Shown here: positions 1 through 64,000 of the stretch, piece by piece
How the letters are laid out: each line of letters opens with the position of its first letter
How positions within the stretch are numbered: position 1 is the first letter of the stretch
Assembly (NCBI RefSeq): GCF_001425205.1
Contig: NZ_LMDW01000012.1
Coordinates: forward strand, 141,584-205,583
Direction: 5' to 3'
Source of the DNA: Variovorax sp. Root411
Lineage (GTDB): Bacteria > Pseudomonadota > Gammaproteobacteria > Burkholderiales > Burkholderiaceae_C
Length of the DNA: 64,000 nt
Position numbers and translations under genes: made by a program
Notes under the pieces: model-generated
The model's database searches: none
Told to the model about the DNA's origin: nothing
Seen by the model: the letters and a program-made list of their open reading frames with translations, nothing else

Positions 1-1300
1 CCGGATCGGTTGCTTCCATCTCGTAGCTGGCGGCCACCATGGCCAGCCGGCCGACCACACCGTACATGTAGAAGCGGTTCGGGGCGCTGGCGCCAGGCTT
101 GGCGCCGGGCTGAGGCAAGTGCGCACTTTCAGAAAATGCCAGCGGCACGTAGCTCGCGCCCGGCAGCTTCAGGTTCTCGTCGGCGGCGCGCTCGGCATGC
201 ACGCGGTAGAAGCCGCCGACCACGTAGCGGTCCATCATGTAGACCACCGGCTCGGCCACGCCGTTGTGCACGCGCTCGTTGGTCAGCACGCCTTCCTGCA
301 CGATCAGCTCGGTGGGTTCGCGCAGTTCGCGGCTGGCGCCTGCCTTGGCGGCGGGAAGGCCGGCGCCGCCGCGGGGCTTGCCGATCAGCGCCTCCACGTC
401 CTTGGCATCGCGCACCGTCACCACGCCCGGACTGCCGCTGCCGCTGTGGCCGCCCTTGACGACCACGAACGGCTTCTCGTTGATGCCGTATTCCTTGTAC
501 TTGCGACGCACCTTGGTCAGCACCGCGTCGACATGGCTGGTCAGCACGTCGATGCCGCGGCCCTCGGCCACGTCCACGCCTTCGGCACGCGCATAGATCG
601 GGTTGATGAGCCAGGGGTCGATGCCCAGCAGCTTGCCGAAGCGCTTGGACAGCTCCTCGTAGCTGTGCAGGTGGTTGCTCTTGCGGCGCACCGACCAGCC
701 CGCATGCAGCGGCGGCAGCAGGTACTGCTCGTGCAAGTCCTCGAGGATGCCGGGCGTTCCAGCAGAAAGCTCGTTGTTGAGCAGAATTGTGCAGGGATCG
801 AAATTCTTCAGCCCCAGCCTGCGCTTGCTGCGCACCACCGGTTCGAGCGTCACGGTGTCGCCGTTGGGCAGTTCGATCTTCTTGGAAGTCTTGATGGCGG
901 GGTCGATGGACCCGATGCGCACGTTGAGCCCCGCCATGTGGAAGATGCGCACCAGTTGCGCGACGTTGGCGAGATAAAAGGTGTTCTTGGAGTGATTTTC
1001 CGGAATGACAAGCAGGTTGCGCGCTTCCGGACAGATCTTCTCGATGGCCGCCTGCGCGGCCTGCACCGCCAGCGGCAGCATTTCCTTGGTGAGGTTGTTC
1101 CAGCCGCCCGGGAACAGGTTGGTGTCGACCGGGGCCAGCTTGAAGCCGGCGTTGCGGATGTCGACGGCGCTGTAGAACGGCGGCGTGTGCTCCATCCACT
1201 CGAGCCGGAACCAGCGCTCGATGGCAGGCATCGAGTCGAGCACCCGCTGCTCCAGTTCGTTGATCGGGCCGGTCAGGGCGGTGACGAGATGCGGAACCAT
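1..1300 (-). CDS. gshA: Glutamate--cysteine ligase (partial, C-terminus cut by window edge)
   Basis: Makes gamma-glutamylcysteine from Glu, Cys and ATP, the first step of cytosolic glutathione synthesis. The frame opens at an ATG at 1300 (MVPHLVTALTGPINELEQ) and reads 433 codons without a stop to the window edge. It resembles the proteobacterial GshA family first described from Acidithiobacillus and common in Burkholderiales, not the E. coli GshA fold family. Members are about 430-450 aa, so probably only a few residues are missing. Visible family segments include VDTNLFPGGWNN near residue 58 and the Gly/Ser-rich VVKGGHSGSGSPGVVTV near residue 270. It lies 96 bp downstream of proA on the same strand. 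An AAGG sequence about 10 nt before the ATG can serve as ribosome site. In related genomes gshB usually follows, which would be outside this window. Confidence 0.88.
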   Translation of the reverse strand, partial: MVPHLVTALTGPINELEQRVLDSMPAIERWFRLEWMEHTPPFYSAVDIRNAGFKLAPVDTNLFPGGWNNLTKEMLPLAVQAAQAAIEKICPEARNLLVIPENHSKNTFYLANVAQLVRIFHMAGLNVRIGSIDPAIKTSKKIELPNGDTVTLEPVVRSKRRLGLKNFDPCTILLNNELSAGTPGILEDLHEQYLLPPLHAGWSVRRKSNHLHSYEELSKRFGKLLGIDPWLINPIYARAEGVDVAEGRGIDVLTSHVDAVLTKVRRKYKEYGINEKPFVVVKGGHSGSGSPGVVTVRDAKDVEALIGKPRGGAGLPAAKAGASRELREPTELIVQEGVLTNERVHNGVAEPVVYMMDRYVVGGFYRVHAERAADENLKLPGASYVPLAFSESAHLPQPGAKPGASAPNRFYMYGVVGRLAMVAASYEMEATDP

Positions 1301-1396
1301 GCGGGCGGCCTTGTTGGTTTTGTGCTTAAAGGTAGAGCGGAATTGTAGGAATTGGGGGTGCCCATCCCGAAGACAAGACCACGAGAGCGGCGCGCA

Positions 1397-2689
1397 TCAG
1401 GTCCGCACTTCGCCTTGGCCCAGCACCACGTACTTGAGCGAAGTCAGCCCTTCGATCCCCACCGGTCCGCGCGCATGGAACTTGTCGGTGCTGATGCCAA
1501 TTTCGGCGCCCAGCCCGAACTCGAAGCCATCCGCGAAGCGCGTGCTCGCATTGACCATCACGCTGGCCGAGTCGACCTCGCGCAGGAAGCGCTGGGCATG
1601 CACGTGGTCGCGCGTGACGATGGCGTCGGTGTGGTGGCTCGAATAACGGTTGATGTGCGCAATGGCCTCGTCCACGCCGGCCACCACCTTGATGCTGATG
1701 ACGGCAGCGAGGTATTCCTCGGACCAGTCGGATTCGACCGCATCGACCACCCTGGCTTTCGGATCGATCGCACCGTCGGCGCGCAGGATGGCGGCGGCGG
1801 CCGGGTCGCAGCGCATTTCCACGCCCTTGGCCGCGAAGATGGCGGCGATCTCGGGCAGGAAGTCGTCGGCCACCGCGGCCGACACCAGCAGGCCTTCGGC
1901 GGCGTTGCAGGGGCTGTACTTCTGGGTCTTGGCGTTGTCGACGATGCGCAGCGCCATGTCGAACTCGGCCGTGTCGTCCACGTAGACGTGGCAGTTGCCG
2001 TCCAGGTGCTTGATGACGGGCACCTTGGCGTCGCGGCTGATGCGCTCGATCAGGCCCTTGCCGCCGCGCGGGATGATCACGTCGACGAACTCCGGCATGG
2101 CGATCAGCTGGCCGACGGCTTCGCGGTCGGTGGTCTGCACCAGCTGCACCGCTTCCACCGGCAGGCCGGCTTCGGCCAGCGCCTCGGACACCAGCAGCGC
2201 CAGCGCCTTGTTCGACTCGATGGCTTCCGAGCCGCCGCGCAGGATGGCCGCGTTGCCGCTCTTGATGGCCAGGCTCGCGGCCTCGATGGTCACGTTGGGG
2301 CGGCTCTCGTAGATCATGCCGAACACGCCGATCGGCACGCGCATCTGGCCCACGCGGATGCCGCTGGGCTGCTGCTTCATGCCGATGATCTCGCCGATCA
2401 CGTCGGCCATGCCGGCGAGCTGCTCGCAGCCGAGCGCCACGGTCTCGATGACCTTGGGCGTGAGCTTGAGGCGGTCGACCATCGGCGCCGAGAGGCCGGC
2501 GGCCGTGGCGCGCTCCAGGTCCTTCTGGTTGGCCACGGCCAGCACCGGACCGGCTTCGCGCAGGCGCCGGGCCAGCGCCTTCAATGCCTTGTTTTTGGTG
2601 GCTGAATCCGCACGGGCCATGAGGAATGCGGCGGTTTTGGCTTGCAGGCCGAGGCTCTGCATGTGCTCGCTGACGTTGAACGCGTTCAT
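1397..2689 (-). CDS. proA: Gamma-glutamyl phosphate reductase (glutamate-5-semialdehyde dehydrogenase)
   Basis: Reduces gamma-glutamyl phosphate to glutamate-5-semialdehyde with NADPH, the second step of proline synthesis. About 430 aa, the normal ProA length. Visible motifs are the cofactor-domain stretch [20 protein letters not shown] and the catalytic-Cys region [13 protein letters not shown] chose the ATG at 2689 ([16 protein letters not shown]) because AGGAA lies 9 nt upstream and homologues begin this way. The frame stays open to an ATG at 2707 and a TTG at 2716, so up to nine more residues are possible. A REP-type hairpin sits just upstream at 2738-2758. The gene is on the same strand as holA, lptE and leuS, the usual Burkholderiales order. 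Confidence 0.95.
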
Positions 2690-2737
2690 GCCGGCATTTT
2701 CCTGCATTTGGATCAACCCCAGATTTCGCGCATTGTT

Positions 2738-2848
2738 CCCTCTCCCTCCGGGAGAGGGCTAGGGTGAGGGCCGCGGCGCCTGGAAGCGTGCGATGCGATA
2801 AAGGCCGCCGGCCCTTATCCCAACCCTCTCCCGGAGGGAGAGGGGGCA
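2738..2848. repeat. REPIN-like doublet: two inverted REP hairpins between proA and holA
   Basis: Two copies of one REP-type unit face each other. The left unit (2738-2758) has an 8-bp stem, CCCTCTCC/GGAGAGGG. The right unit (2824-2844) has the same stem in opposite orientation. Each is flanked by the conserved arm CTAGGGTGAGGG or its complement TTATCCCAACCC. Paired, inverted REPs are the arrangement called REPIN. The right copy overlaps the 3' end of holA. A diverged doublet of the same design lies at 24267-24374. Confidence 0.85.
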
Positions 2849-3900
2849 AGAGCGCTGCTGCACGCGCGGCACAGCATCAGCGCGAGCCGCTGCAGGGCCT
2901 GCCAGCCACTGGCGGGCCAGTCGGGCTGCTTCAGGCCCTTCACGATGCCGTCCACCACGTGCGCCGCGCGCAGCAGCCGGGCCAGCATGCGGTCGTCCAG
3001 GCGCGGCAGCACGCGCTCGAAAGCGCGCTCGCGCGGGCCCCAGATGCGGTTCTCGCGCAGCGCCATCGGCAGCGGTCGGCCCGAGGCCATGGCGTCCTTC
3101 ACGCGCTTGAGCGCACGGATGTCCTCGGCGATCGTGTAGTGCACCAGCACCTCGGCTTCGCCCTCGGCCTGCAGGCCGTCGAGCATGCGCGCCACGCGCT
3201 GCGGGTTGCCGGCCAGCACGGCCTCGGAGAGCTTGAACACGTCGTAGCGCGCCACGTTGTTGACCGCGCCCTCGACCTGCTCCCAGCTCAATTCGCCGGC
3301 CGGGTGCAGCAGCGCGAGCTTCTGGATTTCCTGGTGCGCCGCCAGCAGGTTGCCCTCCACACGGTCGGCGAAGAACTGCAGCGTGCGCTGGCCCTCATCG
3401 CCGGGCATTACGCGCTGGCCCTGCTGGCCCAGGCGCTGCGCGATCCATTGCGGCAGCGCGTTGCGCTCGATCGGTTCGACCTGGATGCTCGCGCCGTTGT
3501 TCTCCAGCGCCGAGAACCAGGCGCCGGTGCGCGTGGCCTTGTCCAGCCGCGGCAGCATCACAAGCGTGAGCGTGCTGTCGTTGCCGGGCGCCGCCTCGGC
3601 CAGCTGCTGCAGCGCGGCGCTGCCGTCCTTGCCGGGCTTGCCCGAGGGAATGCGGATCTCGACGATCTGCTTGTCGGCGAACAGCGAGAGCGAGCCGCCC
3701 GCCGCGAGCACCGCGCTCCAGTCGAAGTGCGCGCCGGCCACGGTGTACGAGCTGCGCTCGGTGTAGCCCTGCGCGCGCGCGGCGGTGCGGACGGCGTCGG
3801 CCGCCTCCTGAGCGAGCAGCGGCTCGTCGCCGTGGATCGTGTAGAGCGGCTTCAGGCCCTTCTGCAGGTGGGCCCCGAGCTGGGCGCTGGCTAGTTGCAT
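2815..3900 (-). CDS. holA: DNA polymerase III subunit delta
   Basis: The delta subunit of the clamp loader opens the beta clamp during chromosomal replication. 361 aa, slightly longer than the usual roughly 340. The N-terminal GLKPLYTIHGDEPLLAQEAADAVR segment matches the delta AAA-like domain, and the C-terminal helical collar follows (residues about 210-345). The start is the ATG at 3900, 32 bp after the lptE stop; the leuS-lptE-holA order is conserved in Betaproteobacteria. The last residues, [11 protein letters not shown], are translated from the REP unit at 2818-2848, which also supplies the stop codon, so the C-terminus has been extended or replaced by repeat DNA. Confidence 0.93.
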   Translation of the reverse strand: MQLASAQLGAHLQKGLKPLYTIHGDEPLLAQEAADAVRTAARAQGYTERSSYTVAGAHFDWSAVLAAGGSLSLFADKQIVEIRIPSGKPGKDGSAALQQLAEAAPGNDSTLTLVMLPRLDKATRTGAWFSALENNGASIQVEPIERNALPQWIAQRLGQQGQRVMPGDEGQRTLQFFADRVEGNLLAAHQEIQKLALLHPAGELSWEQVEGAVNNVARYDVFKLSEAVLAGNPQRVARMLDGLQAEGEAEVLVHYTIAEDIRALKRVKDAMASGRPLPMALRENRIWGPRERAFERVLPRLDDRMLARLLRAAHVVDGIVKGLKQPDWPASGWQALQRLALMLCRACSSALAPSPSGRGLG

Positions 3901-3931
3901 GGCAATCGAATGAAGGCCGGGGCGCGCGGCC

Positions 3932-4453
3932 TCAGAGTTCCTTGACGGCGGCCAGGCGGCGCATCAGCTGCTGCGCGATGTCCGCCTGCATGTCGCGGAA
4001 CAGCAGTTCAGCCTCGCCTTCCTTGGCCAGCGCGTTGGTTTCATTGAAGCTCAGGTCGCGCGTCTGCGAAACCTCGGTGGCCGGCAGCAGGTCCTTGCCA
4101 CCCGGCGTGCGCAAGCGGAAGCGCACGCGCAGCTGAAGCTGCAGTTCGCGCACGAGGCCGGCCGAATTGGTCGAGATCACGAAGCGGTTGCGGTCCTCGC
4201 CGAGGATTTCGAGCACCACGTCGGCGGTGGAAGACTGGTCGGCCGGCAGCAATGTCACCGAGCCGGTGGCCCGCAGCTCGCGCCGGATCTGGTTGATCAA
4301 GGCCGAGTTGCCCGACACCGACAGCGTCTTGAACGCAAAGACCGGCGCCTTGCGCAGCTCGAAGCCGCAGCCGGCCAGGCCGAGCGAAGCGCCCGCCGCC
4401 GTCAGCCCGAGAAGAAAGCCGCGGCGCGGCAGCGAGACATTGCGAATGTTCAT
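3932..4453 (-). CDS. lptE: LPS-assembly lipoprotein LptE
   Basis: Outer-membrane lipoprotein that plugs the LptD barrel and helps deliver LPS to the cell surface. 173 aa, the normal length. The N-terminus MNIRNVSLPRRGFLLGLTAA is a signal peptide with a twin Arg and ends in the lipobox LAGC (Cys29). The mature start GFELRKAP is typical of LptE (formerly RlpB). The ATG at 4453 is 11 bp after the leuS stop, so it is probably cotranscribed and coupled. An in-frame open reading region continues upstream inside leuS, but there it is only a shadow of leuS. Confidence 0.93.
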   Translation of the reverse strand: MNIRNVSLPRRGFLLGLTAAGASLGLAGCGFELRKAPVFAFKTLSVSGNSALINQIRRELRATGSVTLLPADQSSTADVVLEILGEDRNRFVISTNSAGLVRELQLQLRVRFRLRTPGGKDLLPATEVSQTRDLSFNETNALAKEGEAELLFRDMQADIAQQLMRRLAAVKEL

Positions 4454-4464
4454 GCTTGAGTCGT

Positions 4465-7095
4465 TCAAAGGACCACGTTGACCAGGCGGCCGGGAACCAC
4501 GATCACGCGCTTGGGCAGCGCGCCTTCGGCGAAGTTGACGAAGTCGTCGCAGGCGATCGCGAGCTTCTCGATCTCGTCCTTCGACGCGCCGGCCGGCACG
4601 CTGAGCTTGCCGCGCAGCTTGCCGTTGACCTGCAGCATCAGTTCGATCTCGTCCTGCACCAGCGCATCGACGTCGACCGCGGGCCAGGCCGCATCGAGCA
4701 GGCCGCCCAGGTCCTTGTCGTAGCCGAGTTCGCTCCAGAGCTGCTGCGCGATGTGCGGCGTGGCCGGGTAGAGGCAGCGCAGCAGGATGCCGAAGCCTTC
4801 GCGCAGCGCGGCCGCGTCGCCGTTGCTGCCGTCGGGCTTGAAGCCTTCCAGCGCATTGAGCAGCTTCATCGCGCCCGACACCACGGTGTTGTATTGCATG
4901 CGCTGGTAGTCGTAGTCGACCTGGCGCAGCACGGTGTGCACCTCGCGGCGCAGCGCCTGGGCGGACTTGCCGAAGCCCTGGCCCCCGATCGCGACCGGCG
5001 CCACGTCCGCCTGCGCCACGCCGAAGTTCCACACCCGGCGCAGGAAGCGGTAGCTGCCTTCGACGGCCGCGTCGTTCCACTCGAGCGTGGCTTCGGGCGG
5101 TGCGGTGAACATGGTGTACAGACGCGCGGTGTCGGCGCCGTACTTCTCGATCAGGTCCTGCGGGTCGACGCCGTTGCGTTCGCTCTTGCCCATCTTGCCG
5201 ACGCCGCCGTACTCGACCTTCGTGCCGTCGGCCAGCGTGCCGCCGGTGATGCGGCCCTGCGCGTCGAGCACCGCCGTGACTTCGAGGGGCGGGAAGTAGT
5301 CCTTGCCGCCCTTCTCGTTGCGCTTGTAGAAGATGTGGTTGAGCACCATGCCCTGCGTGAGCAGCTTGCTGAAGGGCTCGTCGGCCTTCACCAGGCCCAG
5401 GTCGCGCATCACCTTGGTCCAGAAGCGCGCGTACAGCAAATGCAGGATCGCGTGCTCGATGCCGCCGATGTACTGGTCCATCGGCATCCAGTAGTCGGCG
5501 CCGCCGCCCACCATGGCGTCGTCGTTCTTCGGGTCGCAGTAGCGCATGAAGTACCACGACGAGTCCACGAAGGTGTCCATCGTGTCGGTCTCGCGCCGCG
5601 CGGCCTTGCCGCACACGGGGCAGGTCACGCCGGCATGGAAGCCTTCGTGCTTGTTCAGCGGGTTGCCCGAGCCGTCGGGCACGCAGTCGGTCGGCAGCAC
5701 CACGGGCAGGTCCTTCTCCGGGACCGGCACCGCGCCGTGCTCTTCGCAATGGATGATCGGGATCGGCGTGCCCCAGTAGCGCTGGCGGCTCACACCCCAG
5801 TCGCGCAGGCGCCAGGTGGTCTGCAGCTCGCCCAGGTCCTTCTGGCCCAGCGCGTGCGCCACGGCGGCCACGGCCTCCTTGTAGGTCATGCCGCTGAAGT
5901 TGTCGGAGTTGATGGTCACGCCGCGCTGCTTGTCGCCGTACCAGTCCTGCCACTTGTGGTAGTCGAAGTGCGGCTCGTCGTCGACCAGCACGACCTGGAT
6001 GATCTCGAGGCCGTACTTGTTGGCGAAGGCGAAGTCGCGCTCGTCGTGCGCGGGCACGCCCATCACGGCGCCGTCGCCATAGCCCATGAGCACGTAGTTG
6101 CCGACCCACACCGGCACCTGCTCCTCGGTGATCGGATGCATCACCGTGAGGCCGGTGGGCACACCCTTCTTTTCCTGCGTGGCGAGCTCGGCCTCGGTGG
6201 TGCCGCCGGCCTTGCATTCCTCGATGAAGGCCGCGACCTTCGGATCGAGCGTGGCGGCGTGCGCGGCCAGCGGATGCTCGGGCGCGACGGCGCAGAAGGT
6301 GACGCCCATGATGGTGTCGGCGCGCGTGGTGAACACGTACATGCGGCCGTCCTGGATGAGCTTGCCGTCCGCGCCATGGATGTCATGCGTGAAGGCGAAG
6401 CGCAAACCCTCGCTCTTGCCGATCCAGTTCTCCTGCATCAGCTTGACGCGCTCGGGCCAGCCCGGCAGCTTGTGCTGGGTGTGTTCGAGCAGCTCTTCGG
6501 CGTAGTCGCTGATCTTCAGGTAGTAGCCCGGGATCTCGCGGCGCTCGACCGTGGCGCCCGTGCGCCAGCCCTTGCCGTCGATCACCTGCTCGTTGGCCAG
6601 CACGGTCTGGTCGACCGGGTCCCAGTTGACGACCTGGGTCTTGCGGTAGGCAATGCCCTTCTCCAGCATCTTCAGGAACAGCCACTGGTTCCACTTGTAG
6701 TAGCTCGGATCGCAGGTGGCGATCTCGCGGCTCCAGTCGATCGCCAGGCCCATGGCCTGGAGCTGGCCGCGCATGTAGTCGATGTTCTCGTAGGTCCACT
6801 TGGCCGGCGGCACCCCGTTCTTCAGCGCCGCGTTCTCGGCCGGCAGGCCGAAGGCGTCCCAGCCCATGGGCATCAGCACGTTGTAGCCGCTCATGCGCAG
6901 GTAGCGCGTGAGCATGTCGTTGATCGTGTAGTTGCGCACGTGGCCCATGTGCAGCTTGCCGCTGGGGTACGGCAGCATGGAGCAGGCGTAGTACTTCTTG
7001 CGGCTCGCGTCCTCGGTGACGCGATAGGCATCGGCGGCGCTCCATTGCGCCTGGGCAGCGGACTCGACGTCGCTGGGTTTGTAGCTGGGATTCAT
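4465..7095 (-). CDS. leuS: Leucyl-tRNA synthetase
   Basis: Charges tRNA-Leu with leucine. 876 aa, full length for bacterial class Ia LeuRS. The HIGH signature appears as HMGH (residues 49-52) after YPSGKL, followed by [14 protein letters not shown]. The CP1 editing insert occupies roughly residues 225-420 and contains the conserved [13 protein letters not shown] segment. The KMSKS loop reads KMGKS (residues 634-638), with Gly in place of the first Ser; the two Lys are kept. The anticodon-binding and C-terminal domains follow, ending in [11 protein letters not shown]. It is the first gene of leuS-lptE-holA and diverges from the Bug gene across a 105-bp spacer. Confidence 0.97.
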
Positions 7096-7200
7096 GACGG
7101 GTTCGGCAAGACCCGGCGCGGGGTGGCCGGGGAGGACGGATTATCGCGCCGGACTAGACTCGCTCCCCAGCTTGCCGCCTCACGCGGACGGAAAGACACA

Positions 7201-8175
7201 ATGAAACTGCTCTGGAAACATCTCGCCCTGTCCTTCGCGGCCGCCGCCAGCCTTGCTGCCACGCCGCTGCGGGCCCAGCAGAACGACAAGCCCCTGCGCC
7301 TCGTCGTGCCCTTCGCCACTGGCGGCGCCCAGGACGTTATCGCCCGCTACCTGGGCGCCAAGCTCGCCGACAGGCTTGGCCAGAGCGTCATCGTCGACAA
7401 CAAGGCCGGCGCCGGCGGCATCGTGGCCGCCGACGCGGTGGCCAAGGCGACGGACGGGGCCACGGTGCTGCTCGCAACGGGCGGCGCCATCACCATCGCG
7501 CCCCACCTGCAGGTCAAGCTCCCGTACGACCCGGTGCACGAGCTGGTGCCGGTGGCCCTGGTGGCGGACACGCCGATGACGCTGTCCGTGCGCACCGAAA
7601 GCCCCTACAAGACCGTGGCCGACGTGCTGCGCGACGCCAAGGCCAGGCCGGGCCAGGTTACCTACGCCTCGACGGGCAATGGCACCGTGTCGCACCTGAC
7701 CGGGGCGCTGCTGGCGCAGGCGAGCGGCGTGAACCTGCTGCACGTGCCCTACCGGGGCGCCGCGCCCGCCATGACGGACCTGCTGGGCGGGCAGGTGGCG
7801 GCCATCGTGACCAGCGTGGCCTCGATCGAGCCGATGGTCGCCAGCGGCAAGGCGCGCGTGCTCGGCACCTTCTCCCACGCGGCGCTGCCCGGCATGGGCA
7901 CGGCCCCGACCATCGGCGAGGCCACCGGCCTGCCGGGCATGGAAGTGCCGGTCTGGGTCGGCGTGATGGCGCCGGCGCGCATGCCCGCGGCGAGCGTCGA
8001 GAAGCTGTCCGCGGCGCTGGTCGAGGTGTGCAACCTGCCGGAGACGAAGCAGCGCTTTGCGCAGCTGGGCGCGGTCAATACCTGCGGCGGCCCGGCCGCG
8101 CTGGGCAAGGTGGTGACGGAAGACAGCCAGCGCTGGGCGAAAGTGATCAAGCAAGGCGGAATCAAGATTGACTGA
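7201..8175 (+). CDS. Bug/TctC-family periplasmic solute-binding protein
   Basis: 324 aa with an N-terminal signal peptide (residues 1 to about 26, ending near PLRAQQ). It then has the PLRLVVPFATGGAQDVIAR opening and GQSVIVDNKAGAGGIVAADAVAKA, both hallmarks of Bug receptors (tripartite tricarboxylate transporter binding proteins). These bind small carboxylates in the periplasm. No TctA/TctB membrane genes are nearby, so it is one of the orphan Bug proteins that are very numerous in Comamonadaceae and Bordetella. The stop codon overlaps the start of the next gene by 8 bp, which suggests a common substrate theme. The ligand cannot be told from sequence. Confidence 0.9.
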   Translation: MKLLWKHLALSFAAAASLAATPLRAQQNDKPLRLVVPFATGGAQDVIARYLGAKLADRLGQSVIVDNKAGAGGIVAADAVAKATDGATVLLATGGAITIAPHLQVKLPYDPVHELVPVALVADTPMTLSVRTESPYKTVADVLRDAKARPGQVTYASTGNGTVSHLTGALLAQASGVNLLHVPYRGAAPAMTDLLGGQVAAIVTSVASIEPMVASGKARVLGTFSHAALPGMGTAPTIGEATGLPGMEVPVWVGVMAPARMPAASVEKLSAALVEVCNLPETKQRFAQLGAVNTCGGPAALGKVVTEDSQRWAKVIKQGGIKID

Positions 8176-9250
8176 GGTTTCGCCGGGCACGAAGTACCGC
8201 GTCGGCATTGCGGGCGCCGGGGCGATCGCGCTGGCCAGCGCGGCGTGGCTGCGGCAGGCGGGCCATGGCGCCACGGTGTGGTCGCCGGGCGGCCGGGGCG
8301 CGGACGGGCTGCGCACTCGGCCGCTGGAAGCCGGCGGCATCCAGTCGTTCTCGGTGAAGGTCGAGGTCGCCGACGACGCGGCCGGGCTCTGCGCCGCTTC
8401 GGACGTGCTCCTGCTCGCCCTCCCCGTCAACGGCCACAGGCGCGTGATGGACGCGCTGCTCCCCTTCCTGCGCGACGGCCAGACCGTGATCGTCAGCTCG
8501 ATGGCCTCGCTGTCCTCGCTCTATCTGCACGAGGCAGCTGCGCGCGCAGGCCGGCAGATCACCGTCGCCAGCTTCGGCACGACCGTGCTGACCGCGCGCC
8601 GCGAGTCCGGCACGCAGGTCAGGGTAATGACGCGGCGCAAGTCGGTCGGCGTCTCCGCCCTGCCCGGCTCGCGGGTGGAAGAGGCCGTCGCGCTGTGCAC
8701 CACCCTCTTCGGCGCCGGCTTCTTCCCCGACGGCAGCGCCCTCGCGAGCGCCCTGGCCAACGTCAATCCGCAGTCCCACGGCCCGCTCGCGGTGTTCAAC
8801 TGGACGCGCATCGAGCGCGCCGAGAACTGGCCGCAGTACCACTGCATGACGCCCGGCGTGTCGCGCGTGATCGAGGCGCTGGACCGGGAGCGGCGCGCCG
8901 TGGCCACCGCTTTCGGCATCGAGCTCGACCCCATCGAAGCGCATTTCGCACGCTCTTTCGGCACCGCGTCGGAAAAGCTCGAGGACATCGCCGCCGAACT
9001 GCACGCCAAGCGCGGCGGTCCGCCCGGCCCCACGCAGGTCGACACCCGCTACGTGACCGAAGACATGCCCTACGGCCTGGCGTTCGTCGAGGCGCTGGGC
9101 GCTATCGCCGGCGTGCCGACGCCCGCGACCCGCACCATCGTGGACGCGGCCTCGCTGGTCAACGGCATCGACTTCCGCCGCGAGAACGACCTGCTCGAAC
9201 CGCTGGGCTTGGCGAACGAAACCGTCGCCGGGCTGCTCGAGCGGCTATGA
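8168..9250 (+). CDS. Octopine/nopaline dehydrogenase-family NAD(P)-dependent oxidoreductase
   Basis: 360 aa. The N-terminal Rossmann motif is GIAGAGAIALASAAWLRQ (residues about 13-30), and the C-terminal half resembles the NAD/NADP octopine/nopaline dehydrogenase domain, including the His-bearing NVNPQSHGPLAVFNW. The family reductively condenses, or oxidatively splits, opine-like N-carboxyalkyl amino acids; the substrate here is unknown. The start is a TTG at 8168 with AAGGCGG about 9 nt upstream, inside the end of the Bug gene, giving an 8-bp overlap and likely translational coupling. The 3' end overlaps the convergent AhpD-like gene by 6 bp. Confidence 0.82.
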   Translation: MTEVSPGTKYRVGIAGAGAIALASAAWLRQAGHGATVWSPGGRGADGLRTRPLEAGGIQSFSVKVEVADDAAGLCAASDVLLLALPVNGHRRVMDALLPFLRDGQTVIVSSMASLSSLYLHEAAARAGRQITVASFGTTVLTARRESGTQVRVMTRRKSVGVSALPGSRVEEAVALCTTLFGAGFFPDGSALASALANVNPQSHGPLAVFNWTRIERAENWPQYHCMTPGVSRVIEALDRERRAVATAFGIELDPIEAHFARSFGTASEKLEDIAAELHAKRGGPPGPTQVDTRYVTEDMPYGLAFVEALGAIAGVPTPATRTIVDAASLVNGIDFRRENDLLEPLGLANETVAGLLERL

Positions 9251-9841
9251 CGCGTCGGCTTCGGGGAAGACCGGCTCCCCGAGGTTGAGCATCAGCCGAT
9301 TGGCCCAGGCGAACAGGGCGACCGAATGGATCAGGTCGAGAATCTCCTGCTCTGTCAGCCCGGCCTCCTTCAACCCGCGCACATCGTCGGCCGAGACCTT
9401 GTCCGGCTCGGCACCGAGACGGATCGAGAACGCGACGATGGCCTTCTCGCGCGCCGTGGTGCCGGCGCCTTCCGGCTCCTCGAACACCTGCGAGATCACG
9501 TCGTTGCGCTTGGCCAGCTGCTCGAAGCGCTGTGCATGCACCGAGGCGCAGTACACGCAGCCGTTGACGCGCGATTCCACCGTGGCGCCCAGCTCGCGCT
9601 CGGCGCGCGGCATGCCGCCCGGCGCGAACATGATCGCGTTGAAGGCGATGGAGCGCTGCAGCAGTATCTCGGGCTGATGCGCCAGCACCAGGAAGTACGG
9701 CGAGCTGCGCGCCTGCGGGCTCATCTCGTCGAGCGCGGCCAGTTGGGCCGGCGTGGCGGTGTCGACGTTCACCGTGTCGAGCCACGGCTTCCACTTGAGC
9801 ACCTCGGTGGTGAAGCCCTTGATGCGGATCGGGGCCGTCAT
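9245..9841 (-). CDS. Alkylhydroperoxidase (AhpD)-like domain protein, Avi_7169-type
   Basis: 198 aa carboxymuconolactone decarboxylase/AhpD-fold protein. It carries the redox motif CVYCASVH (Cys95, Cys98, His102), as in thiol peroxidases of this fold. Its ATG at 9841 overlaps the stop of the preceding CMD-domain gene in an ATGA junction. It is the last gene of a three-gene unit with a flavin monooxygenase. The pairing of this protein with the next one is recurrent and I recognise it as the Avi_7169/Avi_7170 pair. A peroxide-reducing role next to a flavoenzyme is an inference. Confidence 0.82.
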   Translation of the reverse strand: MTAPIRIKGFTTEVLKWKPWLDTVNVDTATPAQLAALDEMSPQARSSPYFLVLAHQPEILLQRSIAFNAIMFAPGGMPRAERELGATVESRVNGCVYCASVHAQRFEQLAKRNDVISQVFEEPEGAGTTAREKAIVAFSIRLGAEPDKVSADDVRGLKEAGLTEQEILDLIHSVALFAWANRLMLNLGEPVFPEADAS

Positions 9842-10344
9842 GCCGCGGCCTCCGCGGCGACCAGCGCCTTCAGGCCGACGGCAACGCGAATCTGGTACGA
9901 GAGGAAAGCGATCAACTGGCTCATCGCCACGATGGCGGGTGTCGAGAGGCCGCTCGCGGCCAGCGACTGAACGGCGGCCTTGTCGCCCTCGATGGGGCGT
10001 TCGATCAGCTTGCCGGTGAAGGCCAGCACGGCCTGCAGGCGCGCATCGGCCACCGGCCGGCCGGCATCCACGGCAGCGATCACGTCGCCGTCCGCGCCTT
10101 CGGCCACCAGCCGGTCGCGGTAGTGCGCGGCCAGGCCGTCCGCCTTCGACACGCGGCAGGCATGCAGCGCCACCACCAGCCGCTCGTTCACCGACAGGCC
10201 TTCGACGGCCGGCGAGAACATCGCGTCGTAGCTGCCCTGCGTGGCTGCGACGACCTTGTCGCGCTGGCGCCGCAGCGCCCAGAGGGGGTGGTCCGGCGCC
10301 AGCGGGACGGCGGCATCGATCACATCGTGGGGAGTGCTTGTCAT
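9838..10344 (-). CDS. CMD-domain protein, Avi_7170-type
   Basis: 168 aa. The helical arrangement resembles the carboxymuconolactone decarboxylase superfamily (LSVNERLVVALHACRVSKADGLAAHY and AVLAFTGKLIERP), but the CxxC redox pair is absent; only a single Cys is seen in that helix. It overlaps the upstream monooxygenase stop (ATGA at 10341-10344) and the downstream AhpD-like start (ATGA at 9838-9841), so the three genes are translated as a coupled set. A structural or partner role for the redox-active downstream protein is possible but unproven. Confidence 0.78.
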   Translation of the reverse strand: MTSTPHDVIDAAVPLAPDHPLWALRRQRDKVVAATQGSYDAMFSPAVEGLSVNERLVVALHACRVSKADGLAAHYRDRLVAEGADGDVIAAVDAGRPVADARLQAVLAFTGKLIERPIEGDKAAVQSLAASGLSTPAIVAMSQLIAFLSYQIRVAVGLKALVAAEAAA

Positions 10345-11798
10345 GGTCGGTTTCTTTCTTGGGGCGGCAGCGCGGGCGTCCATTCGTCGCCGAACAGTTC
10401 CGGCTCGGCATAGGCCTCGAGGTTGGCGTAGTGGTGGTCGAAGTCCTCGCGGTAGAACAGGCTGGCGATGCCGCTCGCCAGTCGCTTCGCGCCGTCGCTG
10501 ATGGCCGGAATGTCGCCCGACACCGTGCCGTGCGACAGCGCCGCCGGGTAGCAGAAGCAGTGGATGCGCCCGAGCCCCGCGCACTCGCCCGGCAGGCGCT
10601 GCTGGAATTCGAAGGCGGGCCCAAGGTCGGGCGAGTCGGCCAGTTCCTGGTCTTCGTCGCCGGGCGCGGGCTCGAAGCGGTCTTTCCATGTCCGGATGTG
10701 GGCCGAGACGGCGGCGAATTCCGGGCGGTTCGGCCAGTCGACCTTGAAGCCGGTCGAGACGATCAGGAAGTCGAATTCGAAAACCCCCTTCGGCGTCGAC
10801 ACACGCATGGCCTCGCCCCGCGGCTCGATGGCGAGGATGGGGCAGCCGAAGTTGAAGAAGGCATTGGTATGCCCCGACACCCGCAGCGTGCTGCCGTGCG
10901 GCGGCGGCACGTTCGCCACGTTGATGTAGTGGCGGATGCGCCACTTGAGCTCGTCGGGCAAATCGTAGTGCCCCTGCGTGAGCCCCGGCACACCCGCACC
11001 CTTGCCCTTGTTGACGCGCGGCAGGTCGCTGCGGCGGATCAGCAGCTCGACGCTGCGCGCGCCGGCCTCCAGCGCGGTGGCCGCACTGTCCATGGCCGAG
11101 GAGCCCGCGCCGACCACGCCCACGCGCAGGCCTTCGAGCCGGCCGTAGTCCATGTCGTCGGAGGAGTGCGCCCACTTCGAGCGCGGCAGTGCATCGACGA
11201 AAGCCGGAACGGCCGGCCCGCCTAGGCCGTCGCGCCCGGTCGCAAGGACGACGCGGCGCGCCAGCACGCTGCGTTCGCCCTGCGGCGTGCGCAGGGCCAG
11301 CCGCACGCCGGACGCATCGGGCAGCGGGTGGATGCCGGTCACCGTGGTGTCGTTGCGCACGTCCACGTCCATCACGCGGCGGTACCAGACCAGGTAGTCC
11401 ATCCACTGCAGGCGCGGGATCTTGTCCATCGCCGTCCATGCCTCCAGCCCGAACTGAGCCTCGAACCAGGCGCGGAAGGTGAGCGATGGCAGGCCGAGCG
11501 CGGGACCGGTGAGCTCCTTGGGCGAGCGCAGCGTCTCCATGCGCGCCGTGGTCGCCCAGGGTCCTTCCTTGCCCGCGGGCGAGCGGTCGAACACCACGGC
11601 GCGAATGCCCAGCTGCGCCAGCGCGACCGAGGCAGCCAGGCCGGCCTGGCCGCCGCCGATGATGGCCACGTCGAGCATGGACTCATCGCCCCCCTGTCGG
11701 GCGGGCATCCAGTTGCGGCCGGGCCAGCCGAGGTATTCGAGGTCCTGGGCGAGCCGTGCCTCGAGCGCGGCGAGGGAGGAAGCGGAATCTGGTGTCAT
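10341..11798 (-). CDS. Flavin-containing monooxygenase-like FAD/NAD(P)-binding oxidoreductase
   Basis: 485 aa. FAD-binding GGGQAG in the context IIGGGQAGLAASVALAQ (residues about 46-60), a FAD-dependent FMO-like middle, and a second dinucleotide motif VGVVGAGSSAMDSA near residue 210 for NAD(P)H. The segment LIVSTGFKVDWPNRPEF resembles the STG-F motif of FMO/NMO-type enzymes. It probably hydroxylates or oxygenates a small amine, sulfur compound or ketone; the substrate is unknown. The start at 11798 is the ATG beginning MTPDSASSL; the upstream frame is open but non-homologous. First gene of the coupled operon with the two CMD/AhpD-fold proteins. Confidence 0.82.
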   Translation of the reverse strand: MTPDSASSLAALEARLAQDLEYLGWPGRNWMPARQGGDESMLDVAIIGGGQAGLAASVALAQLGIRAVVFDRSPAGKEGPWATTARMETLRSPKELTGPALGLPSLTFRAWFEAQFGLEAWTAMDKIPRLQWMDYLVWYRRVMDVDVRNDTTVTGIHPLPDASGVRLALRTPQGERSVLARRVVLATGRDGLGGPAVPAFVDALPRSKWAHSSDDMDYGRLEGLRVGVVGAGSSAMDSAATALEAGARSVELLIRRSDLPRVNKGKGAGVPGLTQGHYDLPDELKWRIRHYINVANVPPPHGSTLRVSGHTNAFFNFGCPILAIEPRGEAMRVSTPKGVFEFDFLIVSTGFKVDWPNRPEFAAVSAHIRTWKDRFEPAPGDEDQELADSPDLGPAFEFQQRLPGECAGLGRIHCFCYPAALSHGTVSGDIPAISDGAKRLASGIASLFYREDFDHHYANLEAYAEPELFGDEWTPALPPQERNRP

Positions 11799-11891
11799 CT
11801 TGAAGAGCGGGGAACGGCGCCCAGTGTAGAAAGCTTCGCGGGTGGCCCGGATTTCGCGTGCCACAATGATTTTCAGACCACAGGGGCCGGC

Positions 11892-13556
11892 ATGGGCAGC
11901 AAGAGCGACAGCGAATGGTGGCGCGGCGCGGTGATCTACCAGATCTACCCGCGCAGCTTCATGGACAGCAATGGCGACGGCATCGGCGACCTGCCGGGCA
12001 TCACGTCCCGGCTCGAACACGTGGCCAGCCTCGGCGTCGATGCCGTCTGGGTTTCCCCTTTTTTCCGTTCGCCGATGAAGGACTTCGGCTACGACGTGGC
12101 CGACTACCGCGCAGTCGACCCGCTGTTCGGCACGCTGGCCGACTTCGACGCCATGCTGGCGCGCATGCACGCACTGGGCCTGAAGCTCGTCATCGACCAG
12201 GTGCTCTCGCACACCTCCGACCAGCACGCCTGGTTCGCCGAAAGCCGCAGCAGCCGCGACAACCCCAAGGCCGACTGGTACGTCTGGGCCGACCCCAAGG
12301 CCGACGGCACGCCGCCGACCAACTGGCTGTCGGTGTTCGGCGGCTCGGCCTGGCAGTGGGATTCGCGCCGGCGGCAGTACTACCTGCACAGCTTCCTCAC
12401 CGAGCAGCCCGACCTCAACTTCCATTGCGACGCCGTGCAGGAGGCCCTGCTGGGCGAGGTGCGCTTCTGGTGCGAGCGCGGCGTAGACGGCTTTCGCTTC
12501 GATGCCTGCAACCACCAGTTTCACGACGCGCTGCTGCGCGACAACCCGCCGGCCTCGCTGGCGTCGATCGACGAAGTCAGCACGGTGCGCGCCGACAACC
12601 CCTATGCGATGCAGCAGCACCTGTACGACAAGAGCCAGATGGAGAACCTGGCCTTCCTCGAAAGCCTGCGCCGCCTGCTCGACGATTACGGCGCGGTGGC
12701 GCTGGGCGAGGTCGGCGACGAGAACGCGCCGCCCGTCATGGCGCAGTACACCGAACTCGGCAAGCGCCTGCACCTGGCCTACAGCTTCAGCCTGCTGACG
12801 GCAGACCACCGCCCCGCCCACCTGCGCCACCAGGTCGAGGCGCTCGACGACGCGCTGGCGCCCACCGGCGGTTGGGGCTGCTGGGCGGTATCGAACCACG
12901 ATGTGCCGCGCGTCGCCACGCGATGGAGCGACGGCGGCCCGGCCGACACCCGGCGCGCCCGGCTCTGGCTGGCGCTTCTGCTCGCACTGCGCGGCAGCGC
13001 CAGCATCTACCAGGGCGAGGAACTGGGCCTGCCCGAGGCCGAGGTGCCGTTCGAGCTGCTGCAGGACCCGTACGGCCGCGCGTTCTGGCCCGAGTTCAAG
13101 GGCCGCGACGGCTGCCGTACGCCGATGCCGTGGACCGCCGAAGCGCCGAACGGCGGCTTCACCACCGGCACGCCCTGGCTGCCGGTGTACGGCCCCCACC
13201 TTCCGCTGGCCGTCGAACGGCAGGCCGCGCAGCCCGATTCAATGCTCGCCTTCAGCCGCTCGCTGCTGCAATGGCGCCGCACGCAGCCCCTGCTGCGCAC
13301 CGGCGGCATCCGCTTCATCGATGCGCCCGACCCTCTGCTGCACTTCGAGCGGCACGACGAAACATCGTCGCTGCAGGCCGTCTTCAACTTCGGCAGCGAG
13401 CCGGTATCGATGCCGCTGCCCGACGGACTGGTGCCTCTCGCCGGACAGCCCCTCGCGCCGACCGCCGTCGTGCAGGCCTCGGGCGAAAAGCGCATGCTGA
13501 TGCTCGCGCCCTATGGCGTCTTCTTCGGCACACCCGCCGGTGAAGGACGAAGCTAA
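11892..13556 (+). CDS. GH13 alpha-glucosidase / oligo-glucosidase
   Basis: 554 aa glycoside hydrolase of family 13. The typical opening is [20 protein letters not shown] followed by [10 protein letters not shown]. Catalytic residues are visible as the nucleophile Asp204 in GFRFDACN, the acid/base Glu273 in LGEVGDEN, and Asp337 in SNHDVPR. The pattern fits alpha-glucosidase or oligo-1,6-glucosidase, which hydrolyse small alpha-glucans. No signal peptide, so it is cytosolic. The ATG at 11892 follows a spacer divergent from the monooxygenase. It ends 5 bp before glgB, so it is probably the first gene of the glycogen operon and may process the short glucans released by GlgX and GlgP. Trehalose-related activity cannot be excluded. 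Confidence 0.88.
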
Positions 13557-13561
13557 GTACC

Positions 13562-15739
<2,178 letters not shown>

Positions 15740-15752
15740 CGTTGCTTGATTT

Positions 15753-16342
15753 GGTTTGCTTTCCGGGGCCGGGTCTCGGCCCGGCGGCCGACCTACTTTT
15801 CTTTGCTTCGCCAAAGAAACGTAGGCAAAAGAAAGGCGACCCTGCTGTCTGCGTCCCTGCCCCTGCGCTTCGCTTCGGGCAACCTGCGGTGCTCGACTAC
15901 GGAGGGGGTCCGCAGAACTCGCTTCGCTCAAACAGCTGCGGCCCTGATCCCTCCTACGTCTGCGCTCCTCGGCGCAGCCAGAAGGGCTTGGAAACCGAAC
16001 GCGCCATCGCTGCGCTCGGCCCCGGAACAGCCAATACCAACCACCGCAGGCGCTTCGCGCCTGCGGTGGCATGGTGGCCGAGCGAAGCAAAGGCCCGAAA
16101 GACTCCCCTCCCCTCTGGCTGCGCCGAGGAGCGGAGTGTTTCGCGGATCAGGGCTCGCCCTTGTTTGAGCGAAGCGAGTTTGGGCGAGACCCCGCGAAAC
16201 GCGAGCACCGCAGGTTGCCCCGTAGCGAAGCGAAGGGGTCGCAGACAGTGGGGTCGCCTTTCTTTTGCCTACGTTTCTTTGGCGAAGCAAAGAAAAGTAG
16301 GTCGCCTGTCGGGGCGAGACCCGACCCCGGAAAGCAAACACC
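15753..16342. repeat. Roughly 590-bp imperfect palindrome between glgB and glgX
   Basis: The whole glgB-glgX spacer is one long inverted repeat. The outer arms are nearly identical in complement: left 15753-15841 and right 16252-16342 share GGTTTGCTTTCCGGGG and CTTTGCTTCGCCAAAGAAAC as inverted copies. Inner segments also pair (GCTCCTCGGCGCAGCCAG at about 15963-15980 with its complement at 16115-16132; CTCGCTTCGCTCAAACA with its complement near 16169-16186). The centre is a perfect 13-bp hairpin, CCACCGCAGGCGC with a 3-base loop, at 16041-16069. The element contains no credible gene; open frames in it on both strands are by-products of the repeat. Confidence 0.88.
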
Positions 16343-16358
16343 TACCGAAGGCAGCAAC

Positions 16359-18413
<2,055 letters not shown>

Positions 18414-18500
18414 GAGCCAGGCGCACGGCGCGGTGCTAGTCTCGACGCAGAGACCCTGACGGCGAATGAATTCCAACAAGCGAACGAACGGAGACTCAGG

Positions 18501-19808
<1,308 letters not shown>

Positions 19809-19810
19809 GA

Positions 19811-19905
19811 TTCGCCCCCAGTCTTCGCGCACTTCGTGTCGCTTCGCCAACCCCCTCGCCGGGGGCAATACCAGCGGCCCGGCAAAGCCGGTTCCGCGGT
19901 ATTCC
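19811..19905. repeat. Dispersed roughly 95-bp repeat, copy 1 (glgC-glgA spacer)
   Basis: Shares long blocks with 28729-28822 in opposite orientation, including GCGCACTTCGTGTCGCTTCG, GCCGGGGGCAATACC and GGCCCGGCAAAGCCGGTTCC. It starts three bases after the glgC stop. Internal short dyads (CCGGC-AAA-GCCGG) suggest folding in RNA. No coding potential is seen. It lies in the leader of glgA. Confidence 0.85.
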
Positions 19906-19959
19906 TGGAAGAAACCAGGTCTTTGTGCCATCCCATCTTGCATGGAGGCAGCACTGACG

Positions 19960-21432
19960 ATGCGAATCCTTCAGGTCAGCGCCGAACTCTTCCCCCTCCT
20001 CAAGACCGGCGGCCTGGCGGACGTCGCCGGTGCCCTGCCCCTGGCGCTCATGGCCGAAGGGCAGGACGCGCGCGTGCTGCTGCCGGGCTTTCCGGCCATC
20101 GTGGCGGGCGTGCGCGACCTGGTGCCCGTGGCCGGTTTCGACGCGCCGTGGGGCGAACGCTTCGGGCTGCGCCTCGGGCACGTCGACATCGACGGGGCGC
20201 CCGGCATCCCCGCCTACGTGATCGATGCGCCGGCGCTCTACGACCGGCCCGGCAATCCCTACGAGGACACCTCGCGCCAGCCCTACGGCGACAACCACCG
20301 CCGGTTCGCCCTGCTCGGCTGGGCCGCGGCGCAATTGGCGCAAGGGCTCGATCCGCTGTGGCAGCCCGAAGTCGTGCATGCGCACGACTGGCATGCCGCG
20401 CTCGCGCCGGCCTACCTGCACTTCGCGCGGCAACAGGCCGGCGGCCCGCGCGTGGGCAGCGTCTTCACGGTGCACAACCTCGCCTACCAGGGCCTCTTTG
20501 CACCATCGAACTTCGCGGAACTCGGCCTGCCCGGCCCCGCGTTCCAGATGAACGGCCTCGAATACCACGGCCAGGTCTCGTTCATGAAGGGCGGCCTGTA
20601 TTTCGCCGACCGGCTCACCACGGTCAGCCCGACCTATGCGCTCGAGATCCAGACGCCCGAGCAGGGCTGCGGGCTCGATGGCCTGCTGCGGCTGCGCAGC
20701 AGCGCGCTCAGCGGCATCCTCAACGCGGTCGACGACCAGGTCTGGAACCCGGCGACCGACGCCGCGCTGGTGCAGGGCTACCACACGCCCGAAGGCCGCC
20801 ACATGGCCGGCAAGGCGCGCTGCAAGTCGGTGCTGCAGCACCAGTTGGGACTGGCCGAGCGCCCGGACGCGCCGCTCTTCATCCTCGTGAGCCGGCTCAC
20901 CGAGCAGAAGGGGCTGCATCTCGTGCTCGGCGGGCTCGATGCGCTGCTCGCCCAGGGCGGCCAGCTCGCGCTGCTGGGCAGCGGCGAGACCTGGCTCGAA
21001 GAAGCTTTCCGCCAGCGTGCGGCGGCCGCGCCGCAGTCGGTGAGCGCCACCATCGGCTACAACGAGACGCTGGCCCATCAGCTGTTCGGCGCGGGCGACG
21101 TGACGCTGGTGCCCTCGCTCTTCGAGCCCTGCGGCCTCACGCAGATGTACGGCCTCAAGTACGGCAGCCTGCCGCTGGTGCGCCGCGTCGGCGGGCTGGC
21201 CGACACGGTGGTCGACAGCTCGCTCGAAGACATGGCCAGCGGCGAGGCCACGGGTTTCGTGTTCGACGGCTTCGAGGTGGCCGACTACGAGCGCGCGTTG
21301 CGCCGCGCCTTTGCCTTGTACCAACGCGCGCCTGACTGGCGCCGCGTGCGCGGCCATGCGATGCGCCGGCCCGCCGACTGGGCCACTGCGGCCGCGCAGT
21401 ACATCGACGTTTACCGGCAGGCACTGGGATGA
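19960..21432 (+). CDS. glgA: Glycogen synthase (ADP-glucose)
   Basis: Transfers glucose from ADP-glucose to the growing alpha-1,4 glucan. 490 aa GT5 enzyme. The N-terminal ADP-glucose site KTGG is at residues 15-18 (MRILQVSAELFPLLKTGGLADV), and the C-terminal GT-B part has PSLFEPCGLTQMYGLKYGSLPLV. I chose the ATG at 19960 because GGAGG lies 11 nt before it. An in-frame ATG at 19942 would add MEAALT but overlaps that ribosome site. The gene is downstream of glgC with a repeat-bearing spacer of about 150 bp. Confidence 0.96.
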   Translation: MRILQVSAELFPLLKTGGLADVAGALPLALMAEGQDARVLLPGFPAIVAGVRDLVPVAGFDAPWGERFGLRLGHVDIDGAPGIPAYVIDAPALYDRPGNPYEDTSRQPYGDNHRRFALLGWAAAQLAQGLDPLWQPEVVHAHDWHAALAPAYLHFARQQAGGPRVGSVFTVHNLAYQGLFAPSNFAELGLPGPAFQMNGLEYHGQVSFMKGGLYFADRLTTVSPTYALEIQTPEQGCGLDGLLRLRSSALSGILNAVDDQVWNPATDAALVQGYHTPEGRHMAGKARCKSVLQHQLGLAERPDAPLFILVSRLTEQKGLHLVLGGLDALLAQGGQLALLGSGETWLEEAFRQRAAAAPQSVSATIGYNETLAHQLFGAGDVTLVPSLFEPCGLTQMYGLKYGSLPLVRRVGGLADTVVDSSLEDMASGEATGFVFDGFEVADYERALRRAFALYQRAPDWRRVRGHAMRRPADWATAAAQYIDVYRQALG

Positions 21433-21475
21433 GTGCCTGCTTTGCCCCTTGCCTCGTCGCGTGCTGTTCGGGGCG

Positions 21476-21699
21476 CGATCACGCCGACGGCGTGCTTCTT
21501 TTCTCGAATGTCCCCCGCCCTTCGGGCTCCTCCTTTATTTCGCGAAAAGAAGCCCACCGCCGACGTGATCGTTCAGAGCAGTCATTGATCGAGCGGAACA
21601 ACCGCAGCGCCAATCGTGCGCAGGGCACCGGGTGCTCCCCGCAGCGAAATAAAGGAGGAGCGAAGCGGGGGACATTCGCGGAGGGGAGCACCCGGTGGC
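21476..21699. repeat. Compound inverted-repeat element between glgA and glgP
   Basis: The 334-bp glgA-glgP spacer holds nested inverted repeats and no gene. The pair 21476-21506 / 21541-21571 (CGATCACGCCGACGGCGTGC and onward) matches with about five mismatches over 31 bp. The second pair, 21507-21543 / 21646-21678, carries AATGTCCCCCGC and CTCCTCCTTTATTTCGC in inverted orientation. The third pair is CACCGGGTGCTCCCC (about 21629-21643) with GGGAGCACCCGGTG (about 21683-21697). Such blocks are common between genes of this bacterial family. They may act on glgP mRNA structure or as an attenuator, but nothing proves it. Confidence 0.85.
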
Positions 21700-21766
21700 C
21701 TGTGCACGCGTCCCGAACGCACCCGAACGCCCCTGACAGCAAACCAAAACCCACCCGAGAACGCTC

Positions 21767-24250
<2,484 letters not shown>

Positions 24251-24266
24251 GCATCCGGTATTCGCG

Positions 24267-24374
24267 CCCTCCCCCGCTGGGGGAGGGTTGGGGTGGGGGC
24301 TGACGGCCTCCACCGCCGCGCAGCCTCCGATGCCGCCGTGCCCCCATCCCAACCTTCCCCCGGAAGGGGAAGGA
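24267..24374. repeat. REPIN-like doublet between convergent glgP and exbD
   Basis: Two inverted REP hairpins: CCCTCCCCC-GCT-GGGGGAGGG (24267-24287) followed by TTGGGGTGGGGG, and CCCCCATCCCAACC followed by CCTTCCCC-loop-GGGGAAGG (24353-24373). The design matches the proA-holA doublet but the stem sequence has diverged. Lying between convergent genes, it may also serve as a bidirectional transcription end. Confidence 0.82.
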
Positions 24375-24390
24375 GCAAGACAAGGCAAAG

Positions 24391-24864
24391 TCAGCGCGAC
24401 TTCTTTTCGCCTGCCGCCTCCGCCTCGGTCACGAACCCGATGCGGCTCAGCCCCGCCTTGTTCGCGATGCCCATCAGCCCCACCACCTTGCCGTAAGGCA
24501 CGGCCTGGTCGGCGCGCAGCTGCACCTCGGTGTCCTTGCTGTCGGCAGCGGCCTTTTCAAGGCGCGCGGCCAGTTCCTCGTTGGTCACGGCCTGGTCGTT
24601 GAAGAAGACCTTGCCCGAGGCATCGACCGAGAGGCTCACGAACTTGGGCGTGTCGTTGGGCTGGCCGGCGTCGGTCTGCGGCAGGTCGAGCTTGATCGAG
24701 CTGGCCATCAGCGGCGCGGTGATGATGAAGATCACCAGCAGCACCAGCATCACGTCGACCAGCGGCGTCACGTTGATGTCGGACAGCGGCCGCTGCGCAC
24801 CGGCGCCCATGGCACGCCCACCGCCTGCGGCGCTGCTGCCCAGTGAAGTGCGACCGAAGGCCAT
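24391..24864 (-). CDS. exbD: Biopolymer transport protein ExbD/TolR family
   Basis: 157 aa inner-membrane protein that, with ExbB, couples proton flow to outer-membrane energisation. One transmembrane helix with the conserved proton-carrying Asp lies in SDINVTPLVDVMLVLLVIF (residues about 27-46), followed by a periplasmic domain. The ATG at 24864 is 15 bp downstream of the exbB stop. Close relatives include TolR; the location beside dapB, bamE and fur rather than tolA/tolB favours the ExbD name. Confidence 0.9.
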   Translation of the reverse strand: MAFGRTSLGSSAAGGGRAMGAGAQRPLSDINVTPLVDVMLVLLVIFIITAPLMASSIKLDLPQTDAGQPNDTPKFVSLSVDASGKVFFNDQAVTNEELAARLEKAAADSKDTEVQLRADQAVPYGKVVGLMGIANKAGLSRIGFVTEAEAAGEKKSR

Positions 24865-24879
24865 GGCGGGGTGCGCTCC

Positions 24880-25575
24880 CTAGACCGGCATCGGCCGCGC
24901 CGGCGGCGGTGCTGCGGGTGCCGGCGCCTCGCCGAAGCTGCCCAGCAGGTCGTGCGCGAAGCCTTCGAGCTCCGCTTCGATGCGGCCGATGACGCGGCCG
25001 AAGACGTTGTAGGCCAGCACGGCCGGAATGGCCACGGCGAGGCCGAAGGCCGTCATGATGAGCGCCTCGCCGACCGGGCCGGCGACCTTGTCGATGGTGA
25101 AGCCGCCGGTCTGGCCGGCAATGCCCGACAGCGCGCCGTAGATGCCCCAGACCGTGCCCAGCAATCCGACGAAAGGCGCCGTGGCGCCCACCGTGGCGAG
25201 CAGGATCTGCCCCGCCTGCAGCCGGCGCAGCGCACCGTGCAAGGCGCCGCGCAGCACGCGCGTGAGCCGCTGGTTGCGGTCGACCGAGGCACCCAGCGTG
25301 CCGGCCGGCGCGCCGGCTGCGATGCTCTTGATGGCCGACACCGCGGGCGACACGAGCGTCGCGCGGTCGAACGCCCGGAGCTTCTGTTCGGCGTCGGCCA
25401 GCGTGGACGACTGCCAGAACGCCGCGATGCTGCGCAGCACGTCGCGCGTGCCGCCGCGCAGCAGCCATGCCTTCCAGAGGATGATGACCCAGCTCGCGAC
25501 CGACATCGCCAGCAGCAGCGCCGCCACCGAACGGCTGACGCCGTCGCCATGGGTCAGCAGTTCGAGCACGCTCAT
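24880..25575 (-). CDS. exbB: MotA/TolQ/ExbB proton-channel family protein
   Basis: 231 aa, three transmembrane segments: residues about 15-35, and a pair at about 120-185 containing TVGATAPFVGLLGTVWGIYGAL and ALIMTAFGLAVAIPAVLAYNVF. It forms the proton channel of the ExbB-ExbD motor in the inner membrane. It lies 15 bp downstream of dapB and 15 bp upstream of exbD. The Pro-rich C-terminus (PAPAAPPPARPMPV) is unusual but short. Confidence 0.9.
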   Translation of the reverse strand: MSVLELLTHGDGVSRSVAALLLAMSVASWVIILWKAWLLRGGTRDVLRSIAAFWQSSTLADAEQKLRAFDRATLVSPAVSAIKSIAAGAPAGTLGASVDRNQRLTRVLRGALHGALRRLQAGQILLATVGATAPFVGLLGTVWGIYGALSGIAGQTGGFTIDKVAGPVGEALIMTAFGLAVAIPAVLAYNVFGRVIGRIEAELEGFAHDLLGSFGEAPAPAAPPPARPMPV

Positions 25576-25590
25576 CGATGGTCCCTTGAG

Positions 25591-26433
25591 TTAGCGCAGG
25601 CCCAGCACGTCGTACATGTCGAACAGGCCGGCGCGCTGACCGGCCAGGAAGCGCACCGCGCGCAGGCTGCCCTGCGCGTAGGTGACGCGGCTCGACGACT
25701 TGTGGGTGATCTCGATGCGCTCGCCGGTGCCCGCGAACAGCACGGTGTGGTCGCCCACGATGTCGCCGCCGCGGATGGCAGAGAAGCCGATGGTGGAGGG
25801 GTCGCGCTCGCCGGTGATGCCCTCGCGGGCGTACACGGCGCAGTCCTTGAGGTCGCGGCCCAGTGCATCGGCGATGACTTCGCCCATCTTGAGCGCGGTG
25901 CCCGAGGGCGCATCGACCTTGTGGCGGTGGTGCGCCTCGATGATCTCGATGTCGTAGCCGGTCGACATGGCCTTGGCCGCCATTTCGAGCAGCTTGAAGG
26001 TGACGTTGACGCCCACGCTCATGTTGGGCGCCATCATGATCGCGATGTCTTTCGCGATCTCGGCGATCTCGGCCTTCTGCGCGTCGCTGAAGCCGGTGGT
26101 GCCGATGACTGCCTGCACGCCGAGCTCGCGGCATGCCGCGAGGTGCGCGAGCGTGCCTTCGGGGCGGGTGAAGTCGATGAGCACCTGCGCGTCCTTCAGG
26201 CCTGCGCGCAGGTCGGACACGATGGACACGCCGCTCTCGAAGCCCAGGAAGGCGCCGGCATCGGTGCCGAGTGCCGGGCTGCCGGCGATGTCGAGCGCGC
26301 CGGCCAGGCGCAGGTCGGGCGCATTGCGCACCGCCTCGATCAGCATGTGGCCCATGCGGCCGGAAGCCCCCGCGACGGCGATGCGGCGTGGCGCCGGGGT
26401 GGAATTGGCAGGAGTGGAGGTGGATTCAGTCAC
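25591..26433 (-). CDS. dapB: 4-hydroxy-tetrahydrodipicolinate reductase
   Basis: Reduces 4-hydroxy-tetrahydrodipicolinate with NAD(P)H in the lysine/diaminopimelate pathway, which feeds peptidoglycan. 280 aa. The N-terminal nucleotide site is [18 protein letters not shown] (residues about 18-35). The catalytic signature [20 protein letters not shown] contains the His pair and the substrate-binding Lys. It starts at the ATG at 26433, and its 5' end is about 15 residues longer ([17 protein letters not shown]) than many homologues. It sits in the conserved bamE-dapB-exbB-exbD row. Confidence 0.96.
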
Positions 26434-26544
26434 GCGGATTCAATCTTCGAGGATTTCGAAACGGCCAATGGCATGCATGCACACGGGACGGACGCCGCCT
26501 GGCTCGGCGGGCGCCGCCCGCTGCTGATGCTGCTCGTGCCGCGC

Positions 26545-27108
26545 TCAGCGCGCGGCTTCGAGCGGAGGATAGGCAGCCGGCAGCGGCGGCAGCGAAGCCG
26601 ATGCGCCCGCGGCGGAGTCGGCTTTCTTCTCGTCCTTGGAGGGTGCGAATTTCTTGAGCTCGTCTTCCGAGGCCTCGAGCGTGGGCACCTTGCCGGATTT
26701 CTTGCGGGTGTCGAGCGTGGCGACGAACTCTTCCTCGCTGGGCATTTCGTCGCCTTCGAAGCGGTCCATCAACTCGCCGTTGAAGAACACGGTCAGGTGG
26801 CGCTCCTGCGGGTCTACGCCCTGGCGGCGGATGGTGAACACGTAGTCCCAGCGATTGGCGTGGAACACGTCGTTCAGCAGCGAGGTGCCGAGGATTTCAC
26901 GCACCTGCTGGCGCGACATGCCCGGCTTGAGCGCCGCGACCTGTTCCTTCGACACGAAATTGCCCTGCACCACTTCGACTTTGTACGGAGTGACAGCGGC
27001 CAGCGCGCCACGCGTGCGATCGCTGAAACCGCTGCAGGCACCAAGGCAGAGCGTTGCGGCAACGGCAGCAACCAGCAGCCAGGGACGGCGTTGGAGAATG
27101 GCAGGCAT
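26545..27108 (-). CDS. bamE: Outer-membrane assembly lipoprotein BamE
   Basis: Small lipoprotein of the BAM complex that inserts beta-barrels in the outer membrane. 187 aa. The signal peptide ends in the lipobox LGAC (Cys about residue 25). The SmpA/OmlA core is PYKVEVVQGNFVSKEQVAALKPGMSRQQV in two adjoining blocks, with WDYVFTIRRQG. The C-terminus carries a low-complexity Lys/Ala/Pro tail (about residues 150-187) absent from E. coli BamE. The start is the ATG at 27108, divergent from fur, a linkage typical of Betaproteobacteria. A -10-like TACAAT lies at about 27143-27148 on this strand. Confidence 0.93.
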   Translation of the reverse strand: MPAILQRRPWLLVAAVAATLCLGACSGFSDRTRGALAAVTPYKVEVVQGNFVSKEQVAALKPGMSRQQVREILGTSLLNDVFHANRWDYVFTIRRQGVDPQERHLTVFFNGELMDRFEGDEMPSEEEFVATLDTRKKSGKVPTLEASEDELKKFAPSKDEKKADSAAGASASLPPLPAAYPPLEAAR

Positions 27109-27198
27109 GGGAGGAAAAAGGGGGTAGCGATATGATCGCCCATTGTAGCGGCTGGCCCTTTTCAGGGCCTTTGCCGCAGCCCAGGGCGCAGGAATCAC

Positions 27199-27618
27199 AT
27201 GGCCAACATCGACGAACTCAAGAATACCGGCCTCAAGGCCACTTTGCCACGCCTGAAGATCCTCGAGATCTTCCAGACCGGCAGCCAACGGCACATGACG
27301 GCGGAAGACGTGTTCCGCGTGCTGCTCAACGAACACTCCGACATCGGCCTGGCCACCGTCTACCGCGTGCTCACCCAGTTCGAGCAGGCCGGCATCCTCG
27401 AGCGCAGCCATTTCGAAAGCGGCAAGGCGGTCTACGAACTGAACGAGGGCACGCACCACGACCACCTGATCTGCACCTCGTGCGGCAAGGTCGAGGAGTT
27501 CTACGACGCCGAGATCGAACGCCGCCAGCAGATGATCGCCAAGGACAAGGACTGGATCCTGCAGGACCATGCCATGTCGCTGTACGGCTTGTGCGGAGAC
27601 TGCGCAAAGAAGCGTTGA
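27199..27618 (+). CDS. fur: Ferric uptake regulator Fur
   Basis: Iron-responsive repressor, 139 aa. The N-terminal winged helix spans residues about 1-80, with LRHMTAEDV-like [12 protein letters not shown] and [16 protein letters not shown]. The dimerisation/metal domain has [16 protein letters not shown] and the second Cys pair LCGDC, giving the structural zinc site. Start ATG at 27199. The 90-bp divergent spacer shared with bamE has a TATGAT -10-like box at 27131-27136. Confidence 0.96.
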
Positions 27619-27723
27619 CCCCCCGGCTTTTCACTTCGCTTCACTTCGTGTAACTCCACCCCCCGAGGGGGAGGCGCGGCCCGCCTTGGGGCGGACCGGC
27701 GGCGGCCGCATCCCGCCGATCCG
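27619..27723. repeat. GC-rich hairpin repeat between convergent fur and hprK
   Basis: The 105-bp spacer contains CACCCCCCGAGGGGG and CCGCC-TTGG-GGCGG hairpins behind a CACTTCGCTTCACTTCGTGT stretch. The CACTTCGTGT motif recurs in the dispersed repeat at 19811 and 28729. No U-tract follows, so it is not a clear intrinsic terminator. It looks like another family of intergenic repeat. Confidence 0.6.
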
Positions 27724-28683
27724 TCAGTCCCCGTCGCGGCCGTTTTCCATCGCCTTGTGGTGGCGCGCCACGAAGTCGGCATAGGTGTCGATGCCGCGCA
27801 GCTGCAGGATCGAATTGCGCACCGCGGCCTCCACCAGCACCGCGATGTTGCGCCCCGCCACCACCTGGATGATGACCTTGCGCACCGGGATGCCCAGCAC
27901 GTCCTGCGTGAGCGGCGCCGAGGGCATGCGCTCGTAGTCGCGCTCGAAGCTGTCGCGCCGCACGAGGTGCACGATGAGCTTCAGCCGCATTTTCCGGCGC
28001 ACCGCCGTCTCGCCGAAGATCGCACGGATGTCCAGCAGGCCGATGCCGCGCACTTCCAGCAGGTTCAGCAGCAGGTCGGGGCAGCGCCCTTCGATGGTGT
28101 TCTGGTTGATGCGGAAGAGGTCGACCGCATCGTCGGCCACGAGGCCGTTGCCGCGCGAGATCAGCTCCAGCCCGAGCTCGCTCTTGCCCAGGCCCGACTC
28201 GCCCGTGATCATCACGCCCATGCCCAGGATGTCCATGAACACGCCGTGCATCGAGGTGCGCTCGGCGAAGTGCTTGGACAGGTAGGCGCGCAGCAGGTCG
28301 ATCACGAAGGCCGACGACTCGCGCGTGGCGAACAGCGGCAGCTGGGCGCGTTCGCAGATCGACAGCAGTTCGTCCGGCGCGGCCTGGCCGTCGGCCAGCA
28401 CCAGCATCGGGGGCTCCAGCGTGACGATGCGGGCGATGCGCCGGGCGCAGTCTTCCTCGCTGCCGCGCGTCAGGTAGGCCACCTCGCGGGCGCCGAGGAT
28501 CTGCACGCGGTACGGGTGGATGTAGTTGAGGTAGCCGACGAGGTCGGCCGCCGATTGGGCCCGGCTGATGACTTCGGAGTCGAACTGGCGTTCTGAAGCG
28601 CCGAGCCCTGCGAGCCATTCCCAGCGGAGCGACCCGCGGAACTCCTCGAACATGGCGTCGGCGCTGATGACGGTCGGCTTCAT
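27724..28683 (-). CDS. hprK: HPr kinase/phosphorylase
   Basis: Bifunctional enzyme that phosphorylates or dephosphorylates Ser of HPr-type PTS proteins. 319 aa. Walker A GESGLGKS is at residues 161-168 in [20 protein letters not shown], followed by the ADDAVDL segment and the HPrK signature [16 protein letters not shown]. It lies 144 bp downstream of ptsN on the same strand; hpf-ptsN-hprK is the standard betaproteobacterial PTS-Ntr module. Full-length, with conserved N-terminal domain. Confidence 0.96.
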
Positions 28684-28728
28684 GCGTTCAGTGGCAGGCG
28701 CATGGCGCCCGAGTTTTTGTGTTGCGCA

Positions 28729-28822
28729 GAATACCGTGGAACCGGCTTTGCCGGGCCGCCGGTATTGCCCCCGGCAGGGGGGAGGCGAAGCGACACGAAG
28801 TGCGCGCAGCCTGGGGGCGAGC
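28729..28822. repeat. Dispersed roughly 95-bp repeat, copy 2 (ptsN-hprK spacer)
   Basis: Inverted copy of the element at 19811-19905, sharing GGAACCGGCTTTGCCGGGCC, GGTATTGCCCCCGGC and CGAAGCGACACGAAGTGCGC. It fills most of the 144-bp gap between ptsN and hprK and would be in their joint transcript. No gene is seen in it. Confidence 0.85.
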
Positions 28823-28827
28823 CAAGG

Positions 28828-29295
28828 TCAAGCGACTTGCGTGGACTGCCAGCCGGCGATAAGGCCGTGCAATTCAGACGCGTCGGTGCTGGACTTGATC
28901 TGTTCGCGCAGGCTGGCGTCGCTCAGCAGCTCGGCGATTTCAGAGAGGATTTCGAGGTGCTTCTGCGTGGCCGCTTCGGGCACCAGCAGGAAGATCAGCA
29001 GCGCGACCGGCTGCTCGTCGGGTGCATCGAAGCCGATGGGATTGGCCAGCTGGAACACGGCGGCCATCGGCGCCTTGAGCCCCTTGATGCGGCCATGCGG
29101 AATGGCCACGCCATGGCCCAGGCCGGTGGAACCGAGGCGCTCGCGCGCAAACAGGCTGTCGGTGATGAGGGCACGGCCCAGACCGTGAAGGCTTTCGAAC
29201 AGCAGGCCGGCTTCTTCGAAAGCACGTTTCTTGCTGGTAGCGTCAACGCTCACAAGCACTTGGGCGGGCGGCAGGATGGACGCGAGGCGATTCAT
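28828..29295 (-). CDS. ptsN: PTS IIA-like nitrogen-regulatory protein (EIIA-Ntr)
   Basis: 155 aa phosphoryl acceptor of the nitrogen-related PTS, with roles in nitrogen, potassium and stress control. The phosphorylated His67 is in GHGVAIPHGRI. The ATG at 29295 (MNRLASILPPAQVLV) fits homologues; a GTG at 29325 in frame would add ten residues with no family support. Downstream hprK and upstream hpf complete the module. Confidence 0.94.
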   Translation of the reverse strand: MNRLASILPPAQVLVSVDATSKKRAFEEAGLLFESLHGLGRALITDSLFARERLGSTGLGHGVAIPHGRIKGLKAPMAAVFQLANPIGFDAPDEQPVALLIFLLVPEAATQKHLEILSEIAELLSDASLREQIKSSTDASELHGLIAGWQSTQVA

Positions 29296-29428
29296 GGTGG
29301 GTGCAGAGCGGGGGCGATTATGCACCCGCTTGGTAAAAACCCCCAGTCCCCCTATTTACTTTCTGTCTACATGTTGCCCAGAGGCCTCGTGCTCCCTCTG
29401 GGGGCTTGCCAAAGCCCTACCGCGGCAG

Positions 29429-29459
29429 TCGGAAAACAAAAAGCCGCCCGAAGGCGGCC
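29429..29459 (-). terminator. Rho-independent terminator of hpf
   Basis: Reading on the minus strand after the hpf stop, GCCGCC-TTCG-GGCGGC forms a six-base-pair stem with a stable UUCG-type tetraloop, followed by TTTTTGTTTT. It ends hpf transcription before ptsN, so ptsN probably also needs its own promoter. Confidence 0.85.
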
Positions 29460-29480
29460 TGTGACCGAGCCGGGGGCTCC

Positions 29481-29810
29481 TTACATCACGCGCTTGGGCG
29501 CCGCGTGATGATGGTCCTGCAGGCGGTCCTTGTGGCGCACCACCTGGCGGTCGAGCTTGTCGACCAGTTCATCGACCGCAGCGTAGAGATCAGCGTGGCT
29601 CGATTCCGCGAACATGTCATTGCCCTTGACGTGGATGTTGCATTCCGCCCTTTGGCGGCGTTCCTTTTCCTTTTGCTTTTCCACCGTGAGGATCACCTTC
29701 ACATCGACGACCTGGTCGAAATGTCGGGTGATCCGGTCCAGCTTGCTCGTGACGTAGGTGCGCAAGGCAGGTGTGACGTCGAGGTGATGACCGCTGATCG
29801 TCAAATTCAT
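29481..29810 (-). CDS. hpf: Ribosome hibernation-promoting factor (HPF/YfiA family)
   Basis: 109 aa protein that binds the 30S subunit and helps inactivate ribosomes in stationary phase. The sequence starts [20 protein letters not shown] and has the family [20 protein letters not shown] core. The C-terminus is His-rich ([11 protein letters not shown]). It is the short form without the C-terminal dimerisation domain. The start ATG at 29810 has a strong AGGAGG site 7 nt upstream. rpoN, usually next door in this module, is not upstream here. Confidence 0.95.
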
Positions 29811-30135
29811 GAATGACCTCCTGGAATTGACGGTTGGGGAAATGACCGCACTGCGGAATGCAGCTTGGCCGGCGAGAAACGGGAGTTGTGAGAGGGACGG
29901 GGAAGAAAAAGAAGAAGACAGAGGGCAAGTTCGATTCACTATGCCCAAGCTGTCACGGTATTGCAATACCTGAGTTGCCCGGGGTTTCTGCGCTTTGTGT
30001 GCGGCATTTCACACGCTAGCGAATCGATAGCATCTGCCACGCGCAGGGCAGGCGATGCGGCGATTTATCCGGAACAAGTGTTCCATCTTCTGCCAGCGCG
30101 TGACCCTGCCGCCGGAAGGGCCGGCAGCGATCCGG
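29811..30135. other. 325-bp spacer upstream of hpf with dyad symmetries
   Basis: No gene is evident. It holds a perfect 14-bp palindrome GGTATTGCAATACC (29957-29970), the dyad GGAACA-AG-TGTTCC (about 30070-30083), and a purine-rich stretch (GAAGAAAAAGAAGAAG near 29905). The right end near 30105-30127 (CCTGCCG...CGGCAG) could fold as a transcription end for the helicase gene. The 14-bp palindrome lies about 150 bp before the hpf start and could be an operator. Confidence 0.5.
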
Positions 30136-32256
30136 TCAGCGCCAGGCCGCGCGCATCCGGTTGCGCAGGTCGATCACCGCGCTCGGCGGCGGCACGGCCG
30201 GCGGCCGCTCCGGTGGAGGAGGCCAGGTCTGCTGCTCGAAGCCGGCCAGATCGGCTTCGGCAATGAAGCGCGTGCGGTTGGCATACAGGTGCCGGTCGCC
30301 GCGCGCCGCCTGCTGCGTGATGTAGAAGCGCTGCGGCACCAGCAGGTGCAGGTGGTCGCGCGCCCGGGTCATCGCCACGTAGAGCAGCCGGCGCTCTTCT
30401 TCCAGCTCGTGCGCGCCCTGCGCCACGTCGGCCGGCAGGCAGCCGTCGACCACGTTGAGCACGTGCACGGAGTTCCATTCCTGCCCCTTGGCCGAGTGGA
30501 TGGTCGAGAGGATCAGGTAGTCCTCGTCGAGCAGCGGCGGGCCCGGGCGATCGCTGGTGGCCTCGGGCGGGTCGAGCGTGAGTTCGGCGAGGAAGCGTTC
30601 GCGCGAGGCATACCCGGCGGCAAGGCGGGCCAATTGCTCGACGTCGGCGCGCCGCACGCCGGAGGTGTCTTCGTACAGGCGCTCCAGGTGCGGCAGGTAC
30701 CAGGCCATCGCCAGTTCGACATCGGCCGGCCACTTCAGCGCCGGCGCGCGCAAGGCGGCATAGGCTGCGGCGAAGTCGGCCCATTGCGCGCGAGCAGCGG
30801 CCGGCGGCACGAAGTCGCGCACTGCCGCGGCCGGATCGGCCGCCTGGTCCATCGCATCGAGCAGCCGGGTGCCGGTGACGGGGCCTATGCCCGGTATCAG
30901 CTGCGTCACGCGAAACCCCGCCATGCGCCCGCGCGGGTTCTGGGCGAAACGCAGCACCGCGAGCAGGTCCTTCACATGCGAGGCCTCGAGAAATTTGAGC
31001 CCGCCGAACTTTACGAACGGAATGTTGCGCCGCGCCAGTTCGAGCTCGAGCGCCGCACTGTGCGTCGAGGTGCGGAACAGCACCGCCTGCGACTTCAGCG
31101 CCAGCCCGCCTTCGCGGTGCGCCAGCACCTTGTCGGCCACCCAGCGCGCCTGCCCGGCCTCGTCGGGCACCAGCACCAGCAGCGGCTTGCCGGCCGAGGG
31201 CTTGTCGGTCCACAGCGTCTTGGCGTGCCGCTCGGGCGCCTGCGCGATCACGCGGTTCGACACGTCGAGGATCGGCTGCGTCGAGCGGTAGTTGCGCTCC
31301 AGCGTGACCACCCGGGCCTGCTGCGTGAACTGCGACGGAAAGTCGAGGATGTTGCGCACCGTCGCGCCGCGAAACGAATAGATCGACTGCGCGTCGTCTC
31401 CCACCACCGTCACGCCTCGTCCATCGGGCTTGAGCGCCAGCAGGATCGAGGCCTGCAACAGGTTGGTGTCCTGGTACTCGTCGACCAGCACATGGTCGAA
31501 GCGCGCGCCGATGTGCGCGGCCAGCGCGGGCTCGGCGGCCATCTCGGCCCAGTAGAGCAGCAGGTCGTCGTAGTCGAGCACGTTCTGCTGCTGCTTGGCC
31601 TCGACGTAGGCACCGAACAGCTTCTTGAGCTCGGCCTCCCATTCTCCGCACCAGGGAAAGGCTTCCTTCAGTACCTCGGCCAGCGGCGCGCGCGTGTTGA
31701 CGCAGCGCGAGTAGATCGACAGGCAGGTGCCTTTGCGCGGAAAACGGTTCACGGTGGAAGACAGGCCCTGCTCATGGCGCACCAGCCCCATCAGGTCCTC
31801 GGCATCGCCGCGATCGTGGATCGTGAAGTTCTCGCCGAGCCCAATCTGCGGCGCGTACTCGCGCAGCAGCCGCGCGCCGATGCCGTGGAAGGTGCCGGCC
31901 CACGGCAGCGCAGGTGGCGCCTCCGATTTCAGGCCGAGCACCCGCGCCAGCACCTGTCCGGCGCGGCGCTCCATCTCCTGCGCGGCACGGCGCGAAAAGG
32001 TCAGAAGCAGCAGCCGCTGCGGATCGACACCGCCTGCGATCAGGTGGGCCACGCGGTGCGCCAGCGTGCTGGTCTTGCCCGAACCGGCGCCGGCAATGAC
32101 GAGCAGCGGCCGCTCGTCGCGCTCGGCAATCGCCGCCCCCACGCCATGCTCGACCGCAGCGCGCTGCGCGTCGTTGAGCGTCGCAAGCGCAGCAGCCAGG
32201 CGCTCGGCCTGGGTCTTCGGCGTGACGGGAAAAACAGGAAGCGCAGCGGTCTGCAT
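30136..32256 (-). CDS. UvrD/Rep-family ATP-dependent DNA helicase
   Basis: Superfamily 1A 3'-5' helicase, 706 aa from the ATG at 32256. Walker A is at residues about 55-63 (VIAGAGSGKTST). Further SF1 motifs are GTFHGIGARLLRE, the Walker B-type VDEYQDTN, VGDDAQSIYSFRGA, LERNYRS, LSTIHSAKGQEW and YVAMTRARDHL. This resembles the UvrD-like helicases of betaproteobacteria that differ from UvrD and Rep proper. A longer frame reaches 32355 but its first 33 residues are not family-like and would overlap the corA promoter. Role in repair or replication is by family only. Confidence 0.9.
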   Translation of the reverse strand: MQTAALPVFPVTPKTQAERLAAALATLNDAQRAAVEHGVGAAIAERDERPLLVIAGAGSGKTSTLAHRVAHLIAGGVDPQRLLLLTFSRRAAQEMERRAGQVLARVLGLKSEAPPALPWAGTFHGIGARLLREYAPQIGLGENFTIHDRGDAEDLMGLVRHEQGLSSTVNRFPRKGTCLSIYSRCVNTRAPLAEVLKEAFPWCGEWEAELKKLFGAYVEAKQQQNVLDYDDLLLYWAEMAAEPALAAHIGARFDHVLVDEYQDTNLLQASILLALKPDGRGVTVVGDDAQSIYSFRGATVRNILDFPSQFTQQARVVTLERNYRSTQPILDVSNRVIAQAPERHAKTLWTDKPSAGKPLLVLVPDEAGQARWVADKVLAHREGGLALKSQAVLFRTSTHSAALELELARRNIPFVKFGGLKFLEASHVKDLLAVLRFAQNPRGRMAGFRVTQLIPGIGPVTGTRLLDAMDQAADPAAAVRDFVPPAAARAQWADFAAAYAALRAPALKWPADVELAMAWYLPHLERLYEDTSGVRRADVEQLARLAAGYASRERFLAELTLDPPEATSDRPGPPLLDEDYLILSTIHSAKGQEWNSVHVLNVVDGCLPADVAQGAHELEEERRLLYVAMTRARDHLHLLVPQRFYITQQAARGDRHLYANRTRFIAEADLAGFEQQTWPPPPERPPAVPPPSAVIDLRNRMRAAWR

Positions 32257-32294
32257 GGAGAGCGACTTTACTGTATGCCCGTCCAGTCCATCCA

Positions 32295-32323
32295 TTGGGC
32301 AGTCATGTGGCCGGTGACATAAT
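32295..32323 (+). promoter_or_regulatory. Predicted sigma-70 promoter of corA
   Basis: A TTGGGC -35-like element (32295-32300) and a CATAAT -10 element (32318-32323) are separated by 17 bp. A start near 32330 would give a corA leader of about 150 nt that includes the short reading frame at 32354. The prediction rests on motif and spacing only. Confidence 0.5.
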
Positions 32324-32353
32324 CGCGCCTCGCTGCAACCGGAGATTCTTCCC

Positions 32354-32398
32354 ATGGAAACCGCCCCGTCTCGGCAGCTTTCAACTCCCTTTCACTGA
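32354..32398 (+). CDS. Possible 14-residue leader peptide upstream of corA
   Basis: An ATG at 32354 with CGGAGA about 9 nt upstream opens a 14-codon frame, METAPSRQLSTPFH, ending in TGA at 32396-32398, 83 bp before corA. It is rich in Pro/Ser/Thr. Small Pro-containing leader peptides control Mg transporter genes (mgtL, corL) in enterobacteria, so an analogous role is conceivable. It could equally be chance; conservation in relatives would decide. Confidence 0.35.
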   Translation: METAPSRQLSTPFH

Positions 32399-32481
32399 CA
32401 CGTTTTTCGCGCACGTCGGGCCCGGGAATTGAAAGCGCCCCTCCCTCGCCCAACGTTTCAGTCATATACGGGAGTGAGCCC

Positions 32482-33468
32482 ATGCTCAACATCTTCACGC
32501 TTGCCAACGGCCGCCTCGTCCAGGAAGAGATCGAGTCGCTCGAGGAGCTCTCCAAGTTCCAGCCGATCTGGGTAGACCTCGAGTCGCCCACGCTCGAAGA
32601 GAAGCGCTGGATCAAGCAGTACTACGGCCTCTCGATTCCCGAAGACGCGATGGACGAGGACATCGAGGAGTCGGCCCGCTTCTACGAGGAAGACAACGGC
32701 GAGTTGCACATCCGCTCCGACTTCCTGATCGACGACGACGAAGACCCGCGGTCGGTGCGCGTGGCGTTCATCCTGAACCAGCACAACACCGAGCTTCGCA
32801 GCCGCGGCGTGCTGTTCTCGATCCATGACGAGGACGTGCCCGTGTTCCGGCTGCTGCGCATGCGCGCGCGCCGCGCGCCGGGGCTCATCGAGGACGCGAA
32901 GGAAGTGCTGCTCAAGCTCTTCGACGCCGACGCCGAGTACTCGGCCGACACGCTCGAGAACATCTACGACGAACTCGAGATCGCGGGCAAGAAAGTGCTC
33001 GAGGGCAACGTCAGCGACGAGTTGGCCGGCGAGGTGCTGGGTGCCATCGCGCGCCAGGAAGACTTGAACGGCCGCATCCGCCGCAACGTGATGGACACGC
33101 GCCGCGCGGTCAGCTTCATGATGCGCAGCCGCATGCTCAACGCCGAGCAGTTCGAGGAAGCGCGCCAGATCCTGCGCGACATCGAATCGCTGGACAACCA
33201 CACGGCCTTCCTGTTCGACAAGATCAACTTCCTGATGGATGCGACCGTCGGTTTCATCAACATCAACCAGAACAAGACCATCAAGATCTTCTCGGTGGCC
33301 AGCGTGGCGCTACTGCCGCCTACGCTGATCGCGAGCATCTACGGCATGAACTTCAAGTTCATGCCCGAGCTCGACTGGTCACTGGGCTATCCGTATGCCA
33401 TCGTGCTGATGGCGGCGAGCGCGCTGGTGCCGATGTGGTACTTCCGCCGGCGCGGCTGGCTCAAGTAG
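32482..33468 (+). CDS. corA: Magnesium/cobalt transport protein CorA
   Basis: Pentameric Mg2+ channel in the inner membrane. 328 aa: a large acidic cytosolic N-domain, then two C-terminal transmembrane helices (about 268-286 and 300-318). The YGMNF signature is at residues 287-291 between the helices. The C-terminus is basic (FRRRGWLK), as usual. The ATG at 32482 follows GGGAGTGAGCCC. It diverges from the helicase gene. Confidence 0.95.
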   Translation: MLNIFTLANGRLVQEEIESLEELSKFQPIWVDLESPTLEEKRWIKQYYGLSIPEDAMDEDIEESARFYEEDNGELHIRSDFLIDDDEDPRSVRVAFILNQHNTELRSRGVLFSIHDEDVPVFRLLRMRARRAPGLIEDAKEVLLKLFDADAEYSADTLENIYDELEIAGKKVLEGNVSDELAGEVLGAIARQEDLNGRIRRNVMDTRRAVSFMMRSRMLNAEQFEEARQILRDIESLDNHTAFLFDKINFLMDATVGFININQNKTIKIFSVASVALLPPTLIASIYGMNFKFMPELDWSLGYPYAIVLMAASALVPMWYFRRRGWLK

Positions 33469-33525
33469 ACGCCGCACGGCGGGTGCTAGAGTGGCTGGCA
33501 GCAAGCGCTGACCCGGAGAGCCACA

Positions 33526-34302
33526 GTGCGCAGAATCCGCTTCCTCACCAACCGCCACCGCGCGCCCTCGACCAACACCGCGCTGGGCCTGCTGCTGGCC
33601 TTCAATGCCGGCGCCGTCAACGCGGGCGGCTTCCTCGTGCTGCACATGTACACCTCGCACATGACCGGCTTCGCCTCGCAACTGGCCGACGGCATGGTGC
33701 TGGGCAACCTCAAGCTGCTGCTGAACGCGCTCGGCGCGATGCTGGCTTTCCTGACCGGGGCCGCCGTCTGCGCCATGCTCGTGAACTGGGGCCGGCAGCA
33801 CCGGATGCACGGCGTCTACGCCCTTCCGCTGATGCTCGAGGCGGCGCTGATGTTTCCGTTCGGGCTCATGGGCGCCATCACGCTGACCTGGGCGACGCCG
33901 TTCGCGGTGCCCCTCACCGTGCTGCTGCTGTCCTTCATCATGGGCCTGCAGAACGCGGTGGCGTCCAAGACTTCGGGCGGCAGCATCCGCACCACTCACA
34001 TGACCGGCAACATCACCGACATGGGCATCGAGATCGGCAAGATGCTCTACTGGAATCGCCGCTCCAAGTCGGCACCAGCGCTGGTTGTGCGGCACGACCG
34101 CAGCCGCATGCGCCGCGCCGGCGGGTTGGTCGGCATGTTCGTGCTGGGCGGCGCGATGGGCGCCCTGGGCTTCAAGTACGTCGGCTTCGTCTGTGTGGTG
34201 CCATTGGCGGCGCTGCTGCTGGCGCTCTCGGTCCCGCCGCTGCTGCGCGACATTCCGCGCCGCCGTACGGCCTCGCTCAGCCGAGTTCCGCCGGCAAGGT
34301 AG
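33526..34302 (+). CDS. DUF1275 (YoaK-type) membrane protein
   Basis: 258 aa integral membrane protein with about six hydrophobic helices. The family pattern is visible in NTALGLLLAFNAGAVNAGGF, YTSHMTGFASQLADG and its later repeat THMTGNITDMGIEIG. DUF1275 members are widespread and their function is not established. The start is a GTG at 33526 with CCGGAGAG upstream. The 3' end overlaps the convergent mtnN gene by 26 bp (34277-34302). Confidence 0.85.
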   Translation: MRRIRFLTNRHRAPSTNTALGLLLAFNAGAVNAGGFLVLHMYTSHMTGFASQLADGMVLGNLKLLLNALGAMLAFLTGAAVCAMLVNWGRQHRMHGVYALPLMLEAALMFPFGLMGAITLTWATPFAVPLTVLLLSFIMGLQNAVASKTSGGSIRTTHMTGNITDMGIEIGKMLYWNRRSKSAPALVVRHDRSRMRRAGGLVGMFVLGGAMGALGFKYVGFVCVVPLAALLLALSVPPLLRDIPRRRTASLSRVPPAR

Positions 34303-35047
34303 ACAGCCACGCGCCGATCAGCGCGAGACTGTAGCGGCTCGCCACCGCAATGACGAAGCGCGAGAAGTCGCCATGCGCGGCATCGTCGGCGCGATCGGAG
34401 ATCGTCCGCATGGCCGCGAACGGCACGCCGTAGTCGTGGCACACCTGCGCCATCGACGCGCCTTCCATCTCGACCGCGAGCGCATCGGGCAGTGCCCGCT
34501 GCAGCGCCATGCTCTCAGCGGTGGTCGAGACGAACCTGTCGCCGCTGATCAGCAGGCCGCGATGCACCTTCGGCGCGCGAAGGCCGAACTCGTCGACAGC
34601 CTGCGGCCCCACCAGGGCCGCCGGATCGCGCAGCGTCCCTTCGGCCACTGCCGCCAGCGCATCGCCGATCGCCGCATCTGCCGCGAAGCGCGACAGGCCC
34701 ATCAACGGCACCTCGTACTTCGGAAAGATCGGCGAAGCGTCCATGTCGTGCTGCAGCAGGTCAGTCGCCACCACCACGTCGCCCATGTTCACGCCCGGCG
34801 CGAGCCCGCCCGCGACACCGGCGAAGACGATGGCCCGAACGCCGAAGCGCTCCAGCAGCACCGTGGCCGTTACCGCCGCCGCGACCTTGCCGATGCGCGA
34901 CAGCACCGCGACCACGGGCTGACCCTGCAGATGCCCGACCCAGAAGTCGCGGCCGGCGACGCGCACGCGCTGTTCGTCGGGCATCTGCGCGAGCAGCGCA
35001 CTCAACTCCTCGTGCATGGCCGCCACGATGGCGATGGGTGCAGCCAC
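34277..35047 (-). CDS. mtnN: 5'-methylthioadenosine/S-adenosylhomocysteine nucleosidase
   Basis: Cleaves MTA and SAH to adenine plus the thioribose, recycling methyl-transfer and polyamine by-products. 256 aa. Family motifs are IVAAMHEEL at the N-terminus (catalytic Glu), FAGVAGGLAPGVNMGDVVV, VEMEGASMAQVCHDY, and RTISDRADD with the catalytic Asp. The ATG at 35047 lies just 3 bp after the dppA stop, so it is likely cotranscribed with the dipeptide transporter. An unusually long insertion around residues 105-150 (FPKYEVPLMGLSRFAADAAI) is typical for this family branch. Confidence 0.92.
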   Translation of the reverse strand: MAAPIAIVAAMHEELSALLAQMPDEQRVRVAGRDFWVGHLQGQPVVAVLSRIGKVAAAVTATVLLERFGVRAIVFAGVAGGLAPGVNMGDVVVATDLLQHDMDASPIFPKYEVPLMGLSRFAADAAIGDALAAVAEGTLRDPAALVGPQAVDEFGLRAPKVHRGLLISGDRFVSTTAESMALQRALPDALAVEMEGASMAQVCHDYGVPFAAMRTISDRADDAAHGDFSRFVIAVASRYSLALIGAWLSTLPAELG

Positions 35048-35050
35048 GGC

Positions 35051-36682
35051 TTACTTGATATCCACGCCGTAGAAGGTATGGCGACCGAATGGGCTCAATT
35101 TGAAATCGACGACTTCCTTGCGCACGGGCTTCAGCTGCACCGCATGTGCAATCGTGAACCACGGCGCCTGCTCCTTGAAGATCACCTGCGCCTTCTTGTA
35201 GAGCGCATCTCGGTCGGCCTGCTTCGTCGTGCTCTTGGCCTTCACCACGAGGTCTTCATAGGGCTGGTAGCAGAACTTCGAGATGTTGCTGCCGCTGGCC
35301 GACTTGGCCGAGGCGCAGCCCAGCAGCGTGTAGAGGAAGTTGTCGGGGTCGCCGTTGTCGCCGGTCCAGCCCAGCATGCCCATCTGGTGCTCGCCGGCCT
35401 GCAGGCGCTTGCGGTACTCGCCCCATTCGAAGCTCTTGATCTCGGCCTTGACGTTGATCTTGGCGAGGTCGGCCTGCATCAGCTCGGCGATGCGCTTGGC
35501 ATTCGGGTTGTACGGACGCTGCACCGGCATGGCCCACAGGTCGGTGCTGAAGCCATCGGGGAAGCCGGCCTGCGCCAGCAGTTTCTTCGCGGCATCGGGG
35601 TCATACGGATCGTCCTTCACCGCATCGTTGTAGGACCACATGGTCGGCGGAATCGGGTTCTTCGCGGCCACGCCGGTCGTGAGGTACACGCCGTCGATGA
35701 TGGCCTTCTTGTTGATCGCCATGTTGATGGCCTTGCGCACGCGCACGTCGTCGAAGGGCTTCTTCGTGGTGTTGTACGAGAGGTAGCCGACATTCAGGCC
35801 AGGCTGCTCCAGCACCTGCACGTTCGGGTCTTTACGTATCGCGTCGAGGTCGGCCGGGTTCGGGTACGGCATCACGTGGCATTCGCCCTTCTGCAGCTTG
35901 GCCCAGCGCACCGACGCATCGGGCGTGATCGCGAACACGAGGTCGTCGATCTTCGCCTTGCCGGCCCAGTACTGCGGGAAGGCCTTGAAGCGGATGATCG
36001 CGTCCTTCTGGTACTGCACGAGGTAGAACGGCCCGGTGCCGATCGGGTCCTGGTCGACCTTCTCGGGCGTGCCGGCCTTCAGCATGGCAATCGCGTATTC
36101 CTTCGACTGGATGCCCGCGTACTGCATCGCCAGGTTGGCCAGGAACGGCGCCTCGGGCTGGTTGAGCACGATCTTCACCGTGTAGTCGTCGATGCGGTCC
36201 ACCGTCTTCAGGAGCTTTGGCATGCCCATGTCGTTGAAGTACGAGTGGTTCTGGCTGGTGACCTTGAAGAAGGGGTCGCTCTCCTTCCACTGGCGCTCGA
36301 GCATGAAGATGAAGTCGTCGGCGTTGAAGTCGCGCGTGGGCTTGAAGCTCTTGCTGGTGTTGTGCCACTTCACGCCCTTGCGCAGGTGGAAGGTGTACTG
36401 CGTGCCGTCGGCGGAGATGTCCCACTTTTCGGCCAGGCCCGGCACGACCTTGGTGCCGCCGCGCTCGAATTCGACGATGGTGTTGTAGACCTGCGTGGTC
36501 ACATCGAACGAGGTGCCGGTGGTGTTCATCCCGGGGTAGAAGTTCTCCGGGCTTCCTTCGGAGCAATACACCAGCGTCTTGGCAGACACCGTGCCGCAAG
36601 CCAGGGTAAGGGCTGCAAGCGCTGTCGGTGCCAGGAGCGCCAGGCTTCGTGAGCGGCGCGAAACGGTGGGCTGGGTCTTCAT
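35051..36682 (-). CDS. dppA: Periplasmic dipeptide-binding protein (ABC transporter)
   Basis: 543 aa family 5 extracellular solute-binding protein. Signal peptide residues 1 to about 34 (ending GTVSA), then [20 protein letters not shown], typical of DppA. Internal landmarks are [20 protein letters not shown] and [18 protein letters not shown]. It delivers di- or oligopeptides (in some bacteria also haem or 5-aminolevulinate) to DppBCDF. ATG at 36682 preceded by GGAGTCCCC; the longer frame to 36787 lacks support. Here dppA is last in the operon rather than first. Confidence 0.92.
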
Positions 36683-36719
36683 GGGGACTCCTCGAGACAG
36701 GGTTGAGAAAAGTCGCCGC

Positions 36720-38773
<2,054 letters not shown>

Positions 38774-38791
38774 TTCTATTTCTCCTTTGCT

Positions 38792-39700
38792 TCAGCGCTT
38801 GAGCTTCGGGTCGAGTGCATCGCGCAGCCCGTCGCCCAGCAGGTTGAAGGCCAGCACGGCCGCAAGGATCGCCAGGCCCGGGAAGGTCACGACCCACCAG
38901 GCGCGCAGCACGAACTCGCGCGCGTCGGCCAGCATGGTCCCCCATTCGGGCGATGGCGGCTGCGCCCCCAGGCCGATGAAGCCGAGCGCGGCCGCATCGA
39001 GGATGGCGGTCGAGATGCCGAGCGAGGCCTGCACGATCAGCGGTGCGGCGCAATTGGGCAGCACCTCGCGGAACATCAGCCGCAGCGTGCCGGCGCCGCT
39101 CACGCGCGCGGCGGTCACGTAGTCGCGCGAAATTTCGGTGATGACGGCCGCGCGCGTGATGCGCACATAGTGCGGCAGCACGACGATGGCCACGGCGATC
39201 ATCGCGTTGATCAGCCCCGGCCCGAGGATCGCGACGATCACGATCGCCATCAGCAGGCTCGGCATCGTGAGGACGATGTCCATCAGCCGCATGATCGCGA
39301 TCTCGAGCACGCCGCGGAAGAAGCCCGCGATCAGCCCGAGCACCACGCCCACGGCCACCGAGATCGCCACCACCGCGACGCCGATCGACAGCGACAGCCG
39401 TGCGCCGTGCATCAGGCGCGAAAGAATGTCGCGCCCGATCGCGTCGGTGCCGAGCAGGTAGCTCGCGGAGCCGCCTTGCTGCCACGCCGGCGGCAGCAGA
39501 AAGACGGCGCTGTTGGTCTCGTTGGGCGCGTGCGGTGCGATCCACGGCGCGAACAACGCGACCAGCAGCAGCACGACGATGGTGGCGAGCCCGATGACCG
39601 CGCCGCGGTTGGCAGAGAAGGCCGCCCAGAACTCGCGCCAGGGCCCAGGGGGCGCCGCGCTTCTTGCGCCGGCCGGTACTGCTTGTTGTGTCGTCGCCAT
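38792..39700 (-). CDS. dppC: Dipeptide ABC transporter permease DppC
   Basis: 302 aa inner-membrane permease. One N-terminal helix (about 30-55), then a periplasmic loop with the family LLGTDAIGRDILSRLMHGAR, then about five helices with the EAA-type loop AARVSGAGTLRLMFREVLPN, which contacts the ATPases. The ATG at 39700 (MATTQQAV) is preferred; an in-frame ATG 45 bp upstream would lie inside dppB. Pairs with DppB. Confidence 0.94.
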   Translation of the reverse strand: MATTQQAVPAGARSAAPPGPWREFWAAFSANRGAVIGLATIVVLLLVALFAPWIAPHAPNETNSAVFLLPPAWQQGGSASYLLGTDAIGRDILSRLMHGARLSLSIGVAVVAISVAVGVVLGLIAGFFRGVLEIAIMRLMDIVLTMPSLLMAIVIVAILGPGLINAMIAVAIVVLPHYVRITRAAVITEISRDYVTAARVSGAGTLRLMFREVLPNCAAPLIVQASLGISTAILDAAALGFIGLGAQPPSPEWGTMLADAREFVLRAWWVVTFPGLAILAAVLAFNLLGDGLRDALDPKLKR

Positions 39701-39704
39701 GGCT

Positions 39705-40709
39705 TCAGTGCCTGATGCGCGGGTTGATGACGCCATAAGCCACATCGACCAGCAGGTTGACCAGCATCACGATTCCTCCAAGCAGTAGCATGCCGCCCTG
39801 CAGCACCGGATAGTCGCGCCGGCCGATGGCCTCGATGAGCCACTTGCCCACGCCGGGCCACGAGAAGATGGTCTCGGTAAGGATGGCGCCCGTGAAGAGC
39901 ACGCCCACCTGCAGCCCGATGACGGTGACGACCGGGATCAGCGCATTGCGCAACGCATGCAGACCCACCACGCGAAAGCGCGACAGCCCCTTTGCGCGCG
40001 CGGTGCGGATGTAGTCCTCGCCCAGCACCTCGAGCATGGCCGAGCGCGTCATGCGCGCGATGACCGCAAGCGGCACCGTGCCGAGCACGATGGCCGGCAG
40101 GATCAAGTGATGCAATGCCGACCAGAAGGCGCCGATGTCACCGGCGCGCAGGGAGTCGATCAGTAGGAAGCCGGTTTCGGGCTCGATGTAGTACTGCACC
40201 GCGATGCGCCCCGACACGGGCGTCCACCCGAGCTGCACCGAGAAGAACAGGATCAGCAGCAGCCCCCACCAGAAGATCGGCATCGAGTAGCCGGTGAGCG
40301 AGGTGGCCATCACGCCGTGGTCGAAGATGGAATTGCGCCGCACCGCCGCGAGGATGCCGGCCGGCAGCCCGAGCAGCAGCGCGAAAAGAATGGCGCAGGC
40401 CGCGAGCTCGACGGTGGCCGGGAAGAGCGCGAGGAACTCGCTCATCACCGTGTCCTGCGTGATCAGCGACTTGCCGAGGTCGCCGTGCAGCACGCGGCCG
40501 ATGTAGATACCGTACTGCACGATCACCGGCTTGTCGAAGCCGTAGGCGGTGCGCAGCTGGGCGTGCCGCACGGGATCGATCCCGCGCTCGCCCGCCATCG
40601 TTTCGATGGGGTCACCCGGCACCAGCCGGATGAGGAAGAAGGCGAGCAGCGTCATGCCGATGAAGGTCGGCACCAGCAGGCTCACGCGGGTCAGGAGGAA
40701 TCGAAACAT
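39705..40709 (-). CDS. dppB: Dipeptide ABC transporter permease DppB
   Basis: 334 aa permease with about six transmembrane helices. The N-terminus MFRFLLTRVSLLVPTFIGMT and the EAA loop ARAKGLSRFRVVGLHALRNA are typical of DppB/OppB. First gene of dppBCDFA-mtnN. Only 50 bp separate it from the fadD stop, and I see no convincing promoter in that gap, so some read-through from fadD is possible. Confidence 0.94.
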   Translation of the reverse strand: MFRFLLTRVSLLVPTFIGMTLLAFFLIRLVPGDPIETMAGERGIDPVRHAQLRTAYGFDKPVIVQYGIYIGRVLHGDLGKSLITQDTVMSEFLALFPATVELAACAILFALLLGLPAGILAAVRRNSIFDHGVMATSLTGYSMPIFWWGLLLILFFSVQLGWTPVSGRIAVQYYIEPETGFLLIDSLRAGDIGAFWSALHHLILPAIVLGTVPLAVIARMTRSAMLEVLGEDYIRTARAKGLSRFRVVGLHALRNALIPVVTVIGLQVGVLFTGAILTETIFSWPGVGKWLIEAIGRRDYPVLQGGMLLLGGIVMLVNLLVDVAYGVINPRIRH

Positions 40710-40759
40710 CGACCGCGAATATGCAAGATCGATGCCGCGGCCCTCACCGGGCCGAACCC

Positions 40760-42439
40760 TTACTTCTTGGCGTCGCGCAACTCGCGGCGAAGGATCTTTC
40801 CGACCGGCGTTTTCGGCATGTCGCTACGAAACTCCACGATTCGCGGCTGCTTGTAACCCGTAAGGTTTGCCCGGCAGTATTCGCGCACCTGTGCTTCGGT
40901 GAGCGAAGGATCTTTCTTGACGATCACGAGCTTCACCGCTTCGCCGGTCTTCTCGTCGGGCACGCCGACCGCCGCGCATTCGAGCACGCCCGGAACCAGC
41001 GCAACCACGTCCTCGACCTCGTTCGGATACACGTTGAAGCCCGACACCAGAATCATGTCCTTCTTGCGGTCGACCACCTTGAAGTAGCCGCGTTCGTCGA
41101 CCACGCCGATGTCGCCACTCTTGAAGTAGCCGTCGGGCGTCATGACCTTGGCGGTCTCGTCGGGGCGCTGCCAGTAGCCGGCCATCACCTGCGGGCCCTT
41201 GATGGCGATCTCGCCGCGCTCGCCGGTCGGCACTTCGTTGCCGTCGTCGTCGAGCAGCTTGAGCCAGGTGCTCGGCAGCGGCAGGCCGATGGTGCCGGTG
41301 TAGGCGGTGCTGTTGGTCGGGTTGCAGGTGGTCGACGGCGAGGTCTCCGACAGGCCGTAGCCTTCGCAGATCGGGCAGCCGGTCTTCTCGAGCCAGAGCT
41401 TGGCCACCGCGGCCTGCACGGCCATGCCGCCGCCGACCGAGATCTTCAGGTTCTTCCAGTTGACGGTGTTGAAGTCGGGGTGGTTCGCCAGCCCGTTGAA
41501 CAGCGTGTTGACGGCCGGCAGGCTGTGGATGGTGTGCTTCGACAGCTCCTTGAGCACGCCGGCGATGTCGCGCGGATTCGGGATCAGGATCAGCTTGCCG
41601 CCCGTGCGCATGTTCAGCATCATGCCGACCGTGAACGCGAAGATGTGATACAGCGGCAGCGCGCATACGCTGGTGGGCTGCTCGTTGGCGGGCACCTTGT
41701 CCATGGCCGGGCCGTTCCAGGCTTCGGACTGCAGCACGTTCGCGATCACGTTGCGATGCAGCAGCACCGCGCCCTTCGACACGCCGGTGGTGCCGCCGGT
41801 GTACTGCAGCACGGCCACGTCGTCCGGGCCGATGGCCACGGGCTTCACCGAAGCGCTCGCGCCCTTGTCGAGCGCTTCGTTGAAGCGCACCGCACCCGGC
41901 AAGCTGTACGGGGGCACCAGCTTCTTGACGTTGCGCACCATGTAGTTGACGAGCGCGCCTTTCAGGAAGCCGAGGCGGTCGCCCATGGAGGCCAGCACCA
42001 TGTGCCTGATCGGCGTGGCCGCGATGCATTGCTGCAGCGTGGTGCCGAAGTTCTCCATGATGACGATCGCCTTCGCGCCCGAGTCCTTGAGCTGGTGCTC
42101 GAGTTCGCGCGGCGTGTACAGCGGGTTCACGTTGACCAGGATCAGGCCGGCGCGCAGGATGCCCGCCACCGCGATCGGGTACTGCGGGCAGTTGGGCATC
42201 ATGACCGCCACGCGGTCGCCCTTGGCGAGGCCCAGGCCCTGCAGGTAGCCCGCGAAGGCCTTGCTCTGCCTGTCGGTCTCGCCGTAGCTGATGTCCCTGC
42301 CCATGAAGCTGTAGGCCGTGCGGTCGGCGTACTTCGCGAAGCTCTCTTCCATGAGTGCGACCAGCGAGGTGTACTGCGAGGCATCGATATCGGCGGGCAC
42401 ACCCTGCGGATAGCTGCTGAGCCAGGGACGATCGGTCAT
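40760..42439 (-). CDS. fadD: Long-chain fatty acid--CoA ligase (FadD type)
   Basis: 559 aa ANL-superfamily ligase that activates fatty acids with ATP to acyl-CoA for beta-oxidation. AMP-binding P-loop YTGGTTGVSKGA at residues 213-224, a second motif GYGLSETSP, then FKSGDIGVVDERGYFKVVDR and the C-terminal catalytic Lys in KTPVGKILRREL. Strong overall FadD resemblance. ATG at 42439, about 100 bp after pntB with a GC hairpin (42511-42527) between. A second, less similar acyl-CoA ligase lies at 48948. Confidence 0.92.
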   Translation of the reverse strand: MTDRPWLSSYPQGVPADIDASQYTSLVALMEESFAKYADRTAYSFMGRDISYGETDRQSKAFAGYLQGLGLAKGDRVAVMMPNCPQYPIAVAGILRAGLILVNVNPLYTPRELEHQLKDSGAKAIVIMENFGTTLQQCIAATPIRHMVLASMGDRLGFLKGALVNYMVRNVKKLVPPYSLPGAVRFNEALDKGASASVKPVAIGPDDVAVLQYTGGTTGVSKGAVLLHRNVIANVLQSEAWNGPAMDKVPANEQPTSVCALPLYHIFAFTVGMMLNMRTGGKLILIPNPRDIAGVLKELSKHTIHSLPAVNTLFNGLANHPDFNTVNWKNLKISVGGGMAVQAAVAKLWLEKTGCPICEGYGLSETSPSTTCNPTNSTAYTGTIGLPLPSTWLKLLDDDGNEVPTGERGEIAIKGPQVMAGYWQRPDETAKVMTPDGYFKSGDIGVVDERGYFKVVDRKKDMILVSGFNVYPNEVEDVVALVPGVLECAAVGVPDEKTGEAVKLVIVKKDPSLTEAQVREYCRANLTGYKQPRIVEFRSDMPKTPVGKILRRELRDAKK

Positions 42440-42510
42440 TGGATTTGTCTCCTCCGGGAGTCGGACTGTTGAAAACGAAAACGGCGCACGAGATGGCGCC
42501 GCGAAGAGCT

Positions 42511-42527
42511 CGCCCGCTGCGCGGGCG
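42511..42527. terminator. Possible GC hairpin between pntB and fadD
   Basis: CGCCCGC-TGC-GCGGGCG forms a perfect 7-bp stem in the spacer after the pntB stop. No clear U-tract follows, so it may only attenuate. Confidence 0.35.
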
Positions 42528-42539
42528 TGGACCTTCGGC

Positions 42540-43967
42540 CTATTCGATGGCCTTGCCCATATCTTCCACTACTTTTTTTGCATCCCCAAAGACCATCATC
42601 GTCTTGTCCATGTAGAACAGCTCGTTGTCCAGGCCCGCATAGCCCGCGGCCATGGAGCGCTTGTTCACGATGACGGTCTTGGCCTTGTAGGCTTCCAGGA
42701 TCGGCATGCCGTAGATCGGCGTGCCCTTGGTGAGCGCGGCCGGGTTCACCACGTCGTTGGCGCCCAGGATGATCGCCACGTCGGCCTGCGCGAACTCGCC
42801 GTTGATGTCCTCCATCTCGAACACCTGGTCGTACGGCACCTCGGCCTCGGCCAGCAGCACGTTCATGTGCCCCGGCATGCGCCCGGCCACCGGGTGGATC
42901 GCGTACTTCACCGTCACACCCTTGTGCGTGAGCTTCTCCGCCAGCTCGTTGACCGCATGCTGGGCGCGTGCCACCGCCAGGCCGTAGCCCGGCACGATGA
43001 TCACGGTCTCGGCGTTGGACAGCATGTAGGCCGCGTCGTCGGCGCTGCCGCTCTTGACCGGACGCTGCTCCTTGGCACCGCCGCCCGCGCTGACCGCCTC
43101 GCCGCCGAAGCCGCCCAGGATCACGTTGAAGAACGAGCGGTTCATCGCCTTGCACATGATGTAGCTCAGGATCGCACCCGAAGAGCCCACGAGGCTGCCC
43201 GCCACGATCAGCATCGCGTTGTTCAGGCTGAAGCCGATGCCCGCGGCCGCCCAGCCCGAGTAGCTGTTGAGCATCGACACCACCACCGGCATGTCGGCCC
43301 CGCCGATCGGGATGATGATGAGCACGCCCATCACGAAGGCCAGCGCCAGCATCGCGAAGAAGGCCGGCCAGCTTTCGGTGGCCATGAACACCAGCCCCAG
43401 CCCGATCATGGCCAGCCCGAGCACGAGGTTCAGCATGTGCTGGCCCGCGAACTGCACCGGCGCGCCCTGGAACAGGCGGAACTTGTAGGTGCCCGAGAGC
43501 TTGCCGAAGGCGATGACCGAGCCGCTGAAGGTGATGGCGCCGATGGCCGCACCCAGGAACAGCTCCAGCCGGTTGCCGGTGGGAATGGGCGCGCCCTTGG
43601 CGATGCCTTCGAGCATGGCCGCGGGTTCGACCACGGCCGCGACCGCGATGAACACCGCCGCCAGGCCGATCATGCTGTGGAAGAAGGCCACCAGCTCGGG
43701 CATCTTGGTCATCTCGACCGTCTTGGCCCGCCAGGCGCCGTAGCCGCCGCCGACCACCAGCCCCAGCAGCACCCAGGCCAGGCCCATGAGGTGGCCGCCG
43801 GCGATGTTGTAGATCAGCGCGCCGGTGGTGAGCACGGCGATGGCCATGCCGGCCATGCCGAAGAGGTTGCCGCGGATCGAGGTGGTGGGATGGCTCAGGC
43901 CCTTCAGGGCCTGGATGAAGCAGACGCTGGCAACGAGGTACAGCAGCGTGACGAGGTTCATGCTCAT
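42540..43967 (-). CDS. pntB: NAD(P) transhydrogenase subunit beta
   Basis: 475 aa. About eight or nine transmembrane helices occupy residues 1-270, then the NADP(H)-binding domain III with VIIVPGYGLAVARAQHAVNEL, IHPVAGRMPGHMNVLLAEA and VNKRSMAAGYAGLDNEL. It couples hydride transfer from NADH to NADP+ with proton influx. The ATG at 43967 overlaps the stop of the previous subunit (ATGA). Three-subunit split form (PntAA, PntAB, PntB), as in Rhodospirillum and many Burkholderiales. Confidence 0.96.
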   Translation of the reverse strand: MSMNLVTLLYLVASVCFIQALKGLSHPTTSIRGNLFGMAGMAIAVLTTGALIYNIAGGHLMGLAWVLLGLVVGGGYGAWRAKTVEMTKMPELVAFFHSMIGLAAVFIAVAAVVEPAAMLEGIAKGAPIPTGNRLELFLGAAIGAITFSGSVIAFGKLSGTYKFRLFQGAPVQFAGQHMLNLVLGLAMIGLGLVFMATESWPAFFAMLALAFVMGVLIIIPIGGADMPVVVSMLNSYSGWAAAGIGFSLNNAMLIVAGSLVGSSGAILSYIMCKAMNRSFFNVILGGFGGEAVSAGGGAKEQRPVKSGSADDAAYMLSNAETVIIVPGYGLAVARAQHAVNELAEKLTHKGVTVKYAIHPVAGRMPGHMNVLLAEAEVPYDQVFEMEDINGEFAQADVAIILGANDVVNPAALTKGTPIYGMPILEAYKAKTVIVNKRSMAAGYAGLDNELFYMDKTMMVFGDAKKVVEDMGKAIE

Positions 43968-44293
43968 TGGGCGGCTCCCTCTGCCTTGGGCGCGGGCGCC
44001 TTCTTTTCCTTCTTCTTGAACATCTCGAGCATGCGCCGCGTGACGAGGAAGCCGCCGAAGATGTTCACTGCCGCCAAGGCGACCGCGAGCACGCCCATGG
44101 TCTTGCCGAGCGTGGTTTCGGTGAGCGCGGCCGCCAGCATGGCGCCCACGATCACGATGGCCGAGATGGCGTTGGTCACGGCCATCAGCGGCGTGTGCAG
44201 CGCGGGCGTGACGGTCCACACGACGTGGTAGCCCACGTAGATGGCCAGCACGAAGATGATCAGGTTGATGACGGTATGGGAAACGGGATCCAT
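43964..44293 (-). CDS. pntAB: NAD(P) transhydrogenase subunit alpha part 2 (membrane)
   Basis: 109 aa, three transmembrane helices within residues about 8-85 (INLIIFVLAIYVGYHVVWTV, TPLMAVTNAISAIVIVGAML, and a third ending GGFLVTRRML). It corresponds to the membrane part of E. coli PntA. The C-terminus is Lys/Ala-rich and cytosolic. Lies 24 bp after pntAA and overlaps pntB by 4 bp. Confidence 0.95.
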   Translation of the reverse strand: MDPVSHTVINLIIFVLAIYVGYHVVWTVTPALHTPLMAVTNAISAIVIVGAMLAAALTETTLGKTMGVLAVALAAVNIFGGFLVTRRMLEMFKKKEKKAPAPKAEGAAQ

Positions 44294-44317
44294 GGGTTCT
44301 TCTCCTCGCGTGTTCGC

Positions 44318-45460
<1,143 letters not shown>

Positions 45461-45899
45461 AGAGATCTCCTCAAAGCAAGGGGCACACGGAACGCGGGCA
45501 GAGCTTACAGCAAGATTACAAGCGTTCGCTGCCGCAAAAACACTCTGTGGTTTTCGCCCCAAAGTGCCGATGAATGTTGCCGTTGCTGCTATTTATTCAA
45601 TAGCAAATTCGGGTATTCGATAGCGCCCTGGAAGGAGCGACACGCGCCTTTCCGTCGCCCGACGAACAAACTTCAGATTGCTTGTCCAGAAAAAAATTGT
45701 TAACAACCCTTAATGAAATTCACAATCAAATCCGTTATTTGCATCCAATTGTCGCCAAATTTATTAAGAAATTCCTTAGAAAATGCGATTTGCGTGCATT
45801 AGTTGCAACTTTTAAACTTTACGTTAGTCGCAGATAGATACACTTCGACTCAAATCATCAGCTCAACGAGACTGGCGAAGGGAGGAAGAAGGGGATGGA
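45461..45899. other. 439-bp divergent spacer with an AT-rich block
   Basis: Between pntAA and the response regulator. The right part (about 45690-45850) is clearly AT-rich in a GC-rich genome, with runs such as AAAAAAATTGTTAACAA and AAATTTATTAAGAAATT. The left part contains the dyad GCTATT-TATTC-AATAGC (45588-45604). No gene is visible. It probably holds promoters for both directions; I do not see a confident -35/-10 pair. Confidence 0.6.
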
Positions 45900-46613
45900 A
45901 TGCGAATTGCAGTACTCGACGACGGTATAGATCAACCCAAGCGGATCAATCAAACCATGACGGCACTCGAGCACGAGTGCCATTCCTACACGGAAGGAAA
46001 AGCGCTGCTGCAGGCGATGCGCCGGCAGACCTTCGACCTGCTGATACTCGACTGGAACCTGCCCGACATGAAGGGCCCCGACGTCGTGAAGTCCATCCGT
46101 CGCGAGCTCCACAACCGGCTTCCCATTCTTTTCGTGACCGACAGGCATGACGAGGGCGACCTGGTCGAGGGGCTCAATGCGGGCGCGGACGACTTCATGG
46201 TCAAACCCGCCCGAGCCGGTGAGCTCGAAGCCCGCGTGAACGCGCTGCTGCGCCGCTCTTACCCGGCCCAGCACGAGGCCGAACTGGTTTTCGGCCCCTA
46301 CCACTTCTATCCGCCCTCGCGCCTCCTGAAGGTTCGCGGGGTGCAGGTCGAGTTGAAGAACCGGGAGTACGAACTCGCGCTGTTCCTGTTCCAGAACCTT
46401 GGGCGGCTGCTCTCGCGCGAGCACCTGCACGAGGCCGTCTGGGGCCTTGGCGCAGAAGCGCTGTCGCGATCGCTCGACACCCACATCTCGCGCCTGCGGA
46501 CCAAGCTCGACCTGCGCCCCGCAAACGGCTTCCTGCTGCTGGCCATCTACGGCCTGGGGTACAGGCTGGAAACGATCGAGGCCGACGCGCTGCCCGGGAT
46601 CGGCGTGCGCTGA
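45900..46613 (+). CDS. OmpR-family response regulator (orphan)
   Basis: 237 aa. Receiver domain residues 1 to about 120: acidic pair Asp7/Asp8, phosphoryl-accepting Asp51 (LLILDWNLPDMKGPD), Thr80 in LFVT and Lys102 in VKP. A winged-helix DNA-binding domain follows (about 135-230; REYELALFLFQNLGRLLSRE, then SRSLDTHISRLRTKL). No histidine kinase gene is nearby, so its partner is encoded elsewhere. The ATG at 45900 follows GGGAGGAAGAAGGGG. It is preceded by the AT-rich spacer. The output genes are unknown; the DUF4019 gene just downstream could be in its transcript. Confidence 0.9.
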   Translation: MRIAVLDDGIDQPKRINQTMTALEHECHSYTEGKALLQAMRRQTFDLLILDWNLPDMKGPDVVKSIRRELHNRLPILFVTDRHDEGDLVEGLNAGADDFMVKPARAGELEARVNALLRRSYPAQHEAELVFGPYHFYPPSRLLKVRGVQVELKNREYELALFLFQNLGRLLSREHLHEAVWGLGAEALSRSLDTHISRLRTKLDLRPANGFLLLAIYGLGYRLETIEADALPGIGVR

Positions 46614-46713
46614 ACCGGGAATCTCCGGCGCGCTACAGTCTCGAACGGTTTCCACCGTTGCGGACCCAGCCTTGCAGGACTGGCTGTGCGCCCCACCCGA
46701 AGGATTGAGACGA

Positions 46714-47148
46714 ATGAACCCGATGATCCGATTGCTGCTCGCAGCCACCTTGCTCTGGAGCGGGTTCGGTCCGGCCGCCGCACAGGAGGTCGAAGCCAGC
46801 GACATGGTGCGAGGCGGCATGCAGGTGATCCAGATGATCGACCAGGGCAAGGCCGGCGAACTGTGGGACGGCGCCACCCCCGCCGCCCGCAAGCGCGTGA
46901 CGCGCACCGACTTCACCACCCAGATCGCCAGGAGCCGCGCCCCGATCGGCGCACCGCAGATGCGCATCTGGGTGTCGGTCAACCGCCAGATCGTGGCCGA
47001 CGCCGACGGTGATACGGCCGGCCAGTACGTCAGCGTCGAATACGAGACCCGCTTCGCGAACAAGCCCGACGGCACCTTGCGCGAACTCGTGAGCTTTCAC
47101 CTCGACAGCGATCGTGTCTGGCGCTTCAGCGGCTATGCGCTGAAATAA
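46714..47148 (+). CDS. Secreted DUF4019-type protein
   Basis: 144 aa. Signal peptide residues 1 to about 24 (ending PAAAQ), then VEASDMVRGGMQVIQMIDQG, a WDGATPAARKRVTRTDFTTQIA helix-rich part, and a C-terminal beta part ending DRVWRFSGYALK. The layout matches DUF4019 proteins, which are small periplasmic proteins of unknown function. It follows the response regulator by 100 bp and precedes the Nudix gene by 13 bp. Confidence 0.75.
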   Translation: MNPMIRLLLAATLLWSGFGPAAAQEVEASDMVRGGMQVIQMIDQGKAGELWDGATPAARKRVTRTDFTTQIARSRAPIGAPQMRIWVSVNRQIVADADGDTAGQYVSVEYETRFANKPDGTLRELVSFHLDSDRVWRFSGYALK

Positions 47149-47161
47149 GAAGGCCGAAAAC

Positions 47162-47653
47162 ATGGCAGCAGGCCCGCGCTGGAAACCCAACGTCACCGTG
47201 GCCGCGGTGATCGAGCGCGACGGGCGCTTCCTGCTGGTCGAGGAGCAGACTGCCGATGGCCTGCGGCTCAACACGCCCGCGGGGCACCTCGACCCCGGCG
47301 AATCCCCGGCCGAGGGCTGCGCGCGCGAGACCCTCGAAGAAACCGCCCATCATTTCACGCCGACGGCACTCATCGGCATCTATATGGCGCGCTCCCGGCC
47401 GGCAGCCGAGCGCGGCGAAGACACCACCTACATGCGCTTCGCCTTCGCAGGCACCCTGGGCGCGTTCGAAGAAGGCCGCCCGCTCGACGAAGGCATCGTG
47501 CGCACCGTCTGGATGACGGCGAACGAAATCCGCGCCAGCGCGGCACGGCACCGCAGCCCGCTGCTGCTGCAGTGCATCGAAGACCATCTGGCGGGCCAGC
47601 GCCACCCGCTGGACTTGGTCCACGTCGACGAATCGGTGCGCTCGGCGCCCTGA
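47162..47653 (+). CDS. Nudix hydrolase, NudJ-like
   Basis: 163 aa. The Nudix box is complete: GHLDPGESPAEGCARETLEE followed by TA, with all catalytic Glu present. The N-terminus WKPNVTVAAVIERDGRFLLV resembles NudJ (YmfB), a phosphatase acting on thiamin pyrophosphate and nucleotides; in E. coli nudJ is adjacent to mnmA, as here, although here the two converge. One base separates its stop from the mnmA stop. Confidence 0.88.
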   Translation: MAAGPRWKPNVTVAAVIERDGRFLLVEEQTADGLRLNTPAGHLDPGESPAEGCARETLEETAHHFTPTALIGIYMARSRPAAERGEDTTYMRFAFAGTLGAFEEGRPLDEGIVRTVWMTANEIRASAARHRSPLLLQCIEDHLAGQRHPLDLVHVDESVRSAP

Positions 47654-47654
47654 G

Positions 47655-48761
47655 TCAGACGATGACGCCGCCGCCAAGGCAGCGTTCGCCGTCGTAGAGC
47701 ACGGCCGACTGCCCCGGCGTGACGGCCCATTGCGGCTCACCGAAGCGCAAGGCGAACGCGGCGCCGGAATCTTCCCCGGCATCCATCTCGCAGGCCGCAT
47801 CGGCCTGCCGGTAGCGCGCCTTCGAGCCGTAGCCGCCCGGCGCCGGCGCCTCGCCGGAGACCCAGCTTGCATCGTCCGCCTTCAGCGCCGACGACAGCAG
47901 CCACGGATGGTCGTGCCCCTGCACCACCCATAGCGTGTTCTTCTCGACATCCTTGCGCGCCACGAACCACGGCGAATGGTCGCCCGAGCCGCGCTGTGCG
48001 CCCCTCTCCTTCACGCCACCGATGCCAAGCCCCTGCCGCTGCCCCAGCGTGTAGAAGCTCAGCCCCTGGTGCTCGCCCAGCTTGCGGCCGCGGTCGTCCT
48101 TGATCGGGCCGGGCTCCTTGGAGATGTAGCGGTTGAGGAACTCGCGGAACGGCCGCTCGCCGATGAAGCAGATGCCGGTCGAGTCCTTCTTCTTCGCGTT
48201 GGGCAGGCCGATCTCTTCCGCGATGCGGCGCACCTCGGTCTTGTGCAGTTCGCCGACCGGGAACAGCGTCTTCGACAGCTGCGCCTGGTTCAGGCGGTGC
48301 AGGAAGTAGCTCTGGTCCTTCGACGGATCGAGCCCCTTGAGCAGTTCGTGCTTGCCGGTGCCCTCGTTCAGGCGCACGCGCGCATAGTGCCCGGTCGCGA
48401 TCTTCCCGGCGCCGAGCCGCATGGCATGGTCGAGGAAGGCCTTGAACTTGATCTCGGCGTTGCACAGCACGTCGGGGTTCGGCGTGCGGCCGGCCTTGTA
48501 TTCGCGCAGGAACTCGGCGAACACGCGGTCCTTGTAGTCGGCTGCGAAGTTGACGTGCTCGATCTCGATGCCCAGCACGTCGGCCACGCTGGCGGCGTCC
48601 ACGAAATCGATGTTCGACGAGCAGTATTCGCTGTCGTCGTCGTCTTCCCAGTTCTTCATGAAGATGCCGACCACCTCGTGCCCCTGCTGCTTGAGCAGGT
48701 GCGCCGTCACCGCGGAGTCCACTCCGCCGCTCAGTCCCACAACGATCCGATGCTTTGCCAT
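47655..48761 (-). CDS. mnmA: tRNA-specific 2-thiouridylase MnmA
   Basis: Thiolates U34 of tRNA-Lys, -Glu and -Gln. 368 aa. PP-loop GLSGGVDS at residues 9-16. Catalytic Cys are in [12 protein letters not shown] and [11 protein letters not shown]. The C-terminal beta-barrel ends [16 protein letters not shown]. The start ATG at 48761 ([16 protein letters not shown]) is clear; the frame stays open a further 156 bp without homology. Confidence 0.96.
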
Positions 48762-48947
48762 AAGCTCCCTATTGTCCCAGCCCCGTCGAAGGGGCTTCCG
48801 GCGTGTGGGAAATCGGGAAAACCCGTGTCGCCGGTTTGTCAGCCCGCGGGCCATCGACGGGAGGGCCGGCGCTAAAGTGATTCCGGACGAAGGCGGCAGC
48901 AAGACCCGCCACGCCATTCACGACAACAGCAAGCGGAGACAAGACGC

Positions 48948-50678
<1,731 letters not shown>

Positions 50679-50691
50679 CAGCCGCGGCCGC

Positions 50692-51684
50692 TTACCGCTT
50701 CTTCTGCCTGAAGGCTTCGGCCAGCAGCTCGTAGGAGCGCAGCCGGGCTGCGTGGTCGAACACCTGCGAGGTGATCATGAGTTCGTCGGCACCGGTGCGC
50801 GCCACGAATGCCTCGACGCCCTTCTTCACCGTCTCGACCGAACCCACCGCGGAGCACGACAGCACGGAGTCGAGCAGCGCGTTCTCCGCCGGCCCGACCT
50901 TCTGGCGGTAGTTTTCCACCGGCGGCGGCAGGCGCCCCGGCCGGCCGCTGCGCAGGTTCACGAAAGCCTGCTGCCACGAGGTGGCGCGGAACTCGGCTTC
51001 GGCATCGGTGTCCGCCGCGAACACGTTGAAGCCCAGCATCACGTACGGCTTCTGCAGCTGCGCCGACGGCTTGAAGGTCTCGCGGTAGATCTGGATGGCC
51101 TGCATGATCTGCTGCGGCGCGAAGTGCGAGGCAAAGGCATAGGGCAGGCCCAGGTGCGCCGCGAGCTGCGCGCCGAAGGTGCTCGAACCGAGGATCCACA
51201 CCGGCACTTCGAGCCCCGCGCCGGGCACCGCACGCACCGGCTGCTGCGGCGCCTTCGACATGAAGTCCATCAGTTCCATCACGTCCTGCGGAAACTGGTC
51301 CGCGTCCGATTCGAGGTTGCGGCGCAAGGCCCGCGCGGTGCGCTGGTCGGAGCCCGGTGCGCGCCCGAGGCCGAGGTCGATGCGCCCCGGGTACAGCGAC
51401 TCCAGCGTGCCGAACTGCTCGGCGATCACGAGCGGCGAATGGTTCGGCAGCATCACGCCGCCGGCGCCGATGCGGATGGTCGACGTGCCCGCCCCCACGT
51501 ACGACAGCAGCACCGCCGTGGCCGCACTCGCGATGCCCGGCATGCCGTGGTGCTCGGCCAGCCAGTAGCGCGTGTAGCCCAGCTTCTCGCCATGCTGCGC
51601 CAGCGAGAGCGAGTTGCGGAACGACTGCGCGGCGTCGCTGCCTTCGGTGATCGGGGAAAGGTCGAGGATCGATAACGGAATCAT
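50692..51684 (-). CDS. Luciferase-like FMN-dependent monooxygenase (group 1)
   Basis: 330 aa bacterial-luciferase-fold protein. It starts [15 protein letters not shown] and contains [39 protein letters not shown] and [15 protein letters not shown], the signature of luciferase family oxidoreductase group 1 (relatives of E. coli YhbW, MsnO8-like). It likely uses FMNH2 from a separate reductase; the substrate is unknown. ATG at 51684. Confidence 0.88.
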
Positions 51685-51756
51685 GGCGCGATCATGGCGC
51701 GAACCGCCAAAGCCGTCGCGCGAGGGGCTATTCGGTTGGGTATGGCGTCATCACGC

Positions 51757-52362
51757 TCACGCGCGGGGGCTCCGCTTGCGCCATTGGCCGAGGTCGGCTT
51801 CGATGCGCTCGTCGACGTTGCCGCTCCAATGCGCGCCAAAGCCGGCCGCGCGCAGCAGCTCCACGATGCGGTGGCCCACCACCACGGTGTTGGCTTCGCG
51901 CTGTTCGATCTCGGGGATCATGCCGCCGCTGAAGGCCAGGCGCAGGCGGCCGGTGCGCACCGCGGTGTCGAGGTCCTGCGAGTGATAGAAGCAGCAGCCG
52001 CGAATGCCCGAGGCCAGCCGCCCCGCGGCGCGCCACTGCTCGCGCACGTCGTCGTGGCCGTCGGCCAGCGTGTTGCCCGCGCGATGCAGCGCAATGATCT
52101 TCTCGCCGCGCAGCTGCGCGAAAACCGCTTCGAGCCAGTCGTATTCGGTCTGCGCGGGCCACCCGGATTCGGCCGCGCGCTTGGCGGCGCAGGCGCGTGC
52201 GGCCTCGGCCTTCACCCAGGCACGGTCCTCGGCGGAGAGCTCGTCCGGATCGAGGTACTCGTCGGTGATCATCCATTCGACGTCGGCATCGGGATGGAAG
52301 CCGCTCCACACGAGATCGTGGATGCGTCCGCGTGTGTCTTCAGGATCGAGAGTGAGGGCCAT
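51757..52362 (-). CDS. Uncharacterised protein, DUF6891-like
   Basis: 201 aa, no signal peptide or membrane segment. Landmarks: DTRGRIHDLVWSGFHPDAD near the N-terminus, a central ALHRAGNTLADGHDDVREQW with GCCFYHSQDLDTAV, and ANTVVVGHRIVELLRAAGF near the C-terminus. I recall this arrangement as DUF6891, but I cannot confirm it. Such proteins are of unknown function. Start ATG at 52362. Codon use is typical of the window. Lies alone between the luciferase-like gene and a divergent membrane protein. Confidence 0.75.
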   Translation of the reverse strand: MALTLDPEDTRGRIHDLVWSGFHPDADVEWMITDEYLDPDELSAEDRAWVKAEAARACAAKRAAESGWPAQTEYDWLEAVFAQLRGEKIIALHRAGNTLADGHDDVREQWRAAGRLASGIRGCCFYHSQDLDTAVRTGRLRLAFSGGMIPEIEQREANTVVVGHRIVELLRAAGFGAHWSGNVDERIEADLGQWRKRSPRA

Positions 52363-52581
52363 GCGTGTTGGGTTGCCGCATCGGCGGCGACGAATCGTGC
52401 TTTCTTGTTTGTCTGCTGGCGGGAGCCGGTTTATTTTCGCCCACCGCACCAGGACGGCGCAGTAATGCGAAAGCATGAGCCCCTGCGGCCACCCCTTCCG
52501 CGCCGCGCCATCATGAAGGATGCGCCAGGACAAGGCAATGCAACGCGGCCCCCTGCGGCTGGCTATGCTCGGCGGCTCTTC

Positions 52582-53304
52582 ATGCCGCAGCGCCATCCTT
52601 CCATCGACCCGATCGCCCACCCTCGCGTGGCCGGACTGCCGCCTTTCGACGAGCACGTGCCCACCGAATGGTGCTCCGACGCGCCGCAGGCCACCGAGCG
52701 CATGCAGAAGCCGTTCTCCGACTGGATCGCATGGCTGGTCGCGCTGGCGGTGCTGGCCTTCATGGCGGCGTTCGGCTTCCAGGCCATCACGTGGTCCCTG
52801 CGCGGCGGCTGGCAATGGCTCTGGCTGCTGGTGGGACTGCCGTTCTTCGGCATCTTCTCGGTGTCGACGGTGATGTTCCTCGTGACCACCCTGCGCGAGC
52901 GCCGCCGCGTGCGCGTGGCACTCGAAAACATGTCGCTTGAACGCGGCGAAGGCTTCCGCGCGGACATGCCGCTGGACCAGCGCCTGCGCGCGACGGTGCC
53001 GCCCGCGCGGGACGGCGAACGCACCGCGGCGCCGGAGCGCATCGGCGTGCGCCTGATGCAGCGCGCGATCCGCCACGACCCCGACGGCCACGCCGTGCTG
53101 GTGGACGAATGCCGCGACGAAACGGTGGCGCATTGCGAAGCCACCGACGATGCGCACGGCAGCCGGCGGGTCTATGCGTGGACGCTGCGCGCGGGCCCGG
53201 CGCACGAAGGCGCGACGCAATGGTTCATCACGCTGCACGACGCGGCGCTGCCCGGCGGCCCGCCCTTTCTTGTGGCGGCGCTGCGGGAACTGCCTTCGGG
53301 CTGA
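52582..53304 (+). CDS. Uncharacterised two-helix membrane protein
   Basis: 240 aa from the ATG at 52582 (MPQRHPSIDPIAHPRVAG). Two transmembrane helices at about residues 49-70 and 78-102 (WIAWLVALAVLAFMAAFGF; WLWLLVGLPFFGIFSVSTVM). The remaining roughly 140 residues form a soluble domain of no family I recognise. An upstream in-frame ATG at 52513 would add 23 residues. The gene ends in a strong bidirectional terminator (53316-53347). Confidence 0.65.
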   Translation: MPQRHPSIDPIAHPRVAGLPPFDEHVPTEWCSDAPQATERMQKPFSDWIAWLVALAVLAFMAAFGFQAITWSLRGGWQWLWLLVGLPFFGIFSVSTVMFLVTTLRERRRVRVALENMSLERGEGFRADMPLDQRLRATVPPARDGERTAAPERIGVRLMQRAIRHDPDGHAVLVDECRDETVAHCEATDDAHGSRRVYAWTLRAGPAHEGATQWFITLHDAALPGGPPFLVAALRELPSG

Positions 53305-53311
53305 GCCGGCC

Positions 53312-53350
53312 AAAAAAAACGGGCCATGCAAACGCATGGCCCGTTTTCTG
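53312..53350. terminator. Bidirectional rho-independent terminator
   Basis: Perfect 14-bp stem AAAACGGGCCATGC (53316-53329) with its complement (53334-53347) around a 4-base loop, flanked by A8 on the left and TTTT plus CTGTCTTTT on the right. It serves both the membrane-protein gene (+) and the small repeat protein gene (-). Confidence 0.92.
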
Positions 53351-53382
53351 TCTTTTACCTGGCGGAAGGCTGTCGCGGCGGA

Positions 53383-53763
53383 TTACAGCGGCAGGCTGTC
53401 GCCGCGGGCTGCAGCGCGGGCGGCGGCACGCACCGCGGCGCGATCCACCGTGCTGGCCAAGACCGGTGCCGCAACGGCGGAAGCGCCTTCGGCATACGGA
53501 TCGGCACTGTGCGCAGCGGCCACGGCATCGGCGCGGACGGCGGCGCGGCTGACGGTCGAGACGATCACGCGGGCCGGGCCGGCATCGGCGCCGGTGGCGT
53601 AAGGGTTGGCGCTGTGGGCAGCAACCACGGCCTGGCCGGCGACGTCGGCGCGGCTGGCGGCCGAGGTCAGCTGGTGCACGCCTTCGTATGTTTCAGCGTG
53701 GGCGGCGCCGGCAGCGGCCAGCAGGGCGATGGAGATAGCGGAGAGGAGCTTCGAGGCGGTCAT
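53383..53763 (-). CDS. Small secreted Ala-rich repeat protein
   Basis: 126 aa. Signal peptide residues 1 to about 23 (MTASKLLSAISIALLAAAGA, cleaved near AHA). The mature part consists of about two and a half imperfect repeats of roughly 35 residues, each with SRADV/SRAAV/DRAAV, an Ala-rich helix, and AHSANPYATG or AHSADPYAEG. ATG at 53763 with AAGGA about 9 nt upstream; a TTG 15 bp earlier is less likely. I know similar short exported proteins in Variovorax genomes, sometimes misnamed as helicases; function is unknown. Confidence 0.75.
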   Translation of the reverse strand: MTASKLLSAISIALLAAAGAAHAETYEGVHQLTSAASRADVAGQAVVAAHSANPYATGADAGPARVIVSTVSRAAVRADAVAAAHSADPYAEGASAVAAPVLASTVDRAAVRAAARAAARGDSLPL

Positions 53764-53960
53764 TTGGATGTCCTTCAATTCGTTTCAGTTCTTTTGCACT
53801 TGGATGATTTCGAACCGGTCTTGGGTGGGTCACCGTCCCGTCGGGGGGCGGCCACCTCGCTCGGGGCCCTGTTCACCCAGATCGGCTTGGGGGCCGGTCT
53901 GTGAGATGAATTGTGCGCCGTCATCTAAGTAAAAACCCTTAGCAAACGGAACCACGGTGT

Positions 53961-54349
53961 TCACACGTTGGAAACAATCTCCCGTTTCGGGAGGAGATCG
54001 CGGCTTGCCGCAGACGCGCGGTAGGCGTCGTCGAGGCGCTGCAACGGATGCAGCACCGCTTCGAGCACCGCGAGCAGGTCTTCGAAGCGCGTGGTCAGCG
54101 CGAGCGTGGCCGCACTGGCAAGGCGCAGCGCGCTGGCCACGCCGAGCGGGGTCGTGCCCATCGCCCAGTGGAAGCCGACGATCAACCCGCCGGCGATCGC
54201 CACGCCGAGCAGCATGCGCACGCGGCGCCACGCCGGGGGCCCGAGCGAGGCGAAGATCAGCAGCACCACCGCACAGGCGACGGCCAGGTGCACCGGCTGT
54301 TCGACCAGCACCAGCAGCGTGCCGCACACCGACAGCAGCGCGAGCTTGA
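53961..54349 (-). pseudogene. Remnant of ECF/CbiQ-type transporter permease (EcfT/BioN-like)
   Basis: The open frame from about 54348 reads KLALLSVCGTLLVLVEQPVHL, LASLGPPAWRRVRMLLGVAI and LALTTRFEDLLAVLEAVLHP, as in EcfT/BioN permeases. The N-terminus is missing. After HPLQRL the sequence jumps to DDAYRA, omitting the roughly 25-residue segment that carries the permease's ATPase-coupling motif, and then runs into an unrelated end at 53961. It cannot make a complete permease (about 120 of roughly 200 residues left). Confidence 0.75.
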
Positions 54350-54811
54350 TCGGTGGCGTCGAGCTGCGCGGCCAGCCGCGCCTGGCTCAGCAGGTCGAGG
54401 CTGGCGAAGGGCCCGCGCTGCGCGAGAAGGTCGCGCGCCTGCTGCCGCGCGGCCTGCCGCGTTTCACCGCGCGCGGTGAGGCTGAAGGCCAGCTCCTCGG
54501 CCACGGTCGGAAAGATGATCTGGTCGTCGGGGTTCTGGAACATCAGCCACATGCTTCGACAGCTGCCTGCGCTCGGCCTGGGTGTCGCAGCCATGCACGA
54601 CCACGCGGCCCTGCTGCGGCTGGTCGAGCCCGCTGATCAGGCGGAACAGGCTGCTCTTGCCCGCCCCGTTGTCGCCGACCAGGCCGATGCGCGTTTCCTG
54701 CAGGTGAAGCGTCAGCCCCTCGAAGACATGCTGGCTGCCGCGCACCAGCGTCACCGCTTCGAGGCGGATGCCGTGCGGGGAATCGGGCTCGGGCGGGGTC
54801 GGCTGCGGCAA
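54350..54811 (-). pseudogene. Remnant of ECF transporter ATPase (EcfA/BioM-like)
   Basis: Starting near a TTG at 54811, the frame has IRLEAVTLVRGSQHVFEGLT and an intact Walker A GDNGAGKSS. At about 54548 a small deletion shifts the frame: RQLSKHV continues as LMFQNPDDQIIFPTVAEELA in another frame. At 54411/54412 the text passes straight from DLLAQRG to PFASLD, so the ABC signature and most of Walker B are deleted. It ends LDATD and is joined at 54349/54350 to the permease remnant. Non-functional. Confidence 0.8.
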
Positions 54812-54864
54812 GGGGCGCCCACGGTACCCGAACGCTCGAGAAAAACTGCCGTTCGCGTCGCGAG

Positions 54865-56568
54865 CTACATCAGCGCAACCACCGGATAGCGCCGCCACTG
54901 CGGCTCGGCATGACGCTGGCCGTGGGCGTAGATGAAGCCGAGCACCGCCTGCGGATCGGACAGCCGTTCGGGGTTGTCCGCCTTCCATTGCTCGAACTGG
55001 CGCTTCAACTCGGGTTCGTCCTCCAGCATCCGAAGCGCGGTGTCCTCGAAGACGTAGGCCGAGAACGCCTCCCTCTTCTCCAGCACGCTGTTGAAGAAGC
55101 CCCAGCGGAAGAAGCTGTCGTGGGCTTCGGGCTCCAGTGTCTCGACCATGTAGCGGGCATTGGCCTGGTCCAGCGGCACCCACACGTCGCCCGCGCGCGC
55201 CTGAAAGGGCTCGGTGTGCACGGCGAGCACCACCTCGTCATGGAACATGTGCCCTTCGTAGGCGTTCGCGCGGGAGGCGACGCTCCGGATGCGATACACG
55301 CGCGCCGCATCGAACAGCCGGTCCGCCTCGAGACGCTGCAGTTCGACGCCATTCCACGCCAACCGCTCGATCACTTCGCGCCAAGCCTGGGGCACGAGAT
55401 AGGCCTTGGGCGCGGCGACGGACGCGGCTTCGACGCAGCGGTCGAAGTGCACGATATCCTTCTCCCAAGGCTGGCCGCGGTCGTAGGCCAGGCGCTCATA
55501 AGTACCCAGCCGGCTGGGCGTGCGAACCGCGCGGTAGCCCTTGAAGCGCAGGCTCGCCGGCCGGTTGCGGTCGTTGCGCCATGTCAGCGGCCAGCGTGCC
55601 TGCCGCGCGGCAGCGGCCCTGGCTTCGCTGCGCAGTTCCTGGATGCGCGCCGCATGCGCCACGGTGAACTCCAGCACCACCTCGACCAGCGTCCGCATGG
55701 CAGCCACGCGGTCGGCAAAGGGCTTGAGCATGTGGGTCTCGGGCATGAAGCCGATGGAGTGGTGCAGCGCGGCATAGCCGGTGGAAAAGCGCGGCAGGTC
55801 GAGGAAATCTTCGATGCCCTCGTCCGGCGTCTCGGCCAGCAGGTTCACGTACGGGCAGGTGGGCCAGCCGCGCCGGTCCATGCCGCCGTAGATCGCCGGC
55901 AGCATGCTCTCGCGCAGGAACTCTCCCAGCCCACCGCCCAGCTTGTCGGGCTGGGTCGGGATCAGCGTCATGGTGTAGCTGTAGTCCGCGCCGTTGGAAG
56001 TGTGGGTGTCGACCATCACGTACGGGTCCCACGCGGTGAAGAACTTGTTGAACACCTGCGCGGCGAGGCTGTCGCACTTGATGAAGTCGCGGTTCAGGTC
56101 GAGGTGCCGGCCGTTGCCACGGAAACCGAACGACTCGGGGCCGAGCTGGTTCACGCGCGAGGTGTCCTGGCGGTCGATGCAGCCGTCCACGTTGTAGACC
56201 GGGATGAACAGGAACACCGTATCGCCCAGTGCCGCCAGCCGGGCCGGCTGCGTGCAGAAATCGCGCACCAGCGCCATGCAGGCGTCGATGCCCTCGGGCT
56301 CGCCGGGGTGGATGCCATTGTTGTTGAAGAACACCGGGCGGCGCTGCTGCTTGAGCGTCTCGCGGTCGAACACGCCGTCCGCAGTGACCACGCCGGCGTG
56401 AAGGGGAACGCCGGTGTCCGACACGCCGATCTCGCCCCAGTGCAGAACGCCCGGAAAGTGTTCGGCCAGCCGCTGGTAGAAGGCGGTGCATTCGGCCCAG
56501 GTGGTGGTCTGGTTGCCGTTGCCTGACTCGAACGGCGTGGAGTACGGTGTGGCTCGTGGAGCGGTCAT
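54865..56568 (-). CDS. M14-family zinc carboxypeptidase
   Basis: 567 aa. Zinc ligands His87 and Glu90 in [12 protein letters not shown] and His189 in [11 protein letters not shown] fit the M14 (HxxE ... H) pattern; [12 protein letters not shown] and [11 protein letters not shown] are also typical. No signal peptide is seen, so it is cytosolic or exported by another route. The long C-terminal region (about 330-567) has no family I recognise. ATG at 56568 ([20 protein letters not shown]). Probably removes C-terminal residues from peptides or hydrolyses a peptide-like conjugate. Confidence 0.85.
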
Positions 56569-56666
56569 GGGAAGAAGGCTACAGTAGTCGCCCCAATCCG
56601 GTCGTCCAGCCCTTCTTTCTACGAAAGAGCCAGACAAGGCCGCAACACACATTCGAGGAATCAGAC

Positions 56667-57380
56667 ATGGGCGCCCAATGGAAAGCAAAACACAAGGACC
56701 TGGCGGCCAATGCCAAGGGCCGGCTGTTCAGCAAGCTCGTCAAGGAAATCTTGGTGGCCGCGCGCAGCGGCGCCGACCCGACCTCCAACGCGCGCCTGCG
56801 GCTGGTGGTGGAGCAGGCCCGCAAGGTCTCGATGCCCAAGGAAACGCTCGACCGCGCCATCAAGAAAGGCGCGGGGCTCACGGGCGAGGCGGTGCATTTC
56901 GAGCACGTGATCTACGAAGGCTTTGCGCCGCACCGCGTGCCGGTGATGGTCGAGTGCCTGACCGACAACGTGAACCGCACCGCGCCTGAAATGCGCGTGC
57001 TGTTCCGCAAGGGCCAGCTGGGCACCTCGGGCTCCGTTTCGTGGGACTTCGACCACGTCGGCATGATCGAAGCCGAACCCGCCAAGCCCGACGCCGACCC
57101 CGAAGTGGCCGCCATCGAAGCCGGCGCACAAGACTTCGAGCCGGCCGGCGAAGGCCATGCGGCGGTCTTCCTGACCGACCCCACCGACCTCGACCTCGTG
57201 AGCCGCGCATTGCCAGCCCAGGGCTTCACCGTGCTGTCGGCCAAGCTGGGCTACAAGCCGAAGAACCCGGTCGATCCGGCGAGCCTGAGCGCGGAAGACC
57301 TGGAAGAAGTCGAAACCTTCCTGGCGGCCATCGATGCGAACGACGACGTGCAGAACGTGTTCGTGGGCTTGGCGGGTTGA
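56667..57380 (+). CDS. YebC/PmpR-family protein
   Basis: 237 aa. The N-terminus [20 protein letters not shown] and the segments [24 protein letters not shown] in two blocks identify the YebC/TACO1 family. This subgroup lacks the usual GHSKWANI start and is the YeeN-like paralogue. Members act as DNA-binding regulators or help translation of polyproline stretches; the role of this copy is not known. ATG at 56667 with GAGGAA upstream. Confidence 0.9.
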
Positions 57381-57562
57381 GGCAGCTTCTTCAGCTGAAT
57401 CGCGAGGAGCGCGCCGGCGAGAACCGAGGCGCTCCGCGCAAGAAGATGCCGGCCCGGCGCCGACAACGACATCCTGTGCCGTAGCGCAGCCCCAGTTCGG
57501 GCCTGCGCAAGCAGGGAGCGCTCCTATGCTCGATGAACCCCCTTCATCCCCGGAGCTTTTCC

Positions 57563-58261
57563 ATGTCCCTGCAAGATTTCAAGGTCCTCACCTTCGATGT
57601 CGTCGGCACGCTGATCGACTTCGAGGGCGGCATGCTCGCCTACCTGCGCAGCGCGGCGCCCGATGCCGACGTGAGCGATGACGACTTCCTCGCCGCCTAC
57701 CGGCGAGCCCGCGCCGACGGCAACGCGGGCTGGTACCCCGACGACCTCGAGCGCTGCTGGCACGCCGTCGCCCCCGCGCTGGGCCTGCCCGACACGGAGG
57801 CCATCGCTCAAGGCCTGCGCGACTCGGTGACGCAATGGCCGGCGTTCCCCGATTCGGTGGAAGCGCTGAAGCGGCTCGGCAAGCACTTCAAGCTGGTGAC
57901 GATGACCAACGCGCAGGCCTGGGCGCTGGCGCATTTCGACAAGACCCTGGGCTCGCCCTTCGACATGCTGCTGAGCTGCGACGACGCACTGTGCGAGAAG
58001 CCCGACGCGCGCTACTTCGCCTACGCCCGCGGCCGCTTCGAAGGCGCGTGGGGGTTCAAGCAGGCCGACAACCTGCACGTGGCGCAAAGCCAGTACCACG
58101 ACATCGGCATCGCGAAGCAGCTCGGCATCGCCACGTGCTGGATCGAGCGCCGCCATGCGCAGAAGGGCTCCGGCGGCACCATCGAGTCGAAGCACACCGT
58201 GCCCGACCATCACTTCCATACGCTGGCCGAACTGGCCGACGCCGTAGAGGCGGGGCGCTGA
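57563..58261 (+). CDS. HAD-superfamily hydrolase, haloacid dehalogenase type II-like
   Basis: 232 aa. The nucleophile motif is FDVVGTLIDF (Asp about residue 11), then TMTNAQAWAL and the Lys/acidic region around EKPDARYFAYAR. It matches HAD type II hydrolases; activity on haloacids is not implied. ATG at 57563 (MSLQDFKVLTF) with GGAG 8 nt before; an in-frame ATG at 57533 exists. It is followed 112 bp later by a second HAD gene. Confidence 0.85.
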   Translation: MSLQDFKVLTFDVVGTLIDFEGGMLAYLRSAAPDADVSDDDFLAAYRRARADGNAGWYPDDLERCWHAVAPALGLPDTEAIAQGLRDSVTQWPAFPDSVEALKRLGKHFKLVTMTNAQAWALAHFDKTLGSPFDMLLSCDDALCEKPDARYFAYARGRFEGAWGFKQADNLHVAQSQYHDIGIAKQLGIATCWIERRHAQKGSGGTIESKHTVPDHHFHTLAELADAVEAGR

Positions 58262-58373
58262 GCACGGCGGGCATCGCCATCGCAACGCCTTCGTCGCGAT
58301 GGCCGCCCAGGGGCGCCCTGCCTGCCATCGATCCATTCCCATATCGCGATTCGAATATTCACAAGGAGCTTCC

Positions 58374-59045
58374 ATGACCACTGTCTTCCGGCCCAAGTAC
58401 ATCAGCTTCGATTGCTACGGCACTCTCACCAACTTCCAGATGGCACCGATGGCGCGCAGGCTCTTCGCCGACCGCGTCAGCCCGGAAAACATCGAGCAGT
58501 TCTGCCAGGACTTCGCCGCTTACCGGCTCGACGAAGTGCTGGGCGACTGGCAGCCCTACTACGACGTCGTCTACAACTCGGTCCTGCGCACCTGCAACCG
58601 CTGGGGCGTGCCGTTCCGCGAGGCCGACGTCTCGGAAATCTACAACGCCGTGCCCACCTGGGGCCCGCACCCCGACGTGACGGCGGGCCTGGCCAAGATC
58701 GCCGGCAAGATCCCACTGGTCATCATCTCGAACGCCATGGACGCGCAGCTGGTGCACAACGTGAAGCTGCTCGGCGTGCCCTTCCACCGGGTCTATACGG
58801 CGCAGCAGGCCAAGGCCTACAAGCCCCGCCTGCGCGCCTTCGAATACATGATCGATTCCTTGAACGCGAAGCCGGAAGACTTCCTGCATGTGTCCTCGTC
58901 GATGCGCTATGACCACATGTCGGCGCGCGACGTGGGCATCAAGGACAAGGCCTTCGTCAATCGCAAGCACGAGCCCGGCGTTCCAGACTACGGCACGACC
59001 GAGATCTCCGACATCGGCGGCCTGCCGGCGCTGGTCGGCCTCTGA
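58374..59045 (+). CDS. HAD-superfamily hydrolase, haloacid dehalogenase type II-like (second copy)
   Basis: 223 aa. Nucleophile motif FDCYGTLTNF (Asp about 12), Ser/Asn motif VIISNAMDAQLV, Lys in AKAYKPRLRAF and a final acidic motif. It is only distantly similar to the HAD at 57563, so it is a family neighbour, not a recent duplicate. ATG at 58374, AAGGAG 6 nt upstream. Terminated at 59053-59079. Being next to the flavo-dehydrogenase cluster it may handle a phosphorylated product, but that is speculation. Confidence 0.85.
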   Translation: MTTVFRPKYISFDCYGTLTNFQMAPMARRLFADRVSPENIEQFCQDFAAYRLDEVLGDWQPYYDVVYNSVLRTCNRWGVPFREADVSEIYNAVPTWGPHPDVTAGLAKIAGKIPLVIISNAMDAQLVHNVKLLGVPFHRVYTAQQAKAYKPRLRAFEYMIDSLNAKPEDFLHVSSSMRYDHMSARDVGIKDKAFVNRKHEPGVPDYGTTEISDIGGLPALVGL

Positions 59046-59052
59046 GTCGGGC

Positions 59053-59085
59053 GCGATCGCCGGTCATGCCGGCGATCGCTTCTTT
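59053..59085 (+). terminator. Rho-independent terminator downstream of the HAD pair
   Basis: Perfect 11-bp stem GCGATCGCCGG with its complement CCGGCGATCGC around a 5-base loop, followed by TTCTTTC. It lies between convergent genes and may serve both strands. Confidence 0.8.
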
Positions 59086-60239
59086 CAAGCTGCCCGCTTC
59101 TGCGAAGCCGCCGCGAAGCGCCCGATGGAGAAGCTCTCGATCGGCGTCGACGTGCGGCCGGTGGCAATCAGCTCGGCCATGGTCTCGCCCACGCCGGGGC
59201 TGATCGCGAAGCCCTCGCCGCAGAAGCCGAAGGCGTAGTGCAGGCCGGGCACACGGGCGCTGGGTCCCATCACCGGCTGCCAGTCGGCGATGTAGCCTTC
59301 GATGCCGCTCCACACGCGGATCAGCTGCACGTGTTCGAACGCCGGCACCACGCGGCGCAGCTCGCGCATCTGGCGCAGCACGTTGTCGGGCTTGACGTAG
59401 GCGCGGATACGGTCCGCGTGCGCCGGCCCCTTGAAGCCGCCGCCGAAGACGATGTTGCCGCGCGAGATCTGGCGGAAGTACAGCCCCTCCTGCTCGATCG
59501 GCGAGGAGACACCGATCGACGGACCTATCGCATAGGGCAGAGGTTCGGTCACGCCCATCTGCGGTCCGCGCGCCTCCATCGGCACGGGCTCGCCGAACTG
59601 CTCGGCCATGCGATTCGACCAGGCGCCGCAGGCCACCAGCAGCTGCGGCGCGCGAAAGCGCCGGCCGTCCGCGGTGTGCGCCGCGAAGCCCCCGCCGTCA
59701 CGCTCCACCTTCATCACCTCGGCATGCTCGACGATGTTCGCGCCCGCGCGCCGCGCCGCCCGTGCGAAGGCTGGTCCGGCCAGGCGCGGGTTGGCATGGC
59801 CGTCGTTCGGCGACAGCGAACCGCTCACCACCTCGGGCGCGAAGATGCCCCAGCGCTCGCGCAGCTGCGCGGCGCTGAAGAGCTCCAGGTCGAGGCCGAG
59901 CGGCTTCACGTCTCTCGCGTGCTGCTCGAGCACCGCGGCCTGCTGCTCGGTGTAGCAGACGCGCAGGTGGCCATAGGGCACGAACTCCAGGTCTTCGCCG
60001 AGCAGTTCGTTCACGCGGCCCCAGACGGCGCGCGCGCGGTTGGCCAGCGGCATCTGCGCGAGCACCCGGCCCTGGCGGCGCACGTTGCCGAAGTTGGTGC
60101 CGCTGGCCTGGCGGCCCACCAGTTCGCGCTCGAGCAGCGTGACCGACAGGCCGTGCTGGCGGCGCAGGAAGAAGGCGGCGGTGGTGCCCATCAGGCCCCC
60201 GCCGAGCACCAGCACGTCGGTGTCGGTGGTTTCGCTCAT
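59085..60239 (-). CDS. DAO-family FAD oxidoreductase (HcnC / opine-oxidase subunit B-like)
   Basis: 384 aa D-amino-acid/sarcosine-oxidase-type flavoprotein. N-terminal FAD motif VLVLGGGLMGTTAAFFLR (residues about 9-26), and the C-terminal SGIEGYIADWQPVMG and FGFCGEGFAISPGVGE typical of DAO enzymes. It probably abstracts hydride from a C-N bond of an amino acid, iminodiacid or opine. ATG at 60239 overlaps the upstream stop (ATGA). Third gene of the set 61642-62022, 60236-61636, 59085-60239. Confidence 0.85.
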   Translation of the reverse strand: MSETTDTDVLVLGGGLMGTTAAFFLRRQHGLSVTLLERELVGRQASGTNFGNVRRQGRVLAQMPLANRARAVWGRVNELLGEDLEFVPYGHLRVCYTEQQAAVLEQHARDVKPLGLDLELFSAAQLRERWGIFAPEVVSGSLSPNDGHANPRLAGPAFARAARRAGANIVEHAEVMKVERDGGGFAAHTADGRRFRAPQLLVACGAWSNRMAEQFGEPVPMEARGPQMGVTEPLPYAIGPSIGVSSPIEQEGLYFRQISRGNIVFGGGFKGPAHADRIRAYVKPDNVLRQMRELRRVVPAFEHVQLIRVWSGIEGYIADWQPVMGPSARVPGLHYAFGFCGEGFAISPGVGETMAELIATGRTSTPIESFSIGRFAAASQKRAA

Positions 60240-61636
60240 GGACTCACCTCACGCGTATTCATCATCAGTGGCTTGACCGGCGCCTGCGAACGCAGGCGCC
60301 CCACCAGTTGCACCGGCACGCCGCTGGCCTGCGCCACGATCTCCGCCGACGCATGGCCGCAGAAACGGCCCTGGCAGCGCCCCATGCCGACGCGGCTGAA
60401 GGCCTTGGCGCGATTGACTTCGTGGCTGTCCATCTCGTTGACGCAGCGGCGCAGTTCGCCCGCCGTCACGGCTTCGCAGCGGCACACGACCGCCTCGTCG
60501 GGCAGTGCCGCGGCCTGTGCATACGGCCACGGAAAGGCGCGCGCGAGGCCTTCGCGGAAGCGGTTCATCTGCGCCAGCGTGCGGCGCAGCGCGGCGGACT
60601 CCGCGTCGTAGAGCGCGCGGCCCTGCGCATGGCCGAGGTCGGCCAGCGCCGCGAGCGCGGCCAGCCGGCCGGCGGCCTCGGCGCCGTCGGCACCGAGGAT
60701 GCGGACGCCATCGCCGGCCAGGTACACGTCGCGCGTGCTGCTGCGGCCGTCGGCATCGATGCGCGGCAGCCACTGTCGGCTCACGGGTTCGAAGTCGAAC
60801 TCGCAGCGCGCGAGATCGGCCAACTGCGTCTCGGCGCGCAGGTGCCAGCCAAGGCCGACGGCATCGCACGCGAAGCGCTGCTCGCGCCCCTGGGCATCGC
60901 GCACGGCGACGGCCTGCACGCCGAGGCTGTCGTCGCCATCGATGGCGAGCGGCACCACGCCTTGCAGCACCGGCACGCCCGCACTGCGCAGCCCGCGGAT
61001 CAGCGCGAGTCCGCGCAGCGCCAGCCGTGGCCGCGCGAGCAGCCCGCGCACGGCACTCCAGGACTTGGTGGCCGGCGCGGTGTCGAGCACCGCCGCCACC
61101 TGCGCGCCGGCCTGCACGTACTGCGAGGCCACGAGATACAGCAGCGGACCGCTGCCCATGAAGACCACGCGCGAACCGATGGCGCAGGCCTGCGCCTTCA
61201 GCGCGATCTGCGAGGCGCCCAGGCTGTAGCAGCCGGCGCGGTGCCAGCCCGCCACTGGCATCAGGCGGTCGGTCGCGCCGCTGCAGACCAGCAAGGCATC
61301 GAATGGCAGTTCGTGCGGCTCGCCGGCATGCACGACGTGCAGCGCGCCCTCGCTCACATTCCAGGCCAGCGTCTCGCCGCGGTAGTCGATGTGGGCGCGC
61401 AGCGCGTCGAAGTCGTGGTGCAGCGCCTGTGCCTTCGCGGCTTCGGTGCCGTAGAGCTTGGCATAGGGCCGCTTGAAGCCTTCGGGCTGGCGGCGGTAGA
61501 TCTGTCCGCCGTCGCGCCGGCCTTCGTCCACCACCACGGGCCGCACGCCGGCGCGCACCAGCGCCTGCGCGGCGCGCACGCCCGCGGGGCCGGTGCCGAC
61601 CACGACGATGCGCGGCGAAGGCGAAGTCGGAGGCAT
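60236..61636 (-). CDS. NAD(P)/FAD-dependent oxidoreductase with BFD-like [2Fe-2S] domain (HcnB-like)
   Basis: 466 aa. FAD motif VVVGTGPAGVRAAQALVRAG (residues about 10-30); a pyridine nucleotide fold in the middle (VVFMGSGPLLYLVAS). The C-terminal BFD-like cluster Cys pattern is CRC at 385/387 and CQGRFC at 421/426. This is the electron-carrying large subunit seen in HcnB and in nopaline/octopine oxidase subunit A. ATG at 61636; a GTG at 61645 in a GTGA overlap with the upstream gene is an alternative. Overlaps the downstream gene by 4 bp. Confidence 0.85.
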   Translation of the reverse strand: MPPTSPSPRIVVVGTGPAGVRAAQALVRAGVRPVVVDEGRRDGGQIYRRQPEGFKRPYAKLYGTEAAKAQALHHDFDALRAHIDYRGETLAWNVSEGALHVVHAGEPHELPFDALLVCSGATDRLMPVAGWHRAGCYSLGASQIALKAQACAIGSRVVFMGSGPLLYLVASQYVQAGAQVAAVLDTAPATKSWSAVRGLLARPRLALRGLALIRGLRSAGVPVLQGVVPLAIDGDDSLGVQAVAVRDAQGREQRFACDAVGLGWHLRAETQLADLARCEFDFEPVSRQWLPRIDADGRSSTRDVYLAGDGVRILGADGAEAAGRLAALAALADLGHAQGRALYDAESAALRRTLAQMNRFREGLARAFPWPYAQAAALPDEAVVCRCEAVTAGELRRCVNEMDSHEVNRAKAFSRVGMGRCQGRFCGHASAEIVAQASGVPVQLVGRLRSQAPVKPLMMNTREVSP

Positions 61637-61641
61637 CGCGC

Positions 61642-62022
61642 TCACCGCACGGCCGCCGCGGCGCCGCGCGCCAGCAGCTGCTGCAGGTCGGGCGTGGCGG
61701 CCCAATGGGCCGCGGGCGGCCGCGTGAGCACCGACATCCCCGCCTCGACGGGCGTCGAGCAGGCGCGCAGCCGCTCGCCCGCCGGCGTCCACACCCAGCA
61801 ATCCTGGCAGGCGCCCATCAGGCAGAAGCCGGCGCGCGGCCCGTCGCCGAACTCGCTGTCGCGCACGCGCCGTCCGCTGCTCAGCAGCGCCACCAGCAGG
61901 GTGTCGCCGGCCAGCGCGGTGCGGGCTTCGCCGTCGATGTACAGGGTCAACGCGGGCCGGTCGGTCTCCGCGAGCCGCACGAAGCGGGTGGGCAAAGGAG
62001 AGGGAGGGCGGGTTTCGGGCAT
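61642..62022 (-). CDS. (2Fe-2S)-binding subunit (HcnA-like)
   Basis: 126 aa. The small ferredoxin-like fold has Cys at 67, 72, 75 and 88 (FCLMGACQDCWVW ... RAC), the HcnA-type pattern. It feeds electrons within a heterotrimer with the two downstream flavoproteins. ATG at 62022, 20 bp after the Lrp gene on the same strand. Gene order matches hcnABC, but so do D-hydroxyproline and opine dehydrogenases, so I do not infer cyanide production. Confidence 0.85.
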   Translation of the reverse strand: MPETRPPSPLPTRFVRLAETDRPALTLYIDGEARTALAGDTLLVALLSSGRRVRDSEFGDGPRAGFCLMGACQDCWVWTPAGERLRACSTPVEAGMSVLTRPPAAHWAATPDLQQLLARGAAAAVR

Positions 62023-62041
62023 GGACGGATGAAGGCGCCGG

Positions 62042-62536
62042 TCAGCGCTCGTGAGGAAAAAGCCGTTCGATCGGACAGTGCGTCTTGATGAACGGCGACT
62101 TGATGACGATGTAGCTGAAGTACTTCGCGATGCCGATGTTGCGTTCGAGCAGCCCCTCGATCACTTCCTGGTAGTGGTTCACGCCGCGCGTGAGGAAGCG
62201 CAGCAGGTAGTCGTAGCCGCCGCTGACGAGGTGGCATTCGAGCACCTCGTCGACCTCGCGGATCGCGGCCTCGAAGCGCACGAAGTCCTCGCGGTGGTGG
62301 TCCGACAGCGTGACCTCGGTGAACACGGTCAGCGTGTCGCCGAGCTTTTCGAGCCGCAGGTGCGCGCCATAGCCCGCGATATAGCCGGCCTGCTCCAGCC
62401 GCTTCACGCGGATCAGGCAGGGGCTGGGCGACAACCCGACCGCATCCGCCAGGTCGACGTTGGTCATGCGCCCGTTCTTCTGCAGTTGGGCGAGGATGCG
62501 CAGGTCGAGTCGGTCGATCTTGAAAGCTTCTGACAT
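62042..62536 (-). CDS. Lrp/AsnC-family transcriptional regulator
   Basis: 164 aa. N-terminal helix-turn-helix (residues about 5-60; RLDLRILAQLQKNGRMTNVD, AVGLSPSPCLIRVKRLEQAG) followed by the RAM ligand-binding domain (VLECHLVSGGYDYLLRFLTR). It likely senses an amino acid and controls the neighbouring aminotransferase and flavo-dehydrogenase genes. It is 76 bp downstream of the aminotransferase and 19 bp upstream of the 2Fe-2S gene on the same strand. Confidence 0.92.
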   Translation of the reverse strand: MSEAFKIDRLDLRILAQLQKNGRMTNVDLADAVGLSPSPCLIRVKRLEQAGYIAGYGAHLRLEKLGDTLTVFTEVTLSDHHREDFVRFEAAIREVDEVLECHLVSGGYDYLLRFLTRGVNHYQEVIEGLLERNIGIAKYFSYIVIKSPFIKTHCPIERLFPHER

Positions 62537-62612
62537 CGCGGTGCCTGGAGAGAAGGAAGGTCCGATTCTGCGTCGCCGCCGGGTCTTGCGGAGCTTTTGT
62601 GCGCCGGCTTGT

Positions 62613-64000
62613 TCAGGCCGCCAGCGCGGCGCGAACGTCGGGCGCGTCGAGCACTTCGTCGAGCGTCTTCTTCAGCCGTGCGAACAGCTGCGCGAACTCG
62701 TCCTCGGTGAAGGTGAGCGCGGGCGCAAAGCCGAGGACGTGGTCGCCGAAGGCGCGGAATACCAGGCCGTTGCGGTAGGCGGCGGCGAAGATGCGCTCGG
62801 GCAGTCCAAGCGATGCGTCGAAGCCGCGCTTGCTCGCCTTGTCGCTCACCAGATCCAGCGCGCCCAGCAGGCCGCGGTGGCGGGCGTCGCCCACCAGCGG
62901 ATGGGCACGCAGCGCGTCGAGCCCGGCCGCAAAGTGCGCCGCACCGCGCTGGCCGTTGGCGAGCACGCCGCCCTCTTCGTAGAGCCGCAGCACCTCGAGC
63001 GCGACCGCCGCACTGACCGGGTGCGCCGAATACGTCGCGCCGTGTCCGACGAGGGCGCCTTCGGGCACGCCGTCGGCGATGCCGGCATAGACCTTCTCCG
63101 ACATCATCGTGGCGCCCATCGGCACGTAGCCGGCGGTCAGGCCCTTGGCCATGGTCATGAGGTCGGGTTCCACGCCTTCGGCCTCGCAGGCGAACATCGG
63201 GCCGGTGCGGCCGAAGCCGGTGATGACCTCGTCCACCACGAAGAGGATGTCGAGCTCGCGCGCAGCCTCGCGCATGGCCTTGAGCCAGCCCTTGGGCGGC
63301 ACGATGACGCCGCCCGAGCCCTGGATCGGCTCGCAGAAGAATGCGGCCACGTTGTCCGCGCCCAGCTCGGCCACCTTGGCGCGCAGCGACGCGACCGATG
63401 CGGCGATCAGTGTTTGCGCGTCGGTCCCGTCCGGCTGGCGGTACGGATTCGGCGAAGGAATGTAGTGCTGCGTTGGCAGCGGCAGGTCGAAGCCGCGGTG
63501 GAAGGCCGGCAGCGCGGTCAGGCCCGCGCCGGTGGACGACGAGCCGTGGTAGCCGCGCTCCAGCGCGATGAAGTGCTTCTTCGACGGCCGGCCGGTCGCG
63601 TTGTAGTGCTGCACGATGAAGCGCACGGCGGCATCGACCGCCTCCGAGCCACCCAGCGTGAGGTACACGCGGGTCAGCGATGCGGGCGTGATCTGCACCA
63701 GCTTTTCGGCAAGGCGGATGGCCGGCTCGCTGCTGAAGTGGAAATAGCCGGTCGCGTAGGGCAGCCGGCGCATCTGTTCGGCCGCGGCCTGCACCACGCT
63801 CTCCTGCCCGTAGCCCACGTTCACGCACCACAGGCCGGCGAAGGCGTCGAGCAGCTCGTGGCCGTTGCTGTCGGTCAGCCAGGCGCCGCGGCCCGAGGCC
63901 AGCACGGTGGGGCCGCGCTGCTCGTGCACGCGCCAGGGCGAGACGGGGTGGATCAAGTGCGCGCGGTCGATCGCGTCGAGCGCGGCTTGGTGAGGCAATG
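62613..64000 (-). CDS. Class III (omega) aminotransferase, PLP-dependent (5' end may be off-window)
   Basis: At least 461 aa. Fold-type I class III signature: LFVVDEVITGFGRTG and the PLP Lys in MTMAKGLTAGYVPMGATM. Such enzymes transfer amino groups of omega-amino acids, beta-alanine, 4-aminobutyrate or polyamines to pyruvate or 2-oxoglutarate; the substrate is not determined. The reading frame is open to the window edge; the first in-window start is a TTG at 63998 (reading PHQAALDAIDRAHLIHPVSP), so the true N-terminus may lie a few residues beyond base 64000. First gene of the group. Confidence 0.88.
   Translation of the reverse strand, partial: LPHQAALDAIDRAHLIHPVSPWRVHEQRGPTVLASGRGAWLTDSNGHELLDAFAGLWCVNVGYGQESVVQAAAEQMRRLPYATGYFHFSSEPAIRLAEKLVQITPASLTRVYLTLGGSEAVDAAVRFIVQHYNATGRPSKKHFIALERGYHGSSSTGAGLTALPAFHRGFDLPLPTQHYIPSPNPYRQPDGTDAQTLIAASVASLRAKVAELGADNVAAFFCEPIQGSGGVIVPPKGWLKAMREAARELDILFVVDEVITGFGRTGPMFACEAEGVEPDLMTMAKGLTAGYVPMGATMMSEKVYAGIADGVPEGALVGHGATYSAHPVSAAVALEVLRLYEEGGVLANGQRGAAHFAAGLDALRAHPLVGDARHRGLLGALDLVSDKASKRGFDASLGLPERIFAAAYRNGLVFRAFGDHVLGFAPALTFTEDEFAQLFARLKKTLDEVLDAPDVRAALAA

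Follow-up and report, generated by a model that had tools for sequence, protein, structure and literature searches.

The glgB and glgX genes of Variovorax sp. Root411, which encode the branching and debranching enzymes of glycogen metabolism, are co-directional and are separated by a spacer that is filled by a 586-bp near-palindrome (Table 1). The two outer arms, three pairs of inner blocks and a perfect central hairpin are all arranged around a single centre near position 16050 of the window, by which we mean the whole 64-kb stretch of DNA analysed. The preliminary description of a palindrome of roughly 590 bp at this position is therefore confirmed, although its term 'near-perfect' is slightly generous, as arm identity within this copy is 0.878.

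Table 1. Features of the glgB–glgX region and other repeats of the window (window positions)
Feature	Position	Strand	Remarks
glgB (branching enzyme)	13562–15739	+	left neighbour
Left halo	15154–15753	+	G+T-rich on + strand, inside the glgB 3′ part; 0.69, 0.67, 0.69 in the first three 100-bp bins
Whole element	15754–16339		near-palindromic dispersed element, full-length copy
Left outer arm	15754–15872	+	119 nt, 88 % complementary to 16221–16339
Left terminal hairpin	15763–15785		approximate limits; a single fused hairpin of this kind remains in the deletion scars of other loci
Arm core motif	15801–15819	+	19 bases; found widely in Betaproteobacteria
Inner block	15877–15895	+	paired with 16202–16220, 100 %
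Inner block	15916–15934	+	paired with 16162–16180, 100 %
Inner block	15960–15986	+	paired with 16110–16136, 93 %
Central hairpin	16041–16069		perfect, 13 bp (16041–16053/16057–16069)
Right outer arm	16221–16339	−	119 nt
Arm core motif, inverted copy	16274–16292	−
Right halo	16340–16939	−	G+T-rich on − strand, inside the glgX 5′ part; 0.66, 0.62, 0.57 in the first three 100-bp bins
glgX (debranching enzyme)	16359–18413	+	right neighbour
Unrelated inverted repeat pair	19812–19904 and 28729–28820		about 8.8 kb apart; 54 nt at 93 %, 53 nt at 87 %
Imperfect hairpin	2733–2849		41-bp arms, REP-like in size
Imperfect hairpin	21615–21708		34-bp arms, REP-like in size

A dispersed family of palindromic elements

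When folded as RNA, the element is predicted to form one long hairpin of −473.6 kcal/mol, compared with a mean of −251 for shuffled sequences (z −31, with 0 of 100 shuffles as good). Three ORFs within it match no Pfam family, and the window returns no Rfam match at gathering threshold. The arm core occurs only at the two expected places in the window, even with 3 mismatches allowed (0.00 expected). Elsewhere in the same genome, further copies are located at C12:53002, C1:926838 and C1:973345 (contig:position), the last two being shortened to 419 and 440 bp, giving four full or shortened copies with that of the window; these are accompanied by fragments on contigs C20 and C2 and a lone terminal hairpin at C12:513175. 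Of 61 genomes taken as relatives, 38 match the element, comprising 33 of 37 from the genus and 5 of 24 from other families of the order, whilst in a search of 101 Variovorax genomes 92 match. The arm core is found more widely still amongst Betaproteobacteria, in at least Polaromonas, Silvimonas, Undibacterium, Herbaspirillum and others. No match was found in phages, arguing against a phage origin, whilst 13 plasmid records match, one of them over most of the query.

In total, 84 copies were read with their flanks: that of the window, 3 others from the same genome, 40 from relatives and 40 more from complete genomes, with two of the 84 being shortened. The first 44 of these, window included, fall into 16 flank pairings, most of which are shared between species, with some lying within operons and others between convergent genes (by heuristic gene calls). 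The preliminary description had made recurrence of the arms elsewhere a test of whether they belong to a repeat family, and this condition is satisfied. The site also differs between species, as 11 of 30 glg loci read have no element, one of these being visible on the glgX side only. Pairing maintained by compensating changes copy by copy is, however, not supported, as the two arms of one copy are no more alike (0.902) than arms taken from different copies (0.911; P=0.03 in the opposite direction), such that the palindrome is a property of the family pool rather than of compensation copy by copy. A classic transposition signature is likewise not supported. No target duplication could be recognised by eye at the glg junctions, where spacers are short and mutated, and a single match to PF01797 (Y1 transposase) is present in each of 13 genomes tested, including three without the element (G024, G026 and G036); in the three genomes where coordinates were compared (G000, G011 and G033), this gene lies far from the listed elements. 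Taken together, the interpretation offered in the preliminary description is partly supported: the arms form a dispersed repeat family and the odd codon use at the end of glgB and the start of glgX is linked to the element, but the latter is not a one-off disturbance caused by insertion.

A strand-specific G+T halo beside the element

Inspection of the element ends revealed that DNA outside the palindrome is G+T-rich toward it on both sides. In 44 copies (88 flanks), the strand reading 5′ to 3′ into the element is 0.71 G+T at 0–25 bp and 0.50–0.51 beyond 800 bp; approaching the element, C falls from 0.34 to 0.18, T rises from 0.16 to 0.35 and A falls from 0.15 to 0.11. In all 84 copies, 167 of 168 flanks have more G+T at 0–200 than at 1000–1800 bp, with the mean decaying exponentially from 0.70 at the edge to 0.51 with a length of 270 bp (s.e. 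23). As copies fall into about a dozen shared sites, these flanks are not independent. At the sites studied, the effect is a graded substitution halo that reaches about 600–700 bp into both genes. Amongst centres tried every 50 bp with a 600-bp core, the element centre has the highest symmetric G+T score of the window, at 0.292 against a mean of 0.000 (sd 0.056). Outside Variovorax, flanks of the arm core show the same gradient, from 0.639 at 0–50 bp (76 flanks) to about 0.50 beyond 600 bp, although only 22 of 87 core matches had an inverted partner by a strict test, and thus not all are proven palindromes.

The halo is independent of the direction of the flanking gene, as the 21 flanks in which a gene 5′ end faces the element and the 37 in which a 3′ end does so (58 of 88 flanks, labelled by heuristic gene calls) show similar profiles. 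With regard to replication, origin-proximal and distal sides are equal at 0–150 bp (0.664 and 0.662; P=0.95) and 150–300 bp (P=0.49) in 56 copies on chromosomes with a located dnaA and the terminus assumed opposite. At 300–600 bp the proximal side is higher by 0.024 (P=0.002), or by 0.017 after subtraction of far background (P=0.17).

The four other repeats of the window (Table 1) show no two-sided halo, although the hairpin with 34-bp arms has 0.72 G+T on one side within 100 bp. The glgX–glgC junction (30 loci) shows no raised G+T on its left side (0.478 at 0–100 bp), but 0.603 in the first 100 bp on its right and 0.529 at 100–200 bp, indicating that the first 100 bp at a gene 5′ end is weak evidence alone. 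Two element fragments in the window's own genome (L020 and L021) show only a faint or irregular halo.

Comparison of orthologous sites demonstrates that the halo depends on the element. glgX was found in 61 of 61 genomes of the genus sample, and the 30 best-scoring loci, hence those nearest the window, were read. Of these, 18 have the element (4 cut by contig ends), 10 have an empty spacer of 7–19 bp, and one (L111) shows no element sequence in the 54 bp visible upstream of glgX and is counted as lacking it for glgX only. The remaining locus, L107, has an 85-bp spacer with one fused terminal hairpin. The first 150 bp of glgX average 0.637 with the element (n=18) and 0.519 without (n=11), with ranges that do not overlap (P=9e-6), whilst the last 150 bp of glgB average 0.670 (n=14) and 0.533 (n=10), respectively (P=4.5e-5). 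At third codon positions of the first 50 alignment columns, into-strand T is 0.264 with and 0.045 without the element, C is 0.201 and 0.395, and A is 0.030 and 0.107. Where the element has shrunk to one hairpin, as in L107, the halo is retained (0.673 and 0.713). At livM–livG, 8 loci with the element or part of it average 0.648 in the last 150 bp of livM, 19 without average 0.498, and two scar loci (L238 and L241) have 0.65 and 0.63; one of the 30 loci had no livM. The livG side is weak (0.577 versus 0.548 in the first 150 bp, reversed at 150–300 bp, with the two scars counted as lacking the element and one locus omitted for lack of upstream sequence). In several species (loci L237–L243) a further CCCTCTCCC-type short repeat lies between the element and livG, and may distance livG from the halo. 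Two further sites agree in the first 150 bp: mdt, with 0.562 (21 with) against 0.479 (9 without), and gnt, with 0.677 (15) against 0.582 (14, one locus being omitted for lack of upstream sequence), where loci 'with' include partial elements. The lone, near-perfect terminal hairpin at C12:513175 (L016:1441–1600), the flank of which resembles that of locus L084, is a probable deletion scar in the window's own genome, but displays G+T excess only within 100 bp.

Substitutions in the flanks and likeness of copies

On a tree of distal glgX, locus L108, which carries the element, lies among the empty sisters L106 and L116. Polarised against both, L108 has 94 derived changes within 600 bp, compared with 35 for L116 and 36 or 45 for L106, depending on the outgroup. 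On the into-element strand of L108, C is changed at 54 of 381 sites (C>T 27, C>G 19, C>A 8) and G at 22 of 424 (P=2e-5), whilst in L116 the same comparison gives 6 of 334 against 18 of 421. Adenine is only weakly asymmetric (A>G 8, T>C 4, of 160 sites each). The density near the element is about four times that farther out (94/1125 versus 33/1608), with L116 having 41 changes in 1613 sites beyond 600 bp. Of 50 changed codons in glgX codons 1–200, 15 alter the amino acid. A tree of the near region keeps L108 inside the same large clade of mostly empty loci, grouped with element-bearing L104 and empty L119 at modest support. Its 66 derived glgX alleles are shared with L104 at 30, with other element carriers at 20–30 and with empty loci at 9–20, which suggests convergence under one process; by genome, 30 are shared with G018 and 29 with the distant G000. 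The element of L108, although apparently recent, may thus be older than its branch, and in situ mutation, convergence and local import are not fully separable. The copy in a further genome, G101, considered for close comparison, lies at another site. In 8 pairs of occupied orthologues, divergence is 0.160 at 0–100 bp, 0.111 at 100–200 bp and 0.05–0.08 farther out, whereas 5 empty glg pairs have 0.060 at 0–100 bp and 0.03–0.09 farther out, with no rise toward the junction.

Amongst 42 copies of at least 530 bp, whole-element identity is 0.943 for different sites in one genome (94 pairs), 0.919 for the same site in different genomes (63 pairs) and 0.917 where both site and genome differ (704 pairs), in a comparison that ignores gaps and phylogeny. 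The element keeps almost no memory of its site, as expected if copies overwrite each other. In genome G020, two copies (L060 and L066) have outer flanks that are exchanged relative to G025 (pairings 9–12 and 10–11, against 9–10 and 11–12, both present in G025), suggesting recombination between copies, although G020 is a 20-contig draft and misassembly is not excluded.

Origin of the halo and comparison with known systems

The explanation we consider more likely than not is that the element is a non-coding, dispersed, long near-palindrome that behaves as a chronic recombination and mutation hotspot. In this view, it is extruded as a hairpin or cruciform and repeatedly broken or opened, with the 5′ strands on both sides resected to leave 3′-ended single strands that reach a few hundred bases into the neighbouring genes. 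Bases on these exposed strands, cytosine above all, would be damaged and bypassed by error-prone synthesis, giving C>T, C>G and C>A on the strand that reads into the element. Repair from other copies in the same genome would homogenise the element and may occasionally rearrange the chromosome, whilst misrepair between the two terminal hairpins would delete it, leaving one hairpin as a scar and the halo in place. The family, the halo and its dependence on the element, its strand and base specificity in one polarised case, the scars, and the greater likeness of copies within than between genomes are shown by our analysis; that exposure arises from two-sided breakage and resection, the damage and bypass chemistry, and gene conversion as the cause of the likeness are inferred from sequence alone, no break having been observed, as would be any attenuating role in transcription of glgXCA. 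SbcD, the nuclease that cuts palindromes in E. coli, is over its family cut-off in only 2 of 101 Variovorax genomes, and thus another nuclease, or one of the weaker, mostly partial SbcD-like matches seen in 55 more genomes, would be needed; in the control set 5 of 13 ringing genomes are also below the cut-off, meaning that SbcD-like enzymes are not excluded. The two genomes over the cut-off, G026 and G080, have 0 and 1 weak element match, respectively. Scarce SbcD may explain why long palindromes survive here, but two possibly related genomes are weak evidence. RecB family matches over the cut-off were found only in G024 and G036 of 13 Variovorax genomes tested, both lacking the element, with the others showing only weaker helicase matches; these are too few to interpret. 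PMC1193525 provides only general frequencies of recombination genes.

The main alternative, which we regard as possible but rather unlikely, is that the polymerase stalls at a hairpin on either template and leaves an unreplicated stretch 5′ of it, this gap being the mutated single strand. Such a model predicts the same strands on both sides and requires no break, and lack of SbcCD would let hairpins persist. However, if hairpins form mainly on the lagging template the origin-proximal side should be stronger, which is not so within 300 bp, and the likeness of copies within genomes needs an extra explanation; this likeness and the symmetry of the halo favour two-ended breaks. It is very unlikely that selection for G+T-rich, Chi-like or recombinase-favoured sequence beside a fragile palindrome, such that breaks are repaired efficiently, is responsible. 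Chi is read on the 3′-ended strand, and into-strand heptamers such as GCTGGTG are strongly biased near elements (83 versus 3), but no single motif, including any Chi-like octamer, stands out after Markov correction, and both the general rise in substitutions in L108, including C>G and C>A, and its amino acid changes look like damage rather than choice.

Two further readings of the halo are highly improbable. Stalling of RNA polymerase with deamination of the non-template strand would fit flanks whose gene reads into the element, but the 21 flanks labelled as gene 5′ ends, of which the right flank of the window's own element is an example, have the same halo on the template strand. Insertion into DNA already G+T-rich in this pattern draws some support from the gnt loci without the element, which are themselves somewhat G+T-rich, and from the fact that empty orthologous sites are known only from other species. 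Nevertheless, loci without the element at glg, livM and mdt lack the pattern, it remains at scars, and no closely related empty site with a full halo and no scar was seen at glg or livM. The suggestion of the preliminary description that the element acts as an RNA-level attenuator of the glg operon, or the alternative that it acts as a stabiliser, is unlikely, but could be true in addition to the favoured explanation: the predicted RNA hairpin would be extremely stable and lies between co-directional glg genes, yet other copies lie beside unrelated genes, some convergent, only short terminator-like matches were detected (3 found, 1.1 expected, sd 1.3), and such a role does not explain the halo.

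With regard to known systems, inverted repeats in yeast raise mutation rates in genes on both sides, an effect that needs end resection and translesion synthesis (Saini et al. 2013, PMC3681665); those repeats are engineered and act over up to 8 kb in reporter strains, whilst the present ones are natural and bacterial, decay over about 270 bp and are seen as an evolutionary record, with breakage inferred. Human meiotic break hotspots show strand-asymmetric C>N and A>N substitutions on the strand left 3′-ended on each side of the break, reported as C>N and A>N on the forward strand (PMC7615360), but these are programmed SPO11 breaks in a germline, whereas here no dedicated nuclease is known and the site is itself a repeat element. 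REP/BIME elements with RAYT transposases (PMC3733652, PMC2817692) are similarly intergenic, palindromic, dispersed and built of hairpins, although REPs are 20–40 bp and occur in high copy, whilst this element is about 590 bp, is present in few copies and showed no RAYT association in the genomes tested. MITEs and Correia-type elements are non-coding with inverted terminal arms and no enzyme of their own; the present element is palindromic to the centre, shows no recognised target duplication, is lost to a single terminal hairpin and carries a mutational halo. Within open-licence literature, no title or abstract opening describing this element or such a halo in bacteria was found.

If the favoured explanation is right, ordinary genome sequence holds a readable record of where bacterial DNA is chronically single-stranded or broken, with a strand and base signature like that of human meiotic breaks. 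This would allow break processing, resection length and error-prone repair to be studied by sequence alone in many species, with the scarcity of canonical SbcD offering a direct genetic test, and would show that a non-coding repeat can set the local mutation rate and codon use of operon genes. It also explains odd gene ends that might be mistaken for horizontal transfer. A bolder and more tentative possibility is that of a bacterial counterpart to eukaryotic recombination hotspots: a selfish, enzyme-free repeat that survives by being fragile, breaks, is rebuilt from sister copies elsewhere in the genome (drive by gene conversion) and, as a by-product, imposes a lasting, directional mutation field on adjoining genes across the Betaproteobacteria. 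Paraburkholderia plasmid records (H3–H6 and H10–H12 of those matched) contain at least some 37 to 40 arm-like places per 2-Mb replicon, hinting at a much denser relative of this family.
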